Shown piece after piece: positions 1 through 64,000 of a stretch of DNA of 64,000 nucleotides. Location of the stretch: positions 1-64,000 of the forward strand of contig JAHBUS010000009.1 in assembly GCA_019637955.1 (NCBI GenBank), in the 5' to 3' direction. The position numbers were made by a program, and so were the translations under genes. The notes beneath the pieces were generated by a model. The model made no database searches, had not been told where the DNA came from, and worked only from the letters and a program-made list of their open reading frames with translations. The stretch comes from Pseudobdellovibrionaceae bacterium. Lineage in GTDB: Bacteria; Bdellovibrionota; Bdellovibrionia; Bdellovibrionales; Bdellovibrionaceae. Numbering within the stretch: position 1 is the stretch's first letter; each line of letters starts with the position of its first letter.

Positions 1-2
1 AT

Positions 3-176
3 GAGGCGGTGTCCCCGGCCCCCGTCTCGGCGGCGCCCGTGGCCAAAATTCTTCCGTTAAAAAAGAAAACCATCGCGTCCGCAAGTGTCCTGAAACGCCA
101 ACCTTCGGCGGCCAAAGCCGTGGGTGACGATTTTCAGATGCCCTCCGGAAACGATCCTGGATTTGACGACAACTAA
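3..176 (+). CDS. C-terminal end of an unknown protein (5' truncated)
   Basis: An open frame enters from the left edge and stops at TAA 174-176, giving 57 residues. It is rich in Ala, Pro and Lys and ends in an acidic tail (DDFQMP...DPGFDDN). Ala/Pro/Lys linkers with an acidic tail occur at the C-terminus of some chemotaxis receptors of Bdellovibrio-like bacteria, but too little is visible to assign a function. It stops 12 bases before the next start, so the two genes may be co-transcribed. The start lies outside the window. Confidence 0.5.
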   Translation, partial: EAVSPAPVSAAPVAKILPLKKKTIASASVLKRQPSAAKAVGDDFQMPSGNDPGFDDN

Positions 177-188
177 AAAGAGGACATC

Positions 189-1631
189 ATGAAAATTCAA
201 TGGAGTGTGGCCGTTTTGTTCTTCAGTCTCGCCGTTTCGGCTCAGGCCGAGGAACCCGGCCGTCCGTCCGCGTCTTGCGGGTCGGCGCGCGTTTTGAGCG
301 GAACGACTTGCGCGGACGCCAAAGTGCAATTCGATCTCGCGTCGTGCCCGGGGCATTCAGGCCCAGCGCCCGGTCTCATCACGTGCAGTAAAAAAGGGCT
401 CACCGCGCGCTACCAAACGCCCTCATGGCGTTTTGAGGCCAAATTTGAACGCGCTGAAGATGGCTGGGGGGGCGTCGCCTGGAAACCGGCCGGCCCCGTG
501 GTTCGTTACCAGCGACTGACGGCCTCATCTCCCGCGACTCCGGAGGTGCGCGAGCCCGCCGAGACCAAACCTGTTTCGGACAAAGAGTTTCCCGCCAAAG
601 CCGAAGAAACCCCCGCTCCGGCGGCCACCTTTAAATTCGGTGCGTTCGGCGACTTCCGTTACACGGTGTTCTCCGCGCCCGAAAATCCGTCGGTCACCAA
701 CGCCAACGCGGAGTCTGGTTTTGGTTTGGAGGACGGCGCCCTCTACGGTTCGTACGAAAAAGACCGGGTGAGTGTTTACGCCGATCTCGCTTTCCGACGC
801 ATGAAAGACGTCGACACCAACGCCGCCGCGACAACGCCCAACCAATCGTCAAACAGCACGATCGCGGTCGGGGTCGACAAGTCGCAGTTGTACCTGAAAT
901 ACAAAGTCACGCCCGTGTGGTCGGTGACGCTGGGACAGTTCGATACGATTTACGGTGTTGAGCTCAATGACTCCAAAGACCGTTTCTTCGGGAAGACGGG
1001 TTTGGTCTACGACGTGACTTTGCCCGTGACCCACACGGGAGCTTTGGTCGAAGCGGCAAAGAACGGCTATTACGCCAAGGTTTTGGGCGCCAACCCCAAC
1101 AACCGCGGCTCGTATGGCTCCTCGACTGCGCGTGACGACAAAACTGAATATGGCGCGGCTGTCGGTTACGGCAATGAGCTGTGGCACGGGCAAATCGGCT
1201 ACCTGAGCCGTTCAGTCTTGAAGTCGAACGGCACCGAGTTTGGTTCTCGCTCGCTCTTGGATGTCCTGTTCGGCATGAGCCTGGGGTCGTTCGCTTTTGA
1301 CCTGGAGTACAATCAGCTCTCGGACCCGAACAAGAACACACTTTCCAGCGGTGATGCTGGCGACCTGGAAAAGCCAGGCCAAGGAATGCTGGCGCTGCTC
1401 TCGTACAAGTTCAGCGATGAGCTGGTGCTCGCGCTGCGCGGGGAGCAGCTCAAAGACGACCCCGCGGCGGCCTCGATCGACACGGTGTCATCAGCGGGTG
1501 TCAGCTTGGGTTACAAAGTGGCTCCCGAACTCCAGGTGCGGACCGAGTATATCTCTTACGATTATAAAAACTTAGCGGGAACCAGCTGGAAAGACTCTCG
1601 CTTCAGCATTTCGACTTTGTTTAGCTTCTAA
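189..1631 (+). CDS. Outer-membrane beta-barrel protein (OmpL/BBP2-like porin family)
   Basis: A 480-residue exported protein. Residues 1-20 form a signal peptide ending SAQA. Residues 22-150 are a Pro/Ala-rich region with four or more cysteines. From about residue 150 the sequence alternates aromatic and polar residues, typical of barrel strands (FGAFGDFRYTVF, YLKYKVTPVWSVTLGQFD), and it ends in Phe after a final amphipathic strand, the usual outer-membrane assembly signal. The GQFDTIYGVE and TGALVEAAKNGYY segments resemble the putative beta-barrel porin-2 (OmpL-like) family. AAGAGGA precedes the ATG. The N-terminal cysteine-bearing extension is unusual for a porin. Substrate unknown. Confidence 0.7.
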   Translation: MKIQWSVAVLFFSLAVSAQAEEPGRPSASCGSARVLSGTTCADAKVQFDLASCPGHSGPAPGLITCSKKGLTARYQTPSWRFEAKFERAEDGWGGVAWKPAGPVVRYQRLTASSPATPEVREPAETKPVSDKEFPAKAEETPAPAATFKFGAFGDFRYTVFSAPENPSVTNANAESGFGLEDGALYGSYEKDRVSVYADLAFRRMKDVDTNAAATTPNQSSNSTIAVGVDKSQLYLKYKVTPVWSVTLGQFDTIYGVELNDSKDRFFGKTGLVYDVTLPVTHTGALVEAAKNGYYAKVLGANPNNRGSYGSSTARDDKTEYGAAVGYGNELWHGQIGYLSRSVLKSNGTEFGSRSLLDVLFGMSLGSFAFDLEYNQLSDPNKNTLSSGDAGDLEKPGQGMLALLSYKFSDELVLALRGEQLKDDPAAASIDTVSSAGVSLGYKVAPELQVRTEYISYDYKNLAGTSWKDSRFSISTLFSF

Positions 1632-1940
1632 AAAAGGGCGCGCTCACGGCGCGCGTTGATCAAAAAGCAAACCGAAGTTCCCATGAAAAAACGCGAGCGA
1701 GAGCCGCGTTTTTTCACGCAAAACTCCTTATGCGAAGGCAAACAAACGCTTGGGGTCCGCGAAAAGCCCCGGCGCATTCTAAAATCGACTTCATGGCGAT
1801 TTAAACCGGTCCCGAGGGGACGGTGACGACAATTGCCGTCACCACCCATGTCATTTTTCAAGGCCCCCGAATCAATCCCTGAGAGCAAAGGCCCTTTGTT
1901 ATCTTGATCAGGTCTCAAGAGAGATCGGAAAGGAGTTCAC
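1632..1940. other. Intergenic region with terminator and hairpins
   Basis: No gene is supported in these 309 bases. Three inverted repeats are visible: GCGCGC arms at 1638-1643 and 1649-1654, the strong terminator at 1684-1716, and GGTGACG/CGTCACC arms at 1822-1828 and 1837-1843. The last lies about 100 bases upstream of the lipoprotein start and could be a leader structure. The ribosome-binding site AAGGAG of the next gene is at 1930-1935. Confidence 0.5.
1684..1716 (+). terminator. Rho-independent terminator, probably bidirectional
   Basis: Perfect 12-base arms TGAAAAAACGCG (1684-1695) and CGCGTTTTTTCA (1705-1716) around a 9-base loop. The A-run on one side and T-run on the other are the hallmark of a hairpin that can stop transcription in either direction. 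It follows the barrel-protein gene. Confidence 0.75.
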
Positions 1941-3350
1941 ATGGCGCCTCAAACAAAAATGCAAAATCAGACCTTCGGGTTTTTACGGGCGTCTCTCCTG
2001 GCACCTCTTCTTTTGATCGCTCTGGGCTGCGGTAAAGTGGACACCACCAAAGCCACCTCGTCGCTCCAGTCGGGACAAAACCGTGAGCGCACGCAAGGCG
2101 GGGAGATGCCTCGGCCCAGCCCTGGGAATCCCGAGCGTTTGCCGGAACAGCGCCCTCCGAGCGGTTCCAATCAAAGTCCTCAAGCTGAGCCGAGTGCGGC
2201 CCCGCCGTCGACTCCGGAACAGCAAACGCAAACTCCGCCCGCCGCTCCCGCGCCCGAAACTCCGCGAGAGCCGGGCGATGGAAGCGCCACTCCCGTCCAG
2301 CCGGGCGCGGCCACCGTTCAGCCGTCGGCTCCCGAAACCGAAAAGCAAGAGGCGCCCGCGCCGCAAGCTCCGCGCACGGTTCAGCCCGTCGCGCCGAACA
2401 CGCCCGCGCAAGAGACGCGTCCGCAAGCGCGTCCCAATGCGACTCCCACACCTAAGCCCAACGTGACGCCTCCGGCGCAAACGGCGCCGGCGCGCCCCCC
2501 GGCGACGCCGCCCGTGGCCACGCGCCCGAACGTGACGCCCACGCCGAAACCCGCAGCTCCCGCGCCTCCGGCATCGCAGCCGGTGCTGCCGACCCAGCGT
2601 CCGGCGGCGGGGCCTCAATTGCCTCGCGAGGAGACACCCGCGAACAACCGTCAGTTGAGCCCGAATGAAATCGCCGAGTCTGGAATGATCCGTCCCACGG
2701 TGTATTATTTCCCCGAGTTCAACGATGACCGAACACCTTGCGATGGGCGCGTGAATTTTCATGGCTCCAATGGCGAGGTGATCACGCAGGTTTGCGAATC
2801 GACGCTGAAGGCGTGCGGTCTTCAAGGTTCTTGCTCAATCGTCAAAAACGGACGCTCACGCGCGTTCAACATTTTGACCCGCGTGAGCGGTCAAGACCGC
2901 TTCTTCGAAATCGATGAAGACGGTTGCAAATTCGGTTACGGCGTTCAGCAGATCTGTTTGGATCCGTTCTACACGCTCGCGGCCGATCTGGATGTGTACC
3001 GTCCCGGTGACGTGATTTACGTTCCCGCCGTCGCGGGCTTGCAGCTGCCGAATGGCCGCACGCATGACGGCTTCTTCGTGGTTCGTGATCGCGGTCGTGG
3101 CATTAACGGAAAAGGTCGCTTCGATTTTTTCTCGGGCTTCTTCAGTTGGACGAACTCGACGAACCCGTTCACCAAGATCGGTCTGACCGATACCGGCACC
3201 AATGTTCCTTATTACAAGGTGACGGGCGAGCGGGCGGCGCGGGTCAGGGCCCTGCGAGGGTATCCGGGGCTTCCCCCCGCACCGATCGCGGCCCGTCCCA
3301 CGAACACGTCCAATGCTTCGCGCCCGGCAGGACGCGCCCTCGGTCGGTAA
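1941..3350 (+). CDS. Proline-rich lipoprotein with C-terminal 3D domain
   Basis: A 469-residue lipoprotein. The signal segment ends in the lipobox ALGC, with Cys30 as the likely lipidated residue. Residues 45-235 are a low-complexity Pro/Ala/Thr/Gln region, suited to spanning the periplasm or cell wall. The C-terminal third (about 330-420) has 3D-domain features: AADLDVYRPGD, HDGFF.VRDRG, INGKG and RFDFFSG. This domain, with three conserved aspartates, forms the catalytic end of MltA-type lytic transglycosylases, so cleavage or binding of peptidoglycan is plausible. The start is set by AAGGAG six bases before ATG. Several cysteines in 250-320 could form disulphides. The exact enzyme activity is inference. 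Confidence 0.7.
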   Translation: MAPQTKMQNQTFGFLRASLLAPLLLIALGCGKVDTTKATSSLQSGQNRERTQGGEMPRPSPGNPERLPEQRPPSGSNQSPQAEPSAAPPSTPEQQTQTPPAAPAPETPREPGDGSATPVQPGAATVQPSAPETEKQEAPAPQAPRTVQPVAPNTPAQETRPQARPNATPTPKPNVTPPAQTAPARPPATPPVATRPNVTPTPKPAAPAPPASQPVLPTQRPAAGPQLPREETPANNRQLSPNEIAESGMIRPTVYYFPEFNDDRTPCDGRVNFHGSNGEVITQVCESTLKACGLQGSCSIVKNGRSRAFNILTRVSGQDRFFEIDEDGCKFGYGVQQICLDPFYTLAADLDVYRPGDVIYVPAVAGLQLPNGRTHDGFFVVRDRGRGINGKGRFDFFSGFFSWTNSTNPFTKIGLTDTGTNVPYYKVTGERAARVRALRGYPGLPPAPIAARPTNTSNASRPAGRALGR

Positions 3351-3431
3351 TCCCGCGTTTTTCTCATAGCGAGAATCTCCAATGGATGGGCACCTTTAGG
3401 GTGCCTCAAATTTAAAAAACATGAATCATCC

Positions 3432-3458
3432 TCAAGTCTTGACGCAGTGCGCCGAAGA
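3432..3458 (+). promoter_or_regulatory. Sigma-28 (FliA) promoter of flagellin 1
   Basis: TCAAGTCT (3432-3439), 11 bases, GCCGAAGA (3451-3458). The known sigma-28 consensus is TAAAGTTT-N11-GCCGATAA. The same layout stands before the other two flagellin genes. It would give a leader of about 150 bases before the GTG at 3615. Confidence 0.75.
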
Positions 3459-3614
3459 GTATGGAGACTGCGTCCGAGTGTTTCCGAGATCGAACTGTGG
3501 GCACCAGCAGGACCTCTAAGCCCGGCGTGACAGCCGGGCCAAGGTCCGGGCAAGCAAGGGCAGCCGGAGCTGTGAACTCCGGCCACCCAAGACTCCTCCT
3601 CAAAGGGAGGCAAT

Positions 3615-4442
3615 GTGGGTTTGCGGATCAATACCAACGTGGCGTCTATCGCGGCTCAAAGGTCGCTGTCGCAATCGCAACGAAAACTCGAAGACAATTT
3701 GAAGCAGCTGTCCACGGGTAGCCGCTTTGCCGATCCCACGGCGGGTGCGGGCGATTTTGCGATTGCCGAAAAACTCCGCGGACAAATCAAAGGAACCAAT
3801 GCGGCGAGAATGAACGCGGAGAACGCGATCTCATTTGTGCAAATCGCCGAAGGCGGGCTGAGCGAGCAAAACAATATCTTGGTGCGCATGCGGGAGTTGT
3901 CTGTGCAAGCCGCAAGCGACACGTTCGGGGACGAAGAACGGGTCCTGCTGGACAAGGAGTTCACGCAGCTCAAGGATGAGCTCGACCGCATCGCCAACAC
4001 CACCCAATTTGGCTCTCACAAATTGCTCTCGGGCGAGAGCAAACATTTCGATTTTCAAGTGGGCGCGTACAAAGGCGAAGAGAACGTGATTCAATACGAC
4101 TCGAACACCAACACCACGGCGAGCGGTCTTGGCATTTCGGGTCTGTCGGTGAGCGATGCGGATGATGCGCGCGACTCGCTGGAGAGCATCGACGAAGCGC
4201 TGGGCGAGATCGCCAGTGCTCGCGCCGGTTTTGGCGCGGTTCAATCGCGCCTTGAAAGCGCGTCGGCGAACGCCGCCGTGCAATCCGAAAACTTGCAGGC
4301 CGCGCATTCGCGAATCGCCGACACCGATTTTGCCGAGGCTTCCGCCGAGATGTTCAAACAGCAAGCTCTGCAGCAATACCAAGTCGCCGTGCTCGCGCAG
4401 GCGAACCAATACCCGATGAGCGTGCTCAAGCTCATCGCTTAG
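3615..4442 (+). CDS. fliC: Flagellin 1 (divergent filament protein)
   Basis: A 275-residue flagellin, secreted through the flagellar export apparatus and polymerised into the filament. The D0/D1 regions are clear: MGLRINTNVASIAAQR at the start, LSTGSR near 36, SVQAASDTFGDEER near 96, and a C-terminal ENLQAAHSRIADTDFAEASAEM followed by QALQQYQVAVLAQANQ. There is almost no central variable domain, as in other short flagellins. The start is GTG, preceded by GGGAGG; an ATG two bases upstream is in another frame. It is odd in two places: the usual ADDAAGL motif reads ADPTAGAGDF, and the end is LIA, where flagellins 2 and 3 have LIG. It may be a minor or specialised filament subunit. Confidence 0.92.
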   Translation: MGLRINTNVASIAAQRSLSQSQRKLEDNLKQLSTGSRFADPTAGAGDFAIAEKLRGQIKGTNAARMNAENAISFVQIAEGGLSEQNNILVRMRELSVQAASDTFGDEERVLLDKEFTQLKDELDRIANTTQFGSHKLLSGESKHFDFQVGAYKGEENVIQYDSNTNTTASGLGISGLSVSDADDARDSLESIDEALGEIASARAGFGAVQSRLESASANAAVQSENLQAAHSRIADTDFAEASAEMFKQQALQQYQVAVLAQANQYPMSVLKLIA

Positions 4443-4482
4443 TCGAAATCCAGATCCTGTTCTGAACTGAAACCGTCAAATG

Positions 4483-4520
4483 AAACCCGCCCGGATCCAA
4501 GAACGAGGCGGGTTTTCTCA
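4483..4520 (+). terminator. Terminator of flagellin 1
   Basis: AAACCCGCC (4483-4491) pairs with GGCGGGTTT (4507-4515) over a 15-base loop, followed by TCTCATTTT. It lies 40 bases after the flagellin 1 stop. Confidence 0.75.
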
Positions 4521-4672
4521 TTTTGGCGCGCGCATTTGACAAGCCTGAAACCTCTTTTTCGCCTCAGGCTGAAACAAACTCGACCTTCGTCGCAAATTTT
4601 TTTCTTTTCTCTTTGTCGAAAGATATCCAACACAAGACGCACTGCGTCAAAAGCTAGACTAGACCAAGGTCC

Positions 4673-4699
4673 TCAAGGTTCCTGGACCAAGGCCGAGAA
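4673..4699 (+). promoter_or_regulatory. Sigma-28 promoter of flagellin 2
   Basis: TCAAGGTT (4673-4680), 11 bases, GCCGAGAA (4692-4699). Same spacing and core as the promoters of flagellins 1 and 3. Confidence 0.75.
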
Positions 4700-4917
4700 G
4701 TACGGTGTTCGCAAAACACGTTGGAGACAAAGAAGATCGACCTCGAAACCTCGGCGCAGTCAAAGTCCGCGGTGAAGAAGTCCTCCTCTGAATCCTGCAA
4801 GCCGAGTGTCTGTCACCACGGAGCTTGCGGGACCTCCAATTCACAAAAACAAAGTCGCGCCTAAAATGCGCGCAAAAGTCGCACGAGAGTGCGCAAGTCT
4901 GTTGGGAGGACTGTTTT

Positions 4918-5745
4918 ATGGGCTTAAGAATTCAAACCAACCTGCCGTCAATTTCGGCGCAGCGGGTACTCGGTACACAACAAGCGCGTATGAATCACTC
5001 GACGCAAGCATTGGCCTCGGGATCACGCATTGTCAGCGCCGCTGATGATGCCGCCGGTCTCTCGATTTCGGAGTCTTTGCGCGGTCAAATTCGTGGTGTC
5101 GCGATGGCACGTAACAATGCTTTCAATGCCGGATCGGCAATTCAAATCTCAGAGGGTGGCTTGAACGAAATCACGAACATCGCGGTTCGTCTGCGAGAGT
5201 TGGGCATCCAGGCTGCTTCGGACAATATCGGTGATAAGGAACGCGGTTTCCTCCAAGAGGAGTCGAAACAGTTGATCACGGAAGCGGACCGTATCGCAAA
5301 AACCACTCAGTTCGGCGATAAAAAACTTCTGGACGGATCAGGTGGTGAGATGAGTTTCCACGTCGGCGCCTTCGCCGGTGAAGAGAATACGATCTCGTAC
5401 ACGATGGACGCCAATGCCACGTCGTCGGAATTGGGTCTCGATAGCATCAGCATGGAAGACAAGAGCTCGGCTCGCGACTCCCTCGAATCGGTCGACAAGG
5501 CCCTCGAGAAAATCGGTAAAATGCGCGCCAACTTCGGAGCCGTGCAAAGCCGACTGAATGCGACCACTTCGAACTTGGACATCCAGTACGAAAACTTGTC
5601 GGCCGCCAACTCGCGCATCCGTGATACCGATGTGGCGAAAGAGTCCGCCGAGATGGCTTCGGCCCAGGTTCTTCAGCAAGCCGCCGTGTCGGTTCTCGCT
5701 CAGGCGAACACCTTCCCTGGCATGGCGCTCAAACTGATCGGTTAA
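4918..5745 (+). CDS. fliC: Flagellin 2
   Basis: A 275-residue flagellin with canonical ends: MGLRIQTNLPSISAQR at the start, ASGSRIVSAADDAAGLSISE near 35-55, GIQAASDNIGDKERGF near 97, and NLSAANSRIRDTDVAKESAEM with a final LALK-type end (MALKLIG). The filament D0 and D1 helices are present and the central domain is minimal. An in-frame extension to 4825 exists, but GGGAGGA at 4904-4910 lies seven bases before this ATG and the product then has the same length as flagellin 1, so 4918 is the start. It has its own promoter and terminator and is thus a monocistronic unit. Confidence 0.95.
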   Translation: MGLRIQTNLPSISAQRVLGTQQARMNHSTQALASGSRIVSAADDAAGLSISESLRGQIRGVAMARNNAFNAGSAIQISEGGLNEITNIAVRLRELGIQAASDNIGDKERGFLQEESKQLITEADRIAKTTQFGDKKLLDGSGGEMSFHVGAFAGEENTISYTMDANATSSELGLDSISMEDKSSARDSLESVDKALEKIGKMRANFGAVQSRLNATTSNLDIQYENLSAANSRIRDTDVAKESAEMASAQVLQQAAVSVLAQANTFPGMALKLIG

Positions 5746-5896
5746 TTGAACACGAAGATCCGCTCATGGGGCCGGCGCTCTACGGGGAGTGCCGCGCTCT
5801 CAAAAGCCTGACGGGCGGGTCTTCTTACTTGAATCAACCATCGCTTTAACAGGATTTTGGAGTCATCGCCCACAGACCGATGAACTCTTAAGCCCG

Positions 5897-5932
5897 GCCC
5901 TCGGGAGGTCACAGATCCCGAGGGCTTTTTTT
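5897..5932 (+). terminator. Terminator of flagellin 2
   Basis: GCCCTCGGGA (5897-5906) and TCCCGAGGGC (5916-5925) form a perfect 10-base stem followed by seven T. Its position before ATG 5969 argues against starting the next gene further upstream. Confidence 0.88.
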
Positions 5933-5968
5933 CTTTCCGACGTTCCCCTTTTCCAGCACAATCGGTGC

Positions 5969-7303
5969 ATGGAAAAAACATCTGCCTTCTTCGATAAAAT
6001 TGGGACTTTTGGACGCCTTCTGCGCCGGCTCTTCGATCTTCGTTCCGATATGGACGAAGAGGGCACCGTCGAGAGCATCCGGGCGAACGTGTCTTTTAAA
6101 AGCGCCAATGCCTGGACGCTGATCTTTGCCATCTTTATCGCCTCTGTCGGACTCAATGTGAATTCGACGGCCGTGATCATCGGCGCGATGTTGATTTCGC
6201 CTTTGATGGGACCCATCGTCGGGATGGGCTTGGGCCTGGGAATTTATGATTACGAGCTGATCAAAACGTCCTTGCGCAATCTTGGCTACGCGGTGGCCAT
6301 CAGCTTGGTCACGTCCGCACTTTACTTCTTGATCACGCCCCTCTCGGAAGTTCAATCCGAGCTTCTGGCCCGAACTCAACCGACCTTTTTTGACGTCATG
6401 ATCGCCTTCTTCGGCGGAGCCGCCGGAATCGTGGCCTCCTCGCGCCGCCAGCGCGGAAACGCGGTCCCCGGTGTCGCCATCGCGACCGCCCTGATGCCGC
6501 CGTTGTGCACGGCGGGCTTTGGAATTGCGACGGGGAATGTTTCGTACTTGGCGGGCGCGCTTTACCTCTTCGTCATCAACTGCGTTTTCATCTGCGTCTC
6601 GACGTTTATCTTTGTTCGTTACCTTCGTTTTGCTCCGGTCAAATTCGCCAATCAGGAAGAGGAAACCAAGGTCAATCGATGGGTCCTCGGAATCTCGATG
6701 GCGGTCGTGATTCCAAGTTTAATTTTTGCCTGGTTTCTTCAGCTCGAAACCGTTTTTCAATCCCGCGCGCGCGATTTTGTCGAGCGCGAGGCCGTGTTTG
6801 AGAAGTCGTTTATCGTCGGCAAAGACCTGCGTTACGATTGGAAAACGCCGCGCATTCAACTTCACTTGGTGGGAGAGCCTCTGACAGACGCGCAGGTCCA
6901 AAGTTTGAAAGACCGGCTTCGATTTTACAAAATCGAAAATACGAATTTGGACATTAAGCAACTCAATGCTGGACCCAATGAACAAGAGGTCCGGTCCCGC
7001 AGCTCCTTGGCGTTCGACAGTCAGCTGACGAAACAACTTCAAGCTCAGTTGGCTTCGGTGGAGCAAAATGTTCGTGATTTGCAGATCGGCCCCGAATGGA
7101 GCGGTCATGTGACGAGCGAACTGAAGGCTCTGTTCCCGCGTCTGGAGCAGGTCCAAATTCAAAACCCGGCCAAAGAAGACGGGAAGGCCTTGGTCGTTTG
7201 GCTTTCATCGCCGTCGGTGGCCGATCGAAGCCGGGTCAATGAATTCTTGAAGAAAAGACTGCCGGAGCTCAAAGCCGCCGTGACTCACGTTCGACGGCTT
7301 TGA
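5969..7303 (+). CDS. DUF389 family integral membrane protein
   Basis: A 444-residue protein. Residues 35-90 contain the family signature (GLNVNSTAVIIGAMLISPL, then MGPIVGMGLG) and 170-190 the second one (IATALMPPLCTAGFG). Five or six membrane helices lie between 48 and 260; the remaining 180 residues are soluble. Members of this family (TIGR00341-like) are widespread inner-membrane proteins without an established function. The frame is open back to 5789, but that would cross the strong terminator at 5897-5932, so ATG 5969 is preferred. It lies between flagellin genes, yet nothing in the sequence ties it to motility. Confidence 0.82.
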   Translation: MEKTSAFFDKIGTFGRLLRRLFDLRSDMDEEGTVESIRANVSFKSANAWTLIFAIFIASVGLNVNSTAVIIGAMLISPLMGPIVGMGLGLGIYDYELIKTSLRNLGYAVAISLVTSALYFLITPLSEVQSELLARTQPTFFDVMIAFFGGAAGIVASSRRQRGNAVPGVAIATALMPPLCTAGFGIATGNVSYLAGALYLFVINCVFICVSTFIFVRYLRFAPVKFANQEEETKVNRWVLGISMAVVIPSLIFAWFLQLETVFQSRARDFVEREAVFEKSFIVGKDLRYDWKTPRIQLHLVGEPLTDAQVQSLKDRLRFYKIENTNLDIKQLNAGPNEQEVRSRSSLAFDSQLTKQLQAQLASVEQNVRDLQIGPEWSGHVTSELKALFPRLEQVQIQNPAKEDGKALVVWLSSPSVADRSRVNEFLKKRLPELKAAVTHVRRL

Positions 7304-7315
7304 AGATCCACGGGC

Positions 7316-9412
7316 CTACAAAACTTTGAGCGCGTTGTACAGAGCTTGGTAGAGCGCGCGGTTGGTGTCGAAGCTTTGTTTGGCGGCCGCGATTCTCTGA
7401 ACCAAATCCGCCTCTTGTTGTCTGAAAATCGTCAGTTGAGCGGTGATCCCGTTGAGCTTCGCCAGTGCTTGCGCCGTGGGCGGGAGGCTGGCGTCGTAGC
7501 GTTTTTGGGCGCTGGCGACCGAGGCCTCTTGATCTTTGATGATCGACGGCAGTTCTTTCGTTCGGGCGTCGGCTTTGGCCAAATCGCTGACCGCTTTTTC
7601 GCGGTTTGATTTCGACGTCAGATATTCGCCTCTCAGGCGTTCCCAATCCAGCTGTTTGCGCATGTCCGCGCGTTTCTGGATCGCGGTCTCAAGTTGCGCT
7701 TGGGCGTCTCGCAAATAGCCCTGGGCGCTGCGGACTCGGGATTCGGCGTTTCGGATGTCGGACTCGGTACGGGGGATTTCGAAATCGATTTGGCGGATTT
7801 CGGTTTCGAGATCCGAGATTTTTCGGCGGGTGTCTTGGAGATCTCTCGCGATGTCGTCGCGTTTGCGCTGAAGATCTTGGTAGCGAGAGCGGGCTTGCCA
7901 TTCGGCTTGGCGCTCTTCGTTCTGGATGGTTTGGTTCGCGCTGTTGATCTGCCATTGCAGGTTTTGCACTTGCGCGGCGGCTTGATTCACCACGTTTTGC
8001 TGGTTGTTCACTTGCGCTTCTTGGGCGCTGCAATCGGCACCGGCGGTGGCGCGGCAGGTGGCAAGCTGGGACTGGAGCGAGGAGAGCGTACTTTGCGCCG
8101 AGCTCAAATTGCTCTGCGCCCCGCCCAAAGCGCTTTGCGCGTTGTTGCGTTGATTGATCGCGTTTCGGTACTGGAAGCTACGGTCCAAGTAGTCGCGGCG
8201 TTCGCGTTCGACGTCGAAACGGCGCACGTCCCATTCGGCGCGGTCCAAATCGCTGTCGAGGCTGCGTTTGCGCGACTCGGCCGACGAGAGCTCGCTGCGG
8301 GCGTTGCTCTGGCGCGAGCGGAGATTGCTCAAGTGCTGCTGACTGCTCGCCACATCTTGGCGGGCGTTGGCCAAATCGGTGCGTGCGTCGTCCACGCGGC
8401 CCTCTTGACGGTTCACTTCGTTGTCGAAGGGAATCAGCTGTTGCCGGATGGGTTCATACGCGGCGAGTTTTTGCGCTTCGATGGCTTTGAGATTGTCGAT
8501 ATTGGCAACGGCGCCAGGACGCGCGGCCTGGAGCTGCGCGAGCTCATCGCGCAGCGACGTTAACTTTTGTTGGCGCGATTCGAGAGCGGCCCGCAAATCG
8601 TCGGTGTTCTTTTGCGCGCGGTTGTAAGCGTCCTGGGCGTTCTTTTCGTCATTCAAAAGTTTGGCGAACTGCTTGCGCAAAGCTGCGAGCGCGGCGTTGT
8701 CTTCGCCGGCGGTCAAACTGGCCGTGTAGGCCGCGTCGGTCGCGGCGAGCAAGGCCTTGATGTTCGTCTCGGAGAGTTGAACGTTCGAGAGATCGACGGC
8801 GGTGTTCAAACCTTTCAAAAACTCGGTCGGTAAAAGCGAGGAACGGCCCGTGCACGTCGACATCAGATCCAGACTGGCCGACGAACCCTTGAGCGACACG
8901 CGAAGAAGCGTGGGCGTGGGCACTTTGGCATCCAAGAAGATCGACAGCGTGTTTTGACCGCGGATCACGTCCAAAAGAGTCGTGAGCTGTTGGGGGGCCG
9001 ACTGATAGGTGTCGACCGAAGCCGCATCGGCGGCGGCGGTGTCGAGGAACATCAAGTGGCTTTCCTTGGAACTCAGTTTGACGAGGAGGACGTTCGGTTT
9101 GTCGTTTTGCGAGGGGAGGCGCAGTTGAATTTTGGGAAGAGTCTTGGCGTCTTTATAAAAAGACAGCGAAAGCTCACCCGCCACCGGCGTCGCGGGGGTG
9201 CCGGCGGCACCAGGCAGATCCATCATGACCGTTCGGGTTTGGCAGCGCACGCGTCCGCTGGGTTCAGTCACTTGCAGGGAGCGCCAGTCGCCTTTGACGG
9301 TTTCGGACGGCACCGACGGTGGGGCCGTTTGGGCCGAAACCAAAGCCGTGTGGAAAAGGAGGGGGAGAATCGCGCCAAGTAAACGAGCAGAACGGGAAGT
9401 GGTCGGTGTCAT
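7316..9412 (-). CDS. Large exported coiled-coil protein
   Basis: A 698-residue protein with a signal peptide (residues 1-28, ending VSAQ). Residues 30-210 look like a globular beta-rich domain with a few cysteines. From about 245 to the end it is almost continuous heptad-like coiled coil rich in Gln, Ala, Arg and Ser (for example ALRKQFAKLLNDEKNAQDAY), with one short Cys-bearing break CRATAGADCSAQ. I do not recognise a named family. It could be a periplasmic or surface structural protein. The start is the second ATG, preceded by AAAGAGGA; an upstream in-frame ATG at 9460 lacks a binding site and would bury the signal peptide. It converges with the DUF389 gene, only 12 bases apart. Confidence 0.75.
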   Translation of the reverse strand: MTPTTSRSARLLGAILPLLFHTALVSAQTAPPSVPSETVKGDWRSLQVTEPSGRVRCQTRTVMMDLPGAAGTPATPVAGELSLSFYKDAKTLPKIQLRLPSQNDKPNVLLVKLSSKESHLMFLDTAAADAASVDTYQSAPQQLTTLLDVIRGQNTLSIFLDAKVPTPTLLRVSLKGSSASLDLMSTCTGRSSLLPTEFLKGLNTAVDLSNVQLSETNIKALLAATDAAYTASLTAGEDNAALAALRKQFAKLLNDEKNAQDAYNRAQKNTDDLRAALESRQQKLTSLRDELAQLQAARPGAVANIDNLKAIEAQKLAAYEPIRQQLIPFDNEVNRQEGRVDDARTDLANARQDVASSQQHLSNLRSRQSNARSELSSAESRKRSLDSDLDRAEWDVRRFDVERERRDYLDRSFQYRNAINQRNNAQSALGGAQSNLSSAQSTLSSLQSQLATCRATAGADCSAQEAQVNNQQNVVNQAAAQVQNLQWQINSANQTIQNEERQAEWQARSRYQDLQRKRDDIARDLQDTRRKISDLETEIRQIDFEIPRTESDIRNAESRVRSAQGYLRDAQAQLETAIQKRADMRKQLDWERLRGEYLTSKSNREKAVSDLAKADARTKELPSIIKDQEASVASAQKRYDASLPPTAQALAKLNGITAQLTIFRQQEADLVQRIAAAKQSFDTNRALYQALYNALKVL

Positions 9413-9496
9413 AGTGTCCTCTTTTGCGGTCGGATTGAGATCCAACCGTCCACTATTCACGGTTTATGCCAGTCCAAAGAGGGACCGGTTCAACCT

Positions 9497-9949
9497 TTAC
9501 GACTCGCCGTGCATGATGACCAGCGCGCCGCCTTTGGTCGGATGGATCAAGACCACGGTGTCCTCGCCAATAAAGGCGACGTAACCGCCGGTCATGGCGT
9601 TGTAGACATAGGACTTCAGCACCCTCTCCGTGCGCCCGAGCGCGAGCGCTTCGCTCGGGTTGGCTAAGCGGGAGTGGCGAAGAAAGCTCGTGCCCAGAAC
9701 GGCGGAGGCTCTGTCGAAGTCGCCGCGTTTGAGGACGATGCGGCGCCGGTCTTCGATTTCGTTTTTCATTTCCTGGAGGGAGTGGCCCGACAGGTTGACC
9801 TTCTCGAGCGTGGGGCAGGTGGCTTGTCGAGTCGTCATCGCATTTGTGCAGGCTTGGAGCGTCGCTTCGATCGTGCCGGCAAAGTCATTCGCCTGAGCGG
9901 CGGCCGGAGTGGCAAGAGGAATCAAAGCGGCGAATAGAAACGACAACAT
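9497..9949 (-). CDS. Small exported protein of unknown function
   Basis: A 150-residue protein with a signal peptide of about 20 residues (MLSFLFAALIPLATPAAAQA). Mature part: two cysteines (CTNAM...TCPTLEK), a charged helical segment around residues 58-80 and a hydrophobic C-terminal segment YVAFIGEDTVVLIHP. AAGGAGAGC precedes the ATG. It lies upstream of the coiled-coil protein on the same strand, 84 bases away, so the two may be one transcription unit. No family recognised. Confidence 0.65.
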   Translation of the reverse strand: MLSFLFAALIPLATPAAAQANDFAGTIEATLQACTNAMTTRQATCPTLEKVNLSGHSLQEMKNEIEDRRRIVLKRGDFDRASAVLGTSFLRHSRLANPSEALALGRTERVLKSYVYNAMTGGYVAFIGEDTVVLIHPTKGGALVIMHGES

Positions 9950-10477
9950 GGAGCTCTCCTTCGATATTGAAGGGTGTAAAGGAGTGCGCCTCGAGTGGCC
10001 AATTCGTTTGGTGAATGTTTCTATTCATCAATTCGCATGTTGGCGGGGCCATCCCGACTAGAAAAAGGTCGGCCCCGACCTAAATCGCTCCGCACTAGGT
10101 CTTGCCAGACCTGGGCTGGACATCGGTCGCACCTCGACCTTGATCCTGAAAAACGCCCTTCGAAGGTCTATTTTTCCAAACCTTGGTCCAGTTCGCGCTG
10201 GTCGATGGTCCAGTTTCACTCGACTAGGCTCAAGCCTTGCCAGACCTCGCCGATGAGCTAGTCAGAATGTTGATCGGTCCTGGACGGTAAGCAGATCGAG
10301 AGACTTCAGAATGTGTGACAGCAGACTGAAGGATCGTTAGCAGATCGGCGAGCTGAACGGAACAAGTCACCAACGTGTTTAACCCCGCGGCAATGGAAGC
10401 TGCAACCGGCCTGTGTGAGTGTAGGTAACTCCCTTGATTCGGTCGCACCAGGAAGATGCAACTAACTGGAGGTCCCC
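9950..10477. other. Divergent regulatory region upstream of flagellin 3
   Basis: These 528 bases separate the exported-protein gene (leftward) from flagellin 3 (rightward). No coding sequence is supported. It holds the sigma-28 promoter at 10230-10256, a palindrome AGGTCGGCCCCGACCT at 10066-10081, and seven copies of AGGTC/GACCT between 10066 and 10247. The expected flagellin 3 leader is about 210 bases. Confidence 0.5.
10230..10256 (+). promoter_or_regulatory. Sigma-28 promoter of flagellin 3
   Basis: TCAAGCCT (10230-10237), 11 bases, GCCGATGA (10249-10256). Of the three flagellin promoters this has the -10 element closest to the GCCGATAA consensus. Confidence 0.78.
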
Positions 10478-11311
10478 ATGGGAATGAGAATTACAACTAA
10501 CGTCGCTTCGTTGAACGCACAGCGTACACTGTCGACATCGCAGCGTGAAATCGGCAAGAGCATGGCTCAATTGTCGTCGGGCTCGCGAATCACAAAAGCC
10601 GCTGACGATGCCGCCGGTCTCGGTATCTCTGAAAACTTGAAATCGCAAATCCGCAGCTACTCGCAAGCGTCTCGAAACGCGAACGACGGGATCTCGATGG
10701 TCCAAGTCGCAGAGGGTGGATTGGGCGAAGTTTCAAATATTCTCACTCGCATGCGTGAACTCGGTATCCAAGCGTCTTCGGACACTTTGGGTGATAAAGA
10801 ACGCAAATACCTCGATCTTGAAGTCCAACAATTGAAAAGCGAAATGCAACGTATTTCGAAAACGACCCGCTTCGGAACGCAAAACCTCTTGGATGGCTCG
10901 GGCAAAAAGTTCGATATCCAGGTCGGTATCAACAATGACGAGTTCGAAGACCGCATCTCGTTCGACTCTTCGGAACTGAACGCAACGCTTGATGAACTCG
11001 GTGTCGGCGGCGTGGACTACACGACCAAAGAAGGCGCTCACGAAGCGTTGGCCTTGGTGGATGAAGCTCAGTCGAAAGTCGCGGGTTTCCGCGCCAACAT
11101 CGGCGCCCTTCAGAACCGCTTCCAGAGCACCGTCGAAAACTTGGGTGTTCAACACGAAAACTTGTCGGCAGCGAACTCACGCATCCGTGACGCTGACATC
11201 GCGGCGAGCTCGGCAGAAATGGCGCGTAACAGTGTCTTGCTGAATGCTTCGACGTCGACCCTCGCACAAGCCAACATGCAACCGCAATTGGCCCTGAAAC
11301 TGATCGGTTAA
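10478..11311 (+). CDS. fliC: Flagellin 3
   Basis: A 277-residue flagellin with fully canonical conserved ends: MGMRITTNVASLNAQR, LSSGSRITKAADDAAGLGIS, GIQASSDTLGDKERKY, and C-terminal NLSAANSRIRDADIAASSAEM ending QLALKLIG. The short centre (NDEFEDRISFDSSELNATLD) replaces a variable surface domain. TGGAGG lies six bases before the ATG. It is the most consensus-like of the three flagellins and so a candidate for the major filament subunit. It has its own sigma-28 promoter and a hairpin after the stop. Confidence 0.95.
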   Translation: MGMRITTNVASLNAQRTLSTSQREIGKSMAQLSSGSRITKAADDAAGLGISENLKSQIRSYSQASRNANDGISMVQVAEGGLGEVSNILTRMRELGIQASSDTLGDKERKYLDLEVQQLKSEMQRISKTTRFGTQNLLDGSGKKFDIQVGINNDEFEDRISFDSSELNATLDELGVGGVDYTTKEGAHEALALVDEAQSKVAGFRANIGALQNRFQSTVENLGVQHENLSAANSRIRDADIAASSAEMARNSVLLNASTSTLAQANMQPQLALKLIG

Positions 11312-11357
11312 TGAGATAGGAGGAGAGATCCTCCAGGTCTCTCCGAGTACCGACCTA

Positions 11358-11388
11358 CCCTGAGAGAGGTTTTTCTCTCTCAGGGGTA
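11358..11388 (+). terminator. Hairpin after flagellin 3, between convergent genes
   Basis: CCCTGAGAGAG (11358-11368) pairs with CTCTCTCAGGG (11375-11385) around a T-rich loop. No T-run follows on the plus strand. It sits between the flagellin 3 stop and the end of the convergent dehydrogenase gene and may protect or terminate both messages. Confidence 0.5.
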
Positions 11389-11401
11389 CTTTCAAGGGCG
11401 G

Positions 11402-12523
11402 TTAGCGGAGACCCAAGTTGAATTTGGCATCTTGCGAAGGCTTTTGATTCAATTCCTGCGCGGCTTTGGCTCCGGTCATGCGCAAAGGATAGAGAGCCCA
11501 GTTCTGATCGAAGGAAGCGCGGCTTTGTGCTCCGGTTTTGTAAGTCTTGGATGTCCCGCGAGGGAGCATTCGGGCCAGGAGCGACATCATCACCGCCATG
11601 AGTTCGGGGAAGAACGCGGCCACCACAGACCTTGCTTTTCCAATCACCGAGAGAGTCACCTCGGTTTCGCCGTTCCGGGCGCCGTTCAGGATTTTTTCGG
11701 CCGCCACGTTCGCCGGCATCGACAAGAGCGGAAAATTGTCCGCGCTCATAAACCAACTGAATTCTTTTTGCTGATCCCCTTTGAAGACCGCTTGAATCGG
11801 CGATCCCGTTTGCATCAAGGCGGGGTACACCGTCGTCACGTCGATCTTTTCACGCTTCAACTCGGCCGCGATTCCTTGCGAGAAGCCCGACAACGCAAAT
11901 TTTGAGACGCCGTAGGGAAGCATGTGCGGGACGCTCACGCGGCCGCCCATCGAGCAGATGTTGATGATTTTGCCACCGCGCTGATCGCGGAAAAGAGGGC
12001 GCACGATTCTGGTGGCCTCGATCACCGCGAAGAGGTGGAGCTTGAGCTGCGCCTCATAGTCTTGGCGCTCGGTCGAAGCGAAAGGGCCCACCGAGATCGC
12101 TCCGGCATTGTTGATCAAGACGTCGAGACGGCCGAAGCGGGCCACGGCCTGACTGATCGCCACCGTGAGTTGGTCCGGCTCGGTCACGTCGCAAACCATC
12201 GTTTGGACTTGAGCGCGAGGGTCGATCTCCAAGAGCAAAAGTTTCGCGTCATGCAGCTCGTCGGGCTTTCGCGCCACGATCGTCACCCAAGCGCCTTCGG
12301 CCACCAACTTTTTTGCGAGCGCGAGACCCAGGCCGCGCGAGCCGCCGGTAATCAAAACCGATTTTCCGAAATACGAGTAACCCGAAGGTTTAAGCGACGA
12401 CAGCAGCAAAGACCCCGAGGCAAGCGTCATCAGTGTGGCTTTGGTGGGCTGCTTTCGCGCGAAGTAGTAAGCCGCAGCAAAACCGCACAACAACGACAAT
12501 TCTTTCTTTAATCCGGGTCTCAT
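11402..12523 (-). CDS. Short-chain dehydrogenase/reductase with N-terminal hydrophobic segment
   Basis: A 373-residue SDR-superfamily oxidoreductase. The NAD(P)-binding motif TGGSRGLG is at 59-66, NNAG at 138-141, and the catalytic set Ser191, Tyr204 and Lys208 (SMGG...YGVSK) is complete. Residues 8-50 are mostly hydrophobic, so the enzyme is probably membrane-associated. The substrate cannot be told. It continues to a longer than usual C-terminus (classical SDRs have about 250 residues). GGAGGG lies four bases before the ATG. It converges on flagellin 3 and is probably unrelated to motility. Confidence 0.85.
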   Translation of the reverse strand: MRPGLKKELSLLCGFAAAYYFARKQPTKATLMTLASGSLLLSSLKPSGYSYFGKSVLITGGSRGLGLALAKKLVAEGAWVTIVARKPDELHDAKLLLLEIDPRAQVQTMVCDVTEPDQLTVAISQAVARFGRLDVLINNAGAISVGPFASTERQDYEAQLKLHLFAVIEATRIVRPLFRDQRGGKIINICSMGGRVSVPHMLPYGVSKFALSGFSQGIAAELKREKIDVTTVYPALMQTGSPIQAVFKGDQQKEFSWFMSADNFPLLSMPANVAAEKILNGARNGETEVTLSVIGKARSVVAAFFPELMAVMMSLLARMLPRGTSKTYKTGAQSRASFDQNWALYPLRMTGAKAAQELNQKPSQDAKFNLGLR

Positions 12524-12727
12524 GATCCCTCCTGGGGTGGGTGCTTGTTCTCAGACAGCAGGGGGTGCAGTATTGAGGCCCAGCACCAGCTTCGCTATAG
12601 GGGAGTCGGCGCCTTTTTCGCAACTTCTGCGGGGCGTTTTTCCTCAGCCTAAGTCCTGGGTTCCGCTCTTGTTGGCTTTGGCGCCCGGCCTCGAAATGGC
12701 AGCGGTGTGAGCCATGATGGAGGCTGT

Positions 12728-13081
12728 ATGAACATGCCGGAAGTTGAAATCGAAAACGAAATGGGCGAATCGCAAGACGATCAGGCGCAAATCTTGGCCG
12801 ATCAAGATCAGACCTTGAAAGGCGATTTGCAGACGCTGGATGAGAACATGGGCGCTCGCAGCGAAACGCTCGATGAACTCGAAGACGAGCAGTCGGATTT
12901 CATGCGCGGCGAAGTCGACGTGAAAACGCAGATGGACCGCGCCGGACGTCAACTGCTGGGCGAGCATCAGCCCGTCGATGACGGCGATGTCGAAGACACG
13001 CCCGGAGGCCTTGAAGAGGTGATCGAGCGCACCGATCGCGATCTCGGCCAACACCATCGCGGCGTCAAGCAAACCCACTAA
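12728..13081 (+). CDS. Acidic hypothetical protein
   Basis: A 117-residue, very acidic, probably helical soluble protein (EIENEMGESQDDQAQ, DELEDEQSDF), with no signal peptide. It has no recognised domain. GGAG five bases before ATG 12728 decides the start over the in-frame GTG at 12707. It lies directly upstream of flaG in the filament gene region, and could be cytoplasmic and chaperone-like, but that is a guess from position and composition only. Confidence 0.6.
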   Translation: MNMPEVEIENEMGESQDDQAQILADQDQTLKGDLQTLDENMGARSETLDELEDEQSDFMRGEVDVKTQMDRAGRQLLGEHQPVDDGDVEDTPGGLEEVIERTDRDLGQHHRGVKQTH

Positions 13082-13161
13082 TCAGGTCCCCCACCTAGCC
13101 ATGCGTCGCATCTTCGGCTAGTCGAGTGCAGTTTCGCGCCCGATTTTCCGATAGCGAACGC

Positions 13162-13536
13162 ATGGATATCAAGAACGTGTGGAAGGGTGTCGTCCCTCCT
13201 CAGCCAAAACCCATCGAGCGCTCCGAGAAGACGATCAAATCGGATTCGACGACCGACCGTGATGGAAACGGGCAGATGCCGTTCGGCCAAGGTCAGCACG
13301 ACCAAGGCCCGATGTCTGACGAGCAGCTGCAAAAATGTCTCGAGCACTTGCGCGATCTTCCCTCGGTCAAAGAGCACGGATGGACCGTCGAACTCGTCGT
13401 TCACGAAGGCCGCCGTCACGTCGCTCTGAAGGATCGCGACGGCAAGATCATACGCAAAATCCAAGAATCTGAACTTTGGTCGTTGCAAACCGCGGGCGCC
13501 AAAGACAAGGGTCAGTTGATCCGCAAAACTGCGTGA
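13162..13536 (+). CDS. flaG: FlaG-family flagellar protein
   Basis: A 124-residue protein whose C-terminal half matches the FlaG pattern: WTVELVVHEGRRHVALKDRD followed by GKIIRKIQESELW, where the family typically has a D-x-x-x-G-x-x-I-R-x-I-P motif. The N-terminal 50 residues are polar and disordered-looking. FlaG is known to affect filament length. The location between the flagellins and fliD fits. No good ribosome-binding site precedes ATG 13162 or the alternative in-frame GTG at 13126, so the start is uncertain. Confidence 0.75.
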   Translation: MDIKNVWKGVVPPQPKPIERSEKTIKSDSTTDRDGNGQMPFGQGQHDQGPMSDEQLQKCLEHLRDLPSVKEHGWTVELVVHEGRRHVALKDRDGKIIRKIQESELWSLQTAGAKDKGQLIRKTA

Positions 13537-13688
13537 TTCTCCTCTGAAAAATCGATTTCTCGTCCTTAAGGCCAGTCAAGATCTTGGCTGGAAATCCGCA
13601 CTGAGCGCCGGTTTTGCTCAAAGGTGCCGGTCGAGTCCGGACAAATCATTGACTCACAGTTTAGGTCTCACTTTGAGATACTTAATTC

Positions 13689-15062
13689 ATGTCAACGATT
13701 CGATTTTCGGGAATGGCCTCTGGTCTCCCGCCCAACATTGTCGAGCAGATCATGGAAGCCGAGCGCATCCCGATCAAGCAAATGACCGACAAGAAAGCCG
13801 GTGATGAGGACAAGCTCAAGCTTGTCTCCGATCTCGAGTCGAAAATTTCCGAAATTCCCAAATCGCTCTCGGAATTGGTGAGCGTTCGCGGTTTTCAAAA
13901 CAATAAGCTCACGTCCGGCGCGCCCGACATTATCAACGGCGTTGTTGACCCTGAATCGGCGATTCCAGGTTCATGGCAGGTCGAAGTGTTGCAGCTGGCG
14001 CAGAAGCCCGGCGCGATTTCGAACGGATTTCCGGACAAAGACAAAACCGAAATGGGCGTCGGGTATATCAAGTTCAAAACTCCCGATGGCGTCAAAGAAG
14101 TTTATATCAATGGCGAAGGCGGCGGTTCGACACTCGAAGGCGTCGCCAATGCGATCAATCGCAGCAACTACGGCTTGCGCGCATCCGTCATGAATGACCG
14201 CTCGGATAAAGACAATCCGTTCCGCCTGATGATTTCGGGATTGGCGACGGGCGACGACATGCAAATCGAGTTTCCGACCATCTATCTTCTCGATGGCGAC
14301 CAGGATTTTCATTTCGACAAATCGCACCCCGCGCAGAACGCGAAAATCAAAGTCGACGGCTTTGAAATTGAGGTTCCGGAAAACACGGTGAAAGACATCA
14401 TTCCCGGCGTGAATCTCGAACTCAAGCAGGCCGCCCCCGGCAAGGCGATCGCGATCAACGTGAAAGAAGACTACGAAGTCATCAGCGGAAAAATTAAGAC
14501 GTTCGTGGATGCCTACAACGGAGCGCTCAGTTGGATTCAAGGGCAGGCCAAGCTGTCAAAAGACCGCTCGGGCCGTGAGCGCCTCGGCCCTTTGGGCGGC
14601 GACGGAATGCTTCGGACCGTCGAGAACGCGCTTCGCCGCACGATCCAGAGCCCGCAGATGGGAACGGGGAGCGACGTTCAACGCGCCAACGAACTCGGCA
14701 TCGAGTTCAACCGCAACGGAACGCTCAACTTCAGTCAGGACAAATTCAACAAAGCACTCACGTCCAATCCCAAGGGAGTGAGCGCGTTTCTTCGCGGAGA
14801 CAACTTCGCGACCGGATTCGTGCCCACCGTGAGACGCGAAATGATGAATCTCACCAATGCGGCCTACGGCCCGCTTTCGACTCGCAAACGCGGGATCGAA
14901 CAGCGGATCAAAACCGCCGACCAGCGCATCGAGCGCAAAGAGAACGAGCTGGTCAAAAAAGAAGAGTCGTTAAGACGAAAGTTTTCGGATCTTGAAACCA
15001 AAATGTCGAAGCTGCAGCAGCAAGGCGCGGCGCTCGGCGGTGGGGCTAAGCAACAAGGTTAA
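13689..15062 (+). CDS. fliD: Flagellar filament cap protein FliD (HAP2)
   Basis: A 457-residue filament cap, which sits at the filament tip and folds incoming flagellin. The N-terminus has the family signature MSTIRFSGMASGLPPNIVEQIM, residues 90-240 hold the central domains (WQVEVLQLAQKPGA; ANAINRSNYGLRASVMND), and the C-terminal part (YNGALSWIQGQ, LGPLGGDGMLR, ELGIEFNRNGTLNF) ends in a coiled coil (390-440). The length is normal for the family. It is followed at 17 bases by fliS and belongs to a fliD-fliS-fliT-like unit. The 150-base leader contains a weak sigma-54-like element at 13585-13600. Confidence 0.94.
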   Translation: MSTIRFSGMASGLPPNIVEQIMEAERIPIKQMTDKKAGDEDKLKLVSDLESKISEIPKSLSELVSVRGFQNNKLTSGAPDIINGVVDPESAIPGSWQVEVLQLAQKPGAISNGFPDKDKTEMGVGYIKFKTPDGVKEVYINGEGGGSTLEGVANAINRSNYGLRASVMNDRSDKDNPFRLMISGLATGDDMQIEFPTIYLLDGDQDFHFDKSHPAQNAKIKVDGFEIEVPENTVKDIIPGVNLELKQAAPGKAIAINVKEDYEVISGKIKTFVDAYNGALSWIQGQAKLSKDRSGRERLGPLGGDGMLRTVENALRRTIQSPQMGTGSDVQRANELGIEFNRNGTLNFSQDKFNKALTSNPKGVSAFLRGDNFATGFVPTVRREMMNLTNAAYGPLSTRKRGIEQRIKTADQRIERKENELVKKEESLRRKFSDLETKMSKLQQQGAALGGGAKQQG

Positions 15063-15079
15063 CACGGGAGTAGGGACAG

Positions 15080-15472
15080 ATGAGTCATCCGTATCAGAAG
15101 TACAAGCAAACCCAGGTCTCGAGCGCAAGCCGCGAGAAACTTCTTTTAATGATGTACGAGGGGGCGATTAAGTTCACCAAGCTCGCCATCAAAGCGGCCG
15201 AAGAGAAAAACATCCACGACCGTTGCGTGAATTTGGGTCGCGCCTACGACATCGTCATGGAGCTCAACAACACGCTCGACCACAACGTGGGCGGCGACAT
15301 CTCGAGGCAGCTCGAGCAGCTCTACATGTTCATCACCGATCAGTACACCCAAGCCAACATCAGCGGGAACCCCGAGCCTCTGCGCAATGCGTGCAAGGTT
15401 TTGGAGACTTTGCATGAAGGTTGGAAGGGCGCCGTCGAAAAATTGAAAAAAAATAATGAAGGTACACCCTAG
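15080..15472 (+). CDS. fliS: Flagellin export chaperone FliS
   Basis: A 130-residue cytoplasmic chaperone that binds the flagellin C-terminus before export. Family features: YQKYKQTQVSSASREKLLLM with the phrase MMYEGAIKFTKLA, followed by four helices (NLGRAYDIVMELNNTLD; LEQLYMFITDQYTQANI). The length is normal. GGGAGTAGGG precedes the ATG. It is placed between fliD and a second small chaperone, as in most flagellar operons. Confidence 0.94.
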   Translation: MSHPYQKYKQTQVSSASREKLLLMMYEGAIKFTKLAIKAAEEKNIHDRCVNLGRAYDIVMELNNTLDHNVGGDISRQLEQLYMFITDQYTQANISGNPEPLRNACKVLETLHEGWKGAVEKLKKNNEGTP

Positions 15473-15483
15473 GAGGGGTCAAC

Positions 15484-15903
15484 ATGCTCAGAATCATCTC
15501 GCTGCTCAACCAGAAAAATCACTACCTCGAGAAGTTCTACTCGCTGAACGAGAATGAAATTCTTAATTTTTCGGCAGGCAATTTTGACCAACTCGAAGAC
15601 TTCTACCAAACCCGCGAGAAGATTCTCGAGATGGTTAAGTATCTCGATCAAGAACTCGACAAGGCGCAAAACCTGGTGACCAATCAGGTGACCACCGAGC
15701 AGCGCCGTGAGCTGCGCGAAGCCCTCGCGGTCAAAGACGAGTACGTCAGCCGTATTTTGTCGCAAGATCTCGAGATTCTGGCGTGCATCGAGTCGGCCAA
15801 ATCCAACATCATCCGCGAACTGCAAGACCTGCGCAAAACCAAGCGCGCCGTGAGCGGTTACAAATCCAATCTCAAGAATCATCAGTTAGACGAAGAGGCT
15901 TAA
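15484..15903 (+). CDS. FliT/FlgN-like flagellar chaperone
   Basis: A 139-residue, all-helical coiled-coil protein (LNQKNHYLEKFYSLNENEIL, then RREKILEM-like and KRAVSGYKSNLKN stretches). It starts 11 bases after fliS behind GGAGGGG. Size, composition and position match FliT or FlgN export chaperones for the cap or hook-junction proteins. Sequence conservation in this family is low, so the exact partner cannot be read. A terminator follows directly, closing the fliD unit. Confidence 0.72.
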   Translation: MLRIISLLNQKNHYLEKFYSLNENEILNFSAGNFDQLEDFYQTREKILEMVKYLDQELDKAQNLVTNQVTTEQRRELREALAVKDEYVSRILSQDLEILACIESAKSNIIRELQDLRKTKRAVSGYKSNLKNHQLDEEA

Positions 15904-15921
15904 GAGGCGTGAGCCTCTTTT
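15902..15921 (+). terminator. Terminator of the fliD-fliS unit
   Basis: AAGAGGC (15902-15908), loop GTGA, GCCTCTT (15913-15919) and two more T. The stem overlaps the stop codon region of the chaperone gene. Confidence 0.6.
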
Positions 15922-15927
15922 GAATCA

Positions 15928-15979
15928 CGGGAGGTCCAGTTCGCGCCGAGGAACGGCGCGACAAAGCCTCCCGTTCTTT
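15928..15979 (+). terminator. Second, nested hairpin after the fliD unit
   Basis: Outer arms CGGGAGG (15928-15934) and CCTCCCG (15967-15973) enclose inner arms CGCGCC (15942-15947) and GGCGCG (15955-15960); TTCTTT follows. It is either a back-up terminator or a leader structure of the haem lipoprotein gene. Confidence 0.5.
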
Positions 15980-16013
15980 ACATCCGTTCATGGCCGACTC
16001 CACAATTAAACGG

Positions 16014-17177
16014 ATGAAAACACTCGCACTTTCACTGACAGTCGTGGCCGGTCTTCTCGTTTTGAATGCCTGCCAAAGTTCAACGCCCAAAGCGCAGCCT
16101 CCGGCGGAGCAGGATCCGAACCTGAATGCGTCGATGCAGAACCTCAAGCTGCAAATGGACCAGTTGCTACCCACGTTGTTGAATGCACGCGAGTTCAGAG
16201 CCCCCGAGAATCAGGCGTCAATTGCGGCGCGCCTGCGCACGCTCGAGCGCGTCTCGAACAACGTGACCCACTCCACGGCGATCAAAGACGAAAATGCGAC
16301 CTTAGCGTTCTTGTCCAAAGGTTTTCACGATGATATCCGCCGTTCACGTGAGGCTTTCGAGCAGGGAAAAAAAGACTACGCCCGCACCAGCCTGCTCAAC
16401 ACGGGCGCATACTGCATTGAGTGCCACACCCGGACGAATTCGGGCCCGAGCTTTCAAACCAACGAGTTCCAGCAATCGCTGACCTTGCTGCAGCCTCTCG
16501 ACCGCGCCGAGTACTTGGTGGCCACGCGACAATTCGACGCGGCCTTGAAGGATCTCGATCAAGTCCTGAAGGGCGGCATCAAAGAGGGCGTGACGGTTTT
16601 TGACTTGGAAAAAGCCGCGCACATGGCGCTGCAGATCACCGTTCGCTTTCAGAATGACCCCGCCAAAGGTCTGGCGATTATCGACGACATTCTTCAGGCT
16701 CCGAATGTGCCGTTTAATATGAAAACGAACGCGCAGCTTTGGAAGGCCGGACTGCAAAACTGGAAAAAAGAAAAGAAGCGCGAAGTCCGCGATCCTTTAA
16801 AGAAAAGCCGCGAACTGGTGGACCATGCGCTCAAAAAACAAAAGGGCCGTGATGACCGCGCGAGCGATGTCGAAATGATGCGCGTGCAGTCACTCCTGTA
16901 CCCGGTCTTGAACACCGAAAAGAAGCCCGCTCGTGCCGGCGAAGCCCTCTACCTGATGGGACAGGCCTACGAGTCGGTCCGCGACCTGTCGCTCTCGTCT
17001 TTGCATGAAGAGTATTACGAGGCGTGCATTCGCAAGGTGCCGCATAGTGAATGGTCCAAGCGCTGTTTTAAAAAATTCGAAGAGAGCACCCTGATCGGCT
17101 ATTCCGGCAGCGGCGGCACTTCGATCCCGGCCGATGTTCAGGGCAAGCTCAAAGAGCTGAAAGATCTGGCGCTCTAG
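16014..17177 (+). CDS. c-type haem lipoprotein
   Basis: A 387-residue lipoprotein. The signal segment ends in the lipobox LNAC (Cys20). A single haem-binding motif CIECH lies at 134-138, so one covalent haem c is expected at the outer face of a membrane. The rest is helical and charged, with TPR-like spacing in places (AEYLVATRQFDAALKDLDQVL), and has no other recognised domain. The in-frame ATG at 15990 would add MADSTIKR; the later ATG gives a more standard signal peptide. It has its own terminator and stands between the filament genes and the glycosyltransferase operon. Electron-transfer partner unknown. Confidence 0.7.
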   Translation: MKTLALSLTVVAGLLVLNACQSSTPKAQPPAEQDPNLNASMQNLKLQMDQLLPTLLNAREFRAPENQASIAARLRTLERVSNNVTHSTAIKDENATLAFLSKGFHDDIRRSREAFEQGKKDYARTSLLNTGAYCIECHTRTNSGPSFQTNEFQQSLTLLQPLDRAEYLVATRQFDAALKDLDQVLKGGIKEGVTVFDLEKAAHMALQITVRFQNDPAKGLAIIDDILQAPNVPFNMKTNAQLWKAGLQNWKKEKKREVRDPLKKSRELVDHALKKQKGRDDRASDVEMMRVQSLLYPVLNTEKKPARAGEALYLMGQAYESVRDLSLSSLHEEYYEACIRKVPHSEWSKRCFKKFEESTLIGYSGSGGTSIPADVQGKLKELKDLAL

Positions 17178-17212
17178 CCGACCTCGACTTAAATCCAGCT
17201 TGTTTGAAGTCA

Positions 17213-17258
17213 AAAGCTTGACGATGTTTTCGAAAACTCGTCAAGCTTTCGCCTTTTT
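17213..17258 (+). terminator. Long hairpin terminator after the haem lipoprotein
   Basis: AAAGCTTGACGA (17213-17224) and TCGTCAAGCTTT (17238-17249) are perfect 12-base arms. The interior GTTTTCGAAAAC is itself self-complementary, extending the stem. CGCC and five T follow. Confidence 0.8.
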
Positions 17259-17303
17259 CGGGGCTGTGCTGCGGCTATTTTCGCGTTCGCTTCATTCAAG
17301 TCC

Positions 17304-17319
17304 TGGCAACAAAGTTGCT
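17304..17319 (+). promoter_or_regulatory. Sigma-54 (RpoN) -24/-12 promoter of the TPR/GT9 operon
   Basis: TGGCAACAAAGTTGCT fits the sigma-54 consensus TGGCAYR-N4-TTGCW at nearly all positions, with the obligatory GG and GC exactly 10 bases apart. Transcription would begin about 12 bases later, some 30 bases before the ATG at 17361. Sigma-54 promoters need an AAA+ enhancer-binding activator; none is encoded in this operon. Confidence 0.75.
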
Positions 17320-17360
17320 CCTTCAGTTTTCTGGACACTCGTGAAGGAGTCACAACACAC

Positions 17361-18455
17361 ATGCAAGAATTCAATTCAGGACTTCAGTCGAAACGCTTCG
17401 TTCTGCAAGACAATCAGCCCGCACAAGCCCCGGCGGCAGACGCGAAAGAACAGTTTCTCATTCGACCTGAAGGCCGTCAGCAGCGAACCGAGGCGATTTT
17501 TGCCTTCGATCAAGAACATCAAAAAAATGCCCGTGTGATCAAGCCGGTCGGTCCCTCCAAAGACCGCCCCACCATCGCGACGCTGTTGATGAACGCCGAA
17601 ACTCTTTTGAAAGCGGGCGAGCGGGCCGCCGCGGCTCACCTTTGCCGCCAAGCTCTGTTCTTGGATTCGCGTCATCCCGAAGCGATTCGCAAGATGATCC
17701 GCACCCTCGGCAATCAAGAATGGGATCTGGCGCAGCGCAAGTCCCTGCACAAAGCCCTCGTTGAGATCGAGCCCACGTTCCAGAATTTTTGCGATTTCGG
17801 CCGTATGCTCGAAACCACGGGCGACTTGGATGGCGCCCTGGAGGCGTTTTTCGAGGCGAACCTGCGAGTGGGCGAAGAAGGACCGTCGCTCTTCGACATT
17901 TTCAAACACATGGGAAATATCTACGTCCGTAAAGGCGACTTCGAGTCCGCGGAGGAGTTTTATCACAAGGCTTACACGCTGAATCCCGATTCGGACGTTC
18001 TGCAGGTCAATCTGGGAACTCTGTCGGTGCAACAGTCCGACTGGGGGCGCGCCACCGAGCGTTTCCGTAAGGCCGTCGAGCTGAATCCTTTGAACGACAA
18101 GGCGTGGGTGGGGCTGGGTCTCTGCCACCAGCAAGTGGGCGACGCGCACTTGGCGCAGGCCACGCTCGAGAACGCCTTGGACATCGCGCCTTCGAACCGC
18201 ACGGCGGTTCACTTGATGTCGAGTTGGTCGTTCGATCACGGCCGCGTTTCCGCCGCGATCGTGCGCATGCAAGACTATCTTTCGACGCAGGAGTCGGACA
18301 TCGAGATGTCGCTCGTGTTGATCCATATGTTCTGTCACGAACGTAAGTACGCGATGGCCGAGATCGAATTGGAACGCGCGCTCTGTTGGGCTCCGGGACG
18401 CGAGGACTTGATTGACCTGCAGACCCGCGTTCGCGAACTTCGGGAGCAAAATTGA
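17361..18455 (+). CDS. TPR-repeat protein, first gene of the GT9 operon
   Basis: A 364-residue cytoplasmic protein (no signal peptide). Residues 1-65 are a polar leader; from about 70 to 350 it is built of tetratricopeptide repeats, for example MGNIYVRKGDFESAEEFYHKAYTLNPDS and the next unit with NLGTLSVQQSDWGRATERFRKA, then AWVGLGLCHQQVGDAHLAQATL. TPR scaffolds bind peptides. Followed by GT9 genes and lying near flagellins, it may present a protein substrate to the glycosyltransferases, as the TPR part of Caulobacter FlmG does for flagellin; this is inference. AAGGAG is 12 bases upstream of the ATG, a long spacing. Confidence 0.78.
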   Translation: MQEFNSGLQSKRFVLQDNQPAQAPAADAKEQFLIRPEGRQQRTEAIFAFDQEHQKNARVIKPVGPSKDRPTIATLLMNAETLLKAGERAAAAHLCRQALFLDSRHPEAIRKMIRTLGNQEWDLAQRKSLHKALVEIEPTFQNFCDFGRMLETTGDLDGALEAFFEANLRVGEEGPSLFDIFKHMGNIYVRKGDFESAEEFYHKAYTLNPDSDVLQVNLGTLSVQQSDWGRATERFRKAVELNPLNDKAWVGLGLCHQQVGDAHLAQATLENALDIAPSNRTAVHLMSSWSFDHGRVSAAIVRMQDYLSTQESDIEMSLVLIHMFCHERKYAMAEIELERALCWAPGREDLIDLQTRVRELREQN

Positions 18456-19051
18456 TCGAGTGGAAGCTGAATGACAAGTCGTACACGTGGGCGCGTCGTG
18501 AAGGACGCGCGTTGTGTTCGTCACGCGATCCGGTGAATGAAGCCGTCGCGTGGGTGTCGTCGCTCGGCCTCACCGGCAAAGAAACTGAAATCGCCGTCGT
18601 CGGTGTCGGCACCGCCCAGCACCTGTTCGAGCTGCGACGCCAGCACCCGAAGATCCGCCTCTTGATCTTCGATTCGCACGAAATCGATTTCTCGTCGGCT
18701 CCCGCCGAGACCGCTTCGGTTTGGGATGATTTCCGTCAGACCAACGTGCAATTGCACCAAGGAACCGAAGCGACGGACTTCGCCGCGATCACTCTCGTGC
18801 GCGGCCCGGTCGTCCTGTTCCGCTCGGCGTGCTCGGCCACGGACTTCGAGATTCACGCCCGCCTTCTCGGGCAGGACGCCCGCCTGTTTGCCAAGGCCTG
18901 CGAGACATTTCACTTTCCCGAGCTCAAGTCGGCGGCCCAGGCCGTTCCCGCAAATCTCGCCGTGAATATCAAGTCGTTGGCGCAGGGTCAATTGCCTCCC
19001 TCTTCGACCGAAGAAAAGATGCTTTCGGTTTTGCGGGAGTTGGTACGATGA
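18452..19051 (+). CDS. Unknown protein with Rossmann-like segment, coupled to TPR and GT9 genes
   Basis: A 199-residue soluble protein starting at TTG, overlapping the TPR gene stop by four bases (translational coupling) with GGGAG upstream. The stretch EIAVVGVGTAQHLFELRRQ followed by RLLIFDSHE has the rhythm of a nucleotide-binding beta-alpha-beta unit. It recalls the N-terminal part of Maf-type motility accessory (flagellin-modifying) proteins, which read G-x-G-x-x-H-x-x-x-L...P...I-x-V-F-E, but similarity is faint. I do not assign a function. Its tight coupling to both neighbours suggests it works with them. Confidence 0.65.
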   Translation: MIEWKLNDKSYTWARREGRALCSSRDPVNEAVAWVSSLGLTGKETEIAVVGVGTAQHLFELRRQHPKIRLLIFDSHEIDFSSAPAETASVWDDFRQTNVQLHQGTEATDFAAITLVRGPVVLFRSACSATDFEIHARLLGQDARLFAKACETFHFPELKSAAQAVPANLAVNIKSLAQGQLPPSSTEEKMLSVLRELVR

Positions 19052-20601
19052 AGATTCTGGTCGTCTCGCTTCTTCGTATCGGAGACTTCTTTCAACAGAT
19101 TCCGCACTTGCGGGCGCTGGGTGAAAACCATGAAGTTCACGTCTTGGTGAACGAGTCGCTCCGCCCGGTGACCGAATTGTTTCCGGAGTTTCGCTACCAC
19201 TTCTTTCCGCGCGAACGCCTGCAGACGTTTTTGACTTCGCCCAACTGCAATCTGCTCGCGGCGTTCGAAGAACTGCGCGGCCTTTGCGAGGCGCTTCGTC
19301 TTGAGAGCTTTCAAGAGATCCAAAACTGGACGCACAACTTTTTGTCGACGCGTTTAATGGATCTGTTGCAAGCTCCCGTGAAGACCGGCGCTCAATTTCA
19401 AGACGGCGAGTTGGTGCGCGCCCGGGGCGCCGAGACTTACCTGAACGACGTTTGGGGGCCTTCTCGTCGTCCGAGCTTTCAGTGGATGGACGCCGTGCAA
19501 ATGGCGGTCAAGTCTCCGCGCGCGGGCCTGCTCGGCGCGGACAACCACCGACACGGACCCGTTTACCTGCAAATTTTCACCAGCGACGAGAAAAAGAATT
19601 GGCCGCAGGACCGCTGGCTTCAGCTCGCGCGTGACATCCGGGAGCTTGGCGAAGACGTGCGTATTCTGTGCGCGCCTTTCGAACTCGAAAAGATGCTCGT
19701 CGATTTTTATGCCTTCCGCGTGGAAGTTCTGGATTGGCGGGATCTGCAGCAGGCCTTGAGCCGCGCCAAACTCGTGATCTCGGGTGACACCAGCATCGTG
19801 CACCTCGCCGCGCTCTGCCGCGCGCCGATTCTGGGTCTTTACCTGGGTTCGGCGGATCCCTACAAAACGGCGCCCCGTCAGTCGGGAGCGCGCGTGTTGT
19901 GGCCCGAAGTGGCCTGCGCCCCTTGCCGTCATTCGGAGATGTGCGGTCAGCGCCGTCATCTCTGCTCGGAATCTTTGAACGTACAAACAGTTTACAACGA
20001 GGTGGTGGCCATGATGGGACACGGAACGAAATCGATCAAGATCTCGAACGTTCGCGGCTTCGAAGTTCTTCCCGGAATATCGGCGCGGCCATTGCTCGCC
20101 GAAGCGGGACAGGGGCTTGAGCAAATCTGGGCACAGCTCGTTTGGGAATTTTACCTCGGGCGCGACCATGAGCAGAACGTGGCCCCCTACGGGAGTGCCG
20201 CCCGTTTGATGACCCAGAAAGTGGTGTCGACCAAGAGTTTGCGCGCTTGGACGGAGACGCTGAACCACAAGCTTGAGAAGACCGACGAAATTCTCGAAGA
20301 TCTGAGCTTTCTCATCTGGAACGATTTGAAAACCATTGGCACCCAGAACGACGGAATGGCCAGCGACACGCAGGTGCGCCTCTTAACGGAGTCGTTGCGT
20401 CTTCTTTGGCCCAAGACGGATTTCTTTCACCGTTTGGTCGATTCGATGCAGGTGAGCGACGAGAATCGTTTCTTAAAACTGAAGAACCGCAAAGAGGCGC
20501 TGCGCGAAGCGACCGAACTGGTTCTGATCCAAAAAAACTTAACACGCCGAATGACCCAAGAACTATCAGAGAGAGAGGATAACCATGGCGCAAGAGCTTG
20601 A
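19048..20601 (+). CDS. GT9-family (heptosyltransferase-like) glycosyltransferase A
   Basis: A 517-residue GT-B fold glycosyltransferase. The acceptor-domain start MKILVVSLLRIGDFFQQIPHL and the donor-domain segment LVISGDTSIVHLAALCRAPILG with LYLGSADPYKTAP are characteristic of family 9 (ADP-heptose transferases and relatives). A cysteine cluster CAPCRHSEMCGQ.RHLC (about 290-310) is also common in the family. The roughly 170 residues after it are extra compared with standard WaaC/WaaF (about 350) and contain helices near the end. ATG overlaps the previous stop (ATGA). Sugar donor and acceptor cannot be read; filament protein or lipopolysaccharide are the options. Confidence 0.82.
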   Translation: MKILVVSLLRIGDFFQQIPHLRALGENHEVHVLVNESLRPVTELFPEFRYHFFPRERLQTFLTSPNCNLLAAFEELRGLCEALRLESFQEIQNWTHNFLSTRLMDLLQAPVKTGAQFQDGELVRARGAETYLNDVWGPSRRPSFQWMDAVQMAVKSPRAGLLGADNHRHGPVYLQIFTSDEKKNWPQDRWLQLARDIRELGEDVRILCAPFELEKMLVDFYAFRVEVLDWRDLQQALSRAKLVISGDTSIVHLAALCRAPILGLYLGSADPYKTAPRQSGARVLWPEVACAPCRHSEMCGQRRHLCSESLNVQTVYNEVVAMMGHGTKSIKISNVRGFEVLPGISARPLLAEAGQGLEQIWAQLVWEFYLGRDHEQNVAPYGSAARLMTQKVVSTKSLRAWTETLNHKLEKTDEILEDLSFLIWNDLKTIGTQNDGMASDTQVRLLTESLRLLWPKTDFFHRLVDSMQVSDENRFLKLKNRKEALREATELVLIQKNLTRRMTQELSEREDNHGARA

Positions 20602-20758
20602 AGGTTACTTGAAAACCGCATTGAAACGCCTGGAGAAAGCCACCGAAGAGGTGATGAAAACCCAGGGTCTTAATGAAGACACCGAGATCTTGAAACTTTT
20701 AACCGAAATCGTTCGCGAACAGGTGCCCCATGAAAATTCTGATTCTGCAACTCGCTAG
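20585..20758 (+). CDS. Small protein between two GT9 genes (57 aa)
   Basis: A 57-residue frame overlapping the end of glycosyltransferase A by 17 bases and the start of glycosyltransferase B by 29 bases. The sequence AQELEGYLKTALKRLEKATE and further helix VMKTQGLNEDTEILKLLTEI is amphipathic. GAGAGGAT lies a few bases before the ATG. The compact overlaps and a proper binding site make it a credible gene; it may be a helical adaptor or only a translational coupler. No family recognised. Confidence 0.6.
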   Translation: MAQELEGYLKTALKRLEKATEEVMKTQGLNEDTEILKLLTEIVREQVPHENSDSATR

Positions 20759-22202
20759 ACTTGGCGATATCTATCTGAGCTGGCCCGCGATCCGCGCCCT
20801 GAAGCGCCAGAACCCCGACGCCAAGATCACGCTGCTCACGCGCGAGAAATTCGCTCCCGCCGCCCAAGGGCTCGAGGCGGTGGACGAGGTGATCACCTTG
20901 CCGGTGAAAGAGGTCCTCGTGCCTCTGGTGCAAGACAACATGGACGCCGCGAGCGCGCATGCTCACTTGAAGACCTTTATCCATGAGCTCAAGGCCCGCG
21001 GCTTCGACAAAGTCGTGAATTTCTCTTTTTCACCGGTGAGTTCGTACATCACGCACCTCGTGCAGCCCGATTCGTCGCAGGTGGCTGGTTACTCGCGCAC
21101 CGAGGATGGATTCTTGGCGATTCCCGACGACATGAGCGCTTACTTCTACGCGCAAGTCGGACCCGGCCGCGCCAACCGATTTCACTTGGCCGAAATTTTC
21201 GGCACGCTCTGCACGGCCGATCTGACCGAGCAGGATTGGGCGGCACCCAAGCTGGCGAAGTACGACACCAAAATTGAAGGCCGCTTCATCGCGTTTCACG
21301 TGGGAGCGAGCGAGGGCCATAAGACCCTGACTCCCGAAAAATGGGTCTCAATCTTGAGCCAGTTCAAAACGCAGAATGTGGGTGCCAGCGTCGCTTTGAT
21401 CGGCGCGGCCAATGAGCGCGCGATTGCCGACACGATTTTGGCCTCGGTTTCTGGGTTGCAGATTCACGACTTCGTTGGCCGCACCTCGCTCACCGAGACG
21501 TTTTCGATCGTCGCCCAGGCCGCCCTTTTGGTGGGAGCCGACAGCGCGCCCATGCACATGGCCAGCCTCACGGGAACCAAGTGCTTGAACTTGAGCGTTG
21601 GCTTGGTGAGTTTTTGGGAGACCGGTCCGCGCGCCAAGGGCAGTTTGGTGATGCGCGCAAACACCGAGACGGATCTGGTATCGGATAAAGTCGCCCGCGC
21701 GATCAAGGCCGCCGTGAATGGGGAGCGTCCCGAAATCGGCATCATCCAAGCGCAAGCCGGAACGCCCAGTTACTCGGGACTGTTTCCGAAAGAAGCCGAA
21801 TTTCAGTGGAAACTTTTGCAGGCCGTCTATCAAGGCGATCCCTTCCCCGAGCCCGTGAATCCGCATTTCTTCGAGGCGCAAAAACAGCTGATCGAAGTGA
21901 ACGGATTCTTAATCGAGCAGATGACCGCGATTCAAGGCGGCGCTTCGATCGACGACAAAGCCCCGCTGATCGAACGCGGCGAAGAGGTGATCGGGGCCAT
22001 CGCCAAGATCGTTCCCTCCTGGGCGCCGGTGATCCGTTGGTACCAAACCGAGAAGATCCGCATTCCCCCCGGCGACACGACCATGGTCCTGGGCCGCACG
22101 CTCGAGATCCAAAACCTTTTTCAACAGGTTTTGTTGGTTTACGCTGATATGCAAGCGAACATGGCCGCCAATCAGGCGTCGGCCGAAAGCGAGGGACCTT
22201 GA
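20730..22202 (+). CDS. GT9-family glycosyltransferase B
   Basis: A 490-residue GT-B glycosyltransferase. It begins MKILILQLARLGDIYLSWPA and carries the family 9 donor-binding segment ALLVGADSAPMHMASLTGTKCLNLS; GASEGHKTLTPEKW near residue 190 is the usual HVGAS...K..P..KW block. As in glycosyltransferase A, there is a C-terminal extension (about 340-490), which is helical and of unknown role. Two GT9 genes in one coupled run point to addition of two sugars or two linkages. Its stop overlaps the next TTG start. Confidence 0.83.
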   Translation: MKILILQLARLGDIYLSWPAIRALKRQNPDAKITLLTREKFAPAAQGLEAVDEVITLPVKEVLVPLVQDNMDAASAHAHLKTFIHELKARGFDKVVNFSFSPVSSYITHLVQPDSSQVAGYSRTEDGFLAIPDDMSAYFYAQVGPGRANRFHLAEIFGTLCTADLTEQDWAAPKLAKYDTKIEGRFIAFHVGASEGHKTLTPEKWVSILSQFKTQNVGASVALIGAANERAIADTILASVSGLQIHDFVGRTSLTETFSIVAQAALLVGADSAPMHMASLTGTKCLNLSVGLVSFWETGPRAKGSLVMRANTETDLVSDKVARAIKAAVNGERPEIGIIQAQAGTPSYSGLFPKEAEFQWKLLQAVYQGDPFPEPVNPHFFEAQKQLIEVNGFLIEQMTAIQGGASIDDKAPLIERGEEVIGAIAKIVPSWAPVIRWYQTEKIRIPPGDTTMVLGRTLEIQNLFQQVLLVYADMQANMAANQASAESEGP

Positions 22203-22903
22203 AATCAACCGTCATCAATCGCGGCGAACTGGAGCAAATCTATTTTGGCTGTGACAATCTCAAGGATTTGATCGCGCAGGTCGAAGCGGAGTTTCAAAAG
22301 CGCGGCGAGGTCGTTTGCCAGATTATCATCAACGACATGGCCCTGCACGAGAGCGACGAGGTGAAACTGGGCGCGACACTCATGACCGATATCGCGAAGG
22401 TCGAAGTTCGCTCCGAGAAGCCGTCGGCGCTCTTGATCGATATCGTTCACAACTGGGAGCTGGAGCTTCCGAAAATGGTGACCTTGTCCGACAATTTGGC
22501 TCAAGGGATCCGTTTGAAAGGCCCCGAGGGGCAGTACACGTCTTTCGTCCAGCTCATCGATTCGTGCCAATTTTTAATCGAGAGTCTCGTCTCGATGGAC
22601 TCGATCATCGACACCGAGTTGTTTTTAGACCGCCAGGTCTGGATGCAAAACGAGAAAATGATGACCGAAGCCGTGGGGCAAGCCCTGAGCGCCTTCGAGA
22701 AGAAGGACTTCGCCATTCTCGCCGACGTTCTGGAGTATGATATAGCCAATGCCCTGCAGGCATGGTTTGATCTCATGAAGGATCTGGGCGGACGTCTCAG
22801 AGCGGAGAATGATCAGGACAGCCAACATCTCACAGACCGAATCTTCAAAAAGTCCGCAGGGGATCATTCTGTGGATAACGCCGGGGAGACCGGCGCTCGC
22901 TGA
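22199..22903 (+). CDS. Unknown cytoplasmic protein coupled to GT9 gene
   Basis: A 234-residue protein starting at TTG 22199, which overlaps the previous stop by four bases and is preceded by GAGGGA. No signal peptide or membrane segment. The N-terminal half is beta-alpha in character (GEVVCQIIINDMALHESDEV), the C-terminal half helical and acidic. No family recognised. Its last 95 bases overlap the start of the sensor kinase gene, an unusually long overlap, so either the kinase start is later than annotated or the two are strongly coupled. Confidence 0.65.
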   Translation: MKSTVINRGELEQIYFGCDNLKDLIAQVEAEFQKRGEVVCQIIINDMALHESDEVKLGATLMTDIAKVEVRSEKPSALLIDIVHNWELELPKMVTLSDNLAQGIRLKGPEGQYTSFVQLIDSCQFLIESLVSMDSIIDTELFLDRQVWMQNEKMMTEAVGQALSAFEKKDFAILADVLEYDIANALQAWFDLMKDLGGRLRAENDQDSQHLTDRIFKKSAGDHSVDNAGETGAR

Positions 22904-24842
22904 CCGTCTCGAGAACGAACCCGTCTTCAGCGGATGGGAATGGGTCTATTCGAAGAATGCCTTGAACGAGCCGGCTCTGAAGCAGGCTCGTTTAATTTTG
23001 GTCGATGCCAGTCTGGATCCCGAGCTTGAAATCTTGCGCGAGATCCGCGAGCGGGCGTCCAGCTCGATCCGCGTGCTGGTTCAGGATGTCGACAGCCCGG
23101 GAATCTTACGCAAGGCCGTCAACCGGGGCGAGGTTTTCTCGGTGATCGGCTGGCCTTTGGATTACGATCTTCTCAAGGAGTCCCTGCGCGAAGCGGTGAC
23201 CGAGGCGCAGCTTTTGGACTCGCGTTTGCGTCTCTTGAAAGAATCGACGCGGCAAAACCGCGAGCTCGAAAAACTGACCGCCAGTCTCGAGAGCCTTGTC
23301 GAAGAGCGCACGCACCACATTCAAATTTCGAAAGAGTTCGAAGAGGAGAAGGTCTCGCGCATCCGCGGACTCATCCGCTTCATTCAAGAGCTCTCGGGCA
23401 GCTCGTCGTTTGAAGATTTGATCGATCTGCTCCGGCGCGACTTGCGTTCGTTTCACCAGGTGCATGACCCCGTCATGATTTATGAGATCGACTCTCGCGG
23501 GCCGCAGATCGTGTTTTGGCGCAACTCCATGATGCAAACCCGTCCGTGGCGGCACGCCATGGCCTTCGTTCCGCACATCCATTTGCAAGATCCCGAGATG
23601 AGCCGCCGCTTGGCCAATTACTTCGCGCGTCCTTTCGGCAAAGCCCTGGTGATTCCGATCGACGTCAGCACGCAAGACGCGGTTCCCGAGCCCACCTTTC
23701 AGCTCGTTCTTGAAAATTCGCTACCCGAAAGCGACGTCTCGCAGGTTTTGGATTTTTGCCTCGAGCGGCTGCAGCCGCTTTCGACCGCGATCGAACGCCT
23801 GCGCATGGAGTCCGAGCTGACGCATTTCTCGTACCGTTGGGAAAAAACTTTCGACGGTCTCAAGGATCCGATCGCGATCATCGACCGGTCGGACCGGGTG
23901 CTGCGTTCGAACAAGAAATTCTCGGAGCAATTGATCAAAGATAGTTGCTTCAAGAGCTTCGCCGGCAAAGACGAGCGATGTGAAGGCTGCCCGGTGCCGA
24001 AGGTGCTGATGACGGGCCAGGCGGGCAAAGGCGAGATCCGGCGCCATGGGCGGGTTTACGAGGTGCACTCGTACCCGATCTCGCTCGTGCCGGGTGGAAA
24101 GCCCACCAACGTCGTCAATCAGTATGTCGATCAGTCTCAGGCGCGCGAGATCTACATGCGTTTGCTTCAGAGCGAGAAAATGGGCGCCCTCGGCCTGCTC
24201 GCGGGCAACATCGCGCACGAACTCAACAACCCACTGACGGGTCTGCGCTCTCTCGCGCAGGTGCTGCGCATGGGACTCGCGGCCGAAACGCAGACTGCGC
24301 AAGACCTGGGCGAGATCGAAAAGGCGTCCGAGCGCTGCCAAAAAATCATCCGCAATCTTCTCGACTTCGTTCATCACGACGAGAAAAATCTGCAGGACGT
24401 GCGTCTTGACGACCTCGTCGAGAAGACGCTGCCGTTCTTGAAGACGGCGATGCGCATGCACCGTTTGAACAAAGAGCTGACGACCGCCGGTCTTTCGGTG
24501 CGCGCCGAACCACAGTTGTTGCAGCAGGTGATTTTCAATTTGGTTCACAATGCCTGCCAGGCCATGGAAAAACAGGGAACTCTGACGATCGAAACCGAAG
24601 ATCGCGGCGCGTTCGTTCGTCTTTGGGTGCGCGACACCGGTCCGGGAATTCCCGAGGGCATCCGCACACAGATCTTCGAGCCGTTCTTCACAACCAAACG
24701 TGAAGGCAGTGGCACGGGTCTGGGTTTAAGTCTGTCGAAAGAAATCGTCGAGAGTTTTTCGGGACGAATTGGGGTCGAATCGGTGGAGGGCGAGGGCGCT
24801 TCATTCTGGTTTGAACTTCCGCGCTTGGAGGAAAAAGCATGA
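22809..24842 (+). CDS. Soluble sensor histidine kinase with pseudo-receiver and PAS-like domains
   Basis: A 677-residue kinase without membrane segments. Residues 18-130 resemble a receiver domain (LILVDASLD with Asp66), but the conserved Lys-Pro reads Trp-Pro at 115-116, so it is probably not phosphorylated normally. A coiled coil (135-180) leads to a GAF-like region (190-330) and a PAS-like region (340-445) with a CFKSFAGKDERCEGC cysteine set that could bind metal or sense redox state. HisKA has His470 in GNIAHELNNPLTGLRS; the ATPase has Asn581, DTGPG (609-613) and GTGLGL (635-640). It is coupled by ATGA to the response regulator gene and is its likely partner. Confidence 0.88.
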   Translation: MIRTANISQTESSKSPQGIILWITPGRPALADRLENEPVFSGWEWVYSKNALNEPALKQARLILVDASLDPELEILREIRERASSSIRVLVQDVDSPGILRKAVNRGEVFSVIGWPLDYDLLKESLREAVTEAQLLDSRLRLLKESTRQNRELEKLTASLESLVEERTHHIQISKEFEEEKVSRIRGLIRFIQELSGSSSFEDLIDLLRRDLRSFHQVHDPVMIYEIDSRGPQIVFWRNSMMQTRPWRHAMAFVPHIHLQDPEMSRRLANYFARPFGKALVIPIDVSTQDAVPEPTFQLVLENSLPESDVSQVLDFCLERLQPLSTAIERLRMESELTHFSYRWEKTFDGLKDPIAIIDRSDRVLRSNKKFSEQLIKDSCFKSFAGKDERCEGCPVPKVLMTGQAGKGEIRRHGRVYEVHSYPISLVPGGKPTNVVNQYVDQSQAREIYMRLLQSEKMGALGLLAGNIAHELNNPLTGLRSLAQVLRMGLAAETQTAQDLGEIEKASERCQKIIRNLLDFVHHDEKNLQDVRLDDLVEKTLPFLKTAMRMHRLNKELTTAGLSVRAEPQLLQQVIFNLVHNACQAMEKQGTLTIETEDRGAFVRLWVRDTGPGIPEGIRTQIFEPFFTTKREGSGTGLGLSLSKEIVESFSGRIGVESVEGEGASFWFELPRLEEKA

Positions 24843-25237
24843 GATTTTTGATCATCGACGATGAACCGCTCGTGCGCCGTTCCCTGGGACGGGCGCTCAG
24901 TGCAAAAGGCCACGAGGTGAGTGAGGCCGTGGACGGGCAAGAGGGGCTTGTGCGCTGGCGGGAAAAACGCCCCGACGTCGTTTTTCTTGATGTCCTCATG
25001 CCTGGACTCACGGGTCCGCAGGTCCTCACCGAGCTGGAAGACGATTTGAAGTCGCGCACCACCATCATTTTGATTTCGGCTTTTTCGGGTGAGCACAATC
25101 CCGAAACGGCCCAAAGGCTCGGCGCGGACTTGTTTGTTCCCAAACCATTTGAAGATATATTCGCCTTAGTTAAAATAGCGGAAGACCTGCGAACCAATGG
25201 ATCGAAAGATGGCGGCGAAAAAAGAAACCCAAACTGA
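24839..25237 (+). CDS. Single-domain response regulator (CheY-like)
   Basis: A 132-residue receiver domain without an output domain. Acidic pocket Asp7-Asp8 (FLIIDDE), phospho-acceptor Asp51 (VVFLDVLMPGLTGP), Ser80 and Lys102 (FVPKPF) are all present, so it should be phosphorylated, most likely by the adjacent kinase. Without its own output domain it must act by protein binding or phosphotransfer. The ATG overlaps the kinase stop by four bases. Confidence 0.9.
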   Translation: MRFLIIDDEPLVRRSLGRALSAKGHEVSEAVDGQEGLVRWREKRPDVVFLDVLMPGLTGPQVLTELEDDLKSRTTIILISAFSGEHNPETAQRLGADLFVPKPFEDIFALVKIAEDLRTNGSKDGGEKRNPN

Positions 25238-25586
25238 TATCAAGAAAGTGCAGCCCTACCCCTTCGGCATCGACATCGTCCTGGCCGAGGGAGCGCCGCC
25301 CGTGCGGGGTTTCGTGCACAAATTGACCGACGTGGGTTTTTTAATGCGCACGGCGAATGAGCACCATTTTAAAGTCGGCGACAACCATCAGGCCCGCTTC
25401 GAACTGCCGGTGGTGCATCTCCTCTTCGATGAGCCCGTCAAGGTCATCAAGACCTACGACGCCGTGGAAGACGTCAAAAACAAAGAGCTCAAGAAGAACT
25501 TCACGATCGAACTGCATTTTCGATCGCTGCCGCCAAAAAAACGCGAAGACATCTTGAAATTCCTGGCCCTCATCGGGCAGAAGTAA
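25197..25586 (+). CDS. PilZ-like domain protein
   Basis: A 129-residue protein overlapping the response regulator gene by 41 bases; a second in-frame ATG at 25209 is also possible. The pattern YPFGIDIVLAEG...GFVHKLTDVGFLMRT and the later ending (FTIELHFRSLPPKKREDILK) looks like a PilZ-type beta barrel followed by a short helix, as seen in many Bdellovibrio-like proteins. However, the c-di-GMP contacts RxxxR and (D/N)xSxxG are not clearly present, so it may be a non-binding variant. The role is inferred only from fold-like pattern and location after a two-component pair. Confidence 0.6.
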   Translation: MDRKMAAKKETQTDIKKVQPYPFGIDIVLAEGAPPVRGFVHKLTDVGFLMRTANEHHFKVGDNHQARFELPVVHLLFDEPVKVIKTYDAVEDVKNKELKKNFTIELHFRSLPPKKREDILKFLALIGQK

Positions 25587-25589
25587 GCC

Positions 25590-26141
25590 ATGCGTATCAA
25601 TGGCGGAAAATACAAAGGTCACCACTTGGTGCCGTTTCAGGCATCGCACATCCGGCCCACCACGGACCGGGTGAAAGAAAGCCTCTTCAATATCTGGCAG
25701 CACGACGTGCCCGAGGCTAGAGTTCTTGATCTATTTTGCGGCACGGGCAGCCTCGGGCTCGAGGCGCTTTCGCGCGGCGCCGGCGAAGTCACCTTCGTCG
25801 ACAAGAACTTCAAGTCGATCGAGATTCTCAAAAAGAACATCCAAAAGCTCAAAATCGAAGATCCCCACAAAATCGTGTTGAAAGACGCGCTGGCGTACGC
25901 CAAATCCTTCGCCGAGACGCCGTTCGATTTGATTTTGATCGACCCGCCGTTCACCGAAGAGATGGCTCACGATGTCATGGAGGCGGTCGCCGCTTCGAAG
26001 CTTTTTCACGCAAGCACCCTGATCTCCATTGAGTCGGGGCGGCGAGAGAAGATTACCGACGACTACGGCACGCTTTATCGTTATGATGTTCGTGAATTCG
26101 GAGACAAATTCCTGTCTCTTTTCCGAATGAAAGAGTCATGA
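25590..26141 (+). CDS. rsmD: 16S rRNA (guanine966-N2)-methyltransferase RsmD
   Basis: A 183-residue methyltransferase for 16S rRNA G966. MRINGGKYKG at the start, RPTTDRVKESLFN at 22-34, SAM motif DLFCGTGSLGLE at 47-58 and catalytic DPPF at 118-121 are the family hallmarks and the length is standard. It starts four bases after the PilZ-like gene and overlaps coaD by four, the common rsmD-coaD pairing. Confidence 0.93.
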   Translation: MRINGGKYKGHHLVPFQASHIRPTTDRVKESLFNIWQHDVPEARVLDLFCGTGSLGLEALSRGAGEVTFVDKNFKSIEILKKNIQKLKIEDPHKIVLKDALAYAKSFAETPFDLILIDPPFTEEMAHDVMEAVAASKLFHASTLISIESGRREKITDDYGTLYRYDVREFGDKFLSLFRMKES

Positions 26142-26629
26142 CGAGCGTACGGCGCGCAGTTTATCCCGGAAGTTTCGATCCGATTCATCTCGGGCACCTC
26201 GACATCATTCATCGCATCGCCAAAGTTTTCGACGAAGTTATCGTCTTGATTGCGGTCGCTCCCGACAAGGGGTCGCTGTTCTCCATCGATGAACGTAAGG
26301 AGCTGCTCCGCCGTTCGCTGACGGATTTGAAAAACGTCAAAGTCGAGTCGCACGAAGGTCTCACGGTCGACTACATGCGCACGCAAGACGCCAGTGTCAT
26401 CATCCGGGGCCTGCGTGCGGTCATGGACTTCGAGTACGAAACGTCCATGGCCAATATGAACAAAAAACTATCGCCCGAAATCGAGACCCTGCTGGTGTTC
26501 TCGAAACCCGAGTTTTACTACGTGTCTTCGCGCGGAGTGAAAGAGGTTGTGCGGAACAAAGGTTCCGTGCATGGTTTGGTGCCGGACGCGGTCGAGACCG
26601 CGCTGAAGGCCAAATTCGGCACGCGCTAA
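26138..26629 (+). CDS. coaD: Phosphopantetheine adenylyltransferase CoaD
   Basis: A 163-residue enzyme for the fourth step of coenzyme A synthesis (4'-phosphopantetheine + ATP to dephospho-CoA). Nucleotidyl-transferase motif GSFDPIHLGH at 11-20, substrate loop SVIIRGLRAVMDFEYE near 86-101 and the second ATP motif VSSRGVKE at 129-136 are intact. Length is standard. ATG overlaps the rsmD stop. Confidence 0.95.
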   Translation: MTSVRRAVYPGSFDPIHLGHLDIIHRIAKVFDEVIVLIAVAPDKGSLFSIDERKELLRRSLTDLKNVKVESHEGLTVDYMRTQDASVIIRGLRAVMDFEYETSMANMNKKLSPEIETLLVFSKPEFYYVSSRGVKEVVRNKGSVHGLVPDAVETALKAKFGTR

Positions 26630-26662
26630 TTGAAGTTTTGTTTTTCCATCACGAGGTGACCC

Positions 26663-27865
26663 ATGATCTCTGCCCGCGCCCAGCTTTTGAAACCGAGTCC
26701 GACCATGGCCATGGCCAATCGCGCGCGGGAGCTCAGCAAGGCCGGCAAAGACGTGGTTTCGCTCACCGTCGGTGAGCCGGATTGGCCGACAATGCCGGCC
26801 GCGGCCGAGGCCGGAATCCAGGCGATCAAAGATGGCTTCACCAAGTACACCGCCGCTCAAGGCATGCCCGAACTCAGGGCCGCGCTGGCCAAGACGCTGA
26901 GTGAAGAGCTGCGTGTGCCGGTGAAGGATTCGGACGTGGTGGTGGGCGCGGGCGCGAAGTACGTGATCTTCGGTGCTTTGCAAATGCTGCTCAACCCGGG
27001 CGAAGAGGTCTTGATTCCGGCGCCGTATTGGGTGTCGTACCCGACCATGGTGGAACTCGCGGCCGGCATTCCCGTGATTCTAGATTGCCCCGCCCAGCAA
27101 AATTTCAAACTCACGGCGGCTCAGCTCGAAAAAGCGATCACGCCCAAAACTAAAATTCTGCTGTTGTGCAGTCCGAGCAACCCGACCGGGATTGCCTACA
27201 CGGCCGATGAACTCAAAGCTTTGGCCGAAGTCTTGCGCAAGCATCCGCACGTGGTGATTCTTTCGGACGATATTTACAACCGTCTGGTCTTTACCGACGA
27301 AAAGGTGGCGCCGCACCTGTTGCACGTTGCGCCTGATCTGCACGGGCGCACGGTCGCGATCAATGGCGCTTCGAAATCGTTCTCGATGACGGGCTGGCGC
27401 ATCGGCTGGGCCGCATGCCCGCCGGTTTTGGCCAAAGTGCTCGGCGATTTTTTCTCTCAAAGCACGTCGAATGTTTGCAGCATCACGCAAAAAGCCACGC
27501 TCAAAGCACTCGAGAACCCGGAGCCTGAAGTCAAAAAGGTGCGCGAGATTTTGCGCGGCCGTCTCGACAGCTTTCAGAAAAGCCTCGCCGCGATTCCGGG
27601 CTTGAAGCCCGAAAAAGCCGACGGTGCCTTTTACGTCTGGCTGGATTGCACGGGTTGGATGGGTAAGACCCATAAAGGCTCGGGCAAAAAAATCACCAAC
27701 AGCGCGGCCCTCGCGGACGTCTTGTTGGACAGCGAAGCGGTGGCGACCGTTCCCGGGATCGAATTCGGTCTCGAAGGCTATTTGCGCCTGAGCTTCGCGA
27801 CCAGCGAAGCCCAACTCAAAAAAGCGGTCGAACGCTTTCAGCGCTTCGGCGCGGATCTGATCTAA
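26663..27865 (+). CDS. aspC: Pyridoxal-phosphate aminotransferase, aspartate type
   Basis: A 400-residue fold-type I class I aminotransferase. The pyridoxal-phosphate lysine is Lys238 in NGASKSFSMTGWRIGW; CSPSNPTG (169-176) and SDDIY (201-205) are the cofactor-binding motifs, and GEPDWPTM in the N-terminus is typical of the bacterial aspartate aminotransferase Ib group. GAGGTGACC precedes the ATG. It is 33 bases after coaD and the last gene of the long run. The amino-acid preference beyond aspartate cannot be judged. It ends three bases before the end of a convergent gene, with no terminator visible. Confidence 0.88.
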   Translation: MISARAQLLKPSPTMAMANRARELSKAGKDVVSLTVGEPDWPTMPAAAEAGIQAIKDGFTKYTAAQGMPELRAALAKTLSEELRVPVKDSDVVVGAGAKYVIFGALQMLLNPGEEVLIPAPYWVSYPTMVELAAGIPVILDCPAQQNFKLTAAQLEKAITPKTKILLLCSPSNPTGIAYTADELKALAEVLRKHPHVVILSDDIYNRLVFTDEKVAPHLLHVAPDLHGRTVAINGASKSFSMTGWRIGWAACPPVLAKVLGDFFSQSTSNVCSITQKATLKALENPEPEVKKVREILRGRLDSFQKSLAAIPGLKPEKADGAFYVWLDCTGWMGKTHKGSGKKITNSAALADVLLDSEAVATVPGIEFGLEGYLRLSFATSEAQLKKAVERFQRFGADLI

Positions 27866-27868
27866 ATT

Positions 27869-28231
27869 TTAATCGCAGCGGCGGCGTTGCTTCGAGCACA
27901 GCGCCAGAGCGGCTTCACGATCCAATCGATTTGAATTATAAATGGAGGTCGCGTTGCTAAAGCATCGAACAGCCTCCGTGCCATTGCGGCTTTCACAGAG
28001 TTGGAGCGCGGTCTCTTGATCGAGGCGGTTCGAATTGTAAATCGAGGTGCTTTGGTTGAAGCAATCAATCGCCCCCGATCCGTCAGGGGCTTGGCAGAGC
28101 CGAAGCGCGGTCTCTCGGTCGAGGCGGTTGGAATTGTAGATTGATGTGGCGTTATTAAAGCACTGGACGGCGTCGGCCATCGCCAAAGAAGCCATGAGCG
28201 AAAGCGCCGAGATGACGAGAATATTTTTCAT
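27869..28231 (-). CDS. Exported protein with three 33-residue cysteine repeats
   Basis: A 120-residue protein. A signal peptide of about 20 residues (MKNILVISALSLMASLAMAD) is followed by three near-identical repeats with a period of 33 residues, each of the form C-F-x-x-x-TSIYNSNRLD-x-E-x-AL-x-LC. Each repeat has two cysteines 22 residues apart, which suggests disulphide-stabilised helical units; the final repeat ends in a basic KQRRRCD. AAAGGA lies before ATG 28231; an extension to 28351 lacks a site and would bury the signal peptide. Role unknown; a small periplasmic or secreted binding protein is possible. Confidence 0.75.
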   Translation of the reverse strand: MKNILVISALSLMASLAMADAVQCFNNATSIYNSNRLDRETALRLCQAPDGSGAIDCFNQSTSIYNSNRLDQETALQLCESRNGTEAVRCFSNATSIYNSNRLDREAALALCSKQRRRCD

Positions 28232-28465
28232 TCGAAAGTCCTTTCCAAAAGAGTGAAAGCCAAAAGGGAACCGTGGCGACCTTTTGCAAGCGCAGCGCCA
28301 CGCAAATGGAGCCATTTTGTCTCGGTGAGACTTGCGGGCGCTCAGATCCATCGAGATACCGAGTTCTCTTGAGATCCAAATCCATAACGAAACCAGTTCC
28401 AGAGATGGAGATTGATTGTGGTCTCAACAGGCCCGATCGCCATCTGATTCCAGACGCCGGCAGTT

Positions 28466-29371
28466 TTACAATCGGCTGCGCTGATGGGGGCGTGGTCTTT
28501 TGCGTAGGAAGGGATCCATCTTGATTTGCCCGAACGCTTCGATCGCCGCCCTTTGATTGCAGGAGCGGCAAAGAACACGCAGGTTTTTGGGTTTATCAGA
28601 GCCCCCGAGGGCGCGGGGTGTTCGGTGATCGACCTCGAGGGCGTAGTGGGAGCCGCAATGGGAGCAAGCGGATTGGGACTTTTGATAGGCTTGCCGTTTT
28701 GCTTGCGCTTTTGAATGGGGTTTGACGCGTCGTTTTCTGGGCGCCGCGGAATTTGACGGGTCCCACTCCTGGAGACCGAGATCGCAGAGTTTTTCGACCA
28801 ACTCGCCGAGGCTGAGATGGGGATTTTGATGGGCCAAAAAGCCTTTGAGCTTCTCAAGCTTGGCCTCGACGTCTTTGGCGACGGTGAGTTTGATCTCGAT
28901 GTGATCTTCGGACACGGCCCTGATTTTGTCGGGCGTCATCAGCGGGGCCGAGGAGTAAGACAGCGCAATCCGTTCGGCCTGCCTGACGGAGGTCCCGCAC
29001 ATTTTCTCGATCACCTCTTGTTTGATCTTGAGCGGAAGTGGAGTCTTCAATTTGGCCTCTTGCTTAAAAAGAGTCTGCGCGATGCCGATGTGAGTGAGAG
29101 ACAGTGCCCCTTCGTTGATTTTCTGTTCGAGCTCCGGAACATCATCAATCAATTTCATCGCGTTGATGCGGCGGTAGGCCTGATCCTCGGAGTAGCCAAA
29201 GCGCTCAACGGCGCAGTGGAAGAGCGATTTATAGCCCATCGAGGAATAAAGTCGCCGGCGGTTGATCTCTTTGAGCCGGTGAAGAATCACCGTGAGAATT
29301 TCGCGCTCCTCGCGCACGAGCTTTTCGGTTTTCGAGATGAGCACTTCGTCGGGTTCATGCCGCAAATTCAT
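28466..29371 (-). CDS. HNH endonuclease domain protein
   Basis: A 301-residue protein. The N-terminal 190 residues are helical with a repeat-like basic core (GYSEDQAYRRINAMKLI; GTSVRQAERIALSY), and the C-terminus has an HNH nuclease module: CSHCG, LEVDHRTPRALGG, then NLRVLCRSCNQRAA, with paired zinc cysteines around the catalytic His. Proteins of this build occur in many copies in Bdellovibrio-like genomes; their role (DNA processing, defence or mobility) is unclear. GGAGGTG six bases before ATG 29371 sets the start rather than the longer frame to 29443. No mobile-element ends are visible nearby. Confidence 0.82.
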   Translation of the reverse strand: MNLRHEPDEVLISKTEKLVREEREILTVILHRLKEINRRRLYSSMGYKSLFHCAVERFGYSEDQAYRRINAMKLIDDVPELEQKINEGALSLTHIGIAQTLFKQEAKLKTPLPLKIKQEVIEKMCGTSVRQAERIALSYSSAPLMTPDKIRAVSEDHIEIKLTVAKDVEAKLEKLKGFLAHQNPHLSLGELVEKLCDLGLQEWDPSNSAAPRKRRVKPHSKAQAKRQAYQKSQSACSHCGSHYALEVDHRTPRALGGSDKPKNLRVLCRSCNQRAAIEAFGQIKMDPFLRKRPRPHQRSRL

Positions 29372-29468
29372 AGCACCTCCAGATGCGATCTTGCACCTGC
29401 AAGTCCGCTCGCGATCCCGAGGAGCCCTCTTTGTAAAATCCACTCGGCGTGAGGTCCGGTCATCGGGA

Positions 29469-29495
29469 CAAAGCCGCTCTAAGCTTCGCCGAAGG
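29469..29495 (+). promoter_or_regulatory. Possible sigma-28 promoter of the DUF2802 gene
   Basis: CAAAGCCG (29469-29476), 11 bases, GCCGAAGG (29488-29495). The -10 differs by one base from that of flagellin 1 and the spacing is exact; the -35 keeps only AAAG of TAAAGTTT. The gene start is 116 bases downstream. Confidence 0.35.
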
Positions 29496-29610
29496 TCTGG
29501 CTCCCGCCGATCGAACCCCTACCTCCGACCAGGACGTGAGGTTTGCCCTCGCAAGAGTTCGCTCTAAGCCCGTAAAATAAAAGAAGAAAGTTTTAGCGAG
29601 GAGACAGGAC

Positions 29611-30564
29611 GTGTCCTTTGGGATTCTAGTGCAAGTATTGGTGGATCTGGTGTTATTCGCGGGCGTTGCCTTTGTTTGGGTGAAGCTCACGCGTCCGCAA
29701 AAGGACGACCCTCGCCTCAGCCGCGGCCTTCAGCTTTTGCAAAGCAAAATCGCCGTGCTCGAAGACCTCAGCGATCAAATCGAAAATCAAGTGCAGCAGC
29801 TCACGGGTCTTTTGGAGTCCAAAGCCAAAGAAGTGCAGACGCAGATTCTCGCCGCCGACAAACAGATCCAAAAAATCGAAACGTCGATGACCAAGAGCAT
29901 GGAGGTCGCGCAGATCTTCCAGGACCGAATCCCCCATGAAGAGATCATCGAACGCCAGAACACGCTCAAGTACGTGAAAGCCGCCCGCATGGCGCACCAA
30001 GGAGCGAGCCTCGATGAAATCAGCGAGGCGGTGGATCTGAGCCGCGGCGAGGTCGAAATGATCGCCAAGGTCAACCGTGACCAGCTGCAATTCGCCGAAG
30101 ACGAGCTGCCCGAGTGGGCCAAGAAAGAACTCGGGCTCGAGATCACCGAGACCGTGAAAGCCAATGCCAAGCCCAGCCTGGAGCTCAAGCCCCTGGCCCG
30201 CCAAGATGACCGCACGCAGACCGAAGTCGACGGCGCCTTCACGGCCGCGTCGCAACTGCCGCAGCTGAACTTTACCGAAGGCAAAACCAGCGCGGGACGG
30301 CCCGAAGATTCCCTCGCGAACTTGGGAGAAAAGTTTCGCCAAAGCTTGAACACATCGACGTCGACCAGTCCGTTCCAAGAAAAAGCCCCCCTCGCGCCGA
30401 CCATCGAAATGCCCGGAAACCCGATGGCCAAATCCTTGGGCGTGAGCGCCGCCAAGAAAGAGCCCGTCCGGGTTCGCGAGACGGCAAAAACCTCGTCGGG
30501 AAAATCCGTCGAGATCCAGAAGGTTGTGTTCCCGAAACTCAACGTGAACGACCATCTCAGTTAA
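29611..30564 (+). CDS. DUF2802-type membrane-anchored coiled-coil protein
   Basis: A 317-residue protein starting at GTG with GCGAGGAGA upstream. One N-terminal membrane helix (8-26) is followed by a coiled coil (40-105), then the segment AARMAHQGASLDEISEAVDLSRGEVEM (125-150), which is the helix-turn-helix-like core of DUF2802. The remaining 160 residues are low-complexity and end in a conserved-looking VEIQKVVFPK. DUF2802 genes lie in flagellar/chemotaxis clusters of other bacteria, and SwrB-like proteins with this layout assist flagellar assembly. A possible sigma-28 promoter upstream agrees. Function inferred. Confidence 0.68.
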   Translation: MSFGILVQVLVDLVLFAGVAFVWVKLTRPQKDDPRLSRGLQLLQSKIAVLEDLSDQIENQVQQLTGLLESKAKEVQTQILAADKQIQKIETSMTKSMEVAQIFQDRIPHEEIIERQNTLKYVKAARMAHQGASLDEISEAVDLSRGEVEMIAKVNRDQLQFAEDELPEWAKKELGLEITETVKANAKPSLELKPLARQDDRTQTEVDGAFTAASQLPQLNFTEGKTSAGRPEDSLANLGEKFRQSLNTSTSTSPFQEKAPLAPTIEMPGNPMAKSLGVSAAKKEPVRVRETAKTSSGKSVEIQKVVFPKLNVNDHLS

Positions 30565-30653
30565 GATCAACTACTGCGCCGCGCTCTGGACTCTTTGTTC
30601 ACGAGCGCCCGTGCTAGGCTCCGAGAATCAACATTTTCTGATGGAGCTTCACG

Positions 30654-31454
30654 ATGAAATACCTCGTCGCAATGATGACCCTGATCCTGGTTTCGGGCTG
30701 CACAAGCCCCGGTCCGCACGCCACCGCCAACGATCCCGGCAAGGCGCGCTTCCATGGCCGCACGCCCGCTTCGGGGCCGCGTCCGTACCGCATCTACGCG
30801 TCCGCGGGCGAATTGGGTTTGGCTTGGGGTTGCCAAGGCCAGATGGTCGATTTCGAACGTCTGGACACGGATGAGGCGTACGAGAACGAGATGATCATCA
30901 GTCAACAACCGAAGTGCAAGATCTTCAACGCCTTGGTTAGCATCTACGAAGACCGGATCTTGAAAGATCTCGAAGATGAAGACTACTGGGTGGTCCGTTC
31001 GCACGGAACCAACCACGACACCCGCGCCATCACGCGACTCAATGCCGTGAGCATCCCGAACTTCTACGGACAGTCCGTCCTTTACACCTACACCGTTGGT
31101 CACAAGTGGAGTGCGACGGACACCTTGTTCCTCGCGTTCAACCCTCCGAGTGACAACCAATCGCCCGCAACCCAGGTTGTCTTTTGCGACGATTGCACCG
31201 GCAAAGCCCAGCTCGAAATCACGAAGGCCCTCCGTTGGGAGCAGAAGATCGCCCAGCACGCGATCTCGGTCGGCTTCTCCACCAAGCCCCTGGATCCGAT
31301 GAATCTCGTGACCGTGGAGATGGAAGGCAGTATTCCCAAAGCGGACGACACTAAAGAATTCACGGTCAAAGCTCAATACGAAGTCATCGTGAACCCGACG
31401 ACAAAAAAGATGTCCCTGAAGTTCAAAAAGATTCTCAGCGCCACTCGTCTCTAA
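30654..31454 (+). CDS. Lipoprotein of unknown function
   Basis: A 266-residue lipoprotein with lipobox LVSGC (Cys16). The mature part begins with a basic, Pro-rich stretch and then appears mainly beta-structured, with two central cysteines close together (VVFCDDCTGKAQ). No family recognised. It stands alone and ends at a strong terminator shared with the convergent gene. Confidence 0.68.
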   Translation: MKYLVAMMTLILVSGCTSPGPHATANDPGKARFHGRTPASGPRPYRIYASAGELGLAWGCQGQMVDFERLDTDEAYENEMIISQQPKCKIFNALVSIYEDRILKDLEDEDYWVVRSHGTNHDTRAITRLNAVSIPNFYGQSVLYTYTVGHKWSATDTLFLAFNPPSDNQSPATQVVFCDDCTGKAQLEITKALRWEQKIAQHAISVGFSTKPLDPMNLVTVEMEGSIPKADDTKEFTVKAQYEVIVNPTTKKMSLKFKKILSATRL

Positions 31455-31478
31455 GAGACGGCCAATCCAACTCAATAA

Positions 31479-31505
31479 AAAAAGCCCGGGTGAGCCGGGC
31501 TTTTT
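31479..31505 (+). terminator. Bidirectional terminator between convergent genes
   Basis: AAAAAGCCCGG (31479-31489), loop GTGAG, CCGGGCTTTTT (31495-31505). A-run and T-run on opposite sides allow termination of both the lipoprotein gene and the leftward gene ending at 31530. Confidence 0.9.
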
Positions 31506-31529
31506 GATTTGTCTACGTGATGAAACGAC

Positions 31530-32045
31530 CTACTTCGCGGATTCGCGAATGAAGAGAGTCATGTGGTAGCGAACGACGCTGTCCACGCGGATGTCTTGGT
31601 CGTTGAATTTCCAAACCGATTCGCCGAACGGTCCTTTTTTAGCGGTCAGCAGATGCTCATCCATCAAGGGCGTCGCGCCGATGGCGCCAGGGGGCTGAAT
31701 CGGGGAGGGCGCCGAGAAACCGGGACCCATAAAGTTGAAACGGATGCTGATCTGGCCGGGCTCGACCAACGAGAAGATCATTTTGAAGCCGTTTCGGAAC
31801 AGCATGAAATCGCCCTGAGTTTTGGCGATCCCGTAAATTTTAATGCGTCCCAAAGCCGAGGCTTTGAGTTCGTTGAAGGCGGTGGCCGCTTCGATGAATT
31901 CGTTTTTCAAAACCTGAAGAAGTTCGAGGGATTCCTTGGCCAGAGTGCGTTCGTTGTCAAAGCCGATGCTCAGATCAACGATTCCCGTCTCTTCCATCTG
32001 CTCTTCAGCGCGAACCAGATCTTTCACCCATTCGAGCTTTGTCAT
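31530..32045 (-). CDS. Hypothetical cytoplasmic protein
   Basis: A 171-residue soluble protein. The N-terminus is helical and acidic (EEQMEETGIVDLSIGFDNE; ELLQVLKNEFIEAATAFNEL), the second half beta-rich (RIKIYGIAKTQGDFMLFR; KMIFSLVEPGQISIRF). No signal peptide and no recognised domain. GGGGGT lies upstream of the ATG. The clean frame, good start and shared terminator support a real gene. Confidence 0.68.
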   Translation of the reverse strand: MTKLEWVKDLVRAEEQMEETGIVDLSIGFDNERTLAKESLELLQVLKNEFIEAATAFNELKASALGRIKIYGIAKTQGDFMLFRNGFKMIFSLVEPGQISIRFNFMGPGFSAPSPIQPPGAIGATPLMDEHLLTAKKGPFGESVWKFNDQDIRVDSVVRYHMTLFIRESAK

Positions 32046-32150
32046 CAGTTACCCCCTCAACCTCTAAGTCTCAAAAGGGCTGGACCCCGTGTCAAGAGGG
32101 TGGGTCATGATGCGCTCCGATAAAGCGCGGATTTTGCGGCTCTCCGGCGC

Positions 32151-35087
32151 TCAAAGACCGATCGCGAGTCCCAACCGCGGGTCGGTTTTGGCGTACTCCG
32201 AACCGAACGGCGCATAGACACCGACAATCCACTGCATGCTGAAGTGATAACCCAAAGTGACGTCGAACTTCGCTTCGCCGCCGGCGCTGCCGAACCCGCG
32301 CCACGCGGTGACCCGGCGGTAAACGCTGGGGTCGCGGGTCACATCGTACTGGTAGCCTTCGAGACCGATCACGTCGGCCACCACCGCGCCCGAGATGCGG
32401 TGGATGTAAAACGCGAAGCGGTCGGGGCCGCGGTCCAGACGCATCACCGGAAAGCGGTACTCAAGTGAGCCGTTGGCGATCGACTTGCCGAGAAAGGCGC
32501 CGGTCACGTAGCCGCGCATCAGGTAGGCCTGCGACCCGATGGGTAGCGCCGCCAGCGACGATACCGTCGAGTCGTAGTTCGAGATCGAGATCTCGCGGTC
32601 CACGTACTGGCCGCTCACGCGCGCCATCCACGCGTGGTGGCGGCCCCACGGAATTTTGCCGTACTTGGCGCCGGTGAGCGAGGTCATCGTGTAATGTTCG
32701 CGGTCGTCGGCTTTCAAGAAGTGCGTGGTCAAGAGCGACACCGTCCCGCCGCTTTCGGGCGAGATCTGCTCGCCCGATTGCGAGAGATTGGTGTAGGTCA
32801 AACCGAGCGAGGGACCGGTCTGGTAAGTTTTGATTTGAAACTGCTCGCGCGAGAGCCAGCTCCACCCACCCGCGATGGAAAGATCGGGATCAATCGAGGC
32901 CAGCTGATAAACGGCCGCGACTTGCGTGCCGATGGCCGTGGTTTTTTGATCGGGATCGGCCAGGTACGACGAGAGCTTCGAGGTCTGAAAGACCAGCGTC
33001 GGACGGAAGCTCTGATTCGCGTAACCGAGAGCGTAACTCCCTTGCTGAGTCGCCGAATCGTAGCTTCCGAAAAGCGCGTACGTGTGTTTACCCAGCGGAT
33101 CAAAGCCGCTGGTGCTGGCCGAAATTTGCGTTCCTTTGTCGTCAAAGTAAATAAACGGCAGCCAGTACTGGGGCCACAAGTAAGAACCGGCACGGTAATC
33201 TTCGGCTTTGTCGAGCAAACCCGCCGTCGGCGCGAGCGGACTCAGGGCCTTGACCGGGTAGCGGTCTGCGAGCAAGGGCTGCACGCGCGGAAGCGCGGCG
33301 CCGGCGGCGACAAAGTTCTTCTCGGGAACTTGCACCACTTCAAAACCGCGGTCGGCGATTTGCGTGACCCAAAGTTCGCGGCGGTGCGGATCGAATTCGG
33401 CGGCGTAGGCGCCGGTCCAAAGATGCGTGACGGGCACGGGATTTTTTAAAGCCAGGTCGGTGCGGTAGACGTTGCGCACGCCGTTTTGGTTCGACACGAA
33501 GTAGACCTGATCGCCGCGCACGAGCGGCAGCGTCGACTCGCTCACGGTCCACGCCGCGGGCTCGGCCTTTTTCGATGCGAAATCGTAGATCATGAGTTTC
33601 TCGCTGGTCTGATCGCGCAGCGAGAACAAAATCCGCTGAGGTCCGAGCCAGACGGGCCACGCCACGCGCGCCATCAGCTCGGGCCGGAAGAGCTCTTGGG
33701 CCTTGCCGCTGGCGAGGTCGTACACGGCGAGCATCGTGCGGCCCGCCTCCAGACGCACGAAAGCGATGCGGCTTGCGTCGGGCGCAAAGTCGGGTTCACG
33801 GGCACGCAAGCCGCGCGTGAGCTGTTTGCCTTTGCCGTCCGAGAGCGAGTAGGTCCACAAATCCGAAACGTCATGGAAGATGTCTTTTTCGGTGATCAGA
33901 TCAAAGACGAACAGCTTCGAGTCGGGGCGCCAGCTCACGCGGCTGATCGTCCCGCCGGGGGGCGCATCGTCGTGATTCAATCGCGGAAATTTCACGTCGC
34001 CGCCGGGGGTGGTGACCTCTTCTTTGCGCTGACCGAAGGTGCGCACGCGATGCTCCGCCGTGAACGCGTCGGTCACGTTCGGGCGTACGTACACTTGAAT
34101 CGAACGTTTGAGCACGTCGGTCTTGGCCAAGAAAGCCATTTTCAATCCGTCGGGCGACAGGCGCGGCGTGAACATCTCGACAAAGTCGGGATCGTTGAAT
34201 TTTTGCGATTCGGTGAGCGCGACTTGTGAGAGCTGCTCTTTTTGTTTGTGCACGCGCGTTTGCACGGACTGCTTGGCCTGACGGAACAGATCGGTCAGGT
34301 TCTGGCCCTGAAAGCGGTCCTGCACGGGCGAACTGAGCATGTAAGGCAAACGTCCTCCGTAAGCGACGTGCAAGTCGTTCACCATCTTTTCGCCTTCGAG
34401 CGCGATCATCTCGCTCCAAAGCACGCTGCCAAACAAGTAGGGCCGGGCGCCGTAAGGCCAGGTGGGAATGTCGAATTCATTGATCTCTCCCAGGTCGAAC
34501 TCCTCCCAGCGGGGCGAGGAGGCCAGCGCGCGCAGGGTTGCGTCTTGAAAATTTGAACGCAGGCGTCCTTGGTTCGAGAAACGGGTTTCCGCGTCAACCG
34601 CGACGCCTTCGAGCCACCACTTCGGCAGCAGGATGTTGGGCGTGATGATGGTTCCAAAGATGTGTGAAAGAAACTTCACAGCCCCGCGCCGCTGTTCCAT
34701 TGAGTGAATGTGGGTGAATTCGTGGATCGAAATGTTCTCGGCCCAATCGCCCATTTCGGAAATGGACTCCATCGGCCCGGGCAGCGCGGGAAAAAGCATC
34801 ACGTGGGCGTAGGGAAGCGCGGTCGCGTAGCCATTGGTCAGATCGGTCCGGTCATTCAAGATGACGGTGAGCCGCTCGGGGCGCGACTGCCAGAGCGTTC
34901 CGAGATGAGCCCAGGCGCGCTCCATCCGGACCAAGTAGTACGCAGCGAGCTCTTGTTGCTTTGCATCGTAAATCAAATTGAAGTGCTCGGACTGCACCGT
35001 CTTCCATTCGATTTTTGGGTCGACGGCGCCGAGCGAAGGGACCGTTAAAAAGAGACTCAAAAACAGGCAGAACAGAATTTTGATCAT
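32151..35087 (-). CDS. Exported fusion: HExxH peptidase-like domain, TolB-type propeller, outer-membrane barrel
   Basis: A 978-residue protein with a signal peptide of about 21 residues. Residues 30-180 resemble a gluzincin (peptidase MA-like) domain: HEFTH at 122-126 and WWLEGVA with Glu160 as possible third zinc ligand. Residues 270-620 carry PD40/TolB-type propeller blades (LSPDGLKMAFLAK; FAPDASRIAFVRLE). Residues 650-978 have alternating strands ending LGLAIGL, like a surface-antigen barrel. It would therefore be an outer-membrane-anchored enzyme or binding protein. An in-frame ATG at 35105 lies upstream, but 35087 gives a normal signal peptide. Divergent from pal. The three-part order is read by eye. 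Confidence 0.75.
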   Translation of the reverse strand: MIKILFCLFLSLFLTVPSLGAVDPKIEWKTVQSEHFNLIYDAKQQELAAYYLVRMERAWAHLGTLWQSRPERLTVILNDRTDLTNGYATALPYAHVMLFPALPGPMESISEMGDWAENISIHEFTHIHSMEQRRGAVKFLSHIFGTIITPNILLPKWWLEGVAVDAETRFSNQGRLRSNFQDATLRALASSPRWEEFDLGEINEFDIPTWPYGARPYLFGSVLWSEMIALEGEKMVNDLHVAYGGRLPYMLSSPVQDRFQGQNLTDLFRQAKQSVQTRVHKQKEQLSQVALTESQKFNDPDFVEMFTPRLSPDGLKMAFLAKTDVLKRSIQVYVRPNVTDAFTAEHRVRTFGQRKEEVTTPGGDVKFPRLNHDDAPPGGTISRVSWRPDSKLFVFDLITEKDIFHDVSDLWTYSLSDGKGKQLTRGLRAREPDFAPDASRIAFVRLEAGRTMLAVYDLASGKAQELFRPELMARVAWPVWLGPQRILFSLRDQTSEKLMIYDFASKKAEPAAWTVSESTLPLVRGDQVYFVSNQNGVRNVYRTDLALKNPVPVTHLWTGAYAAEFDPHRRELWVTQIADRGFEVVQVPEKNFVAAGAALPRVQPLLADRYPVKALSPLAPTAGLLDKAEDYRAGSYLWPQYWLPFIYFDDKGTQISASTSGFDPLGKHTYALFGSYDSATQQGSYALGYANQSFRPTLVFQTSKLSSYLADPDQKTTAIGTQVAAVYQLASIDPDLSIAGGWSWLSREQFQIKTYQTGPSLGLTYTNLSQSGEQISPESGGTVSLLTTHFLKADDREHYTMTSLTGAKYGKIPWGRHHAWMARVSGQYVDREISISNYDSTVSSLAALPIGSQAYLMRGYVTGAFLGKSIANGSLEYRFPVMRLDRGPDRFAFYIHRISGAVVADVIGLEGYQYDVTRDPSVYRRVTAWRGFGSAGGEAKFDVTLGYHFSMQWIVGVYAPFGSEYAKTDPRLGLAIGL

Positions 35088-35117
35088 AGGGCCCAATTGC
35101 AGCATGGGGTGAATCGT

Positions 35118-35146
35118 TTGACAAGCGAGCGGGACGATAGAAAACT
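35118..35146 (+). promoter_or_regulatory. Candidate sigma-70 promoter of the pal operon
   Basis: A perfect -35 TTGACA (35118-35123), 17 bases, then a weak -10 AAAACT (35141-35146). It is 36 bases before the pal start codon. Confidence 0.4.
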
Positions 35147-35182
35147 TGGATCTTTAAGTGATCAACCCTCTGGAGGAACAAC

Positions 35183-35692
35183 ATGTTTAAAAAAGGTCTG
35201 GGGCTCGTCTCCGTTGTCGTATTGGCTCTCTCTCTCGGCGCTTGTAAATCTTCGAAAAAAGTCGAAGACAGCGGCACCGGCTCAGGAATGGAGACTTCAT
35301 CTCCTCAGATCGACTCGACTCCCTTGAGTTTCGATGCCGCAGGCAGCGACAGCGGTCGTATCGCGGGTCTGAACACCATTTACTTCGACTACGACAAATC
35401 GACATTGTCGGCTTCGGCCAAGAAAACCCTCGCGGCCAATGCGAACTGGATCAAGTCGCAAAAAACCAACATCCAAATCGAAGGTCACTGCGACGCTCGC
35501 GGTTCGATCGAGTACAACTTGTCGCTGGGTGAGCGCCGCGCTCAATCGGTGAAGGCTTATCTCGTCAGCCTCGGCGTGGCTTCGAACCGCTTGTCGGTCA
35601 TCAGCTACGGCAAAGAAAAGCCCATTGAAAACGGCGACAGCGAGTCGGCTTACGCGAAAAACCGCCGCGCCAACTTTGTTCCTTTGCAATAA
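35183..35692 (+). CDS. pal: Peptidoglycan-associated lipoprotein Pal
   Basis: A 169-residue outer-membrane lipoprotein of the Tol-Pal system. Lipobox SLGAC gives Cys21; a short Ser/Gly linker is followed by an OmpA-type peptidoglycan-binding domain (about 68-169): IYFDYDKSTLS, HCDARGSIEYNLSLGERRA, the turn NRLSVISYGKEKP and the final NRRANFV. The length is normal. GGAGGAACA lies before ATG. The next two genes encode a DUF4398-like lipoprotein and a CpoB-like protein, as in many envelope operons. Confidence 0.93.
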   Translation: MFKKGLGLVSVVVLALSLGACKSSKKVEDSGTGSGMETSSPQIDSTPLSFDAAGSDSGRIAGLNTIYFDYDKSTLSASAKKTLAANANWIKSQKTNIQIEGHCDARGSIEYNLSLGERRAQSVKAYLVSLGVASNRLSVISYGKEKPIENGDSESAYAKNRRANFVPLQ

Positions 35693-35705
35693 GGATTCGT
35701 GAGAG

Positions 35706-36005
35706 ATGCGGACACTGGCGGCAGCGTTTATTCTGGTTCTCGCTGGCTGTGTCACGGCTCCCGCACCCATTGATGACTACACCTTGGCCCGGGCCGCTCT
35801 CGAAGCGGCCCGTTCCGTTGAAGCAGCCCGGCACTCGCCGGGTTTCTATCATCAGGCCGAGGAGTCGTACCGCAAAGCCAAGCTCTTGTTTGAGGAGCGC
35901 GAGTATGAGCGCGCCAAAGAACAGTTCGTGCGGGCCCGGATCGCCGCCGAAAAAGCCGAGAACTCGGCCCGTTTGATCCGGATGAAGAGTGGGGAGGTCC
36001 TATGA
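35706..36005 (+). CDS. Small DUF4398-like lipoprotein
   Basis: A 99-residue lipoprotein, lipobox LAGC (Cys15). The mature part is one long charged helix pair: YTLARAALEAARSVEAARHS and AEESYRKAKLLFEEREYERA. The TPR-like spacing and size match DUF4398 lipoproteins, often found beside pal. It starts 14 bases after pal and overlaps the next gene by four bases. It may bridge Pal and the CpoB-like protein in the envelope; that is inference. Confidence 0.75.
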   Translation: MRTLAAAFILVLAGCVTAPAPIDDYTLARAALEAARSVEAARHSPGFYHQAEESYRKAKLLFEEREYERAKEQFVRARIAAEKAENSARLIRMKSGEVL

Positions 36006-36712
36006 AGTTGTTCAAGATGTTCGCGCTGACCGGCGCCATGATCGTGTTCGCGGGTTGCCCGCAGCTGCAAACTCGCAGCTCCCTGCGCGAGGGCGATGGA
36101 CGCCGAAACACTCAAGATTCCACGACGGCGATGCAAAAGGCCCAGGCCGAATCCACCAGCCGCAACAACGAATTCGAAGCCAACCTTCGTGAGCTCAACG
36201 GCCGCGTCGAGGTCGTCGAAAACCGCGTGGCGCAGTCGGATCAAGGCCAAGACCGCATTCATAAAAATCTCGAAAACCAACTGAACGAAACCAACCGAAA
36301 GTACGCGCTTCTGCAAGAAGAGGTCGGTAAGCTCGAGCAGCAAATGTCCGCTCTGAGCGAACAGGTCGCGGCCAACTCGCGCGCGGCCCAAATCGCCGCT
36401 TCGCAGGCGCAGCAAGCTCACGCCAAGGCCGACGATGACGGCGACAAAAACGATAAGCGCACGCCCTTCGATATCGGCGAAGAGCACTTCGGCAAAAAAG
36501 AGTGGCGCAAGGCGATCCTCAATTATCAAAAATACCGCGACACTTATCCCAAAGGTAAAAAGTTTCAGGAGTCGACTTACAAAATCGGCGTTTGTTTCCA
36601 GGAACTGGGAATGAAAGACGAAGCCAAAACTTTTTACGACGAACTCATTGCCAAATATCCGAAGTCGGATGAGGCCCGCCGCGCTCGCATCCGTCTGAAA
36701 AAACTCAAGTGA
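36002..36712 (+). CDS. cpoB: CpoB/YbgF-like cell division coordinator (lipoprotein form)
   Basis: A 236-residue protein: lipobox FAGC (Cys19), a coiled coil (60-145; ELNGRVEVVENRVAQSDQ) and TPR units at the C-terminus (FDIGEEHFGKKEWRKAILNY; YKIGVCFQELGMKDEAKTFY). This is the CpoB/YbgF layout, a Tol-associated protein that links outer-membrane constriction to cell-wall synthesis. In Enterobacteria it is periplasmic; here a lipidated form is predicted. It overlaps the upstream gene by ATGA and the tsaD start by four bases. Confidence 0.82.
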   Translation: MKLFKMFALTGAMIVFAGCPQLQTRSSLREGDGRRNTQDSTTAMQKAQAESTSRNNEFEANLRELNGRVEVVENRVAQSDQGQDRIHKNLENQLNETNRKYALLQEEVGKLEQQMSALSEQVAANSRAAQIAASQAQQAHAKADDDGDKNDKRTPFDIGEEHFGKKEWRKAILNYQKYRDTYPKGKKFQESTYKIGVCFQELGMKDEAKTFYDELIAKYPKSDEARRARIRLKKLK

Positions 36713-37758
36713 TCAAACGTGTCCTCAGCATTGAAACCAGCTGCGACGACACCTCGGTGGCGGTGGTCCGCCATGACGGTTTCGTCGAGTCGGTGGTTTC
36801 GGCGAATCAAGATCTGCAGCATGCGCCTTTTGGCGGCATCGTGCCCGAAATCGCCTGCCGCAATCACACGCTCAATCTACTTCCGCTCGTTGAAGAGGCT
36901 CTCAAAAAATCGGGTCAAGACTGGGACGGTATCGAGGGCATCGCGGTCACCAACCGCCCGGGGTTGATCGGCTCCCTCATCGTGGGCGTTTCAACCGCCA
37001 AGACGCTCGCGCAAGTGCGCGGTCTTCCGCTGATCGGCGTGAACCACCTTGAAGGTCATTTGCAGGCCGCTTTTTTAAAAGACGATCAGTTCTCGGCTCC
37101 CGCGGATTTTACGTACCCGTTCGTGGCGCTCGCGGTGAGCGGCGGCCACAGCACCGTGTACTATGTCCCCGAGTTCGGTCGCTACGAGGTTCTCGGAACC
37201 ACGATGGACGATGCCGCGGGCGAGGCCTTTGATAAGTTCGCCAAGATGCTGGGTTTGGGTTTTCCGGGCGGCGTGCAAGTCGACAAGCTCGCGCAAACCG
37301 GAAATCCGACGGCCTTCGAACTGCCGCGCTCGCTGATCAAAGAGGACAACGAAATGATGTCGTTCTCGGGGCTCAAGAGTTCGGCCGCGCGTTTGATCGA
37401 ATCTCTCGGGCCGGCCGAAACCCAAAAACGTTTGAACGATCTGTGCGCTTCGTTTCAAGAGGCCATCGTCGATGTCTTGATCGCCAAACTCGACCGTGCC
37501 GTGCGGGTCAAAAAATGCAAACGCGCGGTCATCACCGGCGGCGTGAGCGCCAATTCTCGATTGCGCGCGCGTGGGCAGGAGTGGGCGCAGAAAATGGGCG
37601 TGCAGCTCGTGGTGCCGCCGATCCGATATTGCACGGACAATGCGGCCATGATCGGGCGCGTGGGCGTTGAGCGTCTCAACCGCGGCGAGCGTGATGCACT
37701 CGACATGGGCCCTTCGCCGAGCTCCCAACCGGCCGATTTCGTGGGAGAGAACCGATGA
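36709..37758 (+). CDS. tsaD: tRNA N6-adenosine threonylcarbamoyltransferase TsaD
   Basis: A 349-residue enzyme that attaches the threonylcarbamoyl group to A37 of ANN-decoding tRNAs. ASKHA features: IETSCDDTSVAV at 8-19, FGGIVPEIACRNH at 41-53, metal ligands His113 and His117 in VNHLEGHLQAAF, and the C-terminal GGVSANSRLR. Length is standard. Starts at GTG, which overlaps the cpoB stop by four bases, and overlaps rsmA by four. It is essential in most bacteria. Confidence 0.95.
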   Translation: MIKRVLSIETSCDDTSVAVVRHDGFVESVVSANQDLQHAPFGGIVPEIACRNHTLNLLPLVEEALKKSGQDWDGIEGIAVTNRPGLIGSLIVGVSTAKTLAQVRGLPLIGVNHLEGHLQAAFLKDDQFSAPADFTYPFVALAVSGGHSTVYYVPEFGRYEVLGTTMDDAAGEAFDKFAKMLGLGFPGGVQVDKLAQTGNPTAFELPRSLIKEDNEMMSFSGLKSSAARLIESLGPAETQKRLNDLCASFQEAIVDVLIAKLDRAVRVKKCKRAVITGGVSANSRLRARGQEWAQKMGVQLVVPPIRYCTDNAAMIGRVGVERLNRGERDALDMGPSPSSQPADFVGENR

Positions 37759-38573
37759 AGCTCGAACCTGCTCGCGAACGTCTGCGCAGCCGCCAAGAGG
37801 CGCTGGGGGTTCAGGCCAAGAAATCGCTGGGGCAAAACTTTCTGATTTCAGACTCGGTGATCGGCAAAATTCTCAAGGCCACGAAAGATTTAAAACCCGG
37901 CTCGATCCTCGAAGTCGGCCCCGGCATGGGCGCCTTGACGGACGGTCTCAAACAGCTGGGCGTGCCTTTGCGTTTGATCGAACTGGATTCGGTGTTCGCG
38001 CAGTACTGGCGCGACGACGGCCAAGAGGTTATCGAGACCGACGCCCTTCAGTGGGATTGGGCACAGCTCAGCGGCGAGAAGCCGCGCGTGCTGGTGAGCA
38101 ATTTGCCGTATCAAATCTCGTCGTCTCTCGTGGTGGACCGAAGTCTTGATGACGACCCGCTCGCGGGCATGGTGCTGATGTTCCAAAAAGAAGTCGCGCA
38201 GCGGATGAAAGCCACCGAAAAGCAAGGCCCTTACGGGTTTCTCTCGGTGCTGGCGCAGTCCTTTTGGAAGATCGATCTTTTGCTCGAGGCTTCGAGTCAC
38301 GATTTCTTGCCGCCGCCCAAGGTGGCCAGCCGCGTGCTGGTGTTTCAGACCAAGCCCAGCCCGGTCGAAAACAAGCGCGATTACCTGCGTTTTTTGAAGG
38401 CCTGCTTTTCGCAGCCGCGTAAATACATGGCCTCCAATCTCGCCGGTGAGTACGCTCTGCCGAAGGAAGAGGTCAAAAGCCGGCTCGAAAGTTGGGGCTT
38501 TAACCCCCAAACGCGCGCCGAGCAGCTGAGTCTCCAGAATTTCCTTGAGATTTATCCTCATTTTAAGAGATGA
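37755..38573 (+). CDS. rsmA: 16S rRNA dimethyladenosine transferase RsmA (KsgA)
   Basis: A 272-residue enzyme that dimethylates A1518 and A1519 of 16S rRNA. KKSLGQNFLIS at 22-32, SAM motif EVGPGMGALT at 53-62, and catalytic NLPY at 116-119 (SNLPYQISSSLV) are intact; the C-terminal helical domain (FLKACFSQPRKYMASNL) is present. ATG overlaps the tsaD stop. Confidence 0.95.
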   Translation: MKLEPARERLRSRQEALGVQAKKSLGQNFLISDSVIGKILKATKDLKPGSILEVGPGMGALTDGLKQLGVPLRLIELDSVFAQYWRDDGQEVIETDALQWDWAQLSGEKPRVLVSNLPYQISSSLVVDRSLDDDPLAGMVLMFQKEVAQRMKATEKQGPYGFLSVLAQSFWKIDLLLEASSHDFLPPPKVASRVLVFQTKPSPVENKRDYLRFLKACFSQPRKYMASNLAGEYALPKEEVKSRLESWGFNPQTRAEQLSLQNFLEIYPHFKR

Positions 38574-38583
38574 AGACCTCTCG

Positions 38584-39057
38584 ATGAAGCCCCAGAACGA
38601 CGGAATCCTTATTGTCGCCGAAAACCGCAAAGCGCGGCACGAGTACGAGATCCTCAAAACGTACGAGGCCGGTCTTGTTTTGATGGGGAGCGAAGTCAAA
38701 TCCATCCGCGACCGTCAGGTGCAGCTCAAAGACGCTTACGTGTCGTTCCGCGGGGATGAGGCCTTTTTGCAGAACGCGCACATCGCGGTCTACAAGGCCA
38801 GCAGCTACAACAACCACGAGCCCGAACGCCTGCGCAAACTTTTGCTGAACCGCCAGGAGATCGATCAGATCATCACCAGCATTCAAGAAAAGGGCCTCAC
38901 CTGCGTGGCGCTCAAGGTCTACTTTAAAAAGGGACGGGCCAAAGTGGAGCTCGCGCTCGCGCGCGGAAAAAAACTTCACGACAAGCGGGAGTCGATCAAG
39001 AAGCGTGACGCTTCTCTGGAGCTGAAGCGAAGCTTGCAGAAATCTCGTCGGGGCTAA
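38584..39057 (+). CDS. smpB: SsrA-binding protein SmpB
   Basis: A 157-residue partner of tmRNA in trans-translation. Family features: ILIVAENRKARHEYEI at the start, GLVLMGSEVKSIRDRQVQLKD, YNNHEPERLRKLLLNRQEI, the beta-barrel end KKGRAKVELALARGKKLHDKR, and a basic tail. The in-frame codon at 38545 would give a non-family extension; GACCTCTCG before ATG 38584 is a poor binding site but the N-terminus fits. Its last 62 bases overlap a convergent gene on the other strand. Confidence 0.94.
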   Translation: MKPQNDGILIVAENRKARHEYEILKTYEAGLVLMGSEVKSIRDRQVQLKDAYVSFRGDEAFLQNAHIAVYKASSYNNHEPERLRKLLLNRQEIDQIITSIQEKGLTCVALKVYFKKGRAKVELALARGKKLHDKRESIKKRDASLELKRSLQKSRRG

Positions 39058-39658
39058 GACCCAGCTGATTGCGCTTCAGGGCCCGCAGATTTTCCAACGC
39101 CATCACCGATTCGATTTGCGTCTCATCCACCCGGATTTTTTCGAGCAGTTTGATTTCGGCTTCGGCCTGAGCTCTCAGCGTGCGGTAAAGATAGCTGTAC
39201 GTGCTGGTGAATTCGCGCATCTCGTCGGTTTCGCGCACGTGAAAGTCGTGGCCGCTCCAGTCGCCGCGAATCAGACGGCGCATATGGCGCTCCATGTTCG
39301 CGAGCGGGCCCAGCCAAAGAGTCGTGATTCTTAAGGTCGTCCACGCCGTGATCAGACCCGTGGCGAGCGTTCCTAGGAGCAGCAAAAGGCCGATCCAGAT
39401 TTGTTCGCGTTCCAGATGCGAAATCAGGCCCGGGTGGCTGTCGTAAGCGATGCGTTTGAAGATGCTGTAATTGTCGCGCACGAAGTACCAAGCGGGTCCG
39501 GCAAAGCAGCAAACGAGAATGGTGCTGGTGATGCCGAGAATCAGCGTGTAGCGCCACTGCAAGCGCGAGTTGATGATGCGCACGGGAACTCGCTTGCGGA
39601 CCTGTCGGGGCCGAGCGGGCGTGAATTTGTTCTGATGAGGTCTTCGTCCATGAAGCAT
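38996..39658 (-). CDS. HAMP-domain membrane protein
   Basis: A 220-residue protein: basic N-terminus, membrane helix 1 (about 38-60), short periplasmic loop, membrane helix 2 (86-106), then a HAMP-like region (108-165; ITTLWLGPLANMERHMRRLI followed by RGDW) and a coiled coil (165-195). There is no kinase, cyclase or methyl-accepting domain, so it is a HAMP-only protein that must signal by contact. The start at ATG 39658 is preferred since the longer frame adds a non-conserved-looking 106 residues. The 3' end overlaps smpB by 62 bases in convergent orientation. Confidence 0.68.
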   Translation of the reverse strand: MLHGRRPHQNKFTPARPRQVRKRVPVRIINSRLQWRYTLILGITSTILVCCFAGPAWYFVRDNYSIFKRIAYDSHPGLISHLEREQIWIGLLLLLGTLATGLITAWTTLRITTLWLGPLANMERHMRRLIRGDWSGHDFHVRETDEMREFTSTYSYLYRTLRAQAEAEIKLLEKIRVDETQIESVMALENLRALKRNQLGLSPDEISASFASAPEKRHAS

Positions 39659-39736
39659 CGAGATTCTTATCGGCTGTTTGTCTTTTCTCTGGAGTCGAAC
39701 TAGCCTGAGACTGGACCTTTGTGATATGGAGAACTT

Positions 39737-40525
39737 ATGAAAACCCCGTCGATGATCCTGAAATGTGCCGCTCTCATCATGCTTCTGGGGCTTGCGTCCT
39801 GCCAGACCTCCAAAACGTCGAATCAGTATGTCCGCCGCGACGACAAAGCGCCGCTCGTGGACGACAAGTACAGCCTCCAGGCCGACCGGCAAAAAATGGA
39901 AGACCTGCGCCAAGAGGTTTTGCCCGAACGCCGCCGTGAAAACGACGAGGTCGCTTTTGTCATGCAGATGTTCCAAGACGTGCGCCGTTCACCCCAAGAC
40001 ATCCGCGCCCAATTCGATCAGACGGTCCGTAAAAAACGCGACCTCATGAACCGCGACCTGCAAAAAGAGCGCGACCAGTTCACTAAGGCCGAACGGCAAA
40101 AACGCGACACCTTCCTGAAGGATCAAAAAAACGCGCGCGACGCTTTTTTAAAAACCAAGCCCGCCAAAGATCCGCGTGAGGAGTTTTTCAAAGACCAAGA
40201 AGAGAAGCGCAAAGACTTTTTCGCCGATGAGCGCGAAAAGCGCGGCGACTACGAGTCCGACGTTCGCGAACGCCGCAAAAACTTTGAAGACTACGTTCGC
40301 GAAAAACAGAGTGAATTCAATCAAGAGTACCGCGTGTACTCGCGCAAATACGACGACCTGAAAAAAGAGCGCGAACTGCAGCGTAAATCCGGCGCGCCGC
40401 CCAGCTCGGCAGGCCCCGCGCCATTGGCTCCCGTGTCTTCGGGCAATGCCGAAGCGGATCAGCTCATGAACGACATCAACGCTCTCAAAAATCAGCCGGG
40501 AACGCCTCTTGAATCCGGCGAGTGA
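39737..40525 (+). CDS. Highly charged helical lipoprotein
   Basis: A 262-residue lipoprotein, lipobox LASC (Cys22). The mature part from 40 to 215 is nearly all Lys, Arg, Asp, Glu, Gln and Phe with a loose repeat of the form R/K-K-x-F-x-x-D/E (for example DQEEKRKDFFADEREKR). It suggests a long single alpha helix or coiled coil that could span the periplasm. The last 40 residues are Pro/Ala/Ser-rich. No family recognised. It overlaps the chrA-like gene by 17 bases. Confidence 0.68.
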   Translation: MKTPSMILKCAALIMLLGLASCQTSKTSNQYVRRDDKAPLVDDKYSLQADRQKMEDLRQEVLPERRRENDEVAFVMQMFQDVRRSPQDIRAQFDQTVRKKRDLMNRDLQKERDQFTKAERQKRDTFLKDQKNARDAFLKTKPAKDPREEFFKDQEEKRKDFFADEREKRGDYESDVRERRKNFEDYVREKQSEFNQEYRVYSRKYDDLKKERELQRKSGAPPSSAGPAPLAPVSSGNAEADQLMNDINALKNQPGTPLESGE

Positions 40526-41627
40526 TGAGATTGGACCCGAGGAGCGCAAGCGCCGGTACCGCGAGATCGCCCGCTTCTTTCTAGGTTTGGGCCTCACCGG
40601 GTTCGGCGGTCCGCTCGCGCTGATCGCCGAAATGCAAAAAGAGTTGGTGGAGCGCCGTCAGTGGATCTCGCTCATCGAGTTCCGTCAGGTTTTTACCGCC
40701 ATCAAGTCGATGCCCGGGCCCGTGGCTTTTCAGACCGCGCAGTACCTAGGGACTCGCTACACGGATCGCAAGGGCGGCCTTTTGGCCGCGACACTTTTGC
40801 TGTTGCCCGCGACGGTGATGATGATCATTTTGGCCGCGGCTTACGATGCCTTTCAGCAGAGCGCGGACATGGTCAACCTTATGCAAGGGTTTCAGATGGG
40901 CGCCCTCGCCCTGATCGCCCTCGCCGTGCGCTCGCTCGTCGCGGACTACACCCGCCAGATCCGCTTTTGGATCGTCACGACCCTCGCGACGGCGGCCTTG
41001 GCTCTGCATCTGATTCCCGAGATCGCGGCGATCCTTCTTTTGGGTTTCGGCTTGGTGGCGATCGAGTACCGCTGGCGCCTGAATAAAAAACTGGAGGCGG
41101 GGTTTTCACTGCTGCTGCTGATGTGGATCTGCTTCAAGGCTGGTGCGTTCGTCTTCGGCACGGGGCTGGCGATGGTGCCGCTGCTCGAGCGCGATTTCGT
41201 CATCGAGAACAAGTGGATCACGCATGCGCAGTTCATGGATGCGCTCGCGTTCGGTCAGCTCACGCCCGGTCCCGTTTCGGTCACCGTTACGTTCGTGGGC
41301 TACAAGCTGGGCGGACTTGGGGCGGCGCTCGTGGCGACCGTCGCGATCTTTGCGCCCTCGGCGTTCCATCACTTGACGTGGTTCCCGAAATTCGTCGGCT
41401 GGTTCACCAAACAAGAGTGGATCAAGCCTTTCGTTGAGGGCGCCACGGCGGCGATCGTGGGCGGCATCTTGGTCTCGATCTGGGCGCTCGCGCAATCGGC
41501 CAACCATTTTCAGTTGGGACTCTTCGCGGTGACCTTGCTCGTGGCGCTCAAATTCAGAATGCCGGGCTGGGTGTTTATCGTCGTTCCGGGATTGATCGCG
41601 ATGATTTATTTTAGGACCGTTTCGTGA
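40509..41627 (+). CDS. chrA: ChrA-family chromate/anion transporter
   Basis: A 372-residue two-domain CHR-superfamily transporter. The first half carries FFLGLGLTGFGGPLALIAEM and later KSMPGPVAFQTAQYLG; the second half the matching FGTGLAMVPLLERDFV and FGQLTPGPVSVTVTFVGYKL. About ten hydrophobic segments. Long ChrA proteins export chromate, but natural substrates are often uncertain. It starts at TTG inside the lipoprotein gene (17-base overlap) and its stop overlaps the convergent PilZ gene by 17 bases. Confidence 0.87.
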   Translation: MNPASDEIGPEERKRRYREIARFFLGLGLTGFGGPLALIAEMQKELVERRQWISLIEFRQVFTAIKSMPGPVAFQTAQYLGTRYTDRKGGLLAATLLLLPATVMMIILAAAYDAFQQSADMVNLMQGFQMGALALIALAVRSLVADYTRQIRFWIVTTLATAALALHLIPEIAAILLLGFGLVAIEYRWRLNKKLEAGFSLLLLMWICFKAGAFVFGTGLAMVPLLERDFVIENKWITHAQFMDALAFGQLTPGPVSVTVTFVGYKLGGLGAALVATVAIFAPSAFHHLTWFPKFVGWFTKQEWIKPFVEGATAAIVGGILVSIWALAQSANHFQLGLFAVTLLVALKFRMPGWVFIVVPGLIAMIYFRTVS

Positions 41628-42297
41628 AGAACTCGCGGTAGAGGTCCATCACCAACGCGGCCATGCGGTTTTTGACGATTTCGGTCTGATTAACGAACTG
41701 AAGTCCCAGCGAGTTGTAGTCGTCTTTGTCGGGGTGGGGACCGACGTGCCTCACGTTGATCTCGACGGGAAGTTGGTCGCGCCCTGCGGCCGAAAACACC
41801 GCCGGAAATTGCTGGTCGATTTTGACGGTGAAGTCGCGTTTGCGGGCTTCGATCCGGCAACCGCCAGCGCTGATGTCGATCAAGGTGCAAGGGTATTTAT
41901 TGCCGTCGAGGTTGATCGTCAACTTGCCTTGAAAGCTTCGCGGCAGACGCAGGCGAAAGTCTTCGCGGCGCTGAACGCGGTAAAGTTTGGTGTTGAAATC
42001 CAGGTACAAAAAGTCGGCGGCTTGGCGGTATTTGACCTGCGCGATGAACTTGTGTTCGTAGTGGTCGAATTGCACGATGACGTTCTTGTCCGAGGGGTCG
42101 ATAAAAGACGAGCCGATGACCTTGCAAAGAACTTCGTGGCCGGTGATCGAGCGGGGGCTGACCAAGAAAACGTTACCCATCGGGGCGAGGCCCTTCACCT
42201 TGATCTCGGTGGAGTACCGGACGATGTCTTCGATCACTTTGAATTTATCGGCTTCATCTTTGATTTCAAGGAAGACGTCTTCGGACTTCTTGACCAT
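41611..42297 (-). CDS. PilZ-domain c-di-GMP receptor (YcgR-like)
   Basis: A 228-residue cytoplasmic protein. Residues 1-105 resemble a YcgR-N-type split barrel; residues 106-225 form a PilZ domain with both c-di-GMP contacts: RxxxR at 111-115 (RREDFR) and DISAGG at 141-146. The later SLGLQFVNQTE is the usual PilZ end strand. YcgR-type proteins slow flagellar motors or control envelope processes upon binding c-di-GMP. It is 12 bases after a small helical protein on the same strand. Confidence 0.85.
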   Translation of the reverse strand: MVKKSEDVFLEIKDEADKFKVIEDIVRYSTEIKVKGLAPMGNVFLVSPRSITGHEVLCKVIGSSFIDPSDKNVIVQFDHYEHKFIAQVKYRQAADFLYLDFNTKLYRVQRREDFRLRLPRSFQGKLTINLDGNKYPCTLIDISAGGCRIEARKRDFTVKIDQQFPAVFSAAGRDQLPVEINVRHVGPHPDKDDYNSLGLQFVNQTEIVKNRMAALVMDLYREFFTKRS

Positions 42298-42308
42298 GCG
42301 ATCGATTT

Positions 42309-42569
42309 TCAGGCGGCTTTCTTCAGTTGTAAACCTTTTTTCAGCTCGCCAATATCGGGGTCATCCTTCTGGGCGGCATACTTCTCGATCTTCATCAAAC
42401 GCACATGAAACTCGGGTTGGTGCGCGAGCTTCTTTTTGTAGTGTTCTTTCTTAATGAATTCCACCAGGCGGACAAAGCCCGCCAGCGACTTGGTGTCGCC
42501 CATCTCGTCGGGCGGTAGATCCAGGCCATCGAGATCCGAGGAATCGAGAGGAGACTTCGGTTTCTGCAT
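42309..42569 (-). CDS. Small basic/acidic helical protein upstream of the PilZ gene
   Basis: An 86-residue soluble protein beginning MQKPKSPLDSSDL, with a helical centre LAGFVRLVEFIKKEHYKKK and a Lys-rich end. It has no recognised domain. The start is ATG 42569; the longer in-frame TTG at 42608 has no clear site. It lies 12 bases upstream of the PilZ gene, so the two are probably one operon. Confidence 0.62.
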   Translation of the reverse strand: MQKPKSPLDSSDLDGLDLPPDEMGDTKSLAGFVRLVEFIKKEHYKKKLAHQPEFHVRLMKIEKYAAQKDDPDIGELKKGLQLKKAA

Positions 42570-42630
42570 CCCGATCAGTCTACCAAAATTCGGCGATCTC
42601 TTCGACAAAGGTCGAGGGGAGCGTCTCAGA

Positions 42631-43392
42631 TCAAGATTTTTGCATCGAGGCCGAAAGCGCCACGCCCCACAGGATGCTCAGCCAGATCAAAAAGATCCAA
42701 AGCAGGGAGGCGGGAATGGCGGCAAGGCTGCCGTAGACCTTGCCGTAACTGAACACCTGCGCGCTCATGAACTTAAAGGTGCGCTCGAGCCCCCAAAGCA
42801 GAACCGTTGAAAACAGCGATCCGAGCAGGGCCGCGGGCGCGCGCACCTTCAGCGAGGGCACCAACTTGAACAGGACGGCGAGCAAAAGAAAGATCACCAG
42901 AAAACCCGAGCCGAAGGGCAAAACTTGACTGAGCGGCTGCGCGACGGTTTTGGCCGAGAAGATGGCCACCCAGAGCGCGAGGCCGAAAGGAAAGAGGATC
43001 AAGAACATCCATGAGAAGAACAGGCGCTTCACCAAGGGGCGTTGATTCTTGATCTGCCAGATGCGGTGAAAAGCCCGCTCGAGCTCGAAGATCATGCGCG
43101 TGGACGTCAGAATCAAAATCACCGCGCCGAAGGAGCCGATCTTGCCGTTTTGGATGCGGCCGATCACCTTGCGCACGAGGGCCACGCCTTCGGTGCCGGC
43201 GGTGCCTTGCAGGTTGTTGAGCAAGAAGAGTTCGACCTTCGGTGCGAGGGCTTCCAAGGCGTGGAAGTAATTCAGGGCCGCCAGGGTGACGGCCACGAAG
43301 GGGATCAGGGCGAGAACGGTGGTAAAAGCGAGCGCCGCCGCGGTGAGGCCCAGGTCTTCATGAGTGATGAGCGACCAGAACCTCCGCAGCAT
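42631..43392 (-). CDS. YihY/BrkB-family inner-membrane protein
   Basis: A 253-residue membrane protein with six hydrophobic segments. Family features: LGLTAAALAFTTVLALIPFVAV near the N-terminus (the family's A-x-x-YY-x-x-x-L-x-x-x-P), MIFELERAFHRIW in the middle and the C-terminal YGSLAAIPASLLWIFLIWL (family: YG-x-x-G...L.W.Y). Long annotated as ribonuclease BN, now considered a membrane protein of unknown role. It follows the Gly-zipper protein gene by six bases. Confidence 0.85.
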   Translation of the reverse strand: MLRRFWSLITHEDLGLTAAALAFTTVLALIPFVAVTLAALNYFHALEALAPKVELFLLNNLQGTAGTEGVALVRKVIGRIQNGKIGSFGAVILILTSTRMIFELERAFHRIWQIKNQRPLVKRLFFSWMFLILFPFGLALWVAIFSAKTVAQPLSQVLPFGSGFLVIFLLLAVLFKLVPSLKVRAPAALLGSLFSTVLLWGLERTFKFMSAQVFSYGKVYGSLAAIPASLLWIFLIWLSILWGVALSASMQKS

Positions 43393-43398
43393 CGGGAC

Positions 43399-44238
43399 TT
43401 AGCGCTGAGTTCCGGTGCCGGTCGGTAATGTCGAGCCGGACGCGGGGGTGTTGTACTGAATCACCTGCGCGGGAGTCGCGGTGGCTTGGGTGCAGATCGT
43501 GGGAGGCGTGATCTTGGTCGCCTTCAGATCTGCGCAGCAGCCGACCACGTAGCTGGTCGACGTGGTGCCGCCGGTCCAGCAGCACTCGGGGCCCGAGCAC
43601 TTGTTGCCACTGAAGAAGAAATAACCCACCGCCGCTCCGAGCACGCCACCGAGCAAAGCGCCCGTCGTGCCGCCGAGCCAGTAGCCGCCCGCCGCGCCGA
43701 CCGCGCCGCCGAGAAGCAAGGGCATCCAGTCGGTCTGCGCTTGCGCCTGCGGGATCATCAAGCTGAACAGCGACGCCGCCGCGGTTTTGGGACGCGCGCC
43801 GTAGTCTTCGGTCAGAATCGATTCGATGCGCGACACGAGGCCCTTCACCGTCGAGAAGTCTTTCTTCGAGATCACGCGGTTATTGATCGTGACCACGTTG
43901 ATGTTGGATTTCGTGGCGTACTTGATCGTCAGGGTCATCGAGTCTTGCGTGAGGACGACGGTGTCGCCGTCAACTTTGACGTGGGGAGCTTTGAGCTTTC
44001 CTTTGTTTTCAAGAAAGGGCGTGAAGTCCATCGCCACTTCTTTGGGAAGAAACTTGCCGACGCGGTTGTAGTACTCGGCCAAGTTTTCGACCTCTTTGCC
44101 CTCACCCATGACCGACAAGAATTCGCGGGTGCTGGGCGACAGGTCGTACTTGCTTTTCCCCAAAGCGGTCATCGGTACCGAAGTGATCAGCAGGCTCAAA
44201 ACAGAGACGTATGTGAGTAAGAATCGCAGGATTCTCAT
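43399..44238 (-). CDS. Exported protein with glycine-zipper segment
   Basis: A 279-residue protein with a signal peptide (MRILRFLLTYVSVLSLL...). The middle is a beta/alpha region without a known motif; residues 175-215 are a glycine-zipper stretch (LLGGAVGAAGGYWLGGTTG; LLGGVLGAAVGYFFF) that would insert in a membrane. It is followed by a Cys-rich piece (CSGPECCW, VGCCADLK) and a Thr/Pro tail. GAGGGGGAAA precedes ATG 44238. Likely co-transcribed with the BrkB-family gene. Function unknown. Confidence 0.68.
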   Translation of the reverse strand: MRILRFLLTYVSVLSLLITSVPMTALGKSKYDLSPSTREFLSVMGEGKEVENLAEYYNRVGKFLPKEVAMDFTPFLENKGKLKAPHVKVDGDTVVLTQDSMTLTIKYATKSNINVVTINNRVISKKDFSTVKGLVSRIESILTEDYGARPKTAAASLFSLMIPQAQAQTDWMPLLLGGAVGAAGGYWLGGTTGALLGGVLGAAVGYFFFSGNKCSGPECCWTGGTTSTSYVVGCCADLKATKITPPTICTQATATPAQVIQYNTPASGSTLPTGTGTQR

Positions 44239-44426
44239 GAATTTCCCCCTCGGGCGAGATGCCACAGCCTTCATTTTGAGCAAGAAGCTGCAACGGATCA
44301 AGTCGAGTTCGGGACGACGGTCTCAATTCGAATCGGCGGGGGTTCTATCTTGAGGCATGTCTCAGTCTGAGACTAATGCCTTAAAAATGGGCATCCGTGG
44401 CCCGCGGGGAGCCCGACATTCCCTGG

Positions 44427-44455
44427 TTGACTTTCCTGGCCAAATTGAAGATTTT
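44427..44455 (+). promoter_or_regulatory. Candidate promoter of tRNA-Leu
   Basis: TTGACT (44427-44432), 17 bases, GATTTT (44450-44455), followed by a GC-rich stretch, 31 bases before the tRNA. The -35 is good, the -10 weak. Confidence 0.4.
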
Positions 44456-44486
44456 GGTCCCCTACCGATTGAATCCAATCGTCTGT

Positions 44487-44573
44487 GCCCGGGTGGCGGA
44501 ACTGGTAGACGCGCTAGTTTCAGGTACTAGTAATCGTAAGGTTGTGCAGGTTCAAGTCCTGTCTCGGGCACCA
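44487..44573 (+). tRNA. tRNA-Leu (anticodon CAG)
   Basis: An 87-base class II tRNA. Acceptor arms GCCCGGG (44487-44493) and CTCGGGC pair with one G-U; D-arm sequence GGCGGAACTGGTAGACGC; anticodon stem CTAGT/ACTAG with loop TTCAGGT, giving anticodon CAG at 44521-44523 (codon CUG); a variable arm follows; the T-loop GTTCAAGTC is present. The terminal CCA is encoded. The D-arm pattern GGTAGACGC is typical of leucine tRNAs. Confidence 0.96.
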
Positions 44574-44597
44574 AAATCGTTCATAGAGGAGACTTTC

Positions 44598-44852
44598 ATG
44601 AAGACCCTCTTTCTGATTCTCCCTTTAATTTTGATGGCTCCGGTTTCGTTTGCCCAAGAGCACGAGGAGTTCGTCGAGCAGATCGACGCCGAAGCGCGCA
44701 CGCCTCTGTGGGTTTGTCAGGCCAGTGATTATATGGGCGCCGCCGGCATGGGCCGCGGGTCGACCCGCCAAGAGGCCGCGGACCAGGCTCTGTTCAATTG
44801 CCAGATCCGCTCCAAAGGCGGCTGCTCGTTGACCTCATGCTCTCAGCTTTAG
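44598..44852 (+). CDS. Small exported cysteine-containing protein
   Basis: An 84-residue protein with a 19-residue signal peptide (ending VSFA). The mature part has four cysteines (WVCQASD, FNCQIR, GGCSLTSC), probably two disulphides, and a central Gly-rich turn YMGAAGMGRGS. AGAGGAG precedes the ATG. The frame extends upstream through the tRNA, which cannot be coding. The first cysteines and the TRQEAADQALFNC stretch resemble the DUF4189-like exported protein pattern, with low confidence. Confidence 0.68.
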   Translation: MKTLFLILPLILMAPVSFAQEHEEFVEQIDAEARTPLWVCQASDYMGAAGMGRGSTRQEAADQALFNCQIRSKGGCSLTSCSQL

Positions 44853-44855
44853 AAC

Positions 44856-45275
44856 TTATTCGCCGCCCGTTTTGAACTCTTTGCGCATCTTTTTCTCCCA
44901 GTCCACGAGCAGCTTGCGCGATTTTTCCGGAAGCTTTTTGGCGGTCGCATCGAAGAGCGCCGGATCCTCATCGCGAATACTCACCAAGTACTGAGCGATC
45001 TCGAGTTGATCGTCTTTTTCAACCAGGCGGGCCGCCAAAGGCAGCGCCTTTTCGTACTCTTGTTTGCGAAGCTTGGCGTCCTTTGAGAATTTCGCCTTGT
45101 CGAGCAGCTCGGCGTAGGTGCGGGCCGCCTCGACTTCGTTCTCATCCGCGTCGGCATTGATCTTGTCGATTTTGGCGCACAACTCGCAGCCGCCGGCCGG
45201 CGTGGGTTTGGGAATGATCGTCTGCGCTCCCGCCAAGGAGCTCATCATGACAAAGGTTATCAGAATCGTTTTCAT
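44856..45275 (-). CDS. Small exported helical protein
   Basis: A 139-residue protein with a signal peptide (MKTILITFVMMSSLAGAQ). The mature part has a CELCAK pair near its start and is then helical and charged (DADENEVEAARTYAELLDKA; RKLLVDWEKKMRKEF). Two adjacent ATG codons at 45278 and 45275 follow GAGGAG; the second has better spacing. It overlaps the stop of the upstream secreted protein gene, so translation is coupled. Function unknown. Confidence 0.66.
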   Translation of the reverse strand: MKTILITFVMMSSLAGAQTIIPKPTPAGGCELCAKIDKINADADENEVEAARTYAELLDKAKFSKDAKLRKQEYEKALPLAARLVEKDDQLEIAQYLVSIRDEDPALFDATAKKLPEKSRKLLVDWEKKMRKEFKTGGE

Positions 45276-46012
45276 CATCGTCTCCTCGATCGACTGCCGC
45301 GACCTCGCGCGCGTTGCCGTCCATTGCCGCCAGAATCTTGGACGAGACTTTTCGAGCATTTGCCGAGCGGACCCGCATCGACCGAGGCGGAGTCGCCGAC
45401 AAAGCAGCCTTCCAGAATCCGGCGTCCCGGCAAGCGTTTGTCGATGGACTGCGCACTGCTGGTGAAGTGGTGAAAGTTGCCATCACTCCCGAGGACTTCG
45501 ATATGGCCATGGATATCGCCCTTCAGGGCGCGGCCCCCGCCGCGCACGCCACGGTACACGCGGATCACGCCGGGAGTGTTGCAAGCGCTCATGTCGTTGC
45601 GAAATCCCGCGCGGGTCAAATCCCGGGGGGCATCGCTCGCGGCACGGTCGTACATCGCGGAGCCGCCGGGCAGGGCATTGCGGACGCAGTTGAGATTTTT
45701 TTGAAGCGCGTGCGCGATGATTTTTTTCACCGCCCGGTAACAATAGGCTCCATCGTACAACCGGCCCGCGCCCGCCGAGGCGCTGTTGGCGAGCTGGGAC
45801 ATCAAGTCGCTGCCGCCGCCAAAAGGATTCGACGCCGGCGGAAGCGCCGCGAGCTGCGTGCCGCCGCTGAAATCGGCGCCGCTGCGGGCTTCACCTTGCG
45901 CGGAGACCGGTCCGGTTGAGGAGCTTTTGGTCATCGCCAGGGACGAAGCTGAAAGCACCATGAGAATGAGAAATGAGATCGAGCTTTTCGATGATTGTTT
46001 CACTGAATTCAT
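45275..46012 (-). CDS. Exported protein, possible cysteine-peptidase-like fold
   Basis: A 245-residue protein with a signal peptide (MNSVKQSSKSSISFLIL to SSLA). After a Gly/Ser/Pro linker, YDGAYCYRAVKKIIAHAL places a cysteine at the start of a helix, and later HGHIEVLGSDGNFHHF carries histidines in a strand. This Cys...His order recalls NlpC/P60 and CHAP cell-wall peptidases, but the rest does not clearly match, so I treat it as unknown. The basic tail (RQRARGRGSRSRRR) overlaps the next gene start. Confidence 0.65.
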   Translation of the reverse strand: MNSVKQSSKSSISFLILMVLSASSLAMTKSSSTGPVSAQGEARSGADFSGGTQLAALPPASNPFGGGSDLMSQLANSASAGAGRLYDGAYCYRAVKKIIAHALQKNLNCVRNALPGGSAMYDRAASDAPRDLTRAGFRNDMSACNTPGVIRVYRGVRGGGRALKGDIHGHIEVLGSDGNFHHFTSSAQSIDKRLPGRRILEGCFVGDSASVDAGPLGKCSKSLVQDSGGNGRQRARGRGSRSRRR

Positions 46013-46041
46013 CTTAGCCGCGGGGCCAGCTCTTTCAAAGA

Positions 46042-46983
46042 TTATGGAATTTTGAGAGTCGCGGTCTCGACATTCGTCTGAAGGCAGACCCAGGTCACTT
46101 CGTGTTTATTGTGCTGAAGGTGAAGCGCGTAGGATCCCGGAATCCGCAAGAGTTGGTCCAGTGAGGCGGTGTCGGTTTCGCCTTGAAATTTGACCGTGCA
46201 GACAAAATGACGGGCCAAACCCTTCGCGCGCCAATCGGTGACGAGCGCGAGCAGGTCTTTCGGATAGCAAATCAAATCCGAGAACAGCCAGTCCACCGAA
46301 CCGCCGACGGCCTCGGGGAGATCACGCGCGAACGCGTCTTTGCGCAGCCATTTCACGCGGGGGTTGGCGGTCAGCTTGGCGTCCATTTCGCCCTTGTCGA
46401 CCGCGATGACTTTGCAGCCCAGGCCCGCAAGCACCCACGTCCAGCCACCCGGCGCGCTGCCGAGTTCGAGACAGGTCTCACCGGCTTGAGGCCGAAAGCC
46501 TTGGCGCGTGAACAGCTCCCACAATTTCAGGTAGGCGCGTGATGGCGCCGCTTTGGATTCTTCAAAGTTCCAAGAGAGCGGCGGCACCGCGGGCACCAAC
46601 TCAGGAGTCATCCAGAGTTCGTGTTCGTCCGTAAGGGCGTATGCTCCCAGGGGTCCCGCCGGCACGGGTTCGAAGGCCTTGCGCAGACGGGGAGAAAGAA
46701 CTCTCAAGCCTTGCGCGATCAGTTCGCTGCGGCGGAAGTGCGAGACCGAAGTGTCGCACCAAAGCCGGCCGTGCTTTTTAAGCGCGTTCTGGGCGTCGGT
46801 GATGGATTGAAAATTCAAGACTTCGGCGCGGCGGCCGCGGGCTTCGCACCACACCAGAGCGGCGGGCGCGTTCTCGACGAGAAACAGATGGTCGCGGCGG
46901 TCCAAGACCGCCACTCGTTTTGCCGAGAGCTCGGCCTCGAGTTCGGCGGCAAATTCAGGAGAGGCCCAAAGCAGTTCTTTCAA
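46042..46983 (-). CDS. rlmM: RlmM-like 23S rRNA ribose 2'-O-methyltransferase
   Basis: A 313-residue protein. The C-terminal half is an FtsJ/RrmJ-type methyltransferase: PSRAYLKLWEL (first catalytic Lys), CLELGSAPGGWTWVLA (SAM motif I), VIAVDKGEM and DWLFSDLICYP (catalytic Asp), then FVCTVKFQGE (second Lys). The N-terminal part is smaller than the THUMP region of E. coli RlmM (total 366 residues). RlmM acts on C2498 of 23S rRNA; target assumed by similarity. It is 16 bases downstream of the DUF481 gene start region on the same strand order. Confidence 0.75.
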   Translation of the reverse strand: MKELLWASPEFAAELEAELSAKRVAVLDRRDHLFLVENAPAALVWCEARGRRAEVLNFQSITDAQNALKKHGRLWCDTSVSHFRRSELIAQGLRVLSPRLRKAFEPVPAGPLGAYALTDEHELWMTPELVPAVPPLSWNFEESKAAPSRAYLKLWELFTRQGFRPQAGETCLELGSAPGGWTWVLAGLGCKVIAVDKGEMDAKLTANPRVKWLRKDAFARDLPEAVGGSVDWLFSDLICYPKDLLALVTDWRAKGLARHFVCTVKFQGETDTASLDQLLRIPGSYALHLQHNKHEVTWVCLQTNVETATLKIP

Positions 46984-46999
46984 AGCCTCTCCTCAAGAA

Positions 47000-47746
47000 T
47001 TAAAACTTCGCGACGAGCGAAGTCGTGAAAACGGTGTCGGTGGTCTTCGCGCCGGCAACGGCCGGCAGATTTTGGTACTTCGCCAAGTACGACAGTTTCA
47101 GGGAGAAGACTTTACTCAAGATGCTGGTCATCGAAGCTTCGCCGTTCGCGAGGTAGGCTTCGGACTCATTGAAATTCGGAAGGTACTCCGCCCAGATTTT
47201 GAACGACACGGTTTCGTTCAAGGCTTGCGAGTACTCCGAGTACACGCGGCCCAGATTGGCGTAATCGTGCTCGCCGGTGACGGTGTAAGTTTCGGCGTAA
47301 CGACCGCCGGCCTCCGCGAGCCAAGTGCGGACGTCGTTCTTAACGATGGTGTACTTCGCGCCGAGATCGGTTGAGTTCCTTTGAATGAACCCCGAGTAAG
47401 GATCCGATTCAATCAAGTGCGCGATGAAGGTGCCCCAGAGCTCGCTCAAGGTGCGTTCGTAACGAAGGCTCACGTCCCAGTTGCGTGAGGTTTCGGTGCC
47501 GGAGGTTTTGGACTGAAGGTACCGGGCCGAGTTGGTCACGATGTTGTTGTCAAAAGAGTACGCGGTTTTTTGCTTGGCCGAAGCGGATTCGTTCTCGGAG
47601 TTGCCGGTGGAGGTGACGAGAGCCACTTCGGACTCGTGCGCCCACTGTTTAGGAGGTTCGGGAACCAAGGGAGCGGCGGTGCTTTGAGCCTTGGCGCTCA
47701 TGGCGGTCAAACACAAAACACAAGGGATGAGCAGTCGTTTCAACAT
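47000..47746 (-). CDS. DUF481-type outer-membrane protein
   Basis: A 248-residue exported protein with a signal peptide (to AKAQ). The mature sequence is built of alternating strands: HESEVALVTSTGNSENES at the start, WDVSLRYERTLSELWGTF, TDLGAKYTIV and a C-terminal VFTTSLVAKF ending in Phe. The opening strand with S-x-x-G-N-S-E is the DUF481 (YdiY-like) signature. GGAGGAAATTG lies before ATG 47746. Function unknown; salt-induced in Enterobacteria. Confidence 0.8.
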   Translation of the reverse strand: MLKRLLIPCVLCLTAMSAKAQSTAAPLVPEPPKQWAHESEVALVTSTGNSENESASAKQKTAYSFDNNIVTNSARYLQSKTSGTETSRNWDVSLRYERTLSELWGTFIAHLIESDPYSGFIQRNSTDLGAKYTIVKNDVRTWLAEAGGRYAETYTVTGEHDYANLGRVYSEYSQALNETVSFKIWAEYLPNFNESEAYLANGEASMTSILSKVFSLKLSYLAKYQNLPAVAGAKTTDTVFTTSLVAKF

Positions 47747-47886
47747 CAATTTCCTCCACAGGTTGTTAGAGGGTCTTGATGCCCAAAAAACCTGTCCCTG
47801 AGTAGCCTTAACGCATGTCGCTGCGATTGACGTCGGGCCTATTTCAAAGGCACTTTTCGGGAGTTCAAAATTAAAAGGAGTTCACC

Positions 47887-48255
47887 ATGGGAATCATGAA
47901 AGAGTTCCGCGAATTCGCGGTTAAAGGAAACGTTTTGGATATGGCCGTCGGTTTGATCATCGGGGCGGAGTTCGGCAAAATCGTCAACTCACTCGTCACG
48001 GATGTCATCATGCCCCCCATCGGCCTCGTCATCGGCGGCGTCGATTTCAAGAATCTGTTCGTCACGATCAAAGACGGCCTCACGCAAGCGGGTCCGTACG
48101 CCACGCTCGCCGATGCGCAGAAGGCGGGCGCGGTCACCATCAACGTGGGAACCTTTCTCACGTCGGTGATCACCTTCACCATCATTGCTTTCGCGGTCTT
48201 CATGATCGTCAAGGCCATGAACAAGCTCCGCACCGAAAACCCCAAGGCCGTCTAA
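47887..48255 (+). CDS. mscL: Large-conductance mechanosensitive channel MscL
   Basis: A 122-residue inner-membrane channel that opens under membrane tension to release osmolytes. N-terminal EFREFAVKGNVLDMAVGLIIG, first helix with GAEFGKIVNSLVTDVIMP, and second helix near residues 78-105 (FLTSVITFTIIAFAVFMIV), followed by the charged KLR end. Slightly short of E. coli (136). AAGGAG lies seven bases before ATG. Confidence 0.95.
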   Translation: MGIMKEFREFAVKGNVLDMAVGLIIGAEFGKIVNSLVTDVIMPPIGLVIGGVDFKNLFVTIKDGLTQAGPYATLADAQKAGAVTINVGTFLTSVITFTIIAFAVFMIVKAMNKLRTENPKAV

Positions 48256-48264
48256 GGAGTGATG

Positions 48265-48669
48265 ATGAATACCGTAAAACGTTACCTGAAGGCGATCCTT
48301 GTCTTGATCGTCTTGTTCTTCGGCGCCTACATTTTTGTTGAATTCTATCCTTACATCTTTTCGAAGCACGTCGTGGGTGTGATCGAATCGGTTGAGCGCG
48401 TGCAATTGAACGTGGCGCTCATGCAGAATTCGGGCGATGCCGCCGCGAACAATTCGATCAATCCCCAACTGTTCTCGTTCTCGATCGCGATCAAGACGCC
48501 GGACGGCGAGATCCACACGTCTTCGGCCGAAGATCGTCAGTGGGCCGTGGCGCAAAAAGGGCAATGCGTGGAGGCGGAACTCTATCCCTATGCTCCTTGG
48601 AAACTCATGAAGGGCGGCACGTACTTCAACGCGCGCTTGGACCGTCTCTTCGAGTGCCCGGCACAGTGA
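48265..48669 (+). CDS. Small membrane-anchored protein downstream of mscL
   Basis: A 134-residue protein with one N-terminal membrane helix (about 8-32) and a beta-rich outside domain. Near the end it has two cysteines (GQCVEAELYPY; LFECPAQ). AAGGAG at 48254-48259 suits the ATG at 48265 better than the GTG or ATG just before it. Ten bases after mscL, so one operon. No family recognised. Confidence 0.7.
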   Translation: MNTVKRYLKAILVLIVLFFGAYIFVEFYPYIFSKHVVGVIESVERVQLNVALMQNSGDAAANNSINPQLFSFSIAIKTPDGEIHTSSAEDRQWAVAQKGQCVEAELYPYAPWKLMKGGTYFNARLDRLFECPAQ

Positions 48670-48702
48670 TTTTGCTCCGGCACGCGGGCGCGTGACGGCC
48701 GA

Positions 48703-48828
48703 TCAAGGAAATTGGATCTGCATCAACTCGAAGGCGAGGAAGATAAAGCCAAGAGTGAGCAAAGCCCCGATCAAGATCTTGGCTTTGACAGTTCCTTGAG
48801 ATTGACGAGAAGAGGACTGTTTTCTCAT
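48703..48828 (-). CDS. Predicted 41-residue membrane protein
   Basis: A 42-codon frame from ATG 48828 to TGA 48705. A polar basic N-terminus (MRKQSSSRQSQ) is followed by one hydrophobic helix (KILIGALLTLGFIFLAFELM), a composition unlikely by chance. Upstream on the same strand TTGAGC (48865-48860), 18 bases and TAGACT (48841-48836) could be a promoter ending only eight bases before the ATG. No clear ribosome-binding site exists. Function unknown. Confidence 0.5.
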   Translation of the reverse strand: MRKQSSSRQSQGTVKAKILIGALLTLGFIFLAFELMQIQFP

Positions 48829-48850
48829 TGAATCCAGTCTAACAGAAACG

Positions 48851-48880
48851 AAGGCCAGGGCTCAAAATCCTGGCCTTTTT
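48851..48880 (+). terminator. Terminator of the mscL operon
   Basis: AAGGCCAGG (48851-48859), 9-base loop, CCTGGCCTT (48869-48877) followed by T to 48880. On the plus strand it closes the mscL unit. Confidence 0.78.
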
Positions 48881-48942
48881 GATTAACTTCGAGACATCAG
48901 TCTCAGAAAAGCTCAGATCGGCCTGCCAATTGTCAGGAAATC

Positions 48943-49383
48943 TTAGCGTTTGACCTTCAAGGAGCCCGTCTCGTCGAAGGGAACGCTGATCCCTTTGACC
49001 GACAGCGTGCCCTTAATTCGGTACGGAATTTCCGCGTCCTGAAGGATGTTCAGACCCAAGCTCATCAAATCCGTCCAGGCCACCTGAAACGGAAGTTCGA
49101 CGGCGGTGCGGCCTTTCGCCGCCAGCGTCGGGAGTTTCTCCCAGTGCTTCGAGAGCAGCGTCTTATCTTTGACGAAGACCTCGGCGCGCAAATTTTCAAG
49201 CGGCAGCTCAAAGCCATTGGGATTTTCGACATCGAGTTTGAGGTTGAGATCGACATGCTGAAGATTGGCGCTCGAAACTTGCAGCGATTCGTTGCTGATT
49301 TTGGGAGGCTTGACCACGCTCGAGAGCATGCTGGAGCATCCGGCGAGAAACACGAGGGTCACTAGCGGGAGAAGCTTCTTCAT
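48943..49383 (-). CDS. LEA14/WHy-domain lipoprotein
   Basis: A 146-residue lipoprotein, lipobox LAGC (Cys16). The mature part matches the LEA type 2 / WHy pattern: HVDLNLKLDVENPNGFELPLE, a central FVKDKTLLSKHWEKLPTLA and a C-terminal PYRIKGTLSVKGISVPF. The N-P-N-x-F/x turn after the first strand is typical. WHy domains occur in stress-related and envelope proteins; the role here is unknown. It faces away from the MFS gene. Confidence 0.82.
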   Translation of the reverse strand: MKKLLPLVTLVFLAGCSSMLSSVVKPPKISNESLQVSSANLQHVDLNLKLDVENPNGFELPLENLRAEVFVKDKTLLSKHWEKLPTLAAKGRTAVELPFQVAWTDLMSLGLNILQDAEIPYRIKGTLSVKGISVPFDETGSLKVKR

Positions 49384-49458
49384 TTCGCACCGTCCTTCTC
49401 AAAAAGATAACGTTGATACCCGCTTGATTGGCCGGGCGAGCTCGCTTAATCCAAGACT

Positions 49459-50694
49459 ATGAAACATGAAAAACGCTCGATCGTCATCACCGTGGTGGTT
49501 GCCGCCCTTGGCTATTTTGTCGATATTTACGATCTTCTCTTGTTCGGCATCGTGCGCATGGCTTCTTTACGAGACATCGGTGTTCCCGAAGACCAACTCT
49601 TGGATGTCGGCATCCAATTGATCAACGCGCAGATGGCGGGCCTTTTGGTGGGCGGAATTTTATGGGGCGTCTGGGGCGATAAGCGCGGGCGCCTGTCGGT
49701 GCTGTTCGCCTCGATCTTTTTGTATTCGCTCGCCAACATTGCCAATGCCTTCGTCGTGACGCCCGGGCAGTACGCGGTCTTGCGATTCGTGGCGGGCGTG
49801 GGTCTTGCGGGCGAGCTGGGCGCGGCGATCACGCTGGTCGCCGAAGTCATGAGCAAGGAGTCGCGCGGCATTGGCACCACGGTCGTCGCGGCGGTGGGCG
49901 TCTTGGGCGCGGTGCTCGCCGCCATCATCGGTGAGATGTTTCACTGGAAGACCGCTTACATCATCGGCGGGGTGATGGGCCTAAGCCTTTTGGTCCTTCG
50001 CATCCGCATGCTGGAGTCGGGGCTTTTCAAAAACATCGCGCACGCCCAGGTCAGCAAGGGCGACTTTTTGATGCTTTTCCGCTCGGGCCCCCGATTTTGG
50101 AAGTACCTGTCTTGCATCCTGATCGGCGTGCCGATTTGGTGCGTGATCGGGATTTTCGTGACCTTCTCGCCCGAGCTGGCGCGGTTTCTCGATGTCACGG
50201 GTCCGATTCAAGCGGGCACGTCGATCATGATGGCCTACATCGGTCTTTCGGTGGGTGATGTCGCGAGCGGCCTTTTGAGCCAGTTGTTGAAGAGCCGCAA
50301 GAAAGTCGTCGCGCTCTTTCTCTTTTTGACCCTGCTCGGAATCTCGGTGTACGCGCGGGCGCAAGGCATGACCCCGGCCCAGTTCTACGCCCTGTGCGGA
50401 TTTTTGGGTTTCGCGATTGGTTACTGGGCGATGTTCGTGACGATCGGGGCCGAGCAGTTCGGAACGAACCTGCGCGCCACCGTCGCGACCAGCGTCCCCA
50501 ACTTCGTTCGCGGCTCGCTCGTTCCGCTCACGCTCACGTTCAATTATTTGTCGAAGTCGCACGGATTCACGCTCCTGGAGAGCGCGGTCACCGTGGGCCT
50601 GGGGTCGCTGCTGGTCGGCGCGCTCGCGCTCTGGAAGATGCAAGAGACCTTCGGCAAAGATCTCGACTATCTGGAGTCTGAGCGGGGCGCCTAG
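49459..50694 (+). CDS. MFS transporter (sugar/organic-acid porter type)
   Basis: A 411-residue membrane protein with about 12 helices. Helix 1 holds the Asp pair of FVDIYDLLLFGIV, the loop 2-3 motif GVWGDKRGRLSVL is the MFS signature (G-x-x-x-D-x-x-G-R-R-type), and helices 4-5 carry RFVAGVGLAGELGAAITLVAEV, resembling metabolite:proton symporters. The substrate cannot be deduced. Four-base convergent overlap with the next gene. Confidence 0.85.
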   Translation: MKHEKRSIVITVVVAALGYFVDIYDLLLFGIVRMASLRDIGVPEDQLLDVGIQLINAQMAGLLVGGILWGVWGDKRGRLSVLFASIFLYSLANIANAFVVTPGQYAVLRFVAGVGLAGELGAAITLVAEVMSKESRGIGTTVVAAVGVLGAVLAAIIGEMFHWKTAYIIGGVMGLSLLVLRIRMLESGLFKNIAHAQVSKGDFLMLFRSGPRFWKYLSCILIGVPIWCVIGIFVTFSPELARFLDVTGPIQAGTSIMMAYIGLSVGDVASGLLSQLLKSRKKVVALFLFLTLLGISVYARAQGMTPAQFYALCGFLGFAIGYWAMFVTIGAEQFGTNLRATVATSVPNFVRGSLVPLTLTFNYLSKSHGFTLLESAVTVGLGSLLVGALALWKMQETFGKDLDYLESERGA

Positions 50695-51500
50695 CCGGGG
50701 AGCACGCCCGATTTGAGTTGCACGCGCACCTGCACCAAGCTTTCGTTGTGTTTGGACTCGAGTTCATCCGACGTGCGCACCAGATCTAGGCACACCTCAA
50801 GCTGTTTTTGAATCAAGCTCAAGTATCGCGGTGAGATCCGGCGGATCATCATCTTCTGCAGCAAGGTCTCAAAGCCGAACTGCTCGCCGAATTGCAAATC
50901 CCATTCGTCAAACTGACGGTAGGTTTTCGCGAGTCCCGAATCGTCACTCGAGGACGGAAACTTCCACTCCGTCGTTTGCAACTGAAGGGTGTTCTCGTTT
51001 TCGATCAAAATGCGGCCGTCTTGAAAATCGTCAAGAATCTTATCGAAAGAAGCGCGTTTGAATTTGCGTTCGACGTCTTTGCGAGGCAGCGGCCTTCGCG
51101 CCATCGTGAGCATCAAAAATAAATGATAATGCGCGATCGAACGAGACAGAATCGCGACCTGCCGTTTGGTGAGCTCGCGAGCGGAACCGCCAGTGGGGGA
51201 CTTTGCGTGGGGAGGGGGCTTTGATGTCCTGGCGGGCCGCTCGCTCGGGAAAAGATAACCGTAGTCGGGAAACTGGGTGCGTGCGTAGCTCTTGACGAGT
51301 TCTTCGCTCCAGTTCGCCGGCAGCGCTTTCGCCATCTGCGAGATCAGCTGGGCGCTTGGGAAAAAGTCGCCATTCTCGATTTTGACAAAAGTGGGATAGT
51401 TGCAGTCCAAACCGCGTTTCTGAAGAGCGGCGTGAAAACTTTTCCGACTGGAAAAGTTCATCTCCGACCGCAAAAACGAAATAAACTCGGTTAGAACCAT
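50691..51500 (-). CDS. TIGR02147-like regulator with XRE-type N-terminus
   Basis: A 269-residue soluble protein. Residues 10-65 look like an HTH of XRE type (SFHAALQKRGLDCNYPTFVKIENGDFFP; QLISQMAKAL). The C-terminal region (110-265) is helical with RRISPRYLSLIQKQLEVCL and a final VQVRVQLKSG, reminiscent of TIGR02147/DUF4423 proteins, which are expanded in Bdellovibrio-like and Fibrobacter genomes. It probably regulates transcription; targets unknown. The gene upstream (51595) points away, and the AT-rich 94 bases between them may hold the operator. Confidence 0.62.
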   Translation of the reverse strand: MVLTEFISFLRSEMNFSSRKSFHAALQKRGLDCNYPTFVKIENGDFFPSAQLISQMAKALPANWSEELVKSYARTQFPDYGYLFPSERPARTSKPPPHAKSPTGGSARELTKRQVAILSRSIAHYHLFLMLTMARRPLPRKDVERKFKRASFDKILDDFQDGRILIENENTLQLQTTEWKFPSSSDDSGLAKTYRQFDEWDLQFGEQFGFETLLQKMMIRRISPRYLSLIQKQLEVCLDLVRTSDELESKHNESLVQVRVQLKSGVLPG

Positions 51501-51594
51501 AAATATCCTATAAAGAAATAGTATCCTAATAAGAAACTATGCGGCAAGCGAAAGTTGGCTTAATTTCCGCCCACGAATGAATCGTGGGGGTAGA

Positions 51595-52014
51595 ATGAAG
51601 AAGATCTTCGGTCTGTCGATGTCTCTGGTTTTGGCGGCGGTGGTGGCGAAAGCCGGCAACGGTGTCGAGAGGGATGTCATCGAGTACGGTCGATCGGCTT
51701 CGGAGCTTCCCGCGGATGTTCGTGAGCGTTTGAACTCGGTGGTCGCCAAAGGCTGTCCCGCTTTGACGGAGATGGCGGTGGTTAACGGGCGTGCGATGGC
51801 GGTTGTCAGCAAGGTTGAAATCGGCACTCAGCACGTGGATCAAGGCGTGATCGATATCACCTACGGGGTCGTGATCAACGTCCCGAACCGCACCGGCATG
51901 GATGCGATGAAGGTGGTTTTGAAACGCTTCGACGGTTCGAACCCGGCGGTGGACTGGCTCGAAGTCGTGGACTTCGAAACGCCCGACATCTGCCGCTCAT
52001 TGATTGGTTTGTGA
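51595..52014 (+). CDS. Small exported protein
   Basis: A 139-residue protein with a signal peptide (MKKIFGLSMSLVLAAVVAKA). The mature part is alpha/beta without a recognised motif (DVRERLNSVVAKGCPAL; VDITYGVVIN-type strands) and holds two cysteines. GGGGGT lies before ATG 51595; an in-frame ATG at 51577 is less suitable. It is followed by a strong terminator, so it is a single-gene unit. Function unknown. Confidence 0.7.
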   Translation: MKKIFGLSMSLVLAAVVAKAGNGVERDVIEYGRSASELPADVRERLNSVVAKGCPALTEMAVVNGRAMAVVSKVEIGTQHVDQGVIDITYGVVINVPNRTGMDAMKVVLKRFDGSNPAVDWLEVVDFETPDICRSLIGL

Positions 52015-52121
52015 TCTGATCGCGGGAGTTTGGACCCTCGATCAGGGTTTTGTGATGAAAAGTGATTTGTGATGTTTTGTGATACAGCCCAGACCGATCC
52101 CCTCGGGTTTGGGACTGATTT

Positions 52122-52160
52122 AAACTCCCGGTAGAGAGAATCTATCGGGAGTTTTTTTTT
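52122..52160 (+). terminator. Strong terminator, probably bidirectional
   Basis: AAACTCCCG (52122-52130) with a further TAGA pairs with TCTA and CGGGAGTTT (52146-52154); nine T in a row end the hairpin. It serves the rightward exported-protein gene and lies just beyond the end of the leftward gene at 52169. Confidence 0.9.
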
Positions 52161-52168
52161 GACCGGAA

Positions 52169-52447
52169 TCAACCGCCGTTTTCGCTCGAGCGCGTTTCGC
52201 AAGTGTAGCCCACGAAGCACTGATCGTCGTCAGCGGTGTGGATCCACGCCGGTTTGGTGGTTTCGCCTTGCATGCAGTAGCCCGCGTGCGCGACGTAGCG
52301 GTCATAGATGTGCGCGCTCTCGTACAAAACAACCGCGCCGTGCGATTTGACCAGCTGACGGGCATCGCTGCACGACATGTCGGTGGTGTAGTTCGCCGAA
52401 GCGACAGAGGCGGCCATCAGTGCGCCCATGATGATCAGTGTTTTCAT
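52169..52447 (-). CDS. Small exported protein with four cysteines
   Basis: A 92-residue protein with an 18-residue signal peptide (to SVASA). The mature part reads MSCSDARQLVKSHGAVVLYE, then IYDRYVAHAGYCMQGE and DQCFVGYTCE. This Cys-spaced pattern with the YDRYV motif is a known family of short exported proteins in many Proteobacteria, of unknown role. AAAGGAGAGAG lies before the ATG. Confidence 0.78.
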   Translation of the reverse strand: MKTLIIMGALMAASVASANYTTDMSCSDARQLVKSHGAVVLYESAHIYDRYVAHAGYCMQGETTKPAWIHTADDDQCFVGYTCETRSSENGG

Positions 52448-52589
52448 ACTCTCTCCTTTTTCTCATCCTTGCGGATGGGTTAGTTGCTCGAAGGAGGTTG
52501 CAGAAAAGATGAACGAATCAATAGTCTTAACGGAGCGCGCATCGCAAGTGTGAGCAAAACACCACTGAATGCCTTGCGCATGTGAAGAA

Positions 52590-53132
52590 TCAGGACCCTT
52601 GGAGAATGTCGTTTAGCAGAGACTCGACATCGGCGCTCACGACAAATGACCGGCGGTGGTGAGGCTGGACGAAGCCCTCTTGGGTCGCCCGATCCGCGAA
52701 GGCGATCAGCCCGTCGAAGTACCCATTCAAATTCAAAAGACCGATGGGCTTCATGTGCAAGTTGATCTGCTTCCACGTGATGATTTCAAAAAGCTCGTCG
52801 AGCGTCCCGAAGCCGCCCGGGATCGCGATGAAGGCGTCCGAAAGGTCGGCCATCAGTTGTTTGCGCTCGTGCATGGACTTCACGACATGAAGCCGGGTCA
52901 AATTCTGGTGGGTGAGTTCACGCGTCGACATGAAGGCGGGCATCACGCCCGTCACCCGGCCTCCGCGCTCCAGGGCTCCGTCAGCCACCTGGCCCATCAA
53001 ACCGACCGAGGCGCCGCCGTACACGACCTCCAGGCCGCGAAAAGCAAGAAGCCGCCCCAGTTCGCGGGCGGCTTCGATATAAACGGGATCAACTTTGATG
53101 GCGGAGCCGCAAAAAACGGCGACTGATTTCAT
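52590..53132 (-). CDS. LOG-family protein (TIGR00730 Rossmann fold nucleotide hydrolase)
   Basis: A 180-residue enzyme-like protein. MKSVAVFCGSA opens the Rossmann fold, VYGGASVGLMG is at 37-47, Arg90-Lys91 precede AIPGGFGTLDELFE at 103-116, the LOG signature PGGxGTxxE. LOG proteins cleave nucleoside 5'-monophosphates at the ribosyl bond (cytokinin activation in plants; nucleotide turnover in bacteria). Its ATG overlaps the stop of the XRE regulator gene. Confidence 0.92.
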   Translation of the reverse strand: MKSVAVFCGSAIKVDPVYIEAARELGRLLAFRGLEVVYGGASVGLMGQVADGALERGGRVTGVMPAFMSTRELTHQNLTRLHVVKSMHERKQLMADLSDAFIAIPGGFGTLDELFEIITWKQINLHMKPIGLLNLNGYFDGLIAFADRATQEGFVQPHHRRSFVVSADVESLLNDILQGS

Positions 53133-53431
53133 GCGTTTCCAGATTTACGACGGGAACGCCCACTTGTGCCATAAAATTGCGAATGAAGTTTGCTTTCAAC
53201 TTCTTGCAGCGTTGCCTGGAGCATCGCCTTGTAAGCGTCATCCATCGAAACATGGTAGAGCTTGCAAAGCTTTTTCAACTTATGGATCGGAGGACTCGAC
53301 AGTCCGCGCTCCCAGTTGGAAACGAATTGCGGCGAAGAATAGCCCAACTCTTTCGCCACATCGGCTTGAGAGAGGCCCGAGTGCTCTCGGGATTTCTTAA
53401 GAAGGTCTGCAATAGGAGCTTTGCGAATCAT
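53129..53431 (-). CDS. XRE-family transcriptional regulator
   Basis: A 100-residue DNA-binding protein. The helix-turn-helix LSQADVAKELGYSSPQFVSNW spans about residues 20-40, followed by ERGLSSPPIHKLKKL, a full XRE-type domain; the tail is basic. GGAGGTACC before ATG 53431 sets the start. It is coupled (ATGA) to the LOG gene. Upstream AT-rich palindromes (53505-53547) are candidates for its own operator, so autoregulation is likely. Confidence 0.88.
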   Translation of the reverse strand: MIRKAPIADLLKKSREHSGLSQADVAKELGYSSPQFVSNWERGLSSPPIHKLKKLCKLYHVSMDDAYKAMLQATLQEVESKLHSQFYGTSGRSRRKSGNA

Positions 53432-53504
53432 GGTACCTCCGATACGTGTATGCCCTGCCCTAGGACCAACGCTAAAGGAGATCTTAACAATTGACGAGGA
53501 ATAA

Positions 53505-53547
53505 CGCCTTGCATGCAAACAATTTGTTAACAATCTAAATCAAGGCG
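53505..53547 (-). promoter_or_regulatory. Possible operator upstream of the XRE-LOG pair
   Basis: Inverted arms CGCCTTG (53505-53511) and CAAGGCG (53541-53547) enclose two smaller palindromes, GCATGC (53511-53516) and AACAATTTGTT (53518-53528), plus GTTAAC. This AT-rich block stands out from the surrounding G+C-rich sequence. Confidence 0.4.
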
Positions 53548-53578
53548 CTTCAGAGCTTGTCAATAAACAAAAACGCCA

Positions 53579-54946
53579 TCACAGCAGCTCGTGCGCGATC
53601 CACCCAAGCACACGCATCGTGTAGTTGGGGCTGACTTCGGGGTGACAGGTCTTGCACTTGAGGTCTTGCTTCACGTTCTGGCGCAAACCCTGGAACCCGG
53701 CCTGAAGGTCTTTCGCCAAGGCCTCACAGCGGCGCACGACAACCGCGGATTCCAAGTTGGTGTGGTACGAACGCGGGTCCAAATTAAAGCTGCTCACCAA
53801 AACATCGCGGTTGTCGGCCACGGCCACTTTCGAGTGGATCTTCCAACGGCCCGTGGCGGGGGTCAGATCGTGACGGTCGTTCATCGAACCTTGCCGCGAG
53901 ACTTGCAAAACGGCCTGAGTACCGTTGGTGTCGCGTTCAACATAATACTTCATGATGTCGTCAAAAGAGCTGTCAAAAATTCCGCCCGCGGCGGCGGCGG
54001 CGTTGGTGAGAACTTCGACGCGCACCTGTTTCTGGCGGAGTTTCTCGAACACGGCGCTCATACGATGAGCCGGAACGTACGACCAGTTCTCGACCTCCAG
54101 ACGGCGATTGGCGCTCGAGAAGAAGTCCAGGACCTGTCCCGATGTTCGTTTTTCCATGAGTCGCAAGGAGTTTAGGTACTCGGGATTGGATTCGCCCGCC
54201 ATGCCGTCACCGTAACGTGCCGAAGCGAACTCCGGGTTGTCGGTGGTGAACGTGACGTCCGAACATGCGTGTTCCTTGGTGCGGGCCTTGAGTTCGGCTT
54301 TCTTCTGGCTCAGCATCTGAACGGCTTTTTGGTAGGTGGCGTCTTCCTTCAGGCAGACGCTGTCAAAGCGGCCATCGGCTTCGAACTCCGAGCCTTGCGA
54401 GACCATCGACGAATTCCACAACTCATTGAACGAGGCTTGCACTTGGCGGGCGGAAGCACCTTTGACGATCAGGTCGCGGTCGACATAGTTGATGCCCGCA
54501 TCGAAACCGAAGTAACCATCGGCGATGTTGCGTCCACCCGAAACGTAAGTGTTGCCATCGGCGACGGTGAACTTAATGTGCGATCGATTGTTCAGTGTCG
54601 GGCTGAAGGCAAAGGCATCGTTATAAAACTTCAGATCCATTCCGCGGCGCTTGAAAAACTGGGTGAGGTTCGCGCGCTCGGCCGCCTTGAGCGGTTGGGC
54701 ATCCAGAATGGCGCGGACGCGGACGCCCTGACGGGCTTTGGCGGCCAAATTTTTCAGAACCAGGCGGCCGGGCACCGTGCAGGGTTCAAAGATGTAGTAG
54801 GTGAGGTCCACCGAGCTGCGCGCATTCTGGATCGTGGTGACGATCGCCGAGAGCGACTGCGGCCCGTGGGGCAAATATTGAATCTGGTCGGCAAGGGCAC
54901 GACCCGAAATCATCAAGGCGGAGGCGAAAAGAAGTGAGCGATACAT
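53579..54946 (-). CDS. Exported phospholipase D-family protein with C-terminal CxxCH motif
   Basis: A 455-residue protein with a signal peptide (MYRSLLFASALMISGRALA). Two complete HKD motifs are present: HIKFTVAD at 123-130 and HSKVAVAD at 371-378, the catalytic pair of the PLD superfamily (phospholipases, cardiolipin synthases, nucleases). Near the end there is CKTCH (431-435), a potential haem c attachment motif, which is unusual for PLD enzymes. AGGAGAACTGGT sets ATG 54946. It follows the metallopeptidase gene by 13 bases, so the two are likely co-expressed. Substrate unknown. Confidence 0.82.
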   Translation of the reverse strand: MYRSLLFASALMISGRALADQIQYLPHGPQSLSAIVTTIQNARSSVDLTYYIFEPCTVPGRLVLKNLAAKARQGVRVRAILDAQPLKAAERANLTQFFKRRGMDLKFYNDAFAFSPTLNNRSHIKFTVADGNTYVSGGRNIADGYFGFDAGINYVDRDLIVKGASARQVQASFNELWNSSMVSQGSEFEADGRFDSVCLKEDATYQKAVQMLSQKKAELKARTKEHACSDVTFTTDNPEFASARYGDGMAGESNPEYLNSLRLMEKRTSGQVLDFFSSANRRLEVENWSYVPAHRMSAVFEKLRQKQVRVEVLTNAAAAAGGIFDSSFDDIMKYYVERDTNGTQAVLQVSRQGSMNDRHDLTPATGRWKIHSKVAVADNRDVLVSSFNLDPRSYHTNLESAVVVRRCEALAKDLQAGFQGLRQNVKQDLKCKTCHPEVSPNYTMRVLGWIAHELL

Positions 54947-54959
54947 ACCAGTTCTCCTT

Positions 54960-55730
54960 TTACTCTTCCGAACAGCTGTGTTCGACGTCATCGTGATCCG
55001 CGTGCACGTGCGCAGATCCTCCGCGCACGGTGGTGTAGCCCTCGAAGTCGAGGCTGCTGCGCTGTAAGCTCTTATCGCAAACGGCGAGTTCCCCTCGGTC
55101 GAACACACGGGTTTTAAAATAGTTGTAAGCGGCTTGGCAGCCGGGTCCGCCCTCGGTCAGAAGCGCCGGGTAAGTCACGAAGGCCGCGAAGACTTCGGCG
55201 AACTCCTCATTGCGGGCGCGTTCGGGGCTCCAGTTTTTCATCGCGTAACGCGAGAAGTGGCAGGGTGTTTTGATCGTCGCTTTGTATTCGCGGTAAAGGG
55301 CGCCGTCATTGTTGTTGCCCACATAGTGACCGAGTTCGTGAATAAAGTAAGCGACGCTCGAAATGTTTTGCGAGCGGCCACGGCTCATCTCGATGCCGTT
55401 CGCGGTTTGGCGCGAAATATTGCCGCCGCCATTTTTAAAGGTGTAGCGGGCGCCTTCGGCGGGAGCGAACACGCCGCCGGCCAGCTTTTGCAGTTGACTG
55501 AGACCGCGGCCGATCGCGCGGATTTCCGATTCAAGAGCGTTGGTGGTGCGGATGTTAAAGGCGCGCAGGACGTCCTCGGCCTGATTTTGCGTGAGACTCG
55601 GCGTGCACAGGCCTTGGGCGGCCACGGGGTCCTTCTTCAAGATGCCGATCTGTGGGCGCGCCAAAACTGTCGAAGCAGCAGACAGCACGACGAAAAACGT
55701 CAGCGCTTTGGCGGTCAAAGTCGGTTTCAT
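54960..55730 (-). CDS. Exported zinc metallopeptidase-like protein
   Basis: A 256-residue protein with a signal peptide (to LARP, about 25 residues). HELGH at 131-135 (YFIHELGHYVG) is the zincin motif, and NEEFAEVFAAF (174-184) supplies a likely third ligand Glu. The C-terminus is His/Asp-rich (HVHADHDDVEH), a possible metal-binding tail. Several cysteines may form disulphides. It could act on host or own-envelope protein. Operon with the PLD gene. Confidence 0.75.
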   Translation of the reverse strand: MKPTLTAKALTFFVVLSAASTVLARPQIGILKKDPVAAQGLCTPSLTQNQAEDVLRAFNIRTTNALESEIRAIGRGLSQLQKLAGGVFAPAEGARYTFKNGGGNISRQTANGIEMSRGRSQNISSVAYFIHELGHYVGNNNDGALYREYKATIKTPCHFSRYAMKNWSPERARNEEFAEVFAAFVTYPALLTEGGPGCQAAYNYFKTRVFDRGELAVCDKSLQRSSLDFEGYTTVRGGSAHVHADHDDVEHSCSEE

Positions 55731-55804
55731 CCAGGCCTCCTCGGGCTCGTTTCGTGGCGCGAAACCTTAGAGCAGTTTCGATGCCACCAAACGGCCGCAA
55801 GGAT

Positions 55805-58800
55805 TTACTTGGCGGGGGAGGGGACGGGCTCGTCGAGAGCTTTGGGCGTAGGGGTCTCGAGATTGGTGTCGCCGAGATCGACTTTCTGCGTGCGCTCAAG
55901 TTTCGACATCATCAGGTACAAGGATGGAACGACGAAGAGCGTGAAGACCGTGGACACAATGCTGCCGCCGATGATCGTCAGACCCATGGGCTTACGAGTC
56001 TCGGCGCCGATGGCGTTGCCGATCACGAGCGGGATTGCCGCGCACACGGTGGCGATCGAGGTCATCAAAATCGGGCGCAGACGCAGCGGACAGGCTTCAA
56101 GCAGGGCTTCTTTGACGTCGATCCCTTTGTGACGGAACTGGTTCGTGAACTCCACCAAGAGGATCGAGTTCTTTTTCGCGATCCCCATCAGGACGATAAT
56201 CCCGATAAAACTGAACAGGTTGAGCGAAACGCCCGAGATCCACAGCGCCAAAAAGGCGCCGGTCAAACTGAACGGCAGCGCCACCAAAATGACAAAGGGA
56301 TGGACGAACGAGTTGAACTGCACGGCCAGGATCATGTAGGCGACCAGAATCCCCATCAGCAGAGCCGTGATCAGGCTCTTGAACGCTTCTTGGAAGCCCG
56401 ACGACGAACCCTCGAGACCGAAGCTGTAACCGGCCGGCAAAACCTCTTTGGCCATTGAGCGGGCGCGGTCCAGAACCGCCGCCTGCGATTTTCCGGGTGC
56501 GATATCTCCGAAAACCGAGATCGCGCGTTGGCGGTTGAGTCGCGAGATGGATTGCAGGGCGCCTTCGCGGGTCATGTTCACCACGCGCTCCAGCGGGAGC
56601 AAATTGCCGAAGGAGTTGCGCACCGGAATCATGCCGATTTCTTTCTCGCTGGTGATCGCCTCATCCGGAATTTTGACCCGGATGTCGAAGCGCCGTCCAT
56701 CGGCGGTGAAGCGCCCTTGCCGGGTTCCGCCGAGAGCGGCCGCCAGCGTGCGCGAGACTTGATCGCGGGTGACGCCCCAGCGCTCCATCAGCTCCTGATT
56801 GGGTTTCACTTGCAGCTCCGGCAGGCCCACGCGGAAGTCGGTGTCGAGATCCTGGGCGAAGCCCTCATCAGTGAGACGTTTCATCATCTCTTCCGATTTT
56901 TCCTTGAGCACGTTCAGATCTGGTCCCCGGAGATTGAACGCGATGGGGTTCTGGCGGCCGGTCGTCAAGTTTCGCGCCGAAATGTCGCGCATTTGCAAAC
57001 GCACGCCTTTGACGTTCGCGAACTCTTTGCGCAGATCCGCCATGACCTGTTGGTGCGTCTTTTCGCGTTCTTGGCGTGGCTTGAGGTAAACCGGGAAGAA
57101 CATCGAATTGACCGCCCCGCCCCCGCCGCCCGCTCCGATACTGACGATGTAGTTATTGATATCTTTGTTGCGCTTGAGAATCTCTTCAACCTCGAGAGAT
57201 TTTTTTTGGGTCTCGGCCAAATTGGTTCCGGTTGGAGTTTGGCCATTGACGAGAATAATATTCTGATCTTGAGACGGAATGAACTCTTGCTTCACGAAGC
57301 GCACCATCGACATCGAGGCGATAAACAAGATCAAAGAAGAGAAGACGATGGTCTTGGGCCACTTGATGCAAATCTGCAGCGAGCGTTGATAGGCCCGCGA
57401 CCATTTTTCATTGATGCCATCCACGTAGTGCTCGAACTTCGACGTCTTGGGCGACGTCGCGAGCAGGGCCGCCGCGCGCATGGGCGTGATTGTGACAGCT
57501 TCCAGCAGCGACAACAAGATTGCGCCCGACATGGCAATCCCGAACTGGAAGAAGAACTTTCCGATGATTCCGCTCATGAAAACGACGGGCAAAAAGATCG
57601 CCACGACCGAGAGGCTGGCTGCCGTCGCGGAGGGCAAAATCTCGACCGAGCCATCATAGGCGGCCTTGGCCGGTGACTTTCCCATCCTAAAGTGCCGCAC
57701 GATATTCTCGAGCAACATGATCGCATCATCCACGACGATCGAAATCGCCAGTGTCAGCGCGAGCAGGGTGAAAAGATTGAGGGTCATTCCCGAAAAGTAC
57801 AGGATGATGAACGTGCCGAGGATGGAGGTCGGGATCGAAAACAGGATGTTAACGGCGGACTGCAGGCTTCCCAGGAACAGAAAGCAGATAACGATGGTGA
57901 TGATCCCCGCGACCACCAACTTCTCCATGGTCGAATGCACCGTGGCTTTGGTGGGCTGAGTAAAGTCGATATTGACCTGCACCTTGTACCCCTCGGGGAG
58001 GGTGCTTTGAAGTTCGGCGACCTTTTTGGTGATATTTTCCGAGAGCGTGACCTCGTTGGTGCCGCGTTGTTTGCGGATACTGACGAAGATCGCCTCACGC
58101 CCGTCGATGCGTCCCATACGTCGGACATCCGTTAGTCCGTCCTCCACGCGGGCCACGTCTTTCAGGCGCAAAGTGGTTTGGGGCTGGACCAGGCCGCTGC
58201 CACGGCGGAGGATCCGCATGTCTTCAAATTCTTTCGTATCAAAGGCTTCGCCCAGCCAGCGCACGCGCAGCTCCTGCTGGCCCGACACGAACTGTCCGGC
58301 CGCGGATTCTTTATGTTGGGTATTGATGGTGTCGAGCAGATCCACCATCGTGAGATCGAGTTCTTTGAGTTTGCGAGGTTCGACCCACACGCGCAAGTTG
58401 CGCGAGGAAAAGCCGGCGATGGAAGCTTCACCCACATCGGGTAAAAAGCGGATTTGATCCAAAAACACGTTGTCGGTCCACTTGATGACTTCGTTCAGCG
58501 GCTTGTCGGCCGAGATCCCGAGCATCATGATCGGCTCATCCTCGGGGTTCTGTTTGCGAATGATCGGGGGATCGATTTCGGGCGGAAGCACCAAACGACT
58601 GAGCGCCGACTGCACCTCTTGCAAGGCCACGTCGACGTTGCGGTTGATATCGAAATCCAAACGGATGCTGCCGACGCCTTGGCGCGCGCTTGAGCGCATC
58701 TCGACGATGCCTTCAACGCCCAGTAGGCGCTCCTCGATCGGCTCCAAAATCTCTTTCTCGATCACCTCGGGCGAGGCGCCTTCGAAGTCGACCGAGATGC

Positions 58801-58936
58801 TCAAGACCGGAAAGTCGATGTCGGGCATCTGGCTGACGCCCATGCGGCTCAAGCAGACGGCGCCAAAAATAATGAGAGCCGACATCAGGATCCAGGCAAA
58901 AACGGGGCGTAGAATGGAGATCGAAATGATGTTCAT
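55805..58936 (-). CDS. RND-family efflux transporter (HAE1/HME type permease)
   Basis: A 1043-residue inner-membrane transporter with the standard 12-helix RND layout. MNIISISILRPVFAWILM begins the first helix; DIDFPVLSISVDFEGASPEVIEK follows; helix 4 has LALTLAISIVVDDAIMLLENIV, with the proton-relay aspartates; the second half has PFSLTGAFLALWISGVSLN and VLMGIAKKNSILLVEFTNQ. It has no adaptor or outer-membrane channel gene beside it, so partners are elsewhere. The ATG at 58936 is preferred over the GTG at 58951. Substrate unknown. Confidence 0.93.
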   Translation of the reverse strand: MNIISISILRPVFAWILMSALIIFGAVCLSRMGVSQMPDIDFPVLSISVDFEGASPEVIEKEILEPIEERLLGVEGIVEMRSSARQGVGSIRLDFDINRNVDVALQEVQSALSRLVLPPEIDPPIIRKQNPEDEPIMMLGISADKPLNEVIKWTDNVFLDQIRFLPDVGEASIAGFSSRNLRVWVEPRKLKELDLTMVDLLDTINTQHKESAAGQFVSGQQELRVRWLGEAFDTKEFEDMRILRRGSGLVQPQTTLRLKDVARVEDGLTDVRRMGRIDGREAIFVSIRKQRGTNEVTLSENITKKVAELQSTLPEGYKVQVNIDFTQPTKATVHSTMEKLVVAGIITIVICFLFLGSLQSAVNILFSIPTSILGTFIILYFSGMTLNLFTLLALTLAISIVVDDAIMLLENIVRHFRMGKSPAKAAYDGSVEILPSATAASLSVVAIFLPVVFMSGIIGKFFFQFGIAMSGAILLSLLEAVTITPMRAAALLATSPKTSKFEHYVDGINEKWSRAYQRSLQICIKWPKTIVFSSLILFIASMSMVRFVKQEFIPSQDQNIILVNGQTPTGTNLAETQKKSLEVEEILKRNKDINNYIVSIGAGGGGGAVNSMFFPVYLKPRQEREKTHQQVMADLRKEFANVKGVRLQMRDISARNLTTGRQNPIAFNLRGPDLNVLKEKSEEMMKRLTDEGFAQDLDTDFRVGLPELQVKPNQELMERWGVTRDQVSRTLAAALGGTRQGRFTADGRRFDIRVKIPDEAITSEKEIGMIPVRNSFGNLLPLERVVNMTREGALQSISRLNRQRAISVFGDIAPGKSQAAVLDRARSMAKEVLPAGYSFGLEGSSSGFQEAFKSLITALLMGILVAYMILAVQFNSFVHPFVILVALPFSLTGAFLALWISGVSLNLFSFIGIIVLMGIAKKNSILLVEFTNQFRHKGIDVKEALLEACPLRLRPILMTSIATVCAAIPLVIGNAIGAETRKPMGLTIIGGSIVSTVFTLFVVPSLYLMMSKLERTQKVDLGDTNLETPTPKALDEPVPSPAK

Positions 58937-59142
58937 TCTTCTCTTTTCCACAATTCGGGGCCGGGGGGCAACATCTCTGGTAAATAACTGATTTTTATGG
59001 CCTTTTGGGCTATGAATTGTGGAATTTTAAGGCCAATTCTCCACACTCCGGGTCCTGGTTTCTTCGAAGAGAGTGCAGTGCAAATCTTATAAATCGTTGA
59101 AAGCACAAGGGCTTTGCCAAACGAATGGTGTTAGAAGAACGC

Positions 59143-60497
<1,355 letters not shown>

Positions 60498-60501
<4 letters not shown>

Positions 60502-60557
60502 AGAGTCGCCGAAGGCGACACGGGTTGATAGAGAGTCGCCGAAGGCGACACGGGTTG
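60498..60557 (+). repeat. Two tandem 30-base copies containing a hairpin
   Basis: The unit at 60498-60527 is repeated exactly at 60528-60557. Each contains GTCGCCGAAGGCGAC, a hairpin with 6-base arms and a GAA loop. The first copy includes the helicase stop codon, and a third copy begins but breaks after four bases. It may stabilise or end the helicase mRNA. Confidence 0.85.
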
Positions 60558-60620
60558 ATAGATAAATAAGTTCACATTTGAAGTTGATCAGTGGATCGCC
60601 ATCTTGCTGATAAAGAATTC

Positions 60621-60656
60621 GACGAAAAACCGAAGTTCGGTTTTTCGTCTTTTTCT
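60621..60656 (+). terminator. Terminator after the helicase gene
   Basis: GACGAAAAACCGAA (60621-60634) and TTCGGTTTTTCGTC (60636-60649) form a 14-base near-perfect palindrome followed by TTTTTCTTT. It probably stops the helicase transcript. Confidence 0.88.
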
Positions 60657-60756
60657 TTGATAGGCATTCATTCCAACATGATCCAATGGTCTCAAGTTTC
60701 TAACACCTTTTCCTGACATCCTCCAAAATGGACCCATAAGCAGGGAGGACTCAAAG

Positions 60757-63567
60757 ATGGGTCAAACGAGAAGGAATCTCTTACTGGTCGGCGGATTGTT
60801 GATGGTGCTCAGCGCCTGTTCGCAAGCCCCGGCCCCCAGCAGTCTGGAAGACAGCATGAACAGCGCGGTCAACTGTAAGACCGAGACCGCGCCGGTCGAT
60901 CCGAGTGAGCTCGAGATCCAAGGCACGACCGTCGTGCAAAAGGGCGATACCGGCCACTATCAATTGAGCCAGGACCTGAGCTGCTCGAGCAGCCAAAAGG
61001 TCATTTGGAAAACGGTCGCCGTGAACGGCTCGACCCGCATCGGATCTCAAATGAATTCCACCTTTCAAAAGGGCGGGGATTACGTGATCTCGGCGCAGGT
61101 CCTCTCGGCGGGATCCACCACGCCCACCGAACTCTCTTTTAAAACGACCGTTGTCGCGGGGGCGCCCGTTCTGATCAGCCCCCAAATCACCATGGTGGGT
61201 GTCGACAACGTGTTCGATCTTGGCATCCCGGCCGAGTATCAATTGGCCTCGGCTGAATGGAACTTCGGCGATGGCTCGGCCGCCCTAGCAAGCCGGGGTC
61301 CCGTCACTTACATGTACGGCCGTCCGGGCACTTACAACTTGCAAGTCACTTTGAAAAACGCCGCCGGAGAGCCGCTGGTGCTCTCGCGAGCCTTGAGCGT
61401 TTTGCCCCTGCAAGACGGTCAAGAGTGCGTGTATCGTATGAACATCTCGGCTCCTTATGAAGTCGTGGTTCGACAAAACGCGATGATGTCCGTGTTCATC
61501 CCGTCGTGCGTCGCTTCGAAAGTGACCGCGATCAAGTGGAATTTTGGCGATCAGTCGGCCGCCGCCACCGACCAAACGGTCGAGCACGCGTATGCGGCGA
61601 CCGGCAATTACACCGTGACCGTGCAGCTCTTCACCACCTCGACCACCACGCCTTGGGTGACGCTCACGCATGCCTTGCGTGTGGTTGAGGCCCCCGTGGT
61701 GAGCACGCCCACACCCTCGCCCACTCCCGATTTGAACGAGTGTCCCGCATCGGGGATTCAGCGCGAAACGAAGAGCGAGCTTTATTCCGAAAATGAAACC
61801 TGCGGCGTGAACGGCACCAAGGTGAACTCGTACCGCGATCTCGTGAAAGACGAGTGCCGTCCTCAAGCCGGCATCTTGAAATGGATCGAAATTTCTCGCA
61901 CCAAAGAGCTCCAGAGTGAAGGCAGCTGCCAAGGATTGGCGTGTGAAGTTCCCGCCTCGGCGCTTTCGGGCGTGGATCCCGTGGCCGCGGGCCTGAGCTT
62001 GATCAACGGCCGCTATTACATGCTCAACGGCGCGAGTAAAACGTTCTTCTCTTCGACCACGCCCGCCGGCTCTTGCGCGAGCGTGAGCGAGACCCGCACC
62101 TGCCAAAACGGCGTGCTCGGCGGATCGACCGGTCATCAATACCTGACCTGTTCGAATGGTTGTGAAGGTTTCGGCGCTCATGGCACCGTGAAAACCGGCG
62201 TGGCGATCGGCGAAATCAAAGTTCCGCTCACGTGTTCGTTTGGTGAACAGGGTTATTTCAATCTGTTCAGCGAGATCGCCGATCAGACTTGTCAAAACGG
62301 GACCGTGACGACCTCGAACCAACGTCAAGGCGACATCAAAACGGCAGGCTCGTGCCCGACGTACTCGCACACCGGCACGGACGTTTGGTCGACCTGCTCG
62401 GCCGATTGCGGTGGAGAGCAGACCCGTCAATTCCAGTGTCAGAGCAGCACGGGCGACGTGGTCGATGCGGCCCGCTGTGCCGGCTCGGCGCCCGTGGAGA
62501 CCCGTGTTTGTGACGGCAACCCCGCGGCCGTGGCCCGCGAAGACCGAGAAACCTCGACCGAAGAGGCCAACGCTTCGAACCTGTGCCCGGCGAACCAGAT
62601 CGGCGTGATCATCAACAAACGTGACGTCACCATCATTAAATCTTACGCCTGTCTGAATCATTCGGTTCAATTGGACGGAACGCAAACCGTGAACGGTGCA
62701 TGGGTGACCGAGAATTATTGCCGCGACTACGTTCCGCACCGTTGTAACCAAGACTCTTTGAGCAACACCGAAGCCAAAGGCCGCTACAAATGGATGCAGA
62801 AGTGCCGCGCGCAGGTGCCCGTGATCGAAGAGTTCTTGACCAAGTTCGACAGCGTGAGCGTGGACCCTTCGAAAAAAGAGCACTACGGCATCGACGAAGG
62901 CAATCGCTATCTGTACCCGACGTTCATGGACCGTTCGAAGAAACCTGAAAAGGCTTGGATCGCTCCGAAATCCGAGAGCGGCAGCTGCGTGGTGCCTTCG
63001 ACGGTGTACATCGCTTCGGTTTGCGTGTCCTCTTGCGCGACTCCCGAAGAGCAGATCTTGACCCAGGTCAAAGGCGAGAAAATGAAGTACGTACCCTTCA
63101 TCGAAGCCTTGACCCAGAACATCGGTCACGTCATGACCCTGCAAAGCAGCTCGTCGATGAGCAGCAAAGACGTGCAGAAAACGGCGGTTGAAAATTGGAT
63201 CACCGAATTGATCGACACCGATCACGACATCTTGGTCTTTAAGATGCGCTCGGGTGGCCAGCTGAAGCTGACGACCAACCATCCCTTGCTCGCGAGCGAC
63301 GGCACCATGAAAGTCGCGACCGAATTCAAGGTGGGGGACCCGTTGGTTCAGATCGGCGGAAAACTGGATCCGATCGTCTCGATCCAAAAAACCGTGCACC
63401 ACGGAAAGGTCTACAACCTGTTCGTGAAGTCGTCGGCTCTGCATAAAAACATCGTGGTCACCAATGGCTACCTGAACGGAACCGCGTACTTCCAAAACGA
63501 AGGCGCCAAGAATCTGAATCGCACCTTGTTCCGTGACAAACTCGTACGGGGAGCGTTTGAGAAATGA
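60757..63567 (+). CDS. Large lipoprotein with PKD-like, thrombospondin-1-like and Hint-like regions
   Basis: A 936-residue lipoprotein, lipobox LSAC (Cys21). Two PKD-type domains are suggested by WNFGDGSAALASRGP...YMYGRPGTYNL (about 140-215) and WNFGDQSAAATDQ...HAYAATGNYTV (about 235-310). A Thr/Pro linker, a Cys-rich part and a thrombospondin type 1-like module (WSTCSADCGGEQTRQFQC...VETRVCD, 544-586) follow. The last 175 residues look like a Hint module: Cys760, TTNHPLL (839-845), KVGDPLV, and VYNLFV...HKNIVVTNGYLNG (886-908). Hint domains self-process. GGGAGGAC precedes the ATG. It overlaps the next gene start by four bases. The role, perhaps surface adhesion, is inference. Confidence 0.75.
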   Translation: MGQTRRNLLLVGGLLMVLSACSQAPAPSSLEDSMNSAVNCKTETAPVDPSELEIQGTTVVQKGDTGHYQLSQDLSCSSSQKVIWKTVAVNGSTRIGSQMNSTFQKGGDYVISAQVLSAGSTTPTELSFKTTVVAGAPVLISPQITMVGVDNVFDLGIPAEYQLASAEWNFGDGSAALASRGPVTYMYGRPGTYNLQVTLKNAAGEPLVLSRALSVLPLQDGQECVYRMNISAPYEVVVRQNAMMSVFIPSCVASKVTAIKWNFGDQSAAATDQTVEHAYAATGNYTVTVQLFTTSTTTPWVTLTHALRVVEAPVVSTPTPSPTPDLNECPASGIQRETKSELYSENETCGVNGTKVNSYRDLVKDECRPQAGILKWIEISRTKELQSEGSCQGLACEVPASALSGVDPVAAGLSLINGRYYMLNGASKTFFSSTTPAGSCASVSETRTCQNGVLGGSTGHQYLTCSNGCEGFGAHGTVKTGVAIGEIKVPLTCSFGEQGYFNLFSEIADQTCQNGTVTTSNQRQGDIKTAGSCPTYSHTGTDVWSTCSADCGGEQTRQFQCQSSTGDVVDAARCAGSAPVETRVCDGNPAAVAREDRETSTEEANASNLCPANQIGVIINKRDVTIIKSYACLNHSVQLDGTQTVNGAWVTENYCRDYVPHRCNQDSLSNTEAKGRYKWMQKCRAQVPVIEEFLTKFDSVSVDPSKKEHYGIDEGNRYLYPTFMDRSKKPEKAWIAPKSESGSCVVPSTVYIASVCVSSCATPEEQILTQVKGEKMKYVPFIEALTQNIGHVMTLQSSSSMSSKDVQKTAVENWITELIDTDHDILVFKMRSGGQLKLTTNHPLLASDGTMKVATEFKVGDPLVQIGGKLDPIVSIQKTVHHGKVYNLFVKSSALHKNIVVTNGYLNGTAYFQNEGAKNLNRTLFRDKLVRGAFEK

Positions 63568-64000
63568 AACCGTTGATCTTGCGCTCTCTCGCCGGCGTTC
63601 TGGTCTTTGGCTTGATTTTCGCCGCGGTCAATTGGAAGCAAGACTCGGGTTCGCGGGCGCGCTCCCAAGTCCCGCAGCCGTCAGCTTCGCAAGCCGCGGT
63701 GGCGGCCCCGGAGGCGGCACGCGCATCCCCCAGGCTTCAAGTCTCGGCGGGACCCGCGGCCCAGCCGGCCGCGGCGCTGGCCCTGACGGTGAAACCCGAA
63801 GGCCCTCATCAAATGTTGGAAACCTACGCGTTTCGCGAGGACATCGAGAACTTCCGCGCTCTGAATAAAAAAGTCTTTCTGACGGATGACGAAAAGCGCG
63901 CGAAGCGCGAGCTTCTGGAAAACGATGAATTCGTGAAATCCTTGACCCACCTGTTGAAGGTGGGTGCCGGCGACAGCACCGAGATGAAACAGGCCCAGGA
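63564..64000 (+). CDS. Membrane-anchored or exported protein, 3' truncated by window end
   Basis: The frame starts at ATG 63564, overlapping the previous stop by four bases, and remains open to the window edge (145 codons). An N-terminal hydrophobic segment (LRSLAGVLVFGLIFAAV) is followed by an Ala/Pro/Ser/Gln-rich linker (residues 30-75) and a charged helical region (ETYAFREDIENFRALNKK). Coupling to the Hint lipoprotein suggests that they act together. No family can be named from this fragment. Confidence 0.7.
   Translation, partial: MKPLILRSLAGVLVFGLIFAAVNWKQDSGSRARSQVPQPSASQAAVAAPEAARASPRLQVSAGPAAQPAAALALTVKPEGPHQMLETYAFREDIENFRALNKKVFLTDDEKRAKRELLENDEFVKSLTHLLKVGAGDSTEMKQAQ

Follow-up and report, generated by a model that had tools for sequence, protein, structure and literature searches.

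The window, meaning the whole stretch of DNA that was analysed, comprises 64 kb (G000:C14:1-64000, in plus-strand coordinates). It carries flagellin genes at 3615, 4825 and 10478. Further flagellin genes are found on another contig (C9:137884-139628), and the genome has eight flagellin matches in total. A fliD-fliS-fliT anchor, which is conserved in relatives, lies on the plus strand at 13689..15903, with fliD (FliD domains in Pfam) at 13689, fliS at 15080 and a fliT-like gene at 15484. A probable lipoprotein (15990-17177, plus strand; LNAC) with a haem-type CxxCH motif (CIECH) is encoded between fliT and the TPR gene and precedes the sigma-54 box described below. It occupies the same spot in 9 of 54 genomes.

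Downstream of the anchor, nine plus-strand genes run from 17361 to 25586. The first encodes a TPR protein of 364 aa (17361..18455; Pfam TPR families). It is followed by u199 (18452..19051), which has a TTG start and resembles a stand-alone Maf N-terminal domain without a catalytic domain, as judged from PF20157 matches in orthologues, hhalign and the AlphaFold (AF2) fold. GT9a (19048..20601, 517 aa) and GT9b (20730..22202, 490 aa) are family 9 glycosyltransferases recognised by PF01075, and the helical 57-aa protein u57 (20585..20758) is encoded between them. The run continues with u234 (22199..22903), a sensor histidine kinase with a receiver-like N-terminus (22809..24842; HisKA and HATPase_c in Pfam), a single-domain response receiver without output domain (24839..25237; Response_reg, 2.8e-23) and an optional PilZ-like protein (25197..25586). 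The rsmD gene starts three bases past the latter. An earlier note on this DNA, made from the sequence alone, had described overlaps or very short gaps at most joints of the run. Indeed, all eight joints overlap, by 4, 4, 17, 29, 4, 95, 4 and 41 bases. The same note's naming of the TPR protein, the two transferases, the kinase and the receiver agrees with the Pfam matches, and its view that scaffold and transferases are separate proteins is confirmed by their distinct reading frames (17361-18455 and 19048-22202). The PilZ label fared less well. The window protein itself has no PF07238 match, but 6 of 24 orthologues match PilZ (best 1.7e-7). As for u57, it would fall below a 60-aa threshold in an open reading frame listing. 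It is regarded as a real gene because it is kept beside GT9b at every locus examined, lying between GT9a and GT9b and preceding GT9b also where GT9a is missing.

A sigma-54 (-24/-12) box, TGGCAACAAAGTTGCT, is located on the plus strand at 17304..17319, 41 bases before the start of the TPR gene, and is the sole exact TGGCAN6TTGCW match in the 64 kb on both strands. Within 240 bases around the TPR start, boxes in relatives were scored at eight informative positions in addition to the GG/GC core. Near this start, 50 of 52 loci have a box scoring 6 or 7, at least the score of the window box, while mononucleotide shuffles reach a score of 6 in 0.2% of cases. No equally good box was found before six other genes of the cluster. 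A few of the relatives' boxes lie at or past the assigned TPR start, which probably reflects the choice of start. Since the box is conserved, rarely arises in shuffles and is accompanied by an RpoN gene in the genome, sigma-54 transcription of the block, as claimed in the earlier note, is well supported at the sequence level.

The two-component control proposed for the run has its support in the co-conservation of kinase and receiver with the block. The receiver lacks an output domain and no sigma-54 activator gene is present within the block. Because the receiver has no AAA+ output domain, the activator must be encoded elsewhere. The N-terminus of the kinase (22809-24842) is a degenerate receiver-like domain. 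A relative of this kinase (L115:9718-11733) opens with an apparently intact receiver domain (VDDD, SDQRMPP), which suggests that an ancestral receiver has decayed in the window kinase. The AF2 model of u234 (mean pLDDT 92.7) has a beta-grasp-like N-terminus and a four-helix bundle. Its structure matches are generic four-helix bundles only, and no family was assigned by the structure search, in which a FliS chain appeared only at rank 50. The best natural PDB matches of the TPR protein are OGT/SPINDLY-type TPR superhelices. This match is generic and was therefore not counted as evidence of flagellin binding.

To follow the block in other genomes, 60 relatives were searched with GT9b, u234, FliD and flagellin, and profiles were used to annotate the loci together with their surroundings, in stretches of about 20 kb. 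In the resulting linkage table of 54 genomes, whose counts are lowered by contig breaks, the genes linked to fliD are TPR in 52 genomes, kinase in 44, receiver in 42, GT9b in 38, GT9a in 37, u199 in 36, u234 in 33 and PilZ in 20. The block thus follows fliD-fliS-fliT across the order, and the gene order is conserved far beyond chance. A scan of named genomes gave a similar picture: among 40 Bdellovibrionales-type loci of at least 14 kb, 39 have fliD, fliS, fliT and TPR, and 35 have u199 and GT9a. In variant form, the place behind fliD-fliS-fliT is also kept in other families of the phylum. Occurrence of the block in genomes without flagella, or always beside lipopolysaccharide (LPS) genes, had been named beforehand as speaking against a flagellar role; both were looked for and neither occurred. 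The one flagellum-less relative (G039, without flagellin and FliD) also lacks GT9b and u234 in these searches. G025 and G028 likewise lack FliD, in genomes that are merely 54% and 67% complete.

Parts of the block are lost in several lineages. In genus g3 (G002, G021, G027, G031, G034), the order is fliD-fliS-fliT-TPR-kinase-receiver-rsmD, with no space between TPR and kinase for u199, GT9a, u57, GT9b and u234. Moreover, u234 is absent from every g3 genome listed in the phylum search. Four other genomes (G011, G016, G017, G058) keep GT9b, and GT9a and u199 are not recognisable there. In a further five (G041, G048, G057, G043, G054), divergent proteins occupy the glycosyltransferase slot. In the loci L114, L116, L115, L118 and L119, the divergent proteins in this slot measure 348-492 aa and some have GT9-like starts. 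The R-x-G-D motif is not evident in some slot proteins, e.g., in G043, and they are possibly pseudo-enzymes or replaced functions. Overall, u199 tends to accompany GT9a, as u57 does GT9b, and what remains when the sugar part is lost is a core of TPR, kinase and receiver. As this core is kept where the GT9s are lost, it must have a second role of its own. In G018, the block is split between two contigs, fliD-fliS-fliT-TPR-u199-GT9a (L082) on one and GT9b-u234-kinase-PilZ-rsmD (L121) on the other, and neither break is at a contig end.

Across the phylum, 176 of 291 genomes have u234, and the arrangement varies between families. Family f18 has the order fliD-fliS-(fliT)-u199-GT9-GT9-u234-kinase-receiver with no TPR match, families f17 and f27 have TPR-GT9-u234, and f13 and f24 have TPR-u234 only. 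At the flagellin locus of the phylum, parts for acceptor binding and for sugar transfer are thus combined in different ways, retained or lost.

The two transferases score 51.3 and 43.1 bits against PF01075 (cut-off 22) and, judged by sequence, are members of GT9. They lie far below the NCBIfam cut-offs for the LPS heptosyltransferases I-III (HepI, HepII, HepIII). Both enzymes were aligned to WaaC (2gt1) and compared with 38-39 orthologues each. In GT9a, D13, K183 and D247 match the WaaC site and are invariant, and E212 and H252 match it and are near-invariant. In GT9b, R10, G12, D13, K198 and D271 are invariant and E229 also matches WaaC; H276 is read from the WaaC alignment and is outside the listed invariant set. 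These residues serve in catalysis or donor binding in the WaaC structures. Both enzymes keep the catalytic and donor-site set of WaaC. PDB profile matches of GT9b are WaaF (1psw), 3tov and WaaC (2gt1), and GT9a has a conserved motif of four cysteines (C290, C293, C299, C306). Eight further GT9 genes are present elsewhere in the genome. In the tree, GT9a and GT9b fall into supported clades apart from these eight, and the first GT9 of family f18 joins GT9a (99/97). The earlier note saw similar long C-terminal extensions on both enzymes, which was not borne out. GT9b does have a conserved extension of about 160 aa, but profile comparison of the two extensions gives a probability of 3.2%, and 13 of 39 GT9a orthologues have just 49-96 aa past the catalytic domain. 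A relationship of the extensions to the Maf C-terminal domain was considered as well and rejected (0.3% and 0.8%).

The window u199 has no Pfam match of its own. Of 37 orthologues, 17 match PF20157, the N-terminal domain of Maf (Maf_flag10_N), more than match any other family (best 3.4e-6, some over the cut-off); Methyltransf_25 matches 13 (best 7.2e-5). A whole-genome search of the 60 relatives placed 15 of 19 PF20157 matches at the u199 position. Across 291 genomes of the phylum, most matches are u199 loci or proteins of 620-710 aa from family f19. The f19 proteins carry PF01973 besides PF20157 and are true Maf proteins, and two of their genes lie directly upstream of fliC-fliD-fliS (L181, L184). 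Profile-profile comparison by hhalign of u199 with eight f19 Mafs gave a probability of 95.6% over 120 columns, spanning a DPxxEA motif ahead of the Rossmann core. The single control family, the Rossmann methyltransferase RsmD from the same loci, gave 1.2%. The best VIA match of the AF2 model of u199 (mean pLDDT 92.7) is the Magnetospirillum Maf 5mu5 (Z 10.0, rmsd 3.1, 136 aligned), tied with MnmC at 9.6. Foldseek lists spermidine synthases first, with no E-value below 0.001. PF01973, the MptE-like/Maf_flag10 catalytic domain, is absent from u199 and from the whole genome. Taken together, the profiles and the predicted fold point to homology of u199 with the Maf N-terminal domain, with good though not complete certainty. 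This identity is new here for a previously unassigned 199-aa protein. The role of the N-terminal domain in Maf has been stated as unclear (PMC11339370).

Outside the order, relatives of u199 occur in other settings too. A Deltaproteobacteria contig (L263, JAFDLS010000035.1, 1357-13524) encodes a PF13524 glycosyltransferase carrying TPR repeats, a GT9, a stand-alone Maf-N-like protein, a u234 homologue and fliT. The u199 homologue of this contig has 236 aa and a longer Maf-like N-terminus, and its gene lies between those for the GT9 and the u234 homologue; fliS and fliD adjoin on the other strand. On another contig (L260, JALVYZ010000104.1, 963-3852), the gene directly after a GT9 encodes a protein that begins like Maf-N and continues as a PF13524 glycosyltransferase.

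Regarding the sugar, a NeuB search of the genome returned one partial match of 31.6 bits (profile positions 53-232). Matches of this sort are seen in nearly all relatives, and this one is interpreted as a paralogue of the KdsA type. Where relatives have a clear NeuB, it reaches about 150-335 bits; such NeuBs are scattered, with no link to the block. A sole weak match would make the nonulosonic-acid route of the Maf and FlmG systems unlikely here. HldE domain I is over the cut-off in the genome. The same holds for nearly all relatives, among them the one without flagella, and for every relative of good quality; ADP-heptose synthesis is therefore not diagnostic as a co-occurrence marker. A heptose-type sugar from an ADP-heptose-type donor may nonetheless be what the GT9s use.

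As for the acceptor, Bdellovibrio flagellins have 274-282 aa and give single spots at 29-31 kDa (PMC2791853), so any glycan would be small. The published gels thus leave room for a small glycan without demonstrating it. Neither Ser/Thr content nor conserved sites of the flagellins proved informative as a marker of modification. The Ser/Thr content is higher in g3 flagellins, and the conserved sites, with one exception, occur there no less often than in the rest. The searchable literature holds no description of flagellin glycosylation in Bdellovibrio, and no work joining GT9, flagellin and TPR was found. For the HD100 genes bd0610-bd0621, mention is made of fliD (bd0611) and fliS (bd0612) only.

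The block is best read as a split cytoplasmic module for flagellin glycosylation that is transcribed by sigma-54 and translationally coupled, with a probability of roughly 0.72. In such a module, flagellin, and possibly other cargo of flagellar export, would be glycosylated while still in the cytoplasm. The acceptor would be brought or positioned by the TPR protein and by u199 as a stand-alone relative of Maf-N, and GT9a and GT9b would add one or more sugars from an ADP-heptose-type donor. The small proteins u57 and u234 may act as structural partners, and the kinase-receiver pair, with the PilZ-like protein in some genomes, would couple glycosylation to regulation. The TPR domain of FlmG binds flagellin in a two-hybrid assay (PMC7591256), and by analogy the TPR protein is proposed to be a flagellin-binding scaffold. 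TibC provides a precedent for cytoplasmic heptosylation of a protein (PMC4358343). The earlier note had named flagellin as one of several possible targets. This part is strengthened by the fliD-fliS-fliT linkage, the lack of the block in a genome without flagella, the likeness of u199 to Maf-N, the WaaC active-site residues of the GT9s and the true Maf at the flagellin locus of f19. Several observations weigh against it: the flagellin gels leave room for a small glycan at most, TPR, kinase and receiver persist without GT9s in g3, Ser/Thr content and conserved sites of the flagellins do not drop in g3, and u199 also resembles methyltransferases, with MnmC tied with 5mu5 in fold.

The likeness to methyltransferases raises the question of whether u199, instead of being a Maf-N relative, might be a small methyltransferase with flagellin or the sugar as its substrate. 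Its methyltransferase matches in Pfam and PDB are weak, and its fold neighbours, spermidine synthase and MnmC, are Rossmann proteins. However, the profile match to Maf takes in the DPxxEA motif before the Rossmann core, and the 37 members of the family are diverse, with 25% mean column identity and few invariant residues. The longer Maf-like N-terminus in L263 and the fusion to a PF13524 glycosyltransferase in L260 also make a methyltransferase quite unlikely. A different target of the transferases is conceivable as well, as the GT9 family is that of the LPS heptosyltransferases and the flagella of Bdellovibrio are sheathed by outer membrane (PMC2791853). The GT9s might thus serve the synthesis of an LPS core or of a sheath glycolipid, their location reflecting co-regulation only. 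The best-scoring models for both are those of LPS heptosyltransferases, but at scores far below the cut-off. The genome has its eight other GT9 genes, outside the GT9a and GT9b clades, and no LPS genes adjoin the block at any locus viewed. With a Maf-N-like partner and fliS/fliT as direct neighbours of the block, an LPS product, which the earlier note had also allowed for, or a sheath glycolipid is unlikely.

The persistence of the core bears on yet another explanation, in which TPR, kinase and receiver read flagellin export, as a regulatory module or a checkpoint, and the GT9s have been added in particular lineages and do something minor or different. Indeed, the three are kept without recognisable GT9s in g3, G041, G048 and G057, and other families (L159, L160) retain u234 and TPR but no GT9. 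In most genomes, however, the GT9s are present and translationally coupled, and their catalytic residues are kept. TPR profile scores also fall where the GT9s are missing, a trend that is confounded by phylogeny. A purely regulatory core therefore appears very unlikely as the main function, and flagellin glycosylation remains the preferred reading.

Several known systems resemble the block. The O-glycosyltransferase Maf (motility accessory factor, 5mu5) shares with it an N-terminal domain, matched by u199, and a place at flagellin loci; in family f19 of the phylum, the same flagellin locus is occupied by a true Maf. In contrast to Maf, the genome and u199 lack PF01973, so the block is not a Maf, and catalysis would fall to separate GT9s. 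No convincing NeuB is present, so nonulosonic acid is improbable. With the FlmG system of Caulobacter, the block has in common the pairing of TPR and glycosyltransferase functions close to flagellar genes, several flagellin paralogues and flagellins of about 275 aa. In FlmG, TPR and glycosyltransferase are fused, whereas here they are separate proteins and the transferases are GT9s; the block is thus not a FlmG. Moreover, a Maf-N-like protein is added and NeuB at full score was not found in the genome. The autotransporter heptosyltransferases TibC/AAH are, like the GT9s, relatives of the WaaC heptosyltransferase, and they act on protein. TibC has a four-cysteine iron finger (PMC4358343), and a conserved four-cysteine motif is also found in GT9a, but the spacing C-x2-C-x5-C-x6-C differs from that of Cys339, 342, 358 and 370 in TibC (PMC4358343). 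The genomic setting of TibC/AAH differs from that of the block, and TibC is absent among the PDB sequence matches listed for GT9a and GT9b. WaaC and WaaF share the fold, the R-x-G-D motif and the donor-site Lys, Glu, Asp-Thr/Ser and His with the two enzymes. GT9a and GT9b differ from them by falling below the HepI/II/III cut-offs and by their C-terminal extensions, flagellar locus and partner proteins.

It is tentatively suggested, at slightly less than even odds, that the block represents a third architecture beside Maf and FlmG. In this architecture, a TPR scaffold and a stand-alone Maf-N protein would recognise the acceptor and two GT9s would catalyse the transfer, all as separate, interchangeable proteins, with a heptose-type sugar instead of nonulosonic acid. 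If so, the Maf N-terminal domain would recognise flagellin as a portable module, one that outside the order is also attached to other glycosyltransferases. Furthermore, the locus separates the Maf-N domain and the TPR protein from the catalytic enzymes, and their roles could be tested part by part in a genetically tractable predator. Genus g3 may, we presume, represent the epibiotic predators; in that case, the loss of the sugar part would offer a natural comparison for the function of the sheathed flagellum and the style of predation.
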